Below, in pieces: positions 1 through 38,847 of a stretch of 38,847 nucleotides of DNA (positions are counted from its first letter, which is position 1; each line of letters opens with the position of its first letter). The notes beneath the pieces are model-generated. The model did not search any database. It was given only the letters and a program-made list of their open reading frames with translations, and had not been told where the DNA came from. Location of the stretch: positions 1 to 38,847 of the forward strand of contig JAFSGZ010000050.1 of the NCBI GenBank assembly GCA_017440545.1, written 5' to 3'. Origin of the DNA: Oscillospiraceae bacterium. Its GTDB lineage: Bacteria; Bacillota; Clostridia; Oscillospirales; Ruminococcaceae. A program made the position numbers and the translations under genes.

Positions 1-137
1 AAATTATTGTGTATACATCAGGTTCGCACGATAATAAACTTACAATGTCATTTGTATATGATAATGTTTTATATGAGTTTGGCGGATTTGATTTTACCGA
101 GAGTGAGATGCTTTCTGTAATAGAACAAATGAAATAG
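1..137 (+). CDS. C-terminal end of an unidentified protein (5' truncated by window edge)
   Basis: An open frame enters from the left edge (codons in phase from base 3) and stops at TAG 135-137, giving the last 44 residues. The tail is a short beta-rich stretch (YTSGSHDNKL, then VLYEFGGFDF) ending in an amphipathic helix (TESEMLSVIEQMK). This pattern of strands followed by a short acidic final helix recalls the end of DUF4367-type extracytoplasmic domains, but the match is weak and I do not assign a function. An intrinsic terminator follows directly, so this gene ends its own transcript and is not co-transcribed with spoVT. Confidence 0.55.
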   Translation, partial: IIVYTSGSHDNKLTMSFVYDNVLYEFGGFDFTESEMLSVIEQMK

Positions 138-142
138 TCAAT

Positions 143-173
143 AAAAAGGCAGCGCATCCGCGATGTCTTTTTT
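143..173 (+). terminator. Intrinsic terminator after the left-edge gene
   Basis: AAAAAGGCA (143-151) pairs with TGTCTTTTT (164-172) through one G-U pair. The inner GCG/CGC pairs close a CATC loop with a two-base bulge. The right arm is U-rich. It begins six bases after the stop codon. Confidence 0.6.
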
Positions 174-196
174 ATCCTTAAAAACAAATCTTTGCA

Positions 197-225
197 GTAT
201 AAATTCCCTTTAATCACAAATACTA
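197..225 (+). promoter_or_regulatory. Candidate forespore sigma (SigG/SigF-type) promoter for spoVT
   Basis: GTATA (197-201) fits the -35 pattern GHATR. AATACTA (219-225) differs at one base from the CATACTA type of -10. The gap is 17 bases and the ribosome site follows about 20 bases later. In Bacillus subtilis spoVT is transcribed by SigG, which supports the reading. No good SigA promoter is seen in the same gap. Confidence 0.4.
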
Positions 226-258
226 ACATCACGATTTGAATTTAAAGGAGATTTATAT

Positions 259-792
259 ATGAAAGCAACAGGAATAGTTCGTAGAATTGACGATTTGGGC
301 AGGGTGGTTATACCGAAAGAAATCCGCAGAACAATGAGAATTCGTGAAGGAGACCCGCTGGAGATTTATACTGACAGGAATGGCGAGGTTATTTTGAAAA
401 AATATTCGCCGGTGGGCGAGCTTTCGTCGTTTGCAAAGCAGTGTGCGGATGCGCTTACGCTTGCAACCGATTTTAATGTAATTATTTGCGACCGCGACCA
501 CTGCGTAGCTGCGGCAGGTATTCCTAAAAAGGAGATTATTGAGCGCAGAGTTACACAAGCTGTTGAGGATGTTATGCAGTCGCGAAGCGTTGAGGTTTAT
601 AAAAAGGGTGATGAAAAAAGAGCGGTTGAGGGCATTGACCAAAATATCGCTGTTGCGGCACCTATTATGGCTGCAGGTGATGTCAGCGGAGCTGTTGTGT
701 TAACTTCAAAGGACGAGCGCGAGGCAAGCGAAGCCGATGTAAAGCTTGCAACAGTTGCCGCTTCTTTTTTAGGAAAACAAATGGAATCTTAA
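259..792 (+). CDS. spoVT: Stage V sporulation protein T (AbrB-family regulator)
   Basis: SpoVT is a DNA-binding regulator that tunes forespore (SigG-dependent) gene expression and spore-coat and germination properties in endospore formers. The 177-residue length matches the Bacillus protein (178). Residues 1-50 form the AbrB swapped-hairpin DNA-binding domain (KATGIVRRIDDLGRVVIPKE is near-invariant in this family). Residues from about 55 form a GAF-like domain that acts as the sensor/dimer part. The start has AAAGGAG at 244-250. It is a single-gene unit with terminators on both sides. It lies apart from mfd here, whereas in Bacillus spoVT follows mfd directly. The presence of the gene implies sporulation ancestry but does not prove the organism forms spores. 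Confidence 0.95.
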   Translation: MKATGIVRRIDDLGRVVIPKEIRRTMRIREGDPLEIYTDRNGEVILKKYSPVGELSSFAKQCADALTLATDFNVIICDRDHCVAAAGIPKKEIIERRVTQAVEDVMQSRSVEVYKKGDEKRAVEGIDQNIAVAAPIMAAGDVSGAVVLTSKDEREASEADVKLATVAASFLGKQMES

Positions 793-797
793 ATATT

Positions 798-824
798 AAA
801 AGCCGTCCGATTGGACGGCTTTTT
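798..824. terminator. Bidirectional terminator between spoVT and the epimerase gene
   Basis: AGCCGTCC (801-808), loop GATT, GGACGGCT (813-820), extended by AAA/TTT on the flanks. There is a T-run on the + side and an A-run (T-run on the other strand) on the left. It can stop spoVT and the convergent epimerase gene. Confidence 0.9.
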
Positions 825-826
825 GT

Positions 827-1714
827 TTATTTTATATCTACTAAAACTGAGGCAAATCCGCTGTGGCTTTCTCCTTTTTTAAGGTTTATAAGGTTTGCTT
901 TTTCAAAGCCCTCTTTTGATAGGTTATGGGCATTTACCGAGCAGGTTTGCGGCTCAATGCAGATAAAGGGGCTGTCTATCTTTCTAAAGACAATTAGGTG
1001 TTTGAAGTCCTCTGACATATTAATCTCTATTGAAGTGCTTTTGCTTTTAAGGGTGGGTGAGGAGAAAATTTCTGTGAAATCGTTATCGATTACAAGCCCT
1101 TTGGCGTTCCTGCCGTTTGTTGAGAGGCTTTCAAAAGCCTCATCTGTGGGAATAATCTTCTTTGTGGGATAGCAGCCAATGGCATCAAGCATTATGTTTG
1201 CAGGAATAAAAACCTCAGTGGTGTCGTCAATAGCAAAGAAAGGGTGGAATGCAAAGCCAAAGTCGAAATCACTGTCGCTTTCATTTACAACCTCATATTT
1301 TAAGGTTAATGCGTTTTCAAAAAGCGAATAGGTGAGTCTTAGTGTACATTCAAATGGGAAAGAGTCATAAAGGTGGCTGTCTTTATTGATTTTAATAGAC
1401 AGAACAGCCTCGGTTTGAGTTTTGCTCTCTACTAAAAAGGGCTCGTCATAAACAAGACCGTGAATTTCACGAGGTGTGCCGTTTTTTTGCTGAAGTACTG
1501 TTTTATCGCCGTAAGGCACAAGACAGTCGCGAACTCGGTTAGGGGTCGGGAACAAAACAGGAGTACCTGTTGATTTTTTATTTTGGAGTGCCTCTTTATC
1601 GTAAATTATAATATCCTTATCTCCTATTTTAAACGAAAGAAGATTTGCACCGTAATTTGTTAAAATAACAGCACGGGCGTCTTTGTTTTTAAGCTCTATA
1701 GTGTTAAATTCCAT
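827..1714 (-). CDS. Aldose 1-epimerase family protein (GalM-like)
   Basis: Family members catalyse alpha/beta interconversion of free hexoses, or of hexose-6-phosphates in the YeaD branch, in the cytoplasm. The 295-residue protein has the beta-sandwich family signatures. These are LFPTPNRVRD near residue 55, the active-site histidine region EIHGLVYD near 85, the second histidine in GFAFHPFF near 158, and the C-terminal ICIEPQT whose Glu fits the catalytic base. No signal peptide is present. The ATG is preceded on the minus strand by AAGGAG at good spacing. A TATAAT-like -10 can be read at 1748-1753 (minus strand), but its -35 is poor. It stands alone and convergent to spoVT, so its substrate is not given by context. 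Confidence 0.85.
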   Translation of the reverse strand: MEFNTIELKNKDARAVILTNYGANLLSFKIGDKDIIIYDKEALQNKKSTGTPVLFPTPNRVRDCLVPYGDKTVLQQKNGTPREIHGLVYDEPFLVESKTQTEAVLSIKINKDSHLYDSFPFECTLRLTYSLFENALTLKYEVVNESDSDFDFGFAFHPFFAIDDTTEVFIPANIMLDAIGCYPTKKIIPTDEAFESLSTNGRNAKGLVIDNDFTEIFSSPTLKSKSTSIEINMSEDFKHLIVFRKIDSPFICIEPQTCSVNAHNLSKEGFEKANLINLKKGESHSGFASVLVDIK

Positions 1715-1794
1715 TATAAATTCTCCTTAAATATTACTTTTAACAATATTATAGCTCTTTTTTAAGTAAAATAAAAGAAAAATTAGGAAAAAAC

Positions 1795-1823
1795 TTGCTT
1801 TTTTAAAAATGCTATGCTATAAT
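1795..1823 (+). promoter_or_regulatory. Promoter of the rimP-nusA-infB operon
   Basis: TTGCTT (1795-1800), 17 bases, TATAAT (1818-1823), with a TGC extended -10 immediately upstream. The predicted transcript starts near 1830, leaving a leader of about 75 bases that contains the terminator at 1851-1881. Confidence 0.85.
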
Positions 1824-1850
1824 ACATACAGTTAAAATATCTTGAAAGGT

Positions 1851-1881
1851 AAAGAGTGGGCAAGCCCGCTCTTTTGTTTTT
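1851..1881 (+). terminator. Leader terminator (attenuator) upstream of rimP
   Basis: AAAGAGTGGGC (1851-1861) pairs with GCCCGCTCTTT (1864-1874) with one T-G pair and a minimal loop. It is followed by a T-rich run, TTTTGTTTTT. It lies between the promoter and the first gene, so it can only act on its own operon. In Bacillus subtilis the ylxS(rimP)-nusA operon is reported to be autoregulated by NusA-stimulated termination in its leader without a competing antiterminator. I likewise see no obvious antiterminator here. Confidence 0.8.
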
Positions 1882-1904
1882 GTTAAAACAAGGGAGGTAA
1901 AAAG

Positions 1905-2372
1905 ATGAAAAATTCGGTTAGCACAACCGATGTGGTAAGAGAAATCGTGCTTCCTGTCTGTGAGCAAATGGACCTTACTCTTTGGGATGTAACCTTTGAA
2001 AAAGAGGGCTCAGAGTGGTTTTTAAAGGTTTTAGTTGAAAAGAAGAACGGCAGCATTGATATTAACGAGTGCGAGGCTTTCAGCCGAGCTATTGACCCTC
2101 TCATCGACGAGGCAGACCCCATCGACCAAAGCTATTATTTAGAGGTTGGCTCTCCCGGGCTAAACCGCAAGCTTCGCTTAGAGGAGCATTTTAAAAGATA
2201 TATAGGCGAGGAAGTTTTAGTAAGGCTTATAAGACCGCTTGAGGATAAAAGACGAGAAGTAGGCGGTATTTTAAAAGAGTATTTAAAGGACAGCATAGTT
2301 GTAGCTCAAGACGAGGATGATATTAAAATTATGCTTTCCGACACAGCATTTGTTAAACTTTGTGACGACTAA
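1905..2372 (+). CDS. rimP: Ribosome maturation factor RimP
   Basis: RimP assists maturation of the 30S ribosomal subunit. The 155-residue size is normal. The N-terminal alpha/beta domain carries the conserved LWDVTFEKEG and the acidic helix INECEAFSRAI. The hallmark YYLEVGSPGLNRKL lies near residues 77-90, followed by an Sm-like C-terminal domain. GGGAGG sits just upstream of the ATG. It is the first gene of the operon, downstream of an attenuator-like hairpin, and nusA follows after 26 bases, the usual order in bacteria. Confidence 0.96.
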   Translation: MKNSVSTTDVVREIVLPVCEQMDLTLWDVTFEKEGSEWFLKVLVEKKNGSIDINECEAFSRAIDPLIDEADPIDQSYYLEVGSPGLNRKLRLEEHFKRYIGEEVLVRLIRPLEDKRREVGGILKEYLKDSIVVAQDEDDIKIMLSDTAFVKLCDD

Positions 2373-2398
2373 TATAAATTTTGGAGGAGTAAACAAAA

Positions 2399-3472
2399 AT
2401 GAACAACGAATTTTTTGACGCACTAATTATGCTTGAGCAGGAAAAGGGCATTGACAGCACAAGCCTGCTTGAAAAAATCACAGTAGCCATTGAAAATGCA
2501 ATAAAAAAGGATTTTGGCGACCCTGAAAACATTATTATTGACATCAACCCCGAAAACAGAAAATTCAACATCGCAATTCGCAAAGAGGTTGTTGAGGAAG
2601 TCTTAAATCCCAAGGCAGAGATTACTTTAGAGGAAGCTTTAAAGTACAGCAAGCGCGCTAAAATCGGCGGACACGTTGATATGAAAATTAAAACCAAGGA
2701 TATGGGCAGAATTGCCGCTCAAAGTGCAAAGCACATATTCCGTCAGGGAATTAAAGAAGAAGAAAGAATGAACACCTTTAAGGAGTATCAAAGCAAGGTA
2801 CACGAGCTTATCTCTGCAACAGTAACCTCTATTGACGAGGCACGCGGCTCGGTTACTCTTGATATGGGCAGAGGCGAGCTTATGCTTCCTCAGTCGGAAA
2901 TGATTCCCGGCGAGAGCTTTACTATCGGTGAGCAGATTAAGGTTTATGTTGTCGATGTAAAGCGCAACACCGAGAAAACCTCAAGACCTCCCAAGATTAT
3001 GATTTCAAGAACACATCCCGGTATGGTTAAGCGTCTTTTTGAGCTTAACGTTCCCGAAATTTACGATGGTACAGTTGAAATTAAATCAATTTCAAGAGAA
3101 GCAGGTTCAAGAACAAAAATCGCAGTTTACAGCAAGGATGAAAATGTTGACGCTATGGGCGCCTGCATTGGTAATAAATCAAGCCGTATCGACAGCGTGG
3201 TAAATGAGCTTGGCGGCGAAAAGATTGACATTGTAAACTACAGTGACGACCCCGTTGAGTTTATAACTTCGGCACTCTCTCCTGCAAAGCACATCACAAA
3301 GGTTGAGCTTTTAGAGAGTGAAGAGGGAGTTAAAGCCTGCCGCGTAACAGTTGCGGATAATGAGCTTTCACTTGCAATCGGTAATAAAGGTCAGAATGTA
3401 AGACTTGCTGCAAGACTTACAGGTTATAAAATAGATATCCGTCCCGAAAGCGGATTTTACGGAGAAAACTGA
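2399..3472 (+). CDS. nusA: Transcription termination/antitermination factor NusA
   Basis: NusA binds RNA polymerase and nascent RNA, and controls pausing, intrinsic termination and antitermination. Domains read in order: an N-terminal RNAP-binding domain (about 1-125), an S1 domain (about 130-200, around TVTSIDEARGSVTLDMGRGE), KH1 (GACIGNKSSRIDSVVNELGG) and KH2 (LAIGNKGQNVRLAARLTGY). The 357-residue chain ends soon after KH2, so it lacks the acidic C-terminal repeats of enterobacterial NusA, as is typical of Firmicutes. GGAGGAG precedes the ATG. Its place behind a leader terminator suggests it represses its own operon when abundant. Confidence 0.97.
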   Translation: MNNEFFDALIMLEQEKGIDSTSLLEKITVAIENAIKKDFGDPENIIIDINPENRKFNIAIRKEVVEEVLNPKAEITLEEALKYSKRAKIGGHVDMKIKTKDMGRIAAQSAKHIFRQGIKEEERMNTFKEYQSKVHELISATVTSIDEARGSVTLDMGRGELMLPQSEMIPGESFTIGEQIKVYVVDVKRNTEKTSRPPKIMISRTHPGMVKRLFELNVPEIYDGTVEIKSISREAGSRTKIAVYSKDENVDAMGACIGNKSSRIDSVVNELGGEKIDIVNYSDDPVEFITSALSPAKHITKVELLESEEGVKACRVTVADNELSLAIGNKGQNVRLAARLTGYKIDIRPESGFYGEN

Positions 3473-3501
3473 GCATAAAACTTAAATTTGGAGGGTTTTA
3501 A

Positions 3502-3771
3502 ATGCAGACAAAGAAAATTCCCGAAAGAAGCTGCATAGGCTGTAAGGAGAAAAAACCAAAACGCGAGCTCATAAGAATAGTAAGAACTAAAGAAGGCTCG
3601 GTTGAGGTTGATTTTACAGGCAGAAAATCGGGCAGAGGCGCTTATATTTGTAATAGCGTGGACTGTCTTAATAAAGCTAAAAAGAGCCGCGCTTTAAGCC
3701 GCGCGCTTGAATGTGAAATACCCTCCGAAGTATACGAGCGTTTAGAGGGGGAGCTTTCAAAAAATGAATGA
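3502..3771 (+). CDS. rnpM: YlxR/RnpM family RNA-binding protein (DUF448)
   Basis: The small basic protein (89 residues) has the YlxR signature KIPERSCIGCKEKKPKRELI near the N terminus and the GRKSGRGAYIC motif near residue 50. Bacillus YlxR has recently been described as RnpM, a protein that binds RNase P RNA and modulates its activity; older work tied it to transcriptional effects. The cysteines C11, C14, C50 and C55 are spaced like a possible metal or fold-stabilising cluster, though family members do not all keep them. GGAGGG precedes the ATG, and the end overlaps ylxQ by eight bases. Confidence 0.92.
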   Translation: MQTKKIPERSCIGCKEKKPKRELIRIVRTKEGSVEVDFTGRKSGRGAYICNSVDCLNKAKKSRALSRALECEIPSEVYERLEGELSKNE

Positions 3772-4084
3772 TGCGTTTTTACTCTCTCTCGGCATTTGTA
3801 TGAAGGCTAAAAAGTTAAGTTACGGCTTTGACACAGTTAAAGAAAGCCTTCAAAGCGGCGCTGCTTGCGTGGTGTTTGTAACAAATGACATCTCGCAAAA
3901 AAGTCAAAAGGAAATCAGCTTTGAGTGCAAAAATGTGGGCGTTGAAATTATAAAAACTGCCTACGACACAGACACTCTCGGCGGCGCTATCGGAAGAAAA
4001 ACAAAAATTGTATCGGTAAACGACAAGGGCTTTGCCGATATGCTAAAACTTAAGCTCAGTTACAACAAGGAGGATATACTATGA
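3764..4084 (+). CDS. ylxQ: L7Ae-family K-turn-binding protein YlxQ
   Basis: The 106-residue protein is of the L7Ae/L30e fold. Bacterial YlxQ binds kink-turn RNA motifs and is tied to ribosome or RNase P RNA biology by its family and operon position. The sequence shows the short alpha-beta-alpha core. [19 protein letters not shown] provides the first helix pair, [11 protein letters not shown] the central strand, and [15 protein letters not shown] the RNA-contact loop and last strand. Its ATG lies inside the end of rnpM and its stop overlaps the infB ATG (ATGA), indicating translational coupling on both sides. Confidence 0.9.
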
Positions 4085-6576
4085 TAGTTAAATATAAAGT
4101 ATCAGAGGTCGCACGCGACCTTAATGTCGACAGCAAAGAAATTATAAACCTCTTGCTTAAATATGAAAGCGAACCTAAAAAGACCACAAGCACATTAAGC
4201 GAAGAGGAATTAAACTTAATATTCCAGCATTACACAACTGTAAAGGCTTTAAGTAGCTTTGACAGCTATTTTGAGGAAGGAAACCGTCATCAAAGAGTGA
4301 CTGCTTCTCAAAAAGAAGCTAAAAAGGAAGAACCCAAAAAGGCTGAAGTTAAAAAAGAAGAGCCTAAAAAAGAGGTTAAAAAGGAAGTAAAAGCAGAAAC
4401 TAAAAAGGAAGCACCTAAAAAAGAAGAGGTTAAAAAACAAGAGCCTAAGAAGGAAGCTAAGCCTGAAATAAAGGAAGAGCCTAAAAAAGAGATTAAGGCA
4501 GAGCCTAAAAAGGTTAGAAAAGAGGAGAATACTCCTAAAAAGCCTAAAGAAAAATTTGCAAATGTTATCAAAACCCGCTCAACCGAAACTATGGAAGTTC
4601 AAAAGCAGGTTAGAAAGGTTAACACCAGAACCGACTTTGTTGAGCTTGATAAGTATAACGAAAAATACGAAAGAATTGCACCCAGCAGCTCTTATAACTC
4701 GGATAATATCCAAAGAAAGCAAAAGCTTGCTCAAAAGTCACAGCAAAGAGGCAAGCCTATGTCTTCAAAGAGAGAAACCGAGGCTGATAAGCTCAGAAGA
4801 ATTCAAGCTCAGCAGCAGAAAAAGCAGCAGCTTAAGATTACAATTCCCGATGAAATTGTTGTTTCTGAGCTTGCAATGCGCTTAAAGGTTAAAGCAGCTG
4901 AGGTTATTAAAAGACTTATGCTTCTCGGCGTAATGGCAACCGCAAACCAGACAATCGACTATGACACTGCCGCTATGGTGGCTATGGAGCTTGATGCAAA
5001 GGTTGAAAAAGAGGTTGTTGTTACCATCGAAGAGCGTCTTATTGAGGATATAGAGGATAAGGCAGAGGATTTAGAGCCCCGTTCGCCCATCGTTGTTGTT
5101 ATGGGACACGTTGACCACGGTAAAACCTCTCTTCTCGATGCTATCCGTAACACAAGTGTAACCTCAACAGAGGCAGGCGGTATTACACAGCACATCGGTG
5201 CTTACAAAATCACCGCTAATGACAGAGAAATCACCTTCCTTGACACCCCCGGACACGAAGCATTTACAGCTATGCGTGCAAGAGGTGCACAGATTACAGA
5301 TATTGCAATTATCGTTGTTGCCGCAGACGACGGCATTATGCCCCAAACTGTTGAGGCAATTAACCACGCTAAAGCCGCAGAGGTTAGCATTATAGTTGCA
5401 ATCAATAAAATGGATAAGCCCGAAGCAAACCCCGAAAGAGTTAAGCAAGAGCTTACCGAGCATGAGCTTGTTCCTGAGGAATGGGGCGGCGATATAATTT
5501 GTGTTCCTGTTTCGGCTAAAACACACGCTGGTATTGATGAGCTTCTTGAAATGGTGCTCTTAACTGCCGATGTAAAGGAATTAAAGGCTAACCCCAACAG
5601 AGCTGCAAAGGGTATTGTTGTTGAGGCTAAGCTTGATAAGGGCAGAGGTCCCGTTGCAACTGTATTAGTTCAGAACGGAACATTAAATGCAGGTGATATT
5701 ATTATTGCCGGAACAGCAGTTGGTAGAGTTAGAGCTATGACCGACGATAAGGGTAGACGTGTTAAAGTGGCAGGCCCCTCAACACCTGTTGAGATTGTAG
5801 GACTTGGCGAAGTTCCCAGCGCAGGCGATATCTTTAACTGTGTTGAGGACGAAAGACTTGCAAGAGAGCTTGTTGAACAGCGTAAGCAGTCACTAAAAGA
5901 GGAGAAATTCTCTGCATATCAAAAGGTAACCTTAGATAACCTCTTCAGCCAGATTGAAGAGGGTGAAATGAAGGAGCTTTCGATTATCGTTAAGGCAGAC
6001 GTTCAGGGTACTGCCGAGGCTGTTAAGCAGTCACTTGAAAAGCTCACAAATGAAGAGGTTAGAGTTAGAGTAATTCACTCGGGCGTAGGCGGAATTAATG
6101 AGTCTGACGTTATGCTCGCAGATGCCTCAAATGCAATTATAGTAGGCTTTAATGTTCGCCCCGACACAACCGCTGATGATATGGCAAAAGATAAGGGCGT
6201 TGACCTTAGATGTTATCGTATTATTTACGACTGCATCGAGGAAGTAAAATCTGCTATGAAGGGTATGCTTGCACCTAAATACAGAGATGTTGAGCAGGGC
6301 AAGGCTGAGGTTCGTCAGGTTTATAAGCTTTCGGGCGTTGGCGCAGTTGCAGGCTGCTATGTAACTGTAGGTAAGGTTACAAGACACTCTAAAATTCGCG
6401 TTGTTCGCGACGGTATTGTAATTGCTGAGGATGAGCTTTCATCATTAAAGCGCTTTAAGGATGACGTTAAAGAGGTTGCTTCAAACTATGAGTGCGGCAT
6501 GGCACTTGAAAAGTTTAACGACATTAAAGAGGGCGACATTTTTGAGGCATTTATAACCGAGGAATATAGAGATTAA
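4081..6576 (+). CDS. infB: Translation initiation factor IF-2
   Basis: IF-2 is the GTPase that brings initiator fMet-tRNA to the 30S subunit and drives subunit joining. The 831-residue chain starts with an IF2_N module ([20 protein letters not shown]). A long Lys/Glu/Pro-rich linker of KKEEPKK-type repeats spans about residues 75-160. A second IF2_N (about 255-300) and the G domain follow, with GHVDHGKTS (about 341), DTPGHEAF (about 387) and NKMD (about 441). Domains II to IV lie beyond, including [20 protein letters not shown] sits ahead of the ATG, which overlaps the ylxQ stop. The linker uses almost only AAA/AAG and GAA/GAG codons and gives long spurious frames on both strands. Confidence 0.98.
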
Positions 6577-6598
6577 TTTTAAAAAGGAATTTATAAAA

Positions 6599-6952
6599 AT
6601 GGGAAAAAGCTATAAGGTTGATAAGTCAGCTGAAGATATTAAATACGCTTTAGTTGAAATATTAAGAGATATAAAAGACCCGCGCGTTTCTCAAATGCTC
6701 AGCATTGTGCATGTGGATTTAACAAATGATTTGTCACAGGTTAAGGTTTATGTCAGTGCCATTGAGGGCTTTGAAACAACAAAAAAATCAGTGGAAGGCT
6801 TAAAGTCGGCGGCAGGTTTTGTCCGCCGCGAGCTTGCACACAGAGTTAAAATGCGTGCAATTCCCGAGGTTATTTTTGTGGCAGATAACTCTATTGAACA
6901 TAGCGCACACATAAACAGCCTTATCTTAAAGTTTAACCAAAAAGACGATTAA
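6599..6952 (+). CDS. rbfA: Ribosome-binding factor A
   Basis: RbfA binds immature 30S subunits during 16S 5'-end processing and cold adaptation. The 117-residue length is normal. The single KH-type domain shows ILRDIKDPRVSQMLSIVHVD, the DLSQVKVYVSA strand, and the late helix with AAGFVRRELAHRVKMRAIPE, followed by the hallmark IEHSAHINSLI. It begins after a weak AAGGAA ribosome site 22 bases behind infB and is followed at once by nrnA. Confidence 0.96.
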   Translation: MGKSYKVDKSAEDIKYALVEILRDIKDPRVSQMLSIVHVDLTNDLSQVKVYVSAIEGFETTKKSVEGLKSAAGFVRRELAHRVKMRAIPEVIFVADNSIEHSAHINSLILKFNQKDD

Positions 6953-6965
6953 AACGGAGGAACAA

Positions 6966-7910
6966 ATGGGTACAGATATAAAAACTGCTGCCGAGATGTT
7001 AAGATGTGCTGATAATATTGTAATTCTCACACACCAAAACCCCGATGGTGATACACTCGGCTGTGCATTCGCGCTATATTACACCCTAAAAGCAAAAGGC
7101 AAAAAGGTTAGAGTTGAAAACGAGAGAGAAATTCCTTCAAAGTACAGTTTTTTATATAAAGACTATGTAAAAGAGGAATTTGAGCCTCAGTTTGTTGTGG
7201 CTGTTGATATTGCATCAACAAGCCTTTTCGGCAAGGGATTAGAGCATTATGAAAATAAGGTCGACCTTTGTATCGATCATCATAAATCAAATACCCTTTA
7301 TGCAAAAAACACCCTTGTTGACGAAAGGGTTGCCGCTGCTTGTGAGCTTGTTTTTGATGTAATAATGGAGCTTGACGGCGACATTTCGGATAAGGCACTA
7401 CTTTGCATTTACACCGGCGTCAGCACCGACTGTGGCTGTTTTAAATTTTCAAACACCACAGCTAAAGCACACGCAATAGCTTCGCTTTCTTTAGACAGAA
7501 ATATTGATATTTACAATGTAAACAGACTAATGTTTGAAAACAAAAGCCGTGCTCAGCTTGATGTTGAAAAATATGCTCTTCAAACCCTAAAGTTTTACTA
7601 TAATGGCAGATGCGCCGTTATAACTGTAACACAGGATATTTTGAAAGAGGCAGGTGCCGAGGAGTGTGACCTTGATGCACTTCCCGCAATGACAAGACAA
7701 ATTCAAGGCGTTGAGGTGGGCGTTGTAATCAAAGAGAGAAATGAGGGTGAATTTAAGGTTTCTCTCAGAACAGGTAAAAGCCCTGATGCAAGCGCAATTT
7801 GCGCCGTGTATGGCGGCGGCGGACACGCTGGTGCCGCAGGCTGCACGCTTTACGGCGATGTAAATGAGATAAGAGAAAAAATTGTTGAAACTATAGGTAA
7901 TTTTATATGA
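6966..7910 (+). CDS. nrnA: DHH/DHHA1 bifunctional nanoRNase / pAp phosphatase NrnA
   Basis: NrnA degrades 2-5 nt RNAs and dephosphorylates 3'-phosphoadenosine-5'-phosphate using Mn2+. The N-terminal DHH domain shows the metal motifs NPDGDTLG (about residues 25-32), VAVDIAS (about 78-84) and the name-giving CIDHHKSN (about 102-109). The C-terminal DHHA1 substrate domain ends with GGGGHAGAAG (about 286-295). The length of 314 is typical. CGGAGG precedes the ATG. Its last codons overlap the truB start (ATGA), so the two are translationally coupled. This position between rbfA and truB is standard in Firmicutes. Confidence 0.93.
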   Translation: MGTDIKTAAEMLRCADNIVILTHQNPDGDTLGCAFALYYTLKAKGKKVRVENEREIPSKYSFLYKDYVKEEFEPQFVVAVDIASTSLFGKGLEHYENKVDLCIDHHKSNTLYAKNTLVDERVAAACELVFDVIMELDGDISDKALLCIYTGVSTDCGCFKFSNTTAKAHAIASLSLDRNIDIYNVNRLMFENKSRAQLDVEKYALQTLKFYYNGRCAVITVTQDILKEAGAEECDLDALPAMTRQIQGVEVGVVIKERNEGEFKVSLRTGKSPDASAICAVYGGGGHAGAAGCTLYGDVNEIREKIVETIGNFI

Positions 7911-8836
7911 AAAGCGGATTTATTCTTGTAAACAAGCCTATGGGATTTACCTCTTTTGATGTTATTGCAAAGTTAAGAGGTATCTTAAAGACCAAAAAAC
8001 TCGGGCACGGCGGCACGCTCGACCCCAATGCAACGGGTGTACTTCCCGTCTTTGTAGAGGGTGCCACTAAGGCTATTGACCTTTTAAACAGGCAGGATAA
8101 AAAATATATTGCCAGAATAAAATTAGGAATTGAAACCGACACGCAGGACATTTGGGGCGAGGTTTTAAGCACCTGTGAGCCTATTTGCGATGAAGAAAAA
8201 ATTAAAGAAGCAATAGAAAGCTTTAAGGGCGAAATTTCACAGCTTCCGCCAATGTATTCGGCTATAAAAATAAACGGCGTTCGCCTTTATGATTTAGCAA
8301 GGCAGGGTGTTGAGATTTCGCGCGACGAGAGAATTGTAAATATATTCTCAATAAAATATTTAGGCAAAACCGAAAATGAAAACGAATACGAGTTTTCGGT
8401 TCACTGTTCAAAGGGCACATATATAAGAACTTTGTGTGTAGATATAGGTGAGAAATTAGGGTGTAGTGCCGTTATGAGCTCGCTTTGTCGCACAATGGCT
8501 CTCGGCTTTTCTATTGATGATGCGGTAAGCCTTGAAAAAATTGAGGAGCTTTCAAAAGAAGGCAGGGTAGATGAAATTATAGGCGATACACAAAAGCTGT
8601 TTTCAGAGTTTCCACCTATAATTTTAAACGAAAAGCTTGCGCATTTATATAAAAACGGCGTTGGGCTTCACCCTCAAAGAGTAAGCGGCGTTCTTTACGA
8701 TGAGGTTTATAAAATAGGCGAAGGTCAAAAGTATGCCGTGTATGATAAAGATGAGAATTTTATCGGCATAGGCCATGTTGATTATCAAAAGAAGGAGTTT
8801 CGCTCTCTTAAAATGTTTTTAAAAGAGCAGGCTTAA
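7907..8836 (+). CDS. truB: tRNA pseudouridine(55) synthase TruB
   Basis: TruB converts U55 in the T-loop of tRNAs to pseudouridine. The catalytic motif GGTLDPNATGVLPV is at residues 35-48, with nucleophile Asp39. The later family motifs LPPMYSAIKINGVRLYDLAR and GTYIRTLC are present. The C-terminal quarter has the small TruB_C/PUA-like domain, ending in FRSLKMFLKEQA. There is no strong ribosome site of its own; the ATGA overlap with nrnA suggests reinitiation. The 309-residue length is normal for Firmicutes. Confidence 0.96.
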   Translation: MKSGFILVNKPMGFTSFDVIAKLRGILKTKKLGHGGTLDPNATGVLPVFVEGATKAIDLLNRQDKKYIARIKLGIETDTQDIWGEVLSTCEPICDEEKIKEAIESFKGEISQLPPMYSAIKINGVRLYDLARQGVEISRDERIVNIFSIKYLGKTENENEYEFSVHCSKGTYIRTLCVDIGEKLGCSAVMSSLCRTMALGFSIDDAVSLEKIEELSKEGRVDEIIGDTQKLFSEFPPIILNEKLAHLYKNGVGLHPQRVSGVLYDEVYKIGEGQKYAVYDKDENFIGIGHVDYQKKEFRSLKMFLKEQA

Positions 8837-8838
8837 AA

Positions 8839-9771
8839 ATGGAAATACTAACCCTTAAAAATAAAATAGAAGCGCCCGTCTGCTTTGCTCTCGGATTTTT
8901 CGATGCTGTTCATATAGGGCATCAAAAGGTTATAAAAGCGGCTGTGGATTATGCTTTAGAAAATGGCATAAAATCCGCTGTTTTCACCTTTAGCGATAAA
9001 GACGGAATGCTTTCTAAAAAAAGCGGCAGCGGCTATATCTACTCCGAAAAGAAAAGACAAGAAATTTTCACATCTCTCGGCGTGGATTATGTTGTTATGC
9101 CCGATTTTAAGGATATAAATGAGCTTTCTCCAAAAGATTTTGTAGAGCTTCTTTGTAAAAGGTATAATGCCAAGGCGTTTTTCTGCGGTGAGGATTTCAC
9201 ATTCGGCAAAAATGCCGAGGGAAACTCAAAGCTTTTAAGTAAAATGGCTGAAAGCTTTGGCGCTAAAGCATTTATCATAAAACAAATCAGCTTTGAAAAC
9301 AAAAAGGTGAGCTCTACATATATAAAAGAGCTTTTAAAACGCGGAGACGTAAAAAAGGTAAAGGCACTGCTTAATAGGGAATATAGCTTCATTGGCAAGG
9401 TTGTTGACGGCAAAAAAATCGGCTCAAAACAGCTTTACCCCACAATAAATTTAAATATTCCCGAAAACGAAATACTTCTTAAATTCGGCGTTTATGCCTC
9501 ACTTTGCAAAGTAAATGATAAAATTTACCCCGCTGTTACCAATATAGGAGTAAGGCCTACCGTAAATGCCTCTGAAAAGGGTGCAAGTGTTGAAACCTAT
9601 ATATTAAATGAAAACTTAAATCTATATAATAAAGAGGCTGAAATTTTCTTTTTAAGCTTTTTAAGAGATGAGAAAAAGTTTCCCTCTGTTTCAGAGCTTA
9701 AAGAACAAATTTCAAAAGATATAATACTTTCTCAAAATGAATATGACATCTTTATAAAAAGGCAGGGATAA
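8839..9771 (+). CDS. ribF: Bifunctional riboflavin kinase / FAD synthetase
   Basis: RibF phosphorylates riboflavin to FMN and adenylylates FMN to FAD. The N-terminal nucleotidyltransferase has GFFDAVHIGHQK (19-30, the HxGH signature) and VSSTYIKELLKRGDV (the ISS/TxIR-type motif). The C-terminal kinase domain has GKVVDGKKIGSKQLYPTINL and VTNIGVRPTVN. The usual LGFPTAN is QLYPTIN here, so the Gly before the PTxN signature is changed while the Thr and Asn are kept. It begins two bases after the truB stop with no strong ribosome site. In many Firmicutes rpsO follows ribF; here a membrane protein follows instead. Confidence 0.95.
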   Translation: MEILTLKNKIEAPVCFALGFFDAVHIGHQKVIKAAVDYALENGIKSAVFTFSDKDGMLSKKSGSGYIYSEKKRQEIFTSLGVDYVVMPDFKDINELSPKDFVELLCKRYNAKAFFCGEDFTFGKNAEGNSKLLSKMAESFGAKAFIIKQISFENKKVSSTYIKELLKRGDVKKVKALLNREYSFIGKVVDGKKIGSKQLYPTINLNIPENEILLKFGVYASLCKVNDKIYPAVTNIGVRPTVNASEKGASVETYILNENLNLYNKEAEIFFLSFLRDEKKFPSVSELKEQISKDIILSQNEYDIFIKRQG

Positions 9772-9773
9772 AA

Positions 9774-10901
9774 ATGAAAGATACCCTTTTCCTAATTTAT
9801 AATGATTTAATAAAAGAAAAGACAAAAAAAGAGCGTCTTGTGCTTATGCTTTCGCTTTCTGTTTTTTTGCCTTATGTATTTACAGCAATAGCATTAATAA
9901 TCGCCTGTGTTTTTGCCTTTTTGGATAAGGACTTTGCTAAAGGCTTTTTAGAAAAAAGCGAAGGTAAGCTTGTATTAATGTTTTTTTTACTTAATGCTAT
10001 AACCCCATTTCTGTTTAAAAACTATTTGGGTGCGCTTTGCTTTTTGGGCATTCTTATTATGCTTGTTTTAGCCCTTTATATAAGGGATATAATGACTCAA
10101 AAGCTGTATGACGCAGTTTATAAGGTTTTGTGTTTTGGAAGCTTTTTAGCCTCGTTTGTGGCGGTATTTCAAAAAATAATCGGGCTTACAAACAACGAGG
10201 GCAGGGTGGCATCGGTTTGCTTTAATGCAAATTATTACGGAACCTTAATCGAGATTATGGTCATTTTAATAATCTACAGGATTTTTTATCAAAAGAAGGA
10301 TATAATTCTTTCGGTTTGCGCACTTATTTTAAATGCGATGGGACTAATTTTATGTAACTGTCAGTCCGCATTTATAGGCATTGCATTCGGGCTTTGGCTG
10401 CTACTACTTTTTACTAAAAAATACAAGGCGTTTTTTTCTTTAACAGCAGTTTTAATCTTAGCTGTCTGCTTTATAGATAAGCTAACCTTTATTCTGCCGC
10501 GAATTTTAGGCTTTGCAGAAAACCTAAAAAGGCGCGCAGGAATATGGACAGCAAGCCTTAAAGAAATAAAAAATAATTTCGTTTTAGGCAGAGGAATGCT
10601 TGGCTATCTTCAGTACTATAAAGAATATTCTGCTCCAAGCGCGCCGCATTGTCATAACCTTGTGTTAGACCTTTTAAGCTCGTTTGGCATTGTAGGCACA
10701 CTTCCGTTTGTAGCCTTTGTAATAAAGGCAATATCAAAATTTAAAAATAGTGCTTATAAAAGTGTGTTCGTTTGCGTTTTTTTAGCCCTTATGCTTCACT
10801 CTCTTGTAGACGTAACGCTTATGTGGCTTCAAACAGGGCTTTTAACAGTACTTTTGTTATCACTTTGTAACATTAAAAAAGGAGAAATAAAAAATGCTTG
10901 A
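9774..10901 (+). CDS. O-antigen ligase / Wzy-like polytopic membrane protein
   Basis: A 375-residue integral membrane protein with roughly ten hydrophobic segments. The signature region near residue 290 reads CHNLVLDLLSSFGIVGTLPF, matching the HNxxLxxxxExGixGl pattern of the Wzy_C (PF04932) family. This family covers O-antigen ligases and polymerases in the cytoplasmic membrane. An arginine-bearing external loop (ENLKRRAGIWTASLKEI) precedes the motif, as in the family. No glycosyltransferase, flippase or other polysaccharide gene is next to it. It starts two bases after ribF and its end overlaps the next small gene by eight bases, so it is part of the same transcript. The acceptor and donor are unknown. 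Confidence 0.75.
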   Translation: MKDTLFLIYNDLIKEKTKKERLVLMLSLSVFLPYVFTAIALIIACVFAFLDKDFAKGFLEKSEGKLVLMFFLLNAITPFLFKNYLGALCFLGILIMLVLALYIRDIMTQKLYDAVYKVLCFGSFLASFVAVFQKIIGLTNNEGRVASVCFNANYYGTLIEIMVILIIYRIFYQKKDIILSVCALILNAMGLILCNCQSAFIGIAFGLWLLLLFTKKYKAFFSLTAVLILAVCFIDKLTFILPRILGFAENLKRRAGIWTASLKEIKNNFVLGRGMLGYLQYYKEYSAPSAPHCHNLVLDLLSSFGIVGTLPFVAFVIKAISKFKNSAYKSVFVCVFLALMLHSLVDVTLMWLQTGLLTVLLLSLCNIKKGEIKNA

Positions 10902-11145
10902 TTTCAGATATGATGTTCAGCTCTTAATAGAGGGCGAGGATTTAGATGAGGATGCAATTTACGATTATTTTTTAGATAATTTTAAGGGCGACTGCCTTAT
11001 CGCCGCAGGTGACAGCGACCTTATTAAAATTCACTACCACACAAATGAGCCTTGGCTTGTGCTTAAATATTGTGCATCACTCGGCGAAATTTTTGACATT
11101 GTAGTAGAGGATATGGATAGACAGTCAAGAGGACTTAAAGGATAA
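10894..11145 (+). CDS. Stand-alone FakA central-domain-like small protein
   Basis: This 83-residue protein resembles the central domain of fatty acid kinase FakA/YloV rather than a whole enzyme. The order RYDVQLLIEG, then DCLIAAGDSDLIKIHYHTNEP, then LKYCASLGEIFDIVVEDM matches FakA segments of the type GYCTEF..., GDSLVVVGDEDLVKVHVHTNDP and LEYALKYGxLxxIKIENM. The two histidines of HxH (His47, His49), reported as zinc ligands in FakA, are kept. The partner cysteine position is Asp7. There is no kinase domain and no FakB-contact domain. AAAGGAG sits upstream of the ATG, the gene overlaps the membrane-protein gene by eight bases, and a terminator follows. A DegV/FakB-like gene is the next gene, convergent. 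The function is not known; a regulatory or scaffold role is a guess. Confidence 0.7.
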   Translation: MLDFRYDVQLLIEGEDLDEDAIYDYFLDNFKGDCLIAAGDSDLIKIHYHTNEPWLVLKYCASLGEIFDIVVEDMDRQSRGLKG

Positions 11146-11160
11146 ATAAAAATAAAAATA

Positions 11161-11198
11161 AAAATCCCAATGCCGTCGGCATTGGGATTTATTTTTTT
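11161..11198. terminator. Bidirectional terminator ending the rimP operon and degV
   Basis: AAATCCCAATGCCG (11162-11175) and CGGCATTGGGATTT (11177-11190) form a near-perfect 14-bp palindrome. A T-run lies on the right and (A)n-rich sequence on the left, which serves as a T-run for the minus strand. Confidence 0.92.
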
Positions 11199-11201
11199 AG
11201 T

Positions 11202-12077
11202 TTAGTCGGGCTGTCTGTCAACGCCCATAAAGAAAATTGTTAAAAGGTTTGGGCCTGTATGTGTACCAATAATTGTGCCAATTCTTGAATAGAAAACATC
11301 TTTAAAATGGAAACGACTTTGAATTAAAGCACCTAATTTTTTAGCACCATCGTCGTTTGCAGCATCGCTTATGTAAATTGTCTGTTCTTCGGGAGAAACT
11401 ACATTATCCTCAATATATTTAAGAATTGTATCCCAGGTTGCTTTTTGCCCGCGTGACTTAGCAAAAACTCTGAGCTCTCCGTTGTTATTTACTCTCATAA
11501 CAGGGTAAATTTTAAGCGCCTTTGAAACAACATAGCCAATTTTGCTCACTCTGCCACCTCGGTGTAAATAGGTGATGTCGTCGGTTGTAAAGCAGGCGTG
11601 AACAGAAAGTTTTTTGTCTTCCAAAATTTCTGCACACTCAGCGGCGCTTTTGCCCTCGCTTCTGAGCTTTGATGCTAAAATGCAAAGTGAGCCGTTTCCG
11701 GTTGAGGTCATAAGTGTGTCTACTATGTAAAGCTCTAAATTTGGGAATTTTTCAAGTAGCATTTCTTTTGCAGAAAGTGCATTTTGATATGTACCCGAAA
11801 TTCCGCTTGACATACATATATGAACTATAGGCTTGTTCTCCTCTGCAAGAGGGGTGAAAAATTCAACAAATTCTAGAGGGTTAATCTGAACGGTTGTAGG
11901 AACGGCACCGTCTTTCATATCATTAAAGAATTTGTCATACTGACTCTGTGTCATAGAATCGGTATATTCCTTAGAGTCAATAATATATTTCATTTTAAGA
12001 GGGATAACATCTATAGATTTTACAAAATCATATAAAAGGTCGCATCCCGAATCTGTTGTTATAAAATAGTTTTGCAT
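11202..12077 (-). CDS. DegV family (FakB-like) fatty-acid-binding protein
   Basis: DegV proteins bind a single fatty acid and, as FakB, present it to FakA for phosphorylation in Gram-positive bacteria. The 291-residue chain has the family marks. These are ITTDSGCDL at residues 6-14, the ISGTYQNA loop near 90, VDTLMTSTGNG near 118, and FTTDDITYLHRGGRVSK near 160-175, where the Arg/Gly loop contacts the carboxylate. No signal peptide is present. It has its own promoter and shares a terminator with the convergent FakA-like small gene. Whether it works with the FakA-like protein or with a full FakA elsewhere is unknown. Confidence 0.9.
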   Translation of the reverse strand: MQNYFITTDSGCDLLYDFVKSIDVIPLKMKYIIDSKEYTDSMTQSQYDKFFNDMKDGAVPTTVQINPLEFVEFFTPLAEENKPIVHICMSSGISGTYQNALSAKEMLLEKFPNLELYIVDTLMTSTGNGSLCILASKLRSEGKSAAECAEILEDKKLSVHACFTTDDITYLHRGGRVSKIGYVVSKALKIYPVMRVNNNGELRVFAKSRGQKATWDTILKYIEDNVVSPEEQTIYISDAANDDGAKKLGALIQSRFHFKDVFYSRIGTIIGTHTGPNLLTIFFMGVDRQPD

Positions 12078-12109
12078 AAAATCAGTTCCTTTTTTTAAAT
12101 TGTAAGTTT

Positions 12110-12138
12110 ATTATAAACCTTTTGCAGTATAAAGTCAT
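12110..12138 (-). promoter_or_regulatory. Promoter of the degV gene
   Basis: Read on the minus strand: ATGACT as -35 (12133-12138), 17 bases, TATAAT as -10 (12110-12115). AAGGAA precedes the degV ATG downstream. Confidence 0.65.
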
Positions 12139-12183
12139 CCTACATCGTATTTTTTGCGTTCTAAACGACTTTCTCAAAAAATA

Positions 12184-12224
12184 GAAAATAAAAAGTGCGA
12201 CTCTACTGATTGTAGAATCGCACT
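12184..12224 (-). terminator. Terminator after the yibE/F gene
   Basis: The arms 12194-12206 and 12212-12224 pair over 13 positions with one C-A mismatch. On the minus strand the stem is followed by TTTTTATTTTC. It separates the mfd-yibE/F transcript from degV. Confidence 0.8.
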
Positions 12225-12253
12225 GCAAAGCCATTTGTCAAGATGAATACAGC

Positions 12254-13426
12254 TTAATTTTGCTGTAATTTGTCTTTTTTTGCGCCGCTGCGCATCTGTA
12301 TAAACGCTGAGAAGAAAACCGTTATGGGAACAGATAACAGTATGCCAATGCTACCCACAACTGCCTGAATAATTTCAACCAAAATCATTTCAAAGTTTAA
12401 AAGTATTATAAGGCTGCTGTTGTACGCCGCAAAAAGCAGTATGGTTGCAAACGAGCTTCCGACATAGGCTAAAATGAGGGTGTTTGCCATTGTACCTATA
12501 GAGTCTTTACCAATGTTAAAGCCAGAGCGCACAAGACGCGCAAAGGTGGGGTTTTCCATTTCAAGATATAATTCCTGCATAGGAGAAGCAAGGGACATTG
12601 AAACATCCATAACAGCGCCGAGCGAGCCTATGAGCATTCCGCCCCAAATAAGCGCCTTGAGGTCGATTGAAACTCCGCCCTCGAGCATTGTTAAAAAAAG
12701 ATAATCCTGGTCAACAATTCCTGTTATACCGAAAATTTCGTTTATTAAAAGGGCAAGGAGTCCCGATATTAAAAGTCCCCCTGCGTTTCCGACTATTGCA
12801 CATAGTGTTTTCTTGTTAAAGCCGTTTAGAATAATAAGCGAAGATAAAATAATAAAAAGTGAAATAATAATTGTCGAAGCATAAATGTTATAGCCTTGAA
12901 GCACCGAGGGGATGTAAATAAAAAATATTGCCGCCACAGTTATCACAAGCGCCAAAATGGTTGTAACGCCTTTAAAGCCGCCTATTAATAAAATGAGCAG
13001 TAAAAAGAACAAAATCAGAATAATTACAGGCACTAAGTTGTTAACTCCTGCATACGCCCATTCGCTTACGGTTGAAAGAGGCTGGTCGGTGTTTGTTCTA
13101 CCAACCAAGATTTTATCGCCGCTTTGAACCTTTTTTGGCACCGGCGGTGTCATATCATCAAGGGTTTGAGTCATTTTAAAGGAGTTTCCTTTTTCGCTGC
13201 CCGAAGTTATTTTTGCCTCAAAAATAACGGTGATAACCTCGTTGCCGTTAATGCCGTTTTGTGTGGTTTCAGCAATAACCGAAGTGACGGTTGCTGTTTC
13301 AAGCTCGCTGTCGCTTGTCTTTACAGGCTCGGTTTTAAATATAAAAGCACCAATAACAACAAGTAAAATTGAAATAATTGCTGCAGTAAAAATTCCTGTT
13401 TTTCCCGATAAGTTTAGCTTTTTCAC
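12254..13426 (-). CDS. YibE/F family membrane protein
   Basis: A 390-residue membrane protein of the YibE/F family (PF07907). It has an N-terminal anchor helix (about 11-30), an extracytoplasmic beta-rich part (about 35-125) and then a block of about seven membrane spans. The conserved LEGGVSIDLKALIWGGMLIG and MDVSMSLASPMQEL segments are present. The molecular function of the family is not established; in lactococci members have been linked to metal or bacteriocin sensitivity. The start is GTG, sharing its first base with the last base of the mfd stop (TAGTG), with GAGGTGA upstream. This overlap implies co-translation with mfd. A terminator follows. Confidence 0.85.
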   Translation of the reverse strand: MKKLNLSGKTGIFTAAIISILLVVIGAFIFKTEPVKTSDSELETATVTSVIAETTQNGINGNEVITVIFEAKITSGSEKGNSFKMTQTLDDMTPPVPKKVQSGDKILVGRTNTDQPLSTVSEWAYAGVNNLVPVIILILFFLLLILLIGGFKGVTTILALVITVAAIFFIYIPSVLQGYNIYASTIIISLFIILSSLIILNGFNKKTLCAIVGNAGGLLISGLLALLINEIFGITGIVDQDYLFLTMLEGGVSIDLKALIWGGMLIGSLGAVMDVSMSLASPMQELYLEMENPTFARLVRSGFNIGKDSIGTMANTLILAYVGSSFATILLFAAYNSSLIILLNFEMILVEIIQAVVGSIGILLSVPITVFFSAFIQMRSGAKKDKLQQN

Positions 13427-16400
13427 TATTTCACCTCTTTTTTTATTTCACACATATATGAAACTATGTCGTTTAATTTTGAGAGAATATCGTCGCCTTC
13501 TTTTATTTTAAGCGAAAGATAGGGCTTTGGCGAAACCGATAACAGAAGCTCACGCTTAAACTGTGAAGCTGTGCGTGATAGAACCTCTAAATTGGGATTT
13601 TTAAATTCTATAACCGCAAAATCGGTTTTTTGAGAAATTGAAACAATACCCGCCTTTAATGAAAGGTTTCTGAGAAGTGCTACACCTATTAATAAACCGA
13701 CTTCCGAGGGCGGCTCGCCATAGCGGTCGATAAGCTCGTCGGTTACATCCATAACGTCAATGTCGTTTTTAATAAGAGCAATTTTTCTGTATGCTTCAAT
13801 TCTCTGTGTGTTGTCGTCAATATAGGAGTTGGGGATATGCGCCGAAACCTTAATATCGATTAAACATTCTTCGCTTACATTACTTGGGGTCTCGCCCTTT
13901 TCCTCTAGTATAGCTTCATTTAAAAGTTTTAAATACATATCATAGCCAACAGCATCCATGTGCCCGTGTTGCTGTGCCCCAAGCATATTTCCTGCGCCTC
14001 TTATTTCAAGATCGCGCAAGGCAATCTGAAATCCCGAGCCAAAGGCTGTAAAATCACGAATTGCTGAAAGGCGCTTTGAGGCAACCTCTGTGAGCTGTTT
14101 GCCGCCTCTAAATGTAAAATATGCGTAGGCACGCCTTGATGAGCGTCCAACTCTACCTCTTAGCTGATAAAGCTGTGAAAGCCCTAAATTGTCGGCATCT
14201 TCAATTATAAGGGTGTTACAGTTTGAAACATCGACACCCGTTTCAATAATGGTTGTGCAAACAAGCACATCAATTTCGCCGTCAATAAGCCTTTTCCAAA
14301 CCTTTTCAAGCTCACTTGAGCTCATTTTTCCGTGTGCCACCGCAACGGTTTTTCCCTTAAGGGCACGCGAAAGCTCTGCCGCCTTGCTGTCAATAGATTC
14401 TGTCTTGTTGTGAATATAATAAACTTGACCGCCGCGCGAAAGCTCGCGCTCAATGGCTTCTATAACGGCCCTGTAATTATATTCCATAACAAAGGTTTGT
14501 ACAGGGTATCTGTCAATGGGGGCTTCCTCTATCATTGATATATCGCGCACGCCTGTCATTGACATATTAAGCGTTCGTGGGATAGGTGTTGCCGAAAGAG
14601 TGAGCATATCAACAGAGTTGAATGCCTCTTTGAATTTTTCTTTATGAGCAACGCCAAAGCGCTGCTCCTCGTCTATAATGGCAAGTCCTAAATCCTTGAA
14701 TTTGACATCATTTTGAACAAGTCTGTGTGTTCCGATTATAATATCTATTTCGCCGCGTTCAAGACGCTTTAATATTTCCTTTTGTTCCTTACTTGAACGA
14801 AATCCCGATAGCATAGCTATGTTTATGGGAAATCCGTCAAAGCGCGCAAGGGCGGTGTTATAGTGCTGTAAGGCTAAAATGGTTGTAGGAACTAAAATTG
14901 CACACTGCTTTGAGTCCATAACACATTTCATAGCTGCACGAAGCGCCACCTCGGTTTTACCAAAGCCAACATCACCGCACAAAAGCCTCTCCATAGGAAT
15001 ATTCGATTCCATATCTTTTTTAATTTCGGCAATACATCTTGTCTGGTCGGGCGTTTCGCTGTAGGGGAAACGGCTTTCAAAGTCGTTTTGCCAGTCGCAG
15101 TCTTTAGAAAAGGCAAAGCCCTTGGCATTAAGGCGCTTTGAATAAAGGGAAATAAGCTCCTTTGCCATATCTCGAACAGCGTGGGAAATTTTGCGCTTGG
15201 TCATTTTCCAAGCAACGCTGTCAAGTTTATTTAATTTAACCTTATCATCAGAGGATGCACCAATGTATTTTGCTACCATATCAAGCTGAGTGACAGGCAC
15301 ATAAAGCACATCACTTCCGCCGTACTGAATTTTTATATAATCCTTGATTATGCCTCGCACCTCTAATTTTTGAATGCCTTTGTAAACACCAATTCCGTGC
15401 GAGGAATGAACTACATAATCGCCAATGCTGACGCTTGATAAATCAAACACAGCCTTGCTTTTGCGTTTTTTACGTGCGCCTTCTTTTTCGCCTAATATGC
15501 TTATAACAGACAGCTTTTCATCGCTGTATTCAAAGGACGCCGAAAATGATGAAACTGTTATATAAACGCCACGGATTTGCCCCTCTACATCATCAGATGC
15601 CGAAACTATTGAAGCTGTAATGTCGGCGTTAAAAAGGTCTGATTTTAATATTTTTGCCGACTGCTCGGTGGGACAGCATATAACAACATTGTAGCCATCA
15701 TTTAAAAGTATCTTAATCTGTTCGGGCAGGGTTGATGGCTTTGAAGAAAATGTGCCCGACTGTGAAGCGTTAAGAGTTAAATATTTTTTTGGTGAGAACA
15801 CATTTGCCGAGCGTAAAAACACATCAAGCAGCATAAGCTTATGCTTTGATGCCTTTGAAAAAACATCGGTGCTGTCAAAAGAGTGCCCGATTATTTTAGG
15901 CGAGAGCTCTCCATTTAAAATAAGGTCCTTTATAGTCATTTGAAGACGCTCATTTGCCGCCTTGGCTGTTTCAATCAGGTCGTTTAAATCGGCGATAAAT
16001 ATATGAGAGTCGCTATTAAGAAAGTCAAAAATACTTCCCTTTTTATCAGCAAGTGGTAAATACTTATCAAGACAAACCTCGTTTTCAAGGTTTTTAATTC
16101 TCTCTATGTCACAAAGCAAATTTTCTTTTAAGCTCTTTTGGTTTTCCTTTGTCTTTTCGCTTATATCTAAAAGCTTATTAATTAAAGACTCTGTATTAAA
16201 AAGATTTTCGCGAGCGGGGGTTATATCAATTTCAGAGATGCTTTCGCTACGCCTTTGACTTTCAATGTCAAAATATGAAATGCTGTCAATCTCGTCGCCC
16301 CAAAGCTCAATCCTTACTGGATTTTTTTGCGAAGGACAGAAAATATCAATTATTCCGCCGCGCTTTGAAAACTGACCAACTCCGTCAATTTGCGCGCGTC

Positions 16401-16887
16401 TTATATATCCACCCAAAACAAGCGCATTTAAAAGTTCGGTTTCATTGATGCTCTCGCCAACCGAAATTTTTATCCTGCTCTCTTTAAGGGCGGTGGGTGA
16501 AATAGTAAACTGCATAGCCGCCGAAATGGGTACAACCATAAGCCGTGCCTTTTTCTCAAAAAAAGCACAAAGCGCAGAGAGGCGCTCCTGCTCGTATTCG
16601 CGAGATGAGGTTTCTAAAAGTGAAAAGGCAAGGTCACGCTCGGGATAAAAAACTGCACCCTCAAAGCCTAAAAAAGAGTTTATATCTCGGCAAATACTTC
16701 TGCCTACTATTTCATTTCGGCAAATAAAAATGCCGCTAAAGCTTTCGTTTTCAAGCAAAGCTGCGGCAATTTGTGCTTTATGAATATCATTTGCCGAGCT
16801 TATGGATATAGGGCTTATGCCGCTTTTTGCAGCATTAATTGAAGCGGAAAGCGAGCCGTTATTTAAAAGTGATGTAAAAAGCGACAT
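13426..16887 (-). CDS. mfd: Transcription-repair coupling factor Mfd
   Basis: Mfd removes RNA polymerase stalled at DNA lesions and recruits UvrA for strand-specific repair. The 1153-residue length is normal (E. coli 1148). Domains: a degenerate UvrB-like N-terminal module (about 1-330), then the CarD-like RNAP-interaction domain (about 485-555) with IGDYVVHSSHGIGVYKGI. The RecG-like translocase follows, with Walker A CGDVGFGKTEVA (about 635), DEEQ box (IIDEEQRFGV, about 737) and the QLRGRVGRSSR motif (about 909). The C-terminal TRCF domain (about 1000-1110) closes the chain. AAGGAGGTG precedes the ATG. It lies 57 bases downstream of pth, as in the Bacillus prs-pth-mfd neighbourhood but without a fin/yabK gene between. 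Confidence 0.97.
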   Translation of the reverse strand: MSLFTSLLNNGSLSASINAAKSGISPISISSANDIHKAQIAAALLENESFSGIFICRNEIVGRSICRDINSFLGFEGAVFYPERDLAFSLLETSSREYEQERLSALCAFFEKKARLMVVPISAAMQFTISPTALKESRIKISVGESINETELLNALVLGGYIRRAQIDGVGQFSKRGGIIDIFCPSQKNPVRIELWGDEIDSISYFDIESQRRSESISEIDITPARENLFNTESLINKLLDISEKTKENQKSLKENLLCDIERIKNLENEVCLDKYLPLADKKGSIFDFLNSDSHIFIADLNDLIETAKAANERLQMTIKDLILNGELSPKIIGHSFDSTDVFSKASKHKLMLLDVFLRSANVFSPKKYLTLNASQSGTFSSKPSTLPEQIKILLNDGYNVVICCPTEQSAKILKSDLFNADITASIVSASDDVEGQIRGVYITVSSFSASFEYSDEKLSVISILGEKEGARKKRKSKAVFDLSSVSIGDYVVHSSHGIGVYKGIQKLEVRGIIKDYIKIQYGGSDVLYVPVTQLDMVAKYIGASSDDKVKLNKLDSVAWKMTKRKISHAVRDMAKELISLYSKRLNAKGFAFSKDCDWQNDFESRFPYSETPDQTRCIAEIKKDMESNIPMERLLCGDVGFGKTEVALRAAMKCVMDSKQCAILVPTTILALQHYNTALARFDGFPINIAMLSGFRSSKEQKEILKRLERGEIDIIIGTHRLVQNDVKFKDLGLAIIDEEQRFGVAHKEKFKEAFNSVDMLTLSATPIPRTLNMSMTGVRDISMIEEAPIDRYPVQTFVMEYNYRAVIEAIERELSRGGQVYYIHNKTESIDSKAAELSRALKGKTVAVAHGKMSSSELEKVWKRLIDGEIDVLVCTTIIETGVDVSNCNTLIIEDADNLGLSQLYQLRGRVGRSSRRAYAYFTFRGGKQLTEVASKRLSAIRDFTAFGSGFQIALRDLEIRGAGNMLGAQQHGHMDAVGYDMYLKLLNEAILEEKGETPSNVSEECLIDIKVSAHIPNSYIDDNTQRIEAYRKIALIKNDIDVMDVTDELIDRYGEPPSEVGLLIGVALLRNLSLKAGIVSISQKTDFAVIEFKNPNLEVLSRTASQFKRELLLSVSPKPYLSLKIKEGDDILSKLNDIVSYMCEIKKEVK

Positions 16888-16944
16888 AAGGCACCTCCTT
16901 TTTAAATTTTAGTATAAATGAACATAGAAAAAGCACGAAAAAGG

Positions 16945-17535
16945 TTAGTTGTAGCGGTTCATAGCCTCGTCGGTGTTGCCGTTTAAAATGAGCTTTACAG
17001 CGTCAAAAACCTTATCCATATTATCATTTATAATCTCTCTGTCCTTTAAAGGAAGAGGGGATAAAACCCAATCAGCAAGGTCATAGTCAGGGTGGGGCTT
17101 TTTGCCTACACCTATTTTAATTCTCGGAAAGCTGTCGGCGTGAAGTCTTGCTATAATGCTTTTAATGCCGTTGTGTCCGCCGTCAGAGCCTTTTCGTCTG
17201 ATTCTCATCTTGCCTACATCTAAAAGCACGTCATCGTATATTATAATTATATTTTCAGCCGGAACCTTAAAAAATGAAGCGGCTTTAAAAATACTGTCAC
17301 CGCTTAAGTTCATAAAGGTTAAGGGCTTTAAAATTATAACACTTTTGCCGTCAATTTCGCATTTTACATAGTTTGCGTCAAACTTTTGTTTATCGGCTTT
17401 GATATTTAATTTATCTAAAATAAAATCTATAGCCATAAAGCCAACATTGTGGCGGGTGGTATTATATTTAATTCCGGGATTTCCTAATCCTACAATAATG
17501 GCATCAACCGAGCCGCCTTTGCTTTTAAAAAACAT
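16945..17535 (-). CDS. pth: Peptidyl-tRNA hydrolase
   Basis: Pth frees tRNA from prematurely released peptidyl-tRNAs. The chain of 196 residues shows VGLGNPGIKYNTTRHNVGF (active-site His29), FMNLSGDS near residue 80, YDDVLLDVGKMRIRRKGSDG and GGHNGIKSI with the conserved Asn and His. I take the ATG at 17535 as start because GGAGG lies eight bases upstream of it. A TTG five codons earlier would place that ribosome site inside the gene. It lies between prs and mfd; a hairpin separates it from prs, so it may be partly uncoupled. Confidence 0.96.
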   Translation of the reverse strand: MFFKSKGGSVDAIIVGLGNPGIKYNTTRHNVGFMAIDFILDKLNIKADKQKFDANYVKCEIDGKSVIILKPLTFMNLSGDSIFKAASFFKVPAENIIIIYDDVLLDVGKMRIRRKGSDGGHNGIKSIIARLHADSFPRIKIGVGKKPHPDYDLADWVLSPLPLKDREIINDNMDKVFDAVKLILNGNTDEAMNRYN

Positions 17536-17569
17536 TTTGAAATCCTCCAAAACGGTGTAATATTTAAAC

Positions 17570-17605
17570 GCCCAAACATTTTACTTGCGGGCAAAATGCT
17601 TGGGC
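17570..17605 (-). terminator. Hairpin between prs and pth (weak or partial terminator)
   Basis: GCCCAAACATTTT (17570-17582) pairs with AAAATGCTTGGGC (17593-17605) with one mismatch. On the minus strand only a short U-poor tract (GTTTAAATATT) follows. It may therefore attenuate or stabilise rather than fully stop prs transcription before pth-mfd. Confidence 0.5.
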
Positions 17606-17621
17606 ATAAAAGTTAAAGCTA

Positions 17622-18581
17622 TTATCCAAAGAGGGGAGAAATTGGCTTGTCCTCATAAACTCTCTCTATTGCCTCAGCAAAAACAGGGGCAACGGGAATG
17701 TATGTAATGTTATCAAGATGTCTTTCCGCGGAAAGAGAAACGGTGTCGAGAAGAACTAGCTCTTTAATGGGGCTTTCTTTAATTCTTTCAATAGCAGGAC
17801 CTGAAAGCACGCCGTGTGTGGCACAAGCATAAACCTCTTTAGCACCGCCGATTTCCATAACAGCCTTTGCACTGTTGCAAAGTGTACCTGCTGTGTCAAT
17901 CATATCGTCAACTAAAATAACTCTCTTGTCCTTAATATCTCCGATAATGTTCATAACCTCTGAAACATTTGCTCTCTGACGGCGCTTATCGACAATTGCG
18001 AGAGGAGCGTCGAAACGAGCGGCAAAGTTACGTGCTCTTGTAACAGAGCCAAGGTCGGGCGAAACAACAACAAAATCTTTCTTGTCGTTTTTAAACTTGT
18101 TGCAGAAGAAGGGTGCTAATATGGGAACGCCGAGGAGATTGTCAACGGGAATGTTGAAGAAACCTTGAATTTGAGGAGCGTGAAGGTCCATAGTAAGAAC
18201 TCTGTCAGCACCTGCGGCGGTGATAAGGTCAGCTACAAGCTTTGCTGAGATGGGGTCACGAGCCTTTGCTTTTCTATCCTGTCTTGCATATCCGAAGTAG
18301 GGAATAACTGCTGTAACTCGACCTGCAGAAGCGCGCTTAAATGCATCGAGCATAATTAAAAGCTCCATAAGATTGTCGTTGACAGGGCTGCAGGTTGACT
18401 GAACTACGAAAACATCAGAACCACGAACAGATTCTTTAATAGAAACCGAAATTTCACCATCGGAAAATGTTGTAACATCTGATTTTCCTAAAGGAAGACC
18501 AAGTCTCGAAGCAATTTGAGACGCTACATCGGGGATAGAGTTAGCCGCAAAAATTTTGATGTCCTTACCATGCAAATTCAT
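17622..18581 (-). CDS. prs: Ribose-phosphate pyrophosphokinase (PRPP synthetase)
   Basis: Prs makes 5-phosphoribosyl-1-pyrophosphate from ribose-5-phosphate and ATP, feeding nucleotide, His and Trp synthesis. The 319-residue class I enzyme has FSDGEISVSIKESVRGSDVF, the Mg-binding loop around TMDLHAPQIQGFF (residues about 127-139), the flexible-loop segment VDKRRQR, and the PRPP-binding signature RVILVDDMIDTAGTL (about 211-225). It is driven by its own promoter with a leader of about 115 bases, and upstream of pth. The ribosome site GGAG is upstream of the ATG. Confidence 0.97.
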   Translation of the reverse strand: MNLHGKDIKIFAANSIPDVASQIASRLGLPLGKSDVTTFSDGEISVSIKESVRGSDVFVVQSTCSPVNDNLMELLIMLDAFKRASAGRVTAVIPYFGYARQDRKAKARDPISAKLVADLITAAGADRVLTMDLHAPQIQGFFNIPVDNLLGVPILAPFFCNKFKNDKKDFVVVSPDLGSVTRARNFAARFDAPLAIVDKRRQRANVSEVMNIIGDIKDKRVILVDDMIDTAGTLCNSAKAVMEIGGAKEVYACATHGVLSGPAIERIKESPIKELVLLDTVSLSAERHLDNITYIPVAPVFAEAIERVYEDKPISPLFG

Positions 18582-18698
18582 TTTAACAATTCTCCGTTTC
18601 CTCAGCGATTTTTATTGAAACAAAAGCCAAGGCGTCCGCTGATTTGAAATCCGCCAAGCCTTTTAAAGTGCTATCCTAATAAGCACATAAATTCATAC
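18582..18698 (-). other. prs 5' leader with small hairpins
   Basis: Between the inferred transcript start and the prs ATG lie about 115 non-coding bases. They hold a small hairpin GTGCT/AGCAC (18668-18686). A second G/C-rich element at 18629-18662 has mutually exclusive pairings (AAGGC with GCCTT, or GGCG with CGCC) and is followed on the minus strand by GGCTTTTGTTTC. I recognise no known riboswitch. It could be an attenuator, but the stems are short. Confidence 0.3.
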
Positions 18699-18704
18699 AC
18701 TAAT

Positions 18705-18733
18705 ATTTTAACACATAAAAACTATATTGTCCA
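18705..18733 (-). promoter_or_regulatory. Promoter of prs
   Basis: On the minus strand: TGGACA (18728-18733), 17 bases, TAAAAT (18705-18710). Confidence 0.65.
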
Positions 18734-18794
18734 TACAGAAACTAAACATAATTTGACAAAAATTTTAACTTAAATTATAAATAATAACTTAAAT

Positions 18795-19658
18795 TTATCG
18801 CGTAAGCTCAAAAACTGCATCGCATAGACGGTTTAACTTATCCATAGAGAGAGCCTCGGCACGAAGAGTCGGGGACACACCGTTTTTAGAAAGTGCGTCG
18901 GAAAGCTCTTGTTTGTTTAAAGATAAGGTTGCTGAAAGCGAATTTAAAACCGTTTTTCTCCTTTGTGCAAAGGCGGCCTTTACACATCTAAAGAAAAGCT
19001 CCTCGTCTTTTGGGGTTATGGGCGCGTTTTCTCTTATTTTAAGGCGGATAACCGAAGAGTCAACCTTTGGTGCAGGAATAAAGCTTTCTCTGTCAACCGA
19101 AAAGAGAATTTCGGGCTTTGAATAGTAGCTGACAGCGGCGGAAACGGCGCCACATTCTCTCTCACCGGGGGCAGCACAAAGCCTGTCTGCAGCCTCCTTT
19201 TGTACCATAACGGTGATGTTGTCTAAGGGAAGCTGTTTTTCTAAAAGACCCATAATAATCGGCGAGGTTATATAATAGGGAAGATTTGCACAAACGGCAA
19301 CCTTTAGTCCCTTAAATTTTTCCTCTATAAGCTTTTTAAGGTCGAGCTTCATAGCATCGCCTGAAATTATTTCAATATTATCAAATTCTTTAAGGGTTTT
19401 ATCAAGAATTGGAAGAAGTCTTTTATCAAGCTCAATGGCTACAACCTTTTTAGCTTTTTTACATAGCTCCTTTGTAAGCACACCGATGCCGGGACCTATT
19501 TCAATAACGCCAAAGTCGTCATTTCCCTCAAAGCACATTTCTGCCATTTTGGGACAAACATCGGGGTTAATTAAAAAGTTTTGGCCAAGCGCCTTTGAAA
19601 AATTAAAGCCGTGCTGTGAAAGCAAAGACTTAATTTGGTTAATGTCATAAAGCTCCAT
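18795..19658 (-). CDS. rsmA: 16S rRNA (adenine1518/1519-N6)-dimethyltransferase
   Basis: RsmA/KsgA dimethylates two adjacent adenines near the 3' end of 16S rRNA using SAM. The 287-residue protein has SKALGQNFLIN near residue 20, the SAM loop VIEIGPGIGVLT (about 52-63), VVAIELDKRL (motif II), and the catalytic NLPYYIT (motif IV, about 124-130). The C-terminal helical domain contains FAQRRKTVLNSL. All are at family-typical places. It is divergent from the dCMP deaminase gene; prs follows 213 bases later under a separate promoter. Confidence 0.96.
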   Translation of the reverse strand: MELYDINQIKSLLSQHGFNFSKALGQNFLINPDVCPKMAEMCFEGNDDFGVIEIGPGIGVLTKELCKKAKKVVAIELDKRLLPILDKTLKEFDNIEIISGDAMKLDLKKLIEEKFKGLKVAVCANLPYYITSPIIMGLLEKQLPLDNITVMVQKEAADRLCAAPGERECGAVSAAVSYYSKPEILFSVDRESFIPAPKVDSSVIRLKIRENAPITPKDEELFFRCVKAAFAQRRKTVLNSLSATLSLNKQELSDALSKNGVSPTLRAEALSMDKLNRLCDAVFELTR

Positions 19659-19700
19659 AAAAAATCTCCTAATATGTTTTTAAGATTATGTAAAATATTG

Positions 19701-19729
19701 TTGCAAAAGAATGAAATATAATGTAAAAT
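19701..19729 (+). promoter_or_regulatory. Promoter of the dCMP deaminase gene
   Basis: TTGCAA (19701-19706), 17 bases, TAAAAT (19724-19729) with TG two bases upstream of the -10. The leader is short, leading to GGAGGTG at 19751. Confidence 0.7.
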
Positions 19730-19763
19730 ATAAATATAGAAAAATACTTCGGAGGTGTCAAAA

Positions 19764-20249
19764 TTGAGAAGAGACAAGGCAAATTACTATCTCGATATTG
19801 CCGAGGCGGCTTTAAGTCGAGGAACCTGCATCAGAAGAAAGTTTGGCGCGGTTATAGTTAAAAACGACCAAATCATTTCCACCGGCTATGTAGGTGCCCC
19901 AAGAGGCAGAAAAAACTGCTGTGACATAGGCAAATGCATTCGTCAGGAGCTTGCTATCGCACAAGGTGAAAGGTATGAGCTTTGCCGCTCGGTTCACGCT
20001 GAGGCAAATGCAATCATCAACGCCCCCAGAAATGATATGATAGACAGCACATTGTTTTTAGTATGCCACGATGCTCAAACAGATGAGCTTGTTGCAGGCA
20101 CAACACCCTGCTCAATGTGCAAAAGATTAATAATTAATGCAGGCATTGAAAAGGTTATCGTTCGCGATACCAAGGAAGAATATAGAGAAATCCAGGTTAG
20201 AGATTGGGTTTACTATGACGACTCTTTAGAGGACCACCGAGGATATTAA
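19764..20249 (+). CDS. Deoxycytidylate (dCMP) deaminase, ComEB-like
   Basis: The enzyme deaminates dCMP to dUMP, supplying thymidylate synthesis. The 161-residue protein has the zinc motif HAEANAI (His and catalytic Glu) and PCSMCKR (two Cys ligands), and an extra Cys/His-rich insert (CCDIGKC) as in ComEB/dCMP deaminases. The start is TTG at 19764, eight bases after GGAGG (19751-19755). A GTG three codons earlier lies within the ribosome site and is rejected. It forms a single-gene unit with its own promoter and terminator, divergent from rsmA. Confidence 0.92.
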   Translation: MRRDKANYYLDIAEAALSRGTCIRRKFGAVIVKNDQIISTGYVGAPRGRKNCCDIGKCIRQELAIAQGERYELCRSVHAEANAIINAPRNDMIDSTLFLVCHDAQTDELVAGTTPCSMCKRLIINAGIEKVIVRDTKEEYREIQVRDWVYYDDSLEDHRGY

Positions 20250-20254
20250 TTTTT

Positions 20255-20287
20255 AAAAGGGCAAAGCTTTTTAGCTTTGCCTTTTTT
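20255..20287. terminator. Bidirectional terminator after the dCMP deaminase gene
   Basis: AAAGGGCAAAGCT, loop TTTT, AGCTTTGCCTTTT (one G-U pair), followed by a T-run. It overlaps the stop of the convergent radical SAM gene, whose upstream A-run supplies the opposite T-run. Confidence 0.88.
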
Positions 20288-21167
20288 ATATTCCGCTTAA
20301 ATCAAAATCGGGAATATATTTTTCTCCAACAGCGTCATTAAATTCCTGAATAAATCCGTCTTTAATTTCGGATTTGTAAAGATAGTTTACTATAGAATTG
20401 TATTCACGAAGGGTTATAGGTCTGCAAAGCTCGGGGAAGTCATTTAGATTTTCTAAAATAGGGGTGTACTGTGCCATAAGGCTAAAAAGCATTTTGCGGT
20501 TTAGGCTTAACTTTTTAAAATCCGAGATTACCCCTTTGGAATTTAAAATGTTACCGGGTAAAATAAGGTGGCGCACAATTACGCCCTTTTTTATAAGTCC
20601 GTTTTTAGAAATTACAACATCGCCAACCTGCCTGTACATTTCCTCAATGGCAAGTAGGTTGTGTTTTTTATAATCCTTGACATTTGAGTATTTTAAAGCA
20701 AGGGCATCTATGCTGTATTTCATATCGGGCATATAAACATCAATTAGCCCCTCAAGACTTTTTAAGGCCTCAACGCTTTCATATCCGCCGCAGTTATAAA
20801 TAACGGTTGTCTCAAGCTTTGGTGTAAGAGCCTCTTTTATGAAAGGAATAAAATGCGTAGGAGTGACCAAATTTATATTGTCAGCGCCCTTTTTAATAAG
20901 AGAAATAAAAATTTCTCTAAGCTCTTTTGAAGTTACCTCTTTGCCAAATCCCTTGTGGCTTATTTTGCTGTTTTGACAGTACACACAAGAAAGATTACAC
21001 CCCGAAAAGAAAACGGTTCCCGAACCGTTTTGTGAGCTTATAACAGGCTCCTCACCGAAATGAAGAGAGGCACGGGCAAGCTTTATTGTGTTTTTGCTTT
21101 TGCAAAAGCCAAGATTATTATTTCTGTCAACACCGCATTTTCGCGGACAAAGAAAGCAGCTTGTCAT
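20286..21167 (-). CDS. Radical SAM protein, PflA-like (COG1313 type)
   Basis: A 293-residue protein with the radical SAM 4Fe-4S motif CNLSCVYCQN (residues about 56-65). An N-terminal cysteine set, CFLCPRKCGVDR followed by GFC, is typical of the COG1313 PflX-type branch rather than of true pyruvate-formate-lyase activases. VRHLILPGN is the conserved strand late in the barrel. No glycyl-radical enzyme gene is adjacent. Members of this branch have no settled substrate; an activase or maturation role is a family-based inference. It has its own promoter just downstream of the tyrS terminator. Confidence 0.85.
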   Translation of the reverse strand: MTSCFLCPRKCGVDRNNNLGFCKSKNTIKLARASLHFGEEPVISSQNGSGTVFFSGCNLSCVYCQNSKISHKGFGKEVTSKELREIFISLIKKGADNINLVTPTHFIPFIKEALTPKLETTVIYNCGGYESVEALKSLEGLIDVYMPDMKYSIDALALKYSNVKDYKKHNLLAIEEMYRQVGDVVISKNGLIKKGVIVRHLILPGNILNSKGVISDFKKLSLNRKMLFSLMAQYTPILENLNDFPELCRPITLREYNSIVNYLYKSEIKDGFIQEFNDAVGEKYIPDFDLSGI

Positions 21168-21199
21168 TTTAACTTAATCCTTTAATACAAAGTAAATAT

Positions 21200-21228
21200 A
21201 TTTTACCATCTTTTTTATAAAAAGGCAA
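21200..21228 (-). promoter_or_regulatory. Promoter of the radical SAM gene
   Basis: On the minus strand: TTGCCT (21223-21228), 17 bases, TAAAAT (21200-21205) with TGG directly upstream (extended -10). It abuts the T-run of the tyrS terminator. Confidence 0.7.
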
Positions 21229-21256
21229 TAAAAAAGCCACACCTTAGGTGTGGCTT
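21225..21256 (-). terminator. Terminator after tyrS
   Basis: AAGCCACACC (21234-21243) and GGTGTGGCTT (21247-21256) form a perfect 10-bp stem with loop TTA. TTTTTATTG follows on the minus strand. Confidence 0.88.
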
Positions 21257-21267
21257 AAATATATTTA

Positions 21268-22494
21268 TTATTCTACAATGAGCTTCATAAAGGTTTTCTT
21301 ACCTTTTTTAAGAACTACATAGCCCTTATCAAAAGCGCTTAAATCTATAAGCTCATTTGCATTTGTGATTTTAACATCGTCAAGAGAAACGGCGTTTTGC
21401 ATAACAAGTCTTCTTGCCTCACTCTTTGAGGGGGCGATATTACTTAAAACCATAGCTGTTAAAATATCAATTTTATTGTCTGCAAATTCGGCCTTTGAAA
21501 TGGTAACGCTCGGCATATGCTCGCTGTCGTTTCTGTTTTCAAAAAGCTCTTTGGCGGCTTTGAGTGCCTTTTCGGCTTCTTCCTTGCCGTGTACCATAGA
21601 AGTAAGCTCGTATGCTAAAACTTCTTTTGCGGCATTAAGCTCGCTGCCCTCTAATTTCTCATACTTTGCAATTTCGTCAAGAGATAAGAAGGTGAGCATT
21701 TTAAGGCAGTTAATAACATCGCCGTCGTCAATGTTTCTCCAATACTGGAAAAAATCATAAGGCGAGGTTTTCTCTGCATCGAGCCAAACAGCACCCTTTT
21801 CGGTTTTACCCATTTTCTTACCCTCTTTTGTGGTAAGTAGGGTAAATGTCATACCGCAAACCTCTTCACCGTGCACCTTTCTGACAAGGTCAACACCGCC
21901 AATGATGTTTGCCCATTGGTCGTTTCCGCCCATCTCCATTTTACAGCCGTAGTTGTCAAAGAGATGTAAAAAGTCGTAGCTTTGCATAAGCATATAGTTA
22001 AATTCAATAAAGGATAAGCCACGCTCAAGTCTTGTTTTAAAGCACTCAGCGGCAAGCATAACGTTAACAGAGAAATGCACGCCGACCTTTCTTAAAAAGT
22101 CGATATAATTTACATTTCTGAGCCAGTCGCCATTTTTAAGTAAAAGAGCCTTGCCGTCGCTAAAGTCAATAAATTTTGACATTTGGCGCTTAAAGCACTC
22201 GGCATTATAGTCGATTTCTTCAACTGTGAGCATCTTTCTCATATCGGTTTTGCCGGTAGGGTCGCCAATCATTGTGGTACCTGTGCCGAGCATAGCAATG
22301 GGCTTATGTCCTGCATCTTGAAGACGCTTCATAATAATAAGCTGTAAAAAATGGCCTACGTGAAGGCTGTCAGCAGTTGCATCAAAGCCTATATAAAATG
22401 TAACCTGCTCATTTTCAAGCATATTTTTGATTTTTTCGGGGTGAGTCATTTGGGCAATTAAGCCGCGAGCCTCAAGCTCTTCAAAAATGGTCAT
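21268..22494 (-). CDS. tyrS: Tyrosyl-tRNA synthetase
   Basis: TyrS charges tRNA-Tyr with tyrosine. The 408-residue class I enzyme shows FYIGFDATADSLHVGH (HIGH motif as HVGH, 45-48), the tyrosine-pocket segment near MQSYDFLHLFDNYGCKMEMG, QWANIIGG, and a KMSKS-type loop GKKMGKTEKG near residue 230. A C-terminal S4 domain (SKSEARRLVMQNAVSLDD) binds tRNA. AAAGGA precedes the ATG on the minus strand. No T-box leader is visible; instead a 47-codon membrane-protein gene lies upstream in the same transcript. Confidence 0.97.
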   Translation of the reverse strand: MTIFEELEARGLIAQMTHPEKIKNMLENEQVTFYIGFDATADSLHVGHFLQLIIMKRLQDAGHKPIAMLGTGTTMIGDPTGKTDMRKMLTVEEIDYNAECFKRQMSKFIDFSDGKALLLKNGDWLRNVNYIDFLRKVGVHFSVNVMLAAECFKTRLERGLSFIEFNYMLMQSYDFLHLFDNYGCKMEMGGNDQWANIIGGVDLVRKVHGEEVCGMTFTLLTTKEGKKMGKTEKGAVWLDAEKTSPYDFFQYWRNIDDGDVINCLKMLTFLSLDEIAKYEKLEGSELNAAKEVLAYELTSMVHGKEEAEKALKAAKELFENRNDSEHMPSVTISKAEFADNKIDILTAMVLSNIAPSKSEARRLVMQNAVSLDDVKITNANELIDLSAFDKGYVVLKKGKKTFMKLIVE

Positions 22495-22524
22495 AATAAA
22501 TAAGTCCTTTCGGTTAAATTATAC

Positions 22525-22668
22525 TTAGTTGTTTTTATCAAAGTAGTGAAGCATAATGTAAATTACAACAGCAACGGCAATTATAAAGCCTGTCCCTATA
22601 ATAGCGGCTGTGTTAGAAGCAAAAAAAGCTTCTATTGAATCTAAAATGTTATAGAAAAAATCAAGCAT
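22525..22668 (-). CDS. Small single-span membrane protein (47 aa) upstream of tyrS
   Basis: A complete short frame, start ATG at 22668-22666 (minus strand) and stop TAA at 22527-22525. It begins MLDFFYNILDSIEAFFASNT. One hydrophobic segment follows (residues about 21-41, AAIIGTGFIIAVAVVIYIML), then a short tail HYFDKNN. AAAGG lies about ten bases upstream of the ATG, and a near-consensus promoter precedes it by about 35 bases. The stop is 30 bases from the tyrS start, so the two are likely co-transcribed. The amphipathic, aromatic N-terminal helix followed by one span resembles many small bacterial membrane peptides. I do not recognise the family. Confidence 0.65.
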   Translation of the reverse strand: MLDFFYNILDSIEAFFASNTAAIIGTGFIIAVAVVIYIMLHYFDKNN

Positions 22669-22702
22669 CAGCTCTACTACCTTTCTTTAAAATATCTATA
22701 TT

Positions 22703-22731
22703 AGTATATCACAGTTTAAATGGCTCTGCAA
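22703..22731 (-). promoter_or_regulatory. Promoter of the small membrane protein-tyrS unit
   Basis: On the minus strand: TTGCAG (22726-22731), 17 bases, TATACT (22703-22708) with TGA directly upstream (extended -10). It is back-to-back with the lepA promoter, 16 bases between the two -35 boxes. Confidence 0.78.
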
Positions 22732-22747
22732 GGGGAAAATAAAAAAG

Positions 22748-22776
22748 TTGCACATAGGTTTAAAGTTTGATATAAT
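22748..22776 (+). promoter_or_regulatory. Promoter of lepA
   Basis: TTGCAC (22748-22753), 17 bases, TATAAT (22771-22776) with an extended TGA upstream of the -10. It lies inside the N-terminal extension of the longest lepA reading frame, showing that extension is not translated. Confidence 0.85.
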
Positions 22777-22810
22777 TATTTTATATAGCGTAATTTATGA
22801 GGTGATTCTT

Positions 22811-24619
22811 TTGTCCGACTATAAGGATAATATACGAAATTTTTGCATAATTGCTCACATCGACCACGGTAAATCAACCCTTGCCGATAGAATGCTTGAG
22901 CTTACAAGTGCTGTAAGTCAGCGCGATATGAGCGAGCAGCTTCTTGATAATATGGATATTGAGCGTGAGCGCGGCATCACAATAAAGGCGCGCGCAGTAA
23001 GGCTGAATTACAAGGCAAAAGACGGTGAAAATTATGTCTTTAACTTAATTGACACCCCTGGACACGTCGACTTTAACTATGAGGTGTCAAGGTCACTTGC
23101 CGCTTGTGAGGGAGCAATTTTAATAGTTGACGCCTCGCAGGGAATTGAGGCTCAAACTTTAGCTAACACCTATTTAGCACTCGAGCACGACCTTGAGATT
23201 ATGCCTGTTATAAATAAGATTGATTTGCAGTCGGCAGAGCCCGATAGGGTGGCGCATGAGCTTGAGGATGTAATCGGAATACCTGCTATGGACGCTCCTC
23301 GCATTTCTGCAAAAGAGGGTATTAATATTGAGTCGGTTTTAGAGCAGGTTGTAAATGTAGTTCCCGCACCAAAAGGCGACGAAAAAGAGCCTCTTTCGGC
23401 ACTTATTTTCGACTCGGTTTATGATAGCTATAAAGGCGTTATTGTTTATTTAAGAGTAGTAAACGGTACATTAAAGCCCGGCGACCATATTAAGATGATG
23501 GCAACAGGTGCTGATTTTGAGGTTGTTGAGTGCGGCTATATGGGAGCTAACGACCTGATTCCCTCAAAGGACGGCATTAGGGCAGGAGAGGTAGGCTATC
23601 TTACAGCAAGCATTAAAAATGTTGCCGACACACGCGTTGGTGACACTGTAACCCATTTTGATGCCCCTGCCAAAGAGGCTCTTCCCGGTTACAGAAAGGT
23701 AAACCCAATGGTTTTCTCGGGCGTTTATCCTGCCGATGGCTCAAAGTATGGTGACCTTCGAGAAGCGCTCGAAAAGCTTCAGTTAAATGATGCCTCGTTC
23801 TCGTTTGAGCCTGAAACCTCGCTTGCACTTGGCTTTGGCTTCAGATGCGGCTTTTTGGGGCTTTTGCATATGGAAATCTTTCAGGAAAGACTTGAAAGAG
23901 AGTTTAATTTAGACCTTATAACAACCGCACCGAGCGTTGTTTATAAGCTGACTATGACAAACGGTGAAACCTTAAATATCGATAACCCTACAAACTATCC
24001 CGACCCTGCACTTATAGCCTCTGCAGCAGAGCCTATTGTTAAGGCAAGTATCTACACCCCAACAGAGTTTACAGGCGCAATTATGGAGCTTTGTCAGGAG
24101 CGACGCGGCGTATTTAAGGATATGAAATATATAGATTCCGATAGAGTTGAGCTTCATTATGAGCTTCCGCTAAACGAAATTATTTACGACTTTTTTGACG
24201 CCTTAAAATCGCGCACTCGCGGCTATGCATCTTATGATTATGAGCTTTTAGAATACAGAGCCTCAAAGCTTGTTAAGCTTGATATTATGCTAAACGGCGA
24301 TGTAGTTGATGCCCTTTCGTTTATAGTCCATTCCGACAGTGCTTACACAAGAGCAAGAAAAATGGCTGAAAAATTAAAGGAGCACATTCCCCGTCAGCTT
24401 TTTGAGGTGCCGATTCAAGCGGCAATCGGCGGCAAGGTTATAGCAAGAGAAACTGTACGCGCACTTAGAAAAGACGTACTTGCAAAGTGCTACGGCGGCG
24501 ATATAACAAGAAAGAAAAAGCTGCTTGAAAAACAAAAAGAGGGCAAAAAGCGTATGCGACAGCTCGGCAGCGTAGAGGTTCCGCAGGAAGCCTTTATGGC
24601 AGTTTTAAAATTAGACTAA
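22811..24619 (+). CDS. lepA: Elongation factor 4 (LepA)
   Basis: LepA is a ribosome-associated GTPase implicated in initiation/30S assembly and back-translocation. It contains the G1 motif AHIDHGKST (15-23), switch [10 protein letters not shown] and NKID. The LepA-specific C-terminal domain has [20 protein letters not shown] and the basic tail [20 protein letters not shown]. The start is TTG at 22811 with GAGGTGA seven bases before it, giving 602 residues, the family norm. The frame could be extended 21 codons upstream, but that stretch contains the promoter. Confidence 0.97.
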
Positions 24620-24621
24620 AC

Positions 24622-24659
24622 TTAAAAAGGACACAGGATTATTCCTGTGTCCTTTTTAA
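24622..24659. terminator. Bidirectional terminator between lepA and the ynbB-like gene
   Basis: TTAAAAAGGACACAGGA (24622-24638), loop TTAT, TCCTGTGTCCTTTTTAA (24643-24659): a perfect 17-bp stem with A/T-rich ends. The stop codon of the minus-strand gene lies within its right arm. Confidence 0.92.
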
Positions 24660-25933
24660 AGAGCTAAAAGACCTTCATTTAGCATATTCTGAGCCGAAAG
24701 CATTATGCCGATAATTGAGCTTTCAAAGTTAAGCGAGCCTTGAAGCCAAACTGCATAGGGCTCTCTTAAAGGAGCATCGGCAGAAAGCTCGATTGAGGCG
24801 CCCATTGTAAATGCACCTGCCGCCATAATAACCTTGCTTTCGTATCCCGGCATATAAGAGGGAAAAGGAGTGGCAAACGAGTCGATAGGCGAGCCGCTTT
24901 GAATACCTCTGCAGAAGGAAATTAATTTTTCGCTGTTTTCAAGAAGCAGACACTGCACAATGTCTGCACGAGTTTCGGTTGATTTAGGAGTGGTTTCAAA
25001 GCCTAAAAGACTGTAAAACTCTGCTGCAAAAACAGCCGTTTTAACTGCACTTGCCGAGGTTTGAGGAGCGTTGAAAAAGCCTAAATAAAGTTCTCTGTTC
25101 ATATCAAGCGAGCAGCCTATTTCTTTTCCCGTTCCAACATAGGCGAGTCTGTCGGCACAAAGGGCAACTAAATCCTTTTTACCTGCAATATATCCGCCTG
25201 TGCGTGCCACACCGCCACCTGCGTTTTTAATAAGTGAGCCTATTATAATGTCGGCGCCGTATTCTGTCGGCTCTCTTTTTGAAACAAATTCACAGTAGCA
25301 GTTGTCAACAACTATAATAGCGGTTTTGTTAACAGAGCGAATTGCCGAAATAATTTCCTCTGTTTGCTCCTCTGTAAATGAGGGACGCAGACTATAACCG
25401 CGTGAGCGCTGTATGTAAGCCATTTTAATATTCTCTTTGCAGGCCTCTTTTATAGCCTCTAAATCGTATAAGCCGCTTTCTAAAAGGGGAACCTCGTCAT
25501 ATATAATGCCAAAATCGCGAAGAGAGCCGTCGCCCTTTTTATAGTTTTTTCCTATAACCGATAAAAGAGTGTCGTACACCTCTCCGGTTACAGACAGCAT
25601 TTTGTCACCGGGGCGCAAAAGCCCGAAAAGTGCTGTTGAAATTGTGTGAGTGCCCGACATAAAATTATGCCTTACAACACAGTCCTCAGCTTTGAAGGCG
25701 GTGGCAAAAACGCGGTCTAAATTATCTCTGCCGCTATCGTCGTAGCCATAACCGCTTGTGCCTATTAAATGTGCGGCAGAAACGCCGTTTTTAATAAATG
25801 CCGATAAAACCTTTGCCTGATTAAATGCCTTGATTTCATCTATTTCATTAAATTTTTCTTTGCAGTTTAAAAGCGCCTTATCTGCAATTTCACAAAGTCT
25901 TTTGTCTACATCAAAAAAGTTTAAAGCCTGCAT
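24656..25933 (-). CDS. Methionine gamma-lyase family PLP enzyme (YnbB / 'aluminium resistance' family)
   Basis: A 425-residue fold-type I PLP enzyme of the PF06838 family, annotated variously as aluminium resistance protein or methionine gamma-lyase-like. Seen features: SGYGYDDSGRDNLDRVFATA near residue 60, the cofactor-ring segment MSGTHTISTALFGLLRPGD, VVDNCYCEFV with the cofactor-binding Asp near 214, and GSLIKNAGGG with the Schiff-base Lys near 236. The reaction in vivo is not settled; the family is not proven to cleave methionine. GAGG precedes the ATG. It is the last gene of the GT-murD-M42-M42-GNAT operon. Confidence 0.85.
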   Translation of the reverse strand: MQALNFFDVDKRLCEIADKALLNCKEKFNEIDEIKAFNQAKVLSAFIKNGVSAAHLIGTSGYGYDDSGRDNLDRVFATAFKAEDCVVRHNFMSGTHTISTALFGLLRPGDKMLSVTGEVYDTLLSVIGKNYKKGDGSLRDFGIIYDEVPLLESGLYDLEAIKEACKENIKMAYIQRSRGYSLRPSFTEEQTEEIISAIRSVNKTAIIVVDNCYCEFVSKREPTEYGADIIIGSLIKNAGGGVARTGGYIAGKKDLVALCADRLAYVGTGKEIGCSLDMNRELYLGFFNAPQTSASAVKTAVFAAEFYSLLGFETTPKSTETRADIVQCLLLENSEKLISFCRGIQSGSPIDSFATPFPSYMPGYESKVIMAAGAFTMGASIELSADAPLREPYAVWLQGSLNFESSIIGIMLSAQNMLNEGLLAL

Positions 25934-25948
25934 TTTATAACCTCTTTT

Positions 25949-26716
25949 TTAAAAAATAACGGCAAAGCTGCCCTTCTTTTTGAATTTAAGTTTTTTATAC
26001 ATTTTAAGTGCGACGGGGTTTACACAAAACACAAATGGAGTGTTACCCTCGTCTAAAATTTCACGGCAAATACTTGAAACTATAAGGCTTCCAAGTCCCC
26101 TTTTGCGATATTCGCCCGAAACAGTAACATCCGAAATGACCGAAATGCCATTATATTTATGAAACATTCCTGCAGTAGCAATATTTTTATCGTTATCCTT
26201 TATAAGCCTCATTTTATAGGGGAGCTTTTTTCTGTAAAAAATGTCGCAGTAATAGGCGTCAAACTCACACTTTTTAAAGAGTGGGTCACAGAATTTAATG
26301 GTATCGTAAAACTCCTTTATGTCCTCGGTTTTACAAACCTTAAATTCGCTCTCTTTTTTGTTAATATCCTTTACACTTAAAATTTCACCTAATACAATCG
26401 ACCTATTTAGCACGCCGTTTATTTTAAGCGCCGCCTTTTTACTACACTCAATATTAAAGCCCTTTGCCTCTAAGCTTAAATAAGAGCAAAGCTCGGTGTA
26501 GCCCGAATTTTTAAAATTTACTATTATAATAGAACCGTTGCACCTTACAAAAACGCCAAGCAAAGCCTTTTTAGAGGTGATTTTAAAAATTTCGCAAAGC
26601 TTATGCTCATAAAAGCACTCGGCGTTTGCCATAAGCTTTATAAAAAGGGCATCGTTTTTGCTTTTTGAAGCATTATAAATGCTTTCAAGCTCTTTTAAAT
26701 CAATTTTATTTATCAT
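25949..26716 (-). CDS. GNAT-family N-acetyltransferase
   Basis: This 255-residue protein has its GNAT fold in the C-terminal half. ISVISDVTVSGEYRKRGLGS holds the strand-4/acetyl-CoA pyrophosphate loop (R/QxxGxG/A type), and FVFCVNPVALKMYKKLKFKK is the usual strand 5, helix 4 and final strand. The N-terminal 110 residues are a separate region without a clear acetyl-CoA motif, perhaps a degenerate GNAT half or substrate domain. The substrate is unknown. The ATG overlaps the upstream M42 stop (ATGA), implying coupling to the peptidase. Confidence 0.8.
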   Translation of the reverse strand: MINKIDLKELESIYNASKSKNDALFIKLMANAECFYEHKLCEIFKITSKKALLGVFVRCNGSIIIVNFKNSGYTELCSYLSLEAKGFNIECSKKAALKINGVLNRSIVLGEILSVKDINKKESEFKVCKTEDIKEFYDTIKFCDPLFKKCEFDAYYCDIFYRKKLPYKMRLIKDNDKNIATAGMFHKYNGISVISDVTVSGEYRKRGLGSLIVSSICREILDEGNTPFVFCVNPVALKMYKKLKFKKKGSFAVIF

Positions 26717-27738
26717 AGTTCATTTATCTTTTCTAAAACTGCCGAAACAAGATTTTTGGTGTCTATAAGGTCGGAGAGTGAAATTACACAGCTCGGAGTG
26801 TGTAAATAGCGGCAGGGAAGTGAAATAGCCGCCGTTTTAACACCGCCTGCACTTTTGTGTACAGCCGAAGCATCGTTTCCGCCTGCAACTTTGTTTTTGG
26901 TCTGGCAGTTTATATTTTTTTCTTTTGCGGTTTTTAAAATAAGATTAAAAAAGTCTTTATTGTAAATGGTACCCTTGTCCATAAACGAAACCACACCGCC
27001 GCCATTTAGCTTACAAACGCTGTCCTCGTCAGACACGCCGTATATGTCGCAGGCAGTCGTTGAATCTATAACAATAGCATAGTTGGATTTTATCTCTTCG
27101 GCAGCACAAACTGCACCTCTGCATCCGATTTCTTCCTGAACGGTGAAAACAAAATAGGTGTCAAAGTACATAGGCTCGCGAATTAACTCTAAAAGAACAG
27201 CACAGCCACATCTGTCGTCAAGCGCGCGAGAAAGCACACGGTTGTCACCAAAAACAGTAAACTCACTATCTAAAACGCCACTGTCACCAAGGCGCACATA
27301 TCTTTGTGCATCTTGTTTGTTTTTAGCCCCGATGTCAATATAAAGCTCGTCCTGAGATAAGGTTTTACGAAGATTTTCTTTACCTAACAAATGAATTGGG
27401 CAAACGCCGATAACGCCGTTAACACTTGTGCCCTTTGCAGAAATTGTAACATTTTTTGCGGGTAAAATTCTTTCATCAATGCCGCCGACAAGCGAAAACT
27501 TTAAAAGTCCGTTGTCTAAAATGTTTGTAATAACAAATCCAACCTCGTCCATGTGTGAAAGAAGCATAACCTTTTTAGAACTGTCTTGTCCCTTTTTAAA
27601 GGCAATTACATTACCTATGTTGTCAATTTTTATATCATCGCAAAGGCCATCAAGCTTTTTTACAATAAGCTCGGCTAAATTTTCCTCGTTTCCCGAAACA
27701 GCAATAACAGAGGAGAGCTCTTTAAGATTTTCAAGCAT
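26713..27738 (-). CDS. M42 family metallo-aminopeptidase (copy 1)
   Basis: M42 peptidases are cytosolic di-metal aminopeptidases that form large tetrahedral assemblies and trim peptides. The 341-residue protein keeps all expected ligands: LLSHMDEVGF (His), SRALDDRCG (bridging Asp), TVQEEIGCRG (catalytic Glu and ligand Glu), IVIDST (Asp) and PCRYLHTPS (His). It overlaps the upstream paralogue by eight bases and the downstream GNAT gene by four. AGGAGGG is ahead of the ATG. The substrate preference (glutamyl, leucyl or other) cannot be read. Confidence 0.92.
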   Translation of the reverse strand: MLENLKELSSVIAVSGNEENLAELIVKKLDGLCDDIKIDNIGNVIAFKKGQDSSKKVMLLSHMDEVGFVITNILDNGLLKFSLVGGIDERILPAKNVTISAKGTSVNGVIGVCPIHLLGKENLRKTLSQDELYIDIGAKNKQDAQRYVRLGDSGVLDSEFTVFGDNRVLSRALDDRCGCAVLLELIREPMYFDTYFVFTVQEEIGCRGAVCAAEEIKSNYAIVIDSTTACDIYGVSDEDSVCKLNGGGVVSFMDKGTIYNKDFFNLILKTAKEKNINCQTKNKVAGGNDASAVHKSAGGVKTAAISLPCRYLHTPSCVISLSDLIDTKNLVSAVLEKINEL

Positions 27739-28756
27739 TTTTGTCCCCCTCCTTTATATAGGTTAAAATAAGCTTTGCCGTGTTTTCAATGTCGAAAAGA
27801 GAGCAGAGCTCCGAAGGGGTGTGCATATTTTTAATTGGGATAGATAAAAGCGCTGTTTTTGTAGCTCCGTACATAATAGACACAACATCGGCATTGGTTC
27901 CTGTAAGCTCGGGAAGAATTTCGTCTTGATAGGGGATAGCATATTTCTTGGCTGATAAGATTAAATTTTCACGCATTTTCTTATCTAAAACGGGTGAAAG
28001 ACCAAGCATCGCGCCCTTTTCAAGCTCACCGCATTTTTCGCTTGGAGCGCCGTTTTGCTTTGCAAAGCTCACATCAATACAAATTGCCTCATCGGGCATG
28101 ATGTTGTGCTTTGCCGCTTTTATTCCGCGGCAGCCCACTTCCTCACCCGAGGTTAAAACAATATAAACGCAGGTGTTTAAAGGCTCTTTCTTTAAAAGCT
28201 CGTCTAAAACTAAAAGAGCGCAGGTACAGCCTGCCTTGTTATCTAAAAAGGGTGAAATTACACGGTTTTCTCCAATTAAATTTAAAGGCGCAGAAATGCA
28301 AACAGCATCTCCGACCGAAACTGTTTGTGATAATTTTTCAAAAGAAAGACCTGTGTCGATATAAAGCTCGTTTAAACTAAGGTAGCTCTTATCGTCGCCG
28401 CCTTTTTGAAGATGCGGAGGAACGCTTGAAAATACGCCGTCTATAACCTCTCTGCCGTAAATTTTAACGCGAGAGGCTAAAAGGGTGCGCTCGTCTATGC
28501 TACCGACGGCATCAACCTTTAAAAATCCGCCCTCTAAAACGGCAGTTACTATAAAGCCGATTTGGTCGCAGTGCGCCTCGACTAAAAGCTTTTTGCCGTT
28601 TTTGTTTCCTATGGGTCCAATTATTATATTGTTTATATTATCTTTATAAACCTCTGCTTTGCTAAAAAGCTCTTTAATGTAAGGTATTAAAGAGTCTTCA
28701 AAGCCCGAAACAGAGTTATAATGAAGAAGTGAAGATAAAATATTTAAAGCGTTCAT
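27731..28756 (-). CDS. M42 family metallo-aminopeptidase (copy 2)
   Basis: A 341-residue paralogue of the next gene downstream, the same length but clearly diverged. The ligands are kept in altered surroundings: VEAHCDQIGF (His), SPFLDNKAGC (bridging Asp), TSGEEVGCRG (Glu pair), ICIDVSF (Asp) and IPIKNMHTPSE (His). The basic side chain after the bridging Asp changes from DDR to DNK, and the pocket before the last ligand from PCRYLH to PIKNMH. This suggests a different substrate side-chain preference. AGGAG precedes the ATG; murD lies 13 bases upstream in the same operon. Confidence 0.92.
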   Translation of the reverse strand: MNALNILSSLLHYNSVSGFEDSLIPYIKELFSKAEVYKDNINNIIIGPIGNKNGKKLLVEAHCDQIGFIVTAVLEGGFLKVDAVGSIDERTLLASRVKIYGREVIDGVFSSVPPHLQKGGDDKSYLSLNELYIDTGLSFEKLSQTVSVGDAVCISAPLNLIGENRVISPFLDNKAGCTCALLVLDELLKKEPLNTCVYIVLTSGEEVGCRGIKAAKHNIMPDEAICIDVSFAKQNGAPSEKCGELEKGAMLGLSPVLDKKMRENLILSAKKYAIPYQDEILPELTGTNADVVSIMYGATKTALLSIPIKNMHTPSELCSLFDIENTAKLILTYIKEGDKNA

Positions 28757-28769
28757 AAATTCTCCTAAA

Positions 28770-30173
28770 TTAAAGGGCGTTTACAATGTCCTTAAAATGT
28801 CTGCCGCGCTCCTCAAAATTTCTATATTTATCAAAGCTTGCAGAGGCAGGGCTTAAAATTACAATATCTCCGCTTTGGCTTTTTATCAGAGCGGTTTTAA
28901 CAGCCTCGTTCATATCATTTACCCTTATAATTTCGGGTAAAGCGAGAGGCGAGGTGTCATCTTTTACGGCAGTTTCTATTTTATCTGCTGTGTTTCCCAT
29001 TGTGATTAAAAGCTTAACATTCTCTTTAATAATAGGTGCAAGAGGGGCATAGGACAGATTTTTGTCATATCCGCCTGCAATTAAGATAAGCTTTTGCGAG
29101 AAGGATTTTAAGCCTGCAATAGTTCTTGTGGGGCTTGAGGCGATAGAGTCGTTATAAAATTTAACGCCATTTACCTCTTTAACAAACTCAATTCTGTGTT
29201 CAACCCCCGAAAATGTAGCGGCAACCTGTCTTACAATTTCACTTCCGACCTCGTTTCCGACTGCCGAAATAGCGGTTAAATAGTTTTCAACATTATGCTC
29301 GCCGGGGATTTTAATAAGCGACTTATGCATAATTTTCTCAATCGAGCTTCCGCTTTTAAGAAAAATATCGCCGTTTTCATCCAAAAATGCACCATCAAAA
29401 TTGTTTTCAATAAAGCAAGCTTTGTTAGCGTATGAAAAGAAATTAACGCTGCCTTTTGAGAGGGTGCGCATTTTATAGGTTTCCTCATTATCCAAATTTA
29501 AAACAAGGCGCTGTGAGGAATTTTGGTGAATGAAAATGTTCTTTTTAGAGTCGATATATTCCTGCATATCGTGGTGCACATCAAGGTGGTTTGGCGAAAG
29601 GTTTGTAATAACTGCAACATCGGCACTTTTTCTCATAGAAATAAGCTGAAAGCTTGAAAGCTCAACAACAGCAACATCATCTTTTTTTATGCTGTGGCAT
29701 ATAGGAAGAAGTGCGCGGCCTAAATTTCCGCCTAGGTGAACCGTTTTGCCGCTTTGTTTAAGCATAGTTGCAATAACATTTGAGGTTGTGGTTTTGCCGT
29801 CGCTTCCTGTGATGGCATAAATTTTGCAGGGACAAAACTCAAAGAAAAGCTCCATTTCGCTTGTAATCATAGCGCCGCTCTTTTTTATTTCATCAAGCGC
29901 GGGGCTTAAAAAATACATTCCCGGAGTTCTGAAAACTATATCGGCATCAACGTTTTTAAGATAATTAGGACCTGTTTTAAATTTAACGCCCAATGACATA
30001 AGCTCGTCTTTTTCTTTTATGTCATCTAAATTTCGCTTGTCGCAAAGGGTGACAAGTGCGCCCTTCTCGGCACAAATTTTAATAAGCTCGCGGTGGCTTA
30101 CTCCAATACCGATAAAGGCAATTTTCATGCCCTTTATTTTATTGTAAAAATCAAAAATATCGCAGAATTTCAC
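28770..30173 (-). CDS. murD: UDP-N-acetylmuramoyl-L-alanine--D-glutamate ligase
   Basis: MurD adds D-glutamate to UDP-MurNAc-L-Ala in the cytoplasmic stage of peptidoglycan synthesis. The 467-residue protein has IAFIGIGVSHREL in the N-terminal UDP-binding domain, the ATP loop AITGSDGKTTTSN (about 116-128), HLGGNLGRALLP, NLSPNHLDVH, and FSGVEHRIEFV followed by YNDSIASSPTRT in the C-terminal domain. The start is GTG, with AAGGAGAG about nine bases upstream; it directly abuts the stop of the preceding gene. It is away from any mra/mur/fts cluster and grouped with aminopeptidases. Confidence 0.96.
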   Translation of the reverse strand: MKFCDIFDFYNKIKGMKIAFIGIGVSHRELIKICAEKGALVTLCDKRNLDDIKEKDELMSLGVKFKTGPNYLKNVDADIVFRTPGMYFLSPALDEIKKSGAMITSEMELFFEFCPCKIYAITGSDGKTTTSNVIATMLKQSGKTVHLGGNLGRALLPICHSIKKDDVAVVELSSFQLISMRKSADVAVITNLSPNHLDVHHDMQEYIDSKKNIFIHQNSSQRLVLNLDNEETYKMRTLSKGSVNFFSYANKACFIENNFDGAFLDENGDIFLKSGSSIEKIMHKSLIKIPGEHNVENYLTAISAVGNEVGSEIVRQVAATFSGVEHRIEFVKEVNGVKFYNDSIASSPTRTIAGLKSFSQKLILIAGGYDKNLSYAPLAPIIKENVKLLITMGNTADKIETAVKDDTSPLALPEIIRVNDMNEAVKTALIKSQSGDIVILSPASASFDKYRNFEERGRHFKDIVNAL

Positions 30174-31529
30174 TTATATATTCTCTCCTTTTAAAAGAGG
30201 CTTAGAGTTTTTGTTTAAATCGTCAAATAAGGCTTTTATAAGAATAATTAATACAATTCCGTTAGCTATTGGAAGATAGTTAAAGCTAATGGGTGGTTCG
30301 CCGAAAATAAAGGGATAGTAGGAAACAAAGCCGGTTGTTAAAAGAATAGGTGCTATATATAAACGCTTGTTTTTAACTATTACATAAATTATTGAAAGAA
30401 CTTCGGCTAAATAGAAATATCTTTCGTGCATACGGGGAAGCAAAAAGGGAATAAGCAAACAGAAAATAAGTGCTATATCAAGTATATGCTTTTTTTCGAT
30501 TTTTTTGTATTTGTTTAATAAAGCAATTAAAACAAGCAGCGCACCTGCGCCTGCAAAGAATACAGCTGCACTACCGAAGAACATAAACTCGCTTTCGGGG
30601 AAAATCTCCCAGAAGCTTGCCGCATTCATTGAAAGAGAGGGATAGCTTTGTGTCTGCGAAAGATAAATTGAAAATGTATCGTAAAAGGACCTGCCGCAAA
30701 TAAGAGCCGGAACAAGTGTTAAAACAAATGTTACAGGGAAAAGCACAAGGTCTAAAGGCTTTATTTTCTTTAAAATGAGCAGGAAAACTATTATTGGCAA
30801 AATAAATATGGTTTGAATTTTAAAGGAAAAGGCAAGTGAAAAGAATATTACGCTAAGTGAGCCTTTGTCCTTTAAGGCAAAATAGAGGGCAAATATACAA
30901 AATGCAGTGTAAACCGAGTCGCACTGTGCCCAGTAAGATGAATTTAAAAATACAGTCGGTGCAAAAAGAAAAATAGTAAATGCAAAAAGCTTGCTGTTGT
31001 CGCCATTATTAAACACCGACACAAGCTTTAAAACGCCGAGAGCGCAAACTAAATCAAAAATAACTGAAATGATTTTAATCATATAAAGGTCGCGAATGCC
31101 CGACTTTGCAATTACAAACAAAAAGTAAAGATAGGGCATATTATAGTCGCCGATAGGCTTAACCAAAGCCTCAACGCCCGGAAGGGTGCGCATTTCAAAA
31201 ATCCATTCGCTTAAAAACGAATTGTAATCGCCTGATTGCGAGTCGAACATAAAAAGTCGCATAATTATGGCGAATGTGGCTATGAAAATGGCGGCTAAAA
31301 AGCTTAAATCGCTTTTAAAATCTCCGTAATAATATAAAAATAGCATACAAAGCACAAGCGCCGCAGCCGAAATGATAAACACGGCAGTTGCGTCACTGCT
31401 TTGCAAAAGACTTAAATTTTTGTAAATATCAGAATTAAAAAATACGCCTATGAAAGTAATAAGCGGAAAAATGAGTGCTATAAGGCGCAGCTTTTTGGGA
31501 TTTAAAAAGTTATCAAGCTTAAAATTCAT
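30174..31529 (-). CDS. GT-C fold polytopic membrane glycosyltransferase
   Basis: A 451-residue membrane protein with about ten to twelve hydrophobic spans. The first extracytoplasmic loop carries acidic residues (FDSQSGDYNSFLSEWIFEM), as expected for the metal/donor site of GT-C (PMT/ArnT/GT87-like) enzymes. These use polyprenyl-phosphate sugars outside the membrane. Also family-like are the YWAQCDSVYTAF and SFKIQTIFILPIIV segments and the LPRMHERYFYLAE loop. I use the ATG at 31529 because AGGAG lies seven bases upstream. A longer frame adds 25 charged residues without a ribosome site. It immediately precedes murD in the operon. The acceptor is unknown; a cell-envelope polymer is the natural guess. 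Confidence 0.78.
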   Translation of the reverse strand: MNFKLDNFLNPKKLRLIALIFPLITFIGVFFNSDIYKNLSLLQSSDATAVFIISAAALVLCMLFLYYYGDFKSDLSFLAAIFIATFAIIMRLFMFDSQSGDYNSFLSEWIFEMRTLPGVEALVKPIGDYNMPYLYFLFVIAKSGIRDLYMIKIISVIFDLVCALGVLKLVSVFNNGDNSKLFAFTIFLFAPTVFLNSSYWAQCDSVYTAFCIFALYFALKDKGSLSVIFFSLAFSFKIQTIFILPIIVFLLILKKIKPLDLVLFPVTFVLTLVPALICGRSFYDTFSIYLSQTQSYPSLSMNAASFWEIFPESEFMFFGSAAVFFAGAGALLVLIALLNKYKKIEKKHILDIALIFCLLIPFLLPRMHERYFYLAEVLSIIYVIVKNKRLYIAPILLTTGFVSYYPFIFGEPPISFNYLPIANGIVLIILIKALFDDLNKNSKPLLKGENI

Positions 31530-31578
31530 TTTTAATCTCCTAAAATGTAATAAAAAGGGGAATTTTGTTTTAAACCGT

Positions 31579-31612
31579 AAACTGCTGTGCCTAAAAATAG
31601 GCACAGCAGTTT
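31579..31612 (-). terminator. Strong hairpin after the FAD oxidoreductase gene
   Basis: AAACTGCTGTGCCTA (31579-31593), loop AAAA, TAGGCACAGCAGTTT (31598-31612): a perfect 15-bp stem. The minus-strand T-run after it is short and interrupted (TTT-ACGG-TTT). It may therefore be an inefficient terminator, allowing some read-through, or a 3'-end-protecting hairpin. Confidence 0.65.
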
Positions 31613-31622
31613 AAATTAATGC

Positions 31623-33386
31623 TTATTTTACATCAAATGCAAATACGTGGCAATCGTCGTTACCCCAGGTTGAAAGCGGGGTAAGGCGAACTGCAACAGC
31701 CTCTACATCAGCCTCGTGGATGTTAAGACGCTTGTAGTTGTTATCAACATCAGCAATAACCTTAACGCTTCCGTCGGCTAAAACTGCCTCAATCTTGTAT
31801 GCCTTTGTCATTGTTTTGGGAACATAGAAAGGAATAAAGCTTAAGGGACGGTTGTGAATCATATTTCTTATAATTCTGGTTTCAGGCATTGTTTTGCGGT
31901 TTAAGTCGCTATCGAATACAACTCTGACTTCAGAAAGCTTTGTGGGAGCATCAAAGCGATACTCAACGCTCTTTCCGGGGGTAGCTCTCCAGCCGTTGTC
32001 GTTGCCGTCATATTCACGGTCAATACCGTTTCTGAGGTTTTCAGCATCCTCATCGTCGCAAACGATTGTTGCATTCTTTGTTAAGTCAGAAACAATTCTG
32101 TCAACAAAGGGAAGGAAGCAGTCGTCATACATAAGTGTTTGCTGAAGCTCTTTTATGTGTCCACCTGTGTAAATCTCTCTGGGAGTAATTCCCTTCTTTG
32201 TTGCCATACTTGCAGCAGTACCTGCTGCCTGACCTAAAATACCGCAGGTGAGCATAACTCTTGTTGAAGAAAGAGCAGAGTGTGTAACGCTGATGTTTCT
32301 TCCTGCGAACATAAGGTTAGAAATGTTCTTTGAATAAATGCTGCGGTAGGGAATACCATAGGGGCAGGGAGCGGGATGGAAAATTGTGGGAGCTTCTCTT
32401 GTTCTGAAGCCCTCGGGGTGATGGTCGTCCATCTTCCAGCCGCCGTATGCGATAATGTCTTCAAACTTGCCTTCTGCCTCAACATCGTTTTGAGTCATAA
32501 TGTGGTCGCCTACATATCTGCGGCTCTCACGGTTACCTGGGAGAATACCAACCCAGTCAAGATGCCAGTTACGGTTTGCTTCTGCAACAGCGGGGTCGTT
32601 CTTGCAGTAATCCCACATACCATAGGCAATCTCTAAAAGCTCGTTTCTAATTTCTTCGCAGTCGTCAATAGTGTTCTTAACGCCGCCAAGCTCCATCCAC
32701 CAGAAGTTTTCGCCTACATCTTCCATATGAGGCTTTCTTTGAATGGTTGCGTGCTCATATTTTTCTGCCCAAACGGGAGGAATATAGTAAGAGGGCTTAT
32801 CTGTTTCAACAGCCTGAATCATGCAGGAAAGACCCATTGTCTTTTTATCTGCAACCTCAGGAGCGATACTTTCGTTAAATTCTCCTCTTGCTTCTCTGCC
32901 TTGTCTGAACTCAGCGTTTGTAAGAGGTGCTAAAATGCTGTTACCCGAGCAGTCAATGAAAATCTTAGCATTAACCACGTGGAACTTTTGTGTAGTTGTC
33001 TGCCAGCCCTTAACAGAAACGATTTTATCGCCGTCCATCTCTGCATCAAGGCAGCTGCAGTTTAAAAGCATTGTGATGTTCTTCTCTAAATAAATTTTCT
33101 CGAAAAGAACGCTGTCCCAAATGCTGTAATTTCTTTCGGGGTTACGGTAAAGGTTATCCATTTCGATTTCTTCAACGATTCCCGACTCACGACAGTCTTT
33201 ACCCTGAGCGCCGCAAAGCCACATACGGACTTCACTTGAAGCGTTTCCTCCGAACATGGGGCGGTCCTGCATAATGGCAACTTTAGAACCGTGGCGTGCA
33301 GCTGAAACAGCAGCGCAAAGTCCTGCAAGTCCTCCGCCGACTACGCATATATCAACGTTATGCGAAACAGTCTTAAGATTTGACAT
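31623..33386 (-). CDS. FAD-dependent oxidoreductase with C-terminal beta domain
   Basis: A 587-residue PF12831-type flavoprotein. The N-terminal Rossmann loop reads DICVVGGGLAGLCAAVSAAR (12-31), followed by the PMFGGNASSEVRMW stretch (43-56) typical of the family and the FAD-closing motif NLMFAGRNISVTHSALSSTR (357-376). From about residue 437 an extra 150-residue beta-rich domain begins (KSVEYRFDAPTKLSEVRVVF). Its shape recalls galactose-binding/discoidin-like domains. No signal peptide is seen. It is transcribed away from the ROK operon out of a shared 210-base regulatory gap, so it is likely part of the same regulon. The substrate is unknown; context suggests a sugar or sugar derivative. 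Confidence 0.85.
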   Translation of the reverse strand: MSNLKTVSHNVDICVVGGGLAGLCAAVSAARHGSKVAIMQDRPMFGGNASSEVRMWLCGAQGKDCRESGIVEEIEMDNLYRNPERNYSIWDSVLFEKIYLEKNITMLLNCSCLDAEMDGDKIVSVKGWQTTTQKFHVVNAKIFIDCSGNSILAPLTNAEFRQGREARGEFNESIAPEVADKKTMGLSCMIQAVETDKPSYYIPPVWAEKYEHATIQRKPHMEDVGENFWWMELGGVKNTIDDCEEIRNELLEIAYGMWDYCKNDPAVAEANRNWHLDWVGILPGNRESRRYVGDHIMTQNDVEAEGKFEDIIAYGGWKMDDHHPEGFRTREAPTIFHPAPCPYGIPYRSIYSKNISNLMFAGRNISVTHSALSSTRVMLTCGILGQAAGTAASMATKKGITPREIYTGGHIKELQQTLMYDDCFLPFVDRIVSDLTKNATIVCDDEDAENLRNGIDREYDGNDNGWRATPGKSVEYRFDAPTKLSEVRVVFDSDLNRKTMPETRIIRNMIHNRPLSFIPFYVPKTMTKAYKIEAVLADGSVKVIADVDNNYKRLNIHEADVEAVAVRLTPLSTWGNDDCHVFAFDVK

Positions 33387-33449
33387 AGTACCTACTCCTT
33401 CTATAATAAGTAATAATATATTTCAGTAAAAAGGTCTTATTTCTATTTA

Positions 33450-33479
33450 AGTTTATCACAATATAAAATATGAAGTCAA
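33450..33479 (-). promoter_or_regulatory. Promoter of the FAD oxidoreductase gene
   Basis: On the minus strand: TTGACT (33474-33479), 18 bases, TAAACT (33450-33455) with TGA upstream of the -10. One arm of the inverted repeat (33459-33468) lies in its spacer. Confidence 0.65.
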
Positions 33480-33536
33480 GCAAAACGGCAAAATAAACCA
33501 AAATAAATTACACAATTCACAGGCGGTTTTATATTG
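33459..33536. repeat. 10-bp inverted repeat in the divergent promoter region (candidate ROK operators)
   Basis: CAATATAAAA at 33459-33468 and its exact reverse complement TTTTATATTG at 33527-33536 are 58 bases apart. The left arm lies in the spacer of the FAD-gene promoter, the right arm runs into the -35 of the ROK-operon promoter. The left site also reads TTTAT-6-ATAAA as a local palindrome. Position suggests binding sites for the adjacent ROK regulator. In A/T-rich DNA a 10-bp match could be chance. Confidence 0.45.
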
Positions 33537-33563
33537 ACACTTCCAAAATTTGTGTGGTATAAT
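33534..33563 (+). promoter_or_regulatory. Promoter of the ROK-led sugar operon
   Basis: TTGACA (33534-33539, full consensus), 18 bases, TATAAT (33558-33563, full consensus) with TGG upstream (extended -10). A strong promoter of this kind usually needs repression. Confidence 0.88.
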
Positions 33564-33596
33564 ACTACTGTATAAATTATGATTAGAGGTGCTTTT

Positions 33597-34757
33597 TTGA
33601 ATAAGCAGGTTGCAAACGTCAGATTAATGCAAAAAATTAATAGACTCAAAGTGTTAAACTCGCTTATACAAAACCCCTCAATATCAAAGCCTGCCATATC
33701 AGAAATGACAGGACTTTCAAAGGCGTCGGTAACAAACATAATTTCTTTTCTGCTTGAAAAGGGGCTTGTTTGCGAGGTGGGCCGCGAGGTAACAGATAAA
33801 ATCGGCAGAAAAGCCGTTATGCTTAAATTTTGTGCAACAAACTACAATTTCGTGTGTGTAAACATCACACGCGAGGGTGTAGGAGTTTATTTAACTAATC
33901 TCGATGGTGAGGTTATCTCCTCGCGTATTCACAATGCGCCCAATTTAACCTCTCAAAAGGCACTTTCCATTGTAAAAGAGGAAATTCATTCGGTTATCTC
34001 AAATTCCGATAGCCAAAAAATACTTGCTGTCGGTATTTCGGTTTCGGCACTTTTAATGCCTGATGGCACCCTTGCCGTTTCAAGTAAATTTCGCTGGGAT
34101 AATGTTGACTTTAAGGGCGAAATTCAAAAGGAAATCAATAAACCTGTTTTTGTAATGGATACCTCGTCGGCAAAGGCTTATTATTGCAGCCTTTCAGATA
34201 ATGAAAAAATAAACAGTATGCTGTTTGTCGACTTAAAGGACGGCGTCGGCGCTGTAAACTTTTATAAAGGACATATAAATAAAAGTATAATCGGCGAAAT
34301 AGGACATACCACCGTTGAAAAGGACGGCGATATGTGCTTTTGCGGAAATAGAGGCTGTCTTGAAACTATGTGCTCAATTGAAAGAGTTTGCGAGCAGTAT
34401 CAAAAGTCGGGTAAGGGTAATAGCCTTGATGATGTAATAAACGGCTTTGAAAATGGCGATAAAACCGCCACAGAGCTTTTGATCAAAACGGGCGAGTATT
34501 TAGGAATAGGTATAGCAAATGCAATAAATATCATAAATCCAGATAAGGTTATAATTAATAAGGGCGAATGGCAAAAAAGCAGGTTTGTTTTAGAAACTGC
34601 CGTAAATGAAGCAAAAAAACGCGCGTTTTCGGCAATTTCGGGTAAAATCAGCTTTGAAACCGCCGATATAGATGATATAATGACTGTAAAGGGAATGTCA
34701 AAAAGCCTCTGCGAAAGCGTTTTTGATGTTGACTTTCACGGCGATATATTTGATTAG
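33597..34757 (+). CDS. ROK family transcriptional regulator (NagC/XylR-like)
   Basis: ROK repressors sense a sugar or sugar phosphate and control its catabolic genes. A winged-helix HTH occupies about residues 12-65 (ISKPAISEMTGLSKASVTNI). The sugar-kinase-fold domain follows, with the ROK zinc motif CFCGNRGCLE (about 248-257) preceded by GEIGHTTV and followed by IGIANAINIINPDKVII. The start is TTG at 33597 with AGAGGTG seven bases upstream; an ATG six codons earlier lacks a ribosome site. It is the first gene of the operon, two bases ahead of the next frame, so it likely represses itself and the divergent FAD gene. The effector cannot be named. Confidence 0.9.
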   Translation: MNKQVANVRLMQKINRLKVLNSLIQNPSISKPAISEMTGLSKASVTNIISFLLEKGLVCEVGREVTDKIGRKAVMLKFCATNYNFVCVNITREGVGVYLTNLDGEVISSRIHNAPNLTSQKALSIVKEEIHSVISNSDSQKILAVGISVSALLMPDGTLAVSSKFRWDNVDFKGEIQKEINKPVFVMDTSSAKAYYCSLSDNEKINSMLFVDLKDGVGAVNFYKGHINKSIIGEIGHTTVEKDGDMCFCGNRGCLETMCSIERVCEQYQKSGKGNSLDDVINGFENGDKTATELLIKTGEYLGIGIANAINIINPDKVIINKGEWQKSRFVLETAVNEAKKRAFSAISGKISFETADIDDIMTVKGMSKSLCESVFDVDFHGDIFD

Positions 34758-34759
34758 GA

Positions 34760-35917
34760 GTGAGTGTTACGAAGGATTATTTTAAAAACGGTAACAAAAT
34801 CAATTTTGTTTTCCCCATTGATGGCGACTGTGTAAATGAACACGATGGCTTTTTAAAGGACGGAAAGCTTTTTGTTAAGGCAAAGGTTAAGGCAAATGAT
34901 AATGCCGATATCTATATAAACAACATAAAGGCTACAAAAAACGGAGAGCTTTTTGAGGCAGATGTTGAGGCAGTAGGCTATAGAAATACATTTGTTGCTG
35001 TTGATAAAAACGACAGCGAGGCTTTCGCTAAGGTTGCAGTTTATAAATTAGACGGCGCCAGCGGCGGATACAGAATTTCGGTTGATGATAATATTATCTT
35101 TCTTTGGGATATTAATAAAAACAAGGATACATATAAATCGATTTTTGAAAATCCTTATTTAGCAGTATATAAAAAAGCGCACGACCTTTATGGTGCAACC
35201 GTTCATTTAAATTTATTCTATGCGTTTGACGATATGCACGATTTTAAAAATAAACGCGGCGCGTTTGATTTGTCAATGATGACAGATAAATTTAAAGACG
35301 AGTGGATAGAAAATTCAAATTGGCTTCGACTTTCCTTCCACGCCAACACAAACCACCCCGATATGCCTTATAAGCACACAGACAGAGAAACAATTTCTCG
35401 CGACTGTGAAAAGGTAAATCGTGAAATTATAAGATTTGCAGGCAGAGAAACCCTTTCTGATATGACAACAGTTCATTGGGGTGAGTGTACAGTTGAGGGT
35501 ATGAGAGGAATAAGAGCACTTGGTGTTAAGGGTGCGGCAGGATATTTTGAATTTAATCCTAATGGCACAACACTCGTTTCTTATTTCTACCCCGACGATT
35601 TGGTTCGCTATGTAGGTGAAAGAGATTTCTGGGTTGACACAGAAGAGGATATAATCTACGGAAGAATAGATTTAGTTTTAAACACCCTTAAGCTTGAAGA
35701 TGTTGCTTCTACACTTGACGAAATTTATAAAAATCCGCACAGAGCAGGCTTTATGGAGGTTATGATTCACGAGGAGTATTTCTACGAGGATTATGACGCT
35801 TATATCCCCGAGTTTGAAGAAATAGTTCTGACAGCGGCTAAATGGTGTGTAGAACATAAACTCGAGGGCAGAACATTCGGAAGCGTAATGTTTGAAAAAC
35901 GTAACACAGTCAATTAA
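34760..35917 (+). CDS. Polysaccharide-deacetylase-like protein with N-terminal beta domain
   Basis: A 385-residue cytoplasmic protein I cannot place in a named family. Residues 1-95 look like a small beta-sandwich. Residues 100-380 look like a (beta/alpha) barrel of carbohydrate-esterase-4 type. Candidate metal/catalytic positions are Asp109-Asp110 (SVDDNIIF), His194 and His199 (SFHANTNHP), His239 (TVHWGE) and His337 (VMIHEEYF). The HxxxxH spacing is one longer than the HxxxH of classic NodB enzymes. No signal peptide is present, unlike most cell-wall deacetylases, fitting an intracellular substrate. The start is uncertain. GTG 34760 overlaps the only ribosome site (AGGAG 34756-34760). The next usable codon at correct spacing is ACG at 34769. 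Confidence 0.65.
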   Translation: MSVTKDYFKNGNKINFVFPIDGDCVNEHDGFLKDGKLFVKAKVKANDNADIYINNIKATKNGELFEADVEAVGYRNTFVAVDKNDSEAFAKVAVYKLDGASGGYRISVDDNIIFLWDINKNKDTYKSIFENPYLAVYKKAHDLYGATVHLNLFYAFDDMHDFKNKRGAFDLSMMTDKFKDEWIENSNWLRLSFHANTNHPDMPYKHTDRETISRDCEKVNREIIRFAGRETLSDMTTVHWGECTVEGMRGIRALGVKGAAGYFEFNPNGTTLVSYFYPDDLVRYVGERDFWVDTEEDIIYGRIDLVLNTLKLEDVASTLDEIYKNPHRAGFMEVMIHEEYFYEDYDAYIPEFEEIVLTAAKWCVEHKLEGRTFGSVMFEKRNTVN

Positions 35918-35956
35918 TTTTGAAAAATAAAGTTCACATAAAAGGAGAATAGGACT

Positions 35957-37000
35957 ATGAAAAAAGTTAAATGGGGCGTTATCGGCGCCGGCGGCATTGC
36001 CGACAGAAGAACCATTCCCGGTATGATGCTTGCTAAAAACGCAGAGCTTGTTGCTGTTATGGAGGTAAATCCCGATGTAGCAGAGGCTCTTCGCGCAAAG
36101 TATAATGCAAAGTATGCCTACACCGATGCGTTTGAGCTTATTGCTAACCCCGAGGTTGAGGTTGTATACATCGCATCGCCCGTAACCTTCCACAAGGACC
36201 AGGTTATTGCCGCTGCAAAGGCAGGCAAACACATTCTCTGCGAAAAGCCCATCGCTATGACAGTTGAAGAGGCAGAGGAAATTCAGAAAATTTGTGACGA
36301 TTGCGGCGTTAAAACTGCAACCGGCTTTATGATGAGATACCACGCTTACCATAAAAAAATGCACGACCTTATCGCCGAGGGCGTTTTAGGTCAGGTTGTT
36401 TCAGCAAGAGCACAGCTCACCTGCTGGTATCCTAAAATGGAAGGCGCTTGGCGTCAGAAAAAGGCTCTTTCGGGCGGCGGCGCACTCATTGATATGGGTG
36501 TTCACTGCATCGACCTTATTGAGTACATCACCGGCGGCAGAACCGTTAAAACAATGGCATTTAATGCAACAAAAACCTTTGATTACGATGTTGACGACTC
36601 TTCAAACGTTTTAATTCAGCTCGACAACGGTGTAACAGGTTATGTTGACAGTAACTTCAACATTCCCGATGCTGCTGCAAAGTGCAGAATGGAATTCTAT
36701 GGCACACGCGGAAGCATAATCGCTGAGGGTACAATCGGTCAGGTTGAAGGCGGTAAAATCGAGGTTGTTGTATCAGATGCCGAGGGCTATGATGCAAACC
36801 AAAACAGAAACGATGTTGCTCCTATGGAGATTAATGTTGAGTTTGGTAATATGTACACTAAGGAAATCGAGTCCTTCTCTGACTCTGTTTTAAATGACAC
36901 ACCCATCGAAATTCCTATGTCTGATGCAGTTCACATCCAAAAGGTTGTAAGAGCAGCTTATGAATCTTCGGATAAGGGCATTTGCGTAGAGGTTAAATAA
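35957..37000 (+). CDS. Gfo/Idh/MocA family NAD(P)-dependent oxidoreductase
   Basis: A 347-residue dehydrogenase of the glucose-fructose-oxidoreductase/inositol-dehydrogenase family. The nucleotide-binding loop is VIGAGGIADRR (8-18). The EKP motif with catalytic Lys is ILCEKPIAMT (about 94-103). The GGGALIDMGVHCIDLIEY motif (about 174-191) holds the Asp/His catalytic pair. The C-terminal domain is the usual open beta sheet. Such enzymes oxidise or reduce a sugar ring hydroxyl, often at C3, or inositols. AAAGGAG precedes the ATG, 39 bases after the deacetylase-like gene, and the PIG-L gene follows in 14 bases. The exact substrate is unknown. Confidence 0.9.
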   Translation: MKKVKWGVIGAGGIADRRTIPGMMLAKNAELVAVMEVNPDVAEALRAKYNAKYAYTDAFELIANPEVEVVYIASPVTFHKDQVIAAAKAGKHILCEKPIAMTVEEAEEIQKICDDCGVKTATGFMMRYHAYHKKMHDLIAEGVLGQVVSARAQLTCWYPKMEGAWRQKKALSGGGALIDMGVHCIDLIEYITGGRTVKTMAFNATKTFDYDVDDSSNVLIQLDNGVTGYVDSNFNIPDAAAKCRMEFYGTRGSIIAEGTIGQVEGGKIEVVVSDAEGYDANQNRNDVAPMEINVEFGNMYTKEIESFSDSVLNDTPIEIPMSDAVHIQKVVRAAYESSDKGICVEVK

Positions 37001-37014
37001 GGGAGGCTTTTTAA

Positions 37015-37740
37015 ATGAATGTACTTGCTATAGGCTGCCACCCCGACGATGTTGAAATCGCCTGTGCCGGCACACTTGCAAAATGTGTTAAAAGAGGCGA
37101 TAAGGTTATCGTATGCCACGTTTCAACAGGTAACTTAGGCCACGTTATTATCCCTCCCGATGAGCTTACTGTTATTCGCGCAAATGAAGCTAAAAAGGCA
37201 GGATCACTTGCAGGAATTGAGGTAATTTCAGCAGGCTTTAATGACCTTGATATTTACGATAACAATAAAGAGGCAAGAGAAAAAATCATTGATATTATCC
37301 GTTATGCAAACCCCGATTTTATAATAACCCATAATCCCAATGACTATATGCCCGACCATACAGCAGTTTCGCGTCTTGTGTTCGACGCAAGCTTTGCCGC
37401 AACACTTCCTAACTATACAAACTATCCTCACGTATACAGCTCACCCGATGGCGAGCCTGCAAAGCTTGTTCCTATTTATTATATGGATACACTCGCAGGT
37501 GTTGATTTTGTGCCCACCGAGTTTGTTGATATAAGCGAAGAAATTGACTTAAAGCTCGAGATGCTCGAGTGCCACGAAAGCCAGCTTGTTTGGATGCGTG
37601 AGCACGACGGAATTGATTTTGCAGATATGGTTAAAACCTGCTCGCGTTATCGCGGCTATCAGTGCGGCGCAGAGTATGCCGAGGGCTTTATTCAGCTTCA
37701 GTCATACCTAAAGGGAACAACAAAGCGTCTGCTTCCCTAA
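37015..37740 (+). CDS. PIG-L (LmbE) family deacetylase
   Basis: PIG-L enzymes are zinc de-N-acetylases acting on GlcNAc-containing small molecules (for example MshB, BshB, chitobiose deacetylases). The 241-residue protein shows the metal/catalytic motif GCHPDDVEIACAGT (His9, Asp11, Asp12). The second motif, THNPNDYMPDHTAVSRLV (about 107-124), supplies the remaining His ligand and the His dyad. No secretion signal is present. GGGAGG precedes the ATG. Its position between a Gfo/Idh dehydrogenase and a NagB-like protein suggests removal of an N-acetyl group before or after ring oxidation, freeing an amino sugar. This is inference. Confidence 0.92.
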   Translation: MNVLAIGCHPDDVEIACAGTLAKCVKRGDKVIVCHVSTGNLGHVIIPPDELTVIRANEAKKAGSLAGIEVISAGFNDLDIYDNNKEAREKIIDIIRYANPDFIITHNPNDYMPDHTAVSRLVFDASFAATLPNYTNYPHVYSSPDGEPAKLVPIYYMDTLAGVDFVPTEFVDISEEIDLKLEMLECHESQLVWMREHDGIDFADMVKTCSRYRGYQCGAEYAEGFIQLQSYLKGTTKRLLP

Positions 37741-37786
37741 AAATGTTTAGAAATTAAATTTATATAAAATTTAGGAGGAAACTTAA

Positions 37787-38737
37787 ATGGATTTTTCAAG
37801 CACCGTTAAAGGCTCTATGCTCGAAGGCTTCTATCCTGCCGGATGGGACATGGAGAAAATCGACAAATGTATGGACCATGCGCCCGAAGAGGCTCTTGAC
37901 CGTCAGGATTTCTGGAACAAGGACTTTACACCCGTAAAGTGCGACGATATCCACGACTTTGACGCATATATGGGACACGAAATTGCTCTTCAAATCAGAA
38001 AAGCAAAGGAAGAGGGAAGCGAAGTTGCTTTCATTCTCCCTGTTGGACCTATGGGTATGTATAAATGGGCAGTTTATTTCTTAAAGGAATGGAATGTAAA
38101 GTGCGACCACGTTCATTGCTTTAACATGGACGAGTGGGCAGACAGCGAGGGTAACACCCTTTCTCCCGAAAATCCTGCTTCATTCCAGTACACAATGGAA
38201 AAAGCATTCTACAATCCCCTCGGTGAGCTTACAGTTCCCGTAAATCAGAGAAACTTTGCAACAAAGGATAATCTTCCTACATATCCCGAAAAGATTGCCG
38301 CTTTAAAGGCAAAGGGCGCAAAGCTTATCTTAGTTTACGGTATCGGCAGAATGTGCCATATCGCATTCTGGGAGCCCCACTTTGCAGCTGATTATAACAG
38401 CGTTGAAGAGTGGAAACAGCAGCCTTACAGAATTGCTGCTAAAATTCACCCCTTAACCGTTGAGCAAAACGCTTTAACAAGCTTTAAGTCAAGAACAACC
38501 TTAGTTCCTTGCAGAGCTAACACAATCGGACCCGGCCTCTTCTTACAGGCTGACTACGCTATCGGTGGATGCGATGGTACCTTAGGCCGCGGAATGCAGT
38601 GGCAGGGTATGAGCTTCTGGATGACTCTCCGTCACGGTCCTTCAATGTGGATTACCTCAAGCTTTATCCCCACACTCCCCGGAAGGCTCTTCTTCTTAAG
38701 CGAGCTTGCAGGTCCCCTCGTTGCAGAGTGCAACTAA
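37787..38737 (+). CDS. Divergent glucosamine-6-phosphate deaminase-like (NagB superfamily) protein
   Basis: A 316-residue protein of the NagB/6-phosphogluconolactonase/SugarP_isomerase superfamily, longer than NagB (266) owing to an extra N-terminal stretch of about 50 residues. FNMDEW (112-117) keeps the Asp-Glu of NagB's FNMDEY with the proton-transfer Asp. [14 protein letters not shown] (184-197) aligns with GVGNDGHIAFNEP: the His and Glu are kept (His191, Glu196), but the ring-opening Asp is Met189. The sugar-phosphate loop LPTGGTPMTTY is shortened to LPVGPMGMY (84-92). Normal NagB activity is therefore doubtful; an unphosphorylated or oxidised amino sugar as substrate is possible. AGGAGG precedes the ATG. 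It is the last gene of the operon. Confidence 0.82.
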
Positions 38738-38763
38738 TAGCTTGGCATAGTGCATAAAAACAT

Positions 38764-38802
38764 AAGGCCATATTTGGCGTATGCGCCAAATATGGCCTTT
38801 TT
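38764..38802 (+). terminator. Terminator of the ROK-led sugar operon
   Basis: AAGGCCATATTTGGCG (38764-38779), loop TATG, CGCCAAATATGGCCTT (38784-38799): a perfect 16-bp stem followed by TTT. The remaining 45 bases to the window end contain no gene I can support. Confidence 0.92.
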
Positions 38803-38847
38803 AGTGCAAAACTATTGCAATTTTGTGCAAATTGAGGTTTAATAAAT

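Follow-up and report, generated by a model that had tools for sequence, protein, structure and literature searches.

The closest described system is the rimP-leader, an attenuator reported by Naville and Gautheret in 2010, whose excerpted text includes Firmicutes and proposes NusA as the effector (PMC2965389). In Bacillus subtilis, NusA is reported to be autoregulated through NusA-stimulated termination in the leader (excerpts of a 2025 review, PMC12288461). Similarly, an excerpted study of S. agalactiae puts the termination point in the rimP leader 31 nt downstream of the start site and proposes feedback by NusA (PMC4448216). Work on B. subtilis terminators, available as a partial text, characterizes NusG- or NusA-dependent termination by A-U pairs at the stem base and breaks in the U tract, and adds a TTNTTT motif and a rule that RNA is released 7–9 nt below the stem (PMC8060035); rimP does not occur in the main text of that paper. 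Rfam also holds a family, RF01770, which by its name (rimP) has the same gene context and is represented by a 102-position model.

We analyzed a 38,847-nt stretch of DNA (hereafter the window), which is the whole of one contig of an incomplete 1.2-Mb genome. Among named relatives, the NusA of this genome is closest to that of Oscillospiraceae assemblies from the gut. A hairpin with a 10-bp stem and a 4-nt loop, followed by an interrupted T-tail, was found at 1851–1874, in front of rimP, and is an ordinary copy of the already published rimP-leader. The features of the locus are as follows.

1795..1800, + strand: −35-like hexamer TTGCTT, 3 of 6 matches to the consensus −35 hexamer TTGACA
1815..1823, + strand: extended −10 read from the sequence, TGC (1815–1817) then TATAAT (1818–1823)
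1851..1860, + strand: 5' arm AAAGAGTGGG (hairpin call, RNA fold, model R1)
1861–1864, + strand: loop CAAG
1865..1874, + strand: 3' arm CCCGCTCTTT (hairpin call, RNA fold, model R1)
1872..1884, + strand: interrupted U-rich tract TTTTGTTTTTGTT, read from the sequence
1892..1897, + strand: GGGAGG, Shine-Dalgarno-like sequence of rimP, read from the sequence
1905..2372, + strand: rimP, ATG at 1905 (NCBIfam RimP match, below the curated cut-off)
2399..3472, + strand: nusA, presumed feedback effector (NCBIfam TIGR01953, 381.9 bits, above the curated cut-off)
3502..3771, + strand: rnpM (ylxR) (NCBIfam RnpM, above the curated cut-off)
3764..4084, + strand: ylxQ, L7Ae-like (NCBIfam YlxQ match, below the curated cut-off)
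4081..6576, + strand: infB (IF-2) (NCBIfam IF-2, above the curated cut-off)

Nothing essential in the window differs from the rimP-leader. As in the published element, the hairpin is located in the 5' leader of the rimP-nusA-infB operon, carries GGGC..GCCC in its stem (GGGCAAGCCC at 1858–1867, the GGGc(...)gCCC feature) and a T-rich tail, and is accompanied by no antiterminator or larger conserved element. The 30 nt from stem end to rimP start compare with a published range of 4–130 in the excerpted text, which likewise describes the motif as specific to rimP and absent from other terminators (PMC2965389). A sequence-only reading of this DNA had offered the layout as an extension of the idea to a distant lineage; the layout, with Firmicutes included, was already reported in 2010 in the same excerpts, which removes the claimed discovery. 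What the rimP-leader claim gains here is a firmer base: pairs that covary, a pattern specific to rimP and a comparison of the two strands. RF01770 (gathering score 47 bits) gave no match in the window by Rfam scan or in any of 21 genomes searched directly, and among 14 control genomes it matched only in E. coli. A permissive Rfam scan of 11 loci returned no rimP family, with two chance matches (mir-2831 and rne5) across the scans of the window and the loci. Going by PMC2965389, we infer that RF01770 represents the tandem gammaproteobacterial form.

The two promoter hexamers are separated by 17 nt, and the stem begins 27 nt after the −10, in agreement with the gap of about 30 bases given earlier. 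The same reading called the promoter near-consensus, which is correct for the −10 (TATAAT with TGC) but not for the −35 (TTGCTT, 3 of 6), and the stem it described as 11 bp is present with 10. A promoter scan of the window requiring at least 4 of 6 matches in each hexamer did not list the rimP promoter. Transcription would be expected to start at about 1830, judging from these elements, which leaves only about 20 nt before the stem, compared with a 180-nt leader in B. subtilis (cited in the excerpts of PMC2965389). Folding of the RNA 1845–1888 gave −14.5 kcal/mol (z −2.77 versus shuffles). The tail directly 3' of the hairpin is TGTTTTTGTT, a T-stretch with an interruption; the first three T of the tract 1872–1884 belong to the stem, where they face AAA at its base, and TTGTTT, which fits TTNTTT, lies inside the tract at 1874–1879. 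By the 7–9 nt rule, RNA release would be expected at about 1881–1883.

The hairpin with its T-rich tail proved to be real and widely conserved. The 110 class and phylum loci comprised the 30 rimP places with the best scores in the class, 40 regions of the class, each from a different family, and 40 hand-picked phylum regions. The stem GAGTGGG/CCCACTC, with at most 2 of 14 mismatches, preceded rimP in 104 of the 110 and occurred in none of 550 shuffled upstream regions, and is therefore far beyond chance. Stem location missed seven of the 110; the element is in fact present in three of them (L105, which had been wrongly trimmed, and L172 and L173, with longer loops), whereas L136, L142 and L147 are variants and L163 shows none. 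The remaining 103 loci, chosen by stem and not by tail, were used for tail statistics. Core arms were exactly GAGTGGG/CCCACTC in 83 of 103 loci across the phylum; in the order of the window they switch to GACTGGG/CCCAGTC or GGCTGGG/CCCGGTC by covariation, and the outer flanks of the hairpin show little conservation. Cultivable relatives carrying the hairpin include Acetanaerobacterium elongatum, Massilioclostridium coli and Clostridium methylpentosum (loci L034, L047 and L048). The order set comprised 67 loci (L002–L068) with 62 distinct upstream regions, of which L015, L017, L023, L029, L049, L056 and L064 had no match at up to 4 mismatches, several of them with diverged hairpins.

The element is also specific to rimP. 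The exact pattern GAGTGGGN{3,9}CCCACTCTT was present in 80 of 119 phylum genomes, 83 times in all, and 78 of the 83 places were at most 700 nt upstream of a RimP domain; the reversed control pattern was never found in the 119 genomes. We built model R1 from 39 order-level leaders and searched 61 relative genomes, where all 21 matches with E <1e-4 were located just upstream of rimP, most of them coming from the training set, with G002, G032 and G036 outside it. At E up to 0.001, R1 matched 47 of 196 genomes of the class; all but G107 and G251 were compared by eye, with 34 at rimP (in two of these, G231 and G236, the better score fell on the other strand there) and 11 elsewhere or in a genome in which no rimP was found. 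A second regulated operon was sought in 20 stretches around R1 matches and rejected: four are rimP leaders (L224, L225, L227 and L228), 12 of the other 16 come directly behind a reading frame on the + strand and resemble the usual terminators at gene ends, the remaining four being L213, L218, L221 and L226, and no regulon beyond rimP was seen among the 20. In one phylum genome, G284, the exact pattern recurs three more times away from rimP (C4, C12 and C15), with the same loop in either orientation; these copies are perhaps a repeat.

The sequence-only reading had also pointed to the interrupted T tract, and the interruption is present in the window and conserved in relatives. Ordinary terminators were taken from 79 stem-only intergenic hairpins in the window plus twenty 20-kb stretches, with coding regions masked by reading frames of at least 100 aa and not by annotation; 51 with at least 5 T in 9 positions were kept. 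Counted from the last core C, T frequencies were.91.96.93.17.27.76.37.90.86.31 in the 103 leaders versus.86.88.84.82.71.67.63.67.59.37 in the 51 terminators. The break at positions 4–5 is thus conserved as "not T", position 4 being T in 18 of 103 leaders versus 42 of 51 terminators (Fisher 5e-15). TTTVNTNTT fitted 46 of 103 leaders and no ordinary terminator (0 of 51), while runs of five T occurred in 4 of 103 and 32 of 51, respectively. The typical tail in the order of the window is TTTC(C/G)TTTATGTT, and TTTATGT was exact in 20 of 39 order leaders. At least two terminal A-U or G-U pairs were found at the stem base in 78 of 103 loci, the window having AAA:TTT. The window tail is T-richer than the typical conserved one, with T at position 4 and one run of five T, and its terminator may therefore be stronger than those of most relatives. 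With regard to the NusA/NusG-dependent terminators described in the partial text of PMC8060035, the window shares the terminal A-U pairs, the interrupted U-rich tract and TTNTTT at a fitting place, but the full motif is not conserved across the phylum. Among the 103 leaders, T at the critical places averaged 3.92 of 5 at best versus 3.69 in ordinary terminators, so that TTNTTT was not clearly commoner. Neither the conserved interruption nor the GACTGGG variant is mentioned in the excerpts of PMC2965389, and no report of the interruption was found in literature searched by title and abstract, in which subscription papers are thinly covered. The interruption is a point that we did not find in print and that is worth a bench test, as it offers a simple test of why the rimP-leader terminator must be weak.

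The hairpin probably acts as an attenuator of transcription in the manner published for the rimP-leader, by which NusA would limit its own production. Anatomy, conservation, RNA-level selection, rimP specificity, the conserved weak tail and the lack of a conserved antiterminator are directly supported here; termination itself, and NusA (perhaps with NusG) as its driver, would follow by analogy from the B. subtilis and S. agalactiae reports, and on those partial texts NusA-stimulated termination appears to be the best-supported reading. The NusA dependence reported as shown in B. subtilis (excerpts of PMC12288461) is in our case inferred, the two systems being alike in leader termination upstream of the nusA operon. 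In the proposed scheme, RNA polymerase would start about 20 nt before the stem, consistent with TGn −10 hexamers in relatives, which peak 20–49 nt before the stem core. The hairpin would then form and the polymerase would pause over the weak, interrupted U-tract. Plentiful NusA would stabilize hairpin and pause, so that most transcripts would stop at a leader length of about 50 nt; scarce NusA would allow readthrough into rimP-nusA-rnpM-ylxQ-infB, and NusA would rise.

Several other explanations have to be weighed against the attenuator. In most members of the phylum the core forms a perfect dyad, as would be expected of an operator in the DNA shortly after the promoter. G.U and A.C departures should be equally common in a DNA dyad, however, and with arms located by sequence alone, with no pairing requirement, we found 57 G.U versus 2 A.C among non-Watson-Crick cells (43 versus 2 in the order set, 14 versus 0 in the class/phylum set), these figures being cells and not events from related loci that are not independent. 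Model R1 also scored 47.7 bits at 1849–1886 on the + strand of the window and 15.3 bits on the − strand. An operator is hardly credible on these figures and was rejected for the G.U preference, which places the + strand RNA under selection. Covariation in relatives, proposed earlier as a check, agrees with it: in alignment A1, both sides change in 5 of 11 pairs, a level reached in none of 500 shuffles, and one pair splits into 20 rows with G-C and 19 with C-G, although the rows were picked by similarity to the hairpin, so that pair counts lean toward structure (58 distinct picks, 40 after hand removal of 18 variants, wrong picks and near-duplicates, and 39 after L057, nearly identical to L056, was also left out). 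These comparisons indicate that selection is acting on the RNA. A leader peptide is suggested by a TTG-led frame in the window that, by eye, crosses the hairpin and reaches a stop where the T-tract ends. Inter-arm distances are evenly spread modulo 3 (37, 34 and 32 for remainders 1, 0 and 2), so that a conserved peptide frame is lacking; none of the three frames stays open throughout the loci (67, 48 and 55 of 106), and the genus relative L004/L032 has a stop in the TTG-led frame. The peptide was rejected for the even spacing and the lack of a universally open frame. With only some 20 nt between expected start site and stem, and TGn −10 sites peaking where they do, there is no room for an aptamer. 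The earlier statement that no competing antiterminator is visible holds in the 103 leaders, where candidate 6-mers were at chance level (2 of 103, 2.0 expected). We give a leader peptide or an aptamer or antiterminator switch very little credence. An ordinary terminator, insulating rimP from upstream transcription or ending the upstream gene, would account for the terminator-like pattern and is nevertheless very improbable. The gene upstream of the leader (827–1714, − strand, aldose-epimerase-like) is divergent and the terminator-like hairpin at 798–823 belongs to the gene preceding it, so that the hairpin at 1851–1874 ends no gene seen in the window. The promoter, moreover, stands between that gene and the hairpin, and most R1 matches elsewhere follow a stop codon (12 of 16) and mostly show unbroken T tracts.

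The poor U-tract allows a further reading, in which the hairpin would mainly form a long pause stabilized by NusA and NusG and not release RNA. The weakest 8-nt hybrid had an estimated median of −5.1 kcal/mol in leaders versus −3.4 in ordinary terminators, and the order-typical tail given above points the same way. Yet 99 of 103 leaders keep at least 5 T among the first 9 tail positions, and a short terminated form arises from the rimP leader in S. agalactiae (excerpts of PMC4448216), which makes a mere pause rather improbable. The stem poses a different question, as its sequence is conserved in 83 of 103 loci more strictly than pairing requires. This exceeds the need of simple NusA-aided termination and hints at a sequence-reading protein. 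The operon encodes four candidates, NusA (through S1/KH), RimP, RnpM and YlxQ, which we take to be known or presumed RNA binders; one of them could bind GAGTGGG/CCCACTC and set termination, in which case NusA need not be simply a general hairpin helper. Naville and Gautheret argued likewise in the excerpted text (PMC2965389). The covarying arms in the order of the window show that the exact sequence is dispensable there, and we regard such a protein as unlikely, if less so than a pause. Going back to the attenuator, we offer tentatively, as a possibility with the odds against it, that the whole phylum keeps its rimP-leader at one constant strength below the optimum. Interruptions of the tail (TTT-V-N-T-N-TT) would be selected and combined with A-U pairs at the base of a rimP-specific stem, giving a conserved Nus-factor gauge that terminates poorly unless NusA, and perhaps NusG, is present; a protein of the operon would in addition recognize the stem sequence.

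Some additional hairpins were observed. At 11162–11190 of the window, a perfect 13-bp hairpin with T-rich tails on both strands lies between convergent reading frames and is probably an ordinary bidirectional terminator. Three loci, L064 (Clostridium punense), L107 and L116, have a tandem form in which a second strong hairpin, AAAACGCAAC..GTTGCGTTTT, soon follows the rimP-leader hairpin, before rimP. In the subgroup L005, L006, L008, L009 and L011 the stem is extended to GGGCC-GNAA-GG(C/T)CC, with GNRA-type tetraloops and tails such as TTGTTTG. Finally, a second small hairpin folds in the window at 1874–1891, between the attenuator and the Shine-Dalgarno sequence, and, judged by eye, is also found at the same place in the genus members L003/L033 and L004/L032, the sequences differing among the three (TTGTTTT..AAAACAA, GTTTGG..CCAAAC and GTCTGC..GCAGAC).
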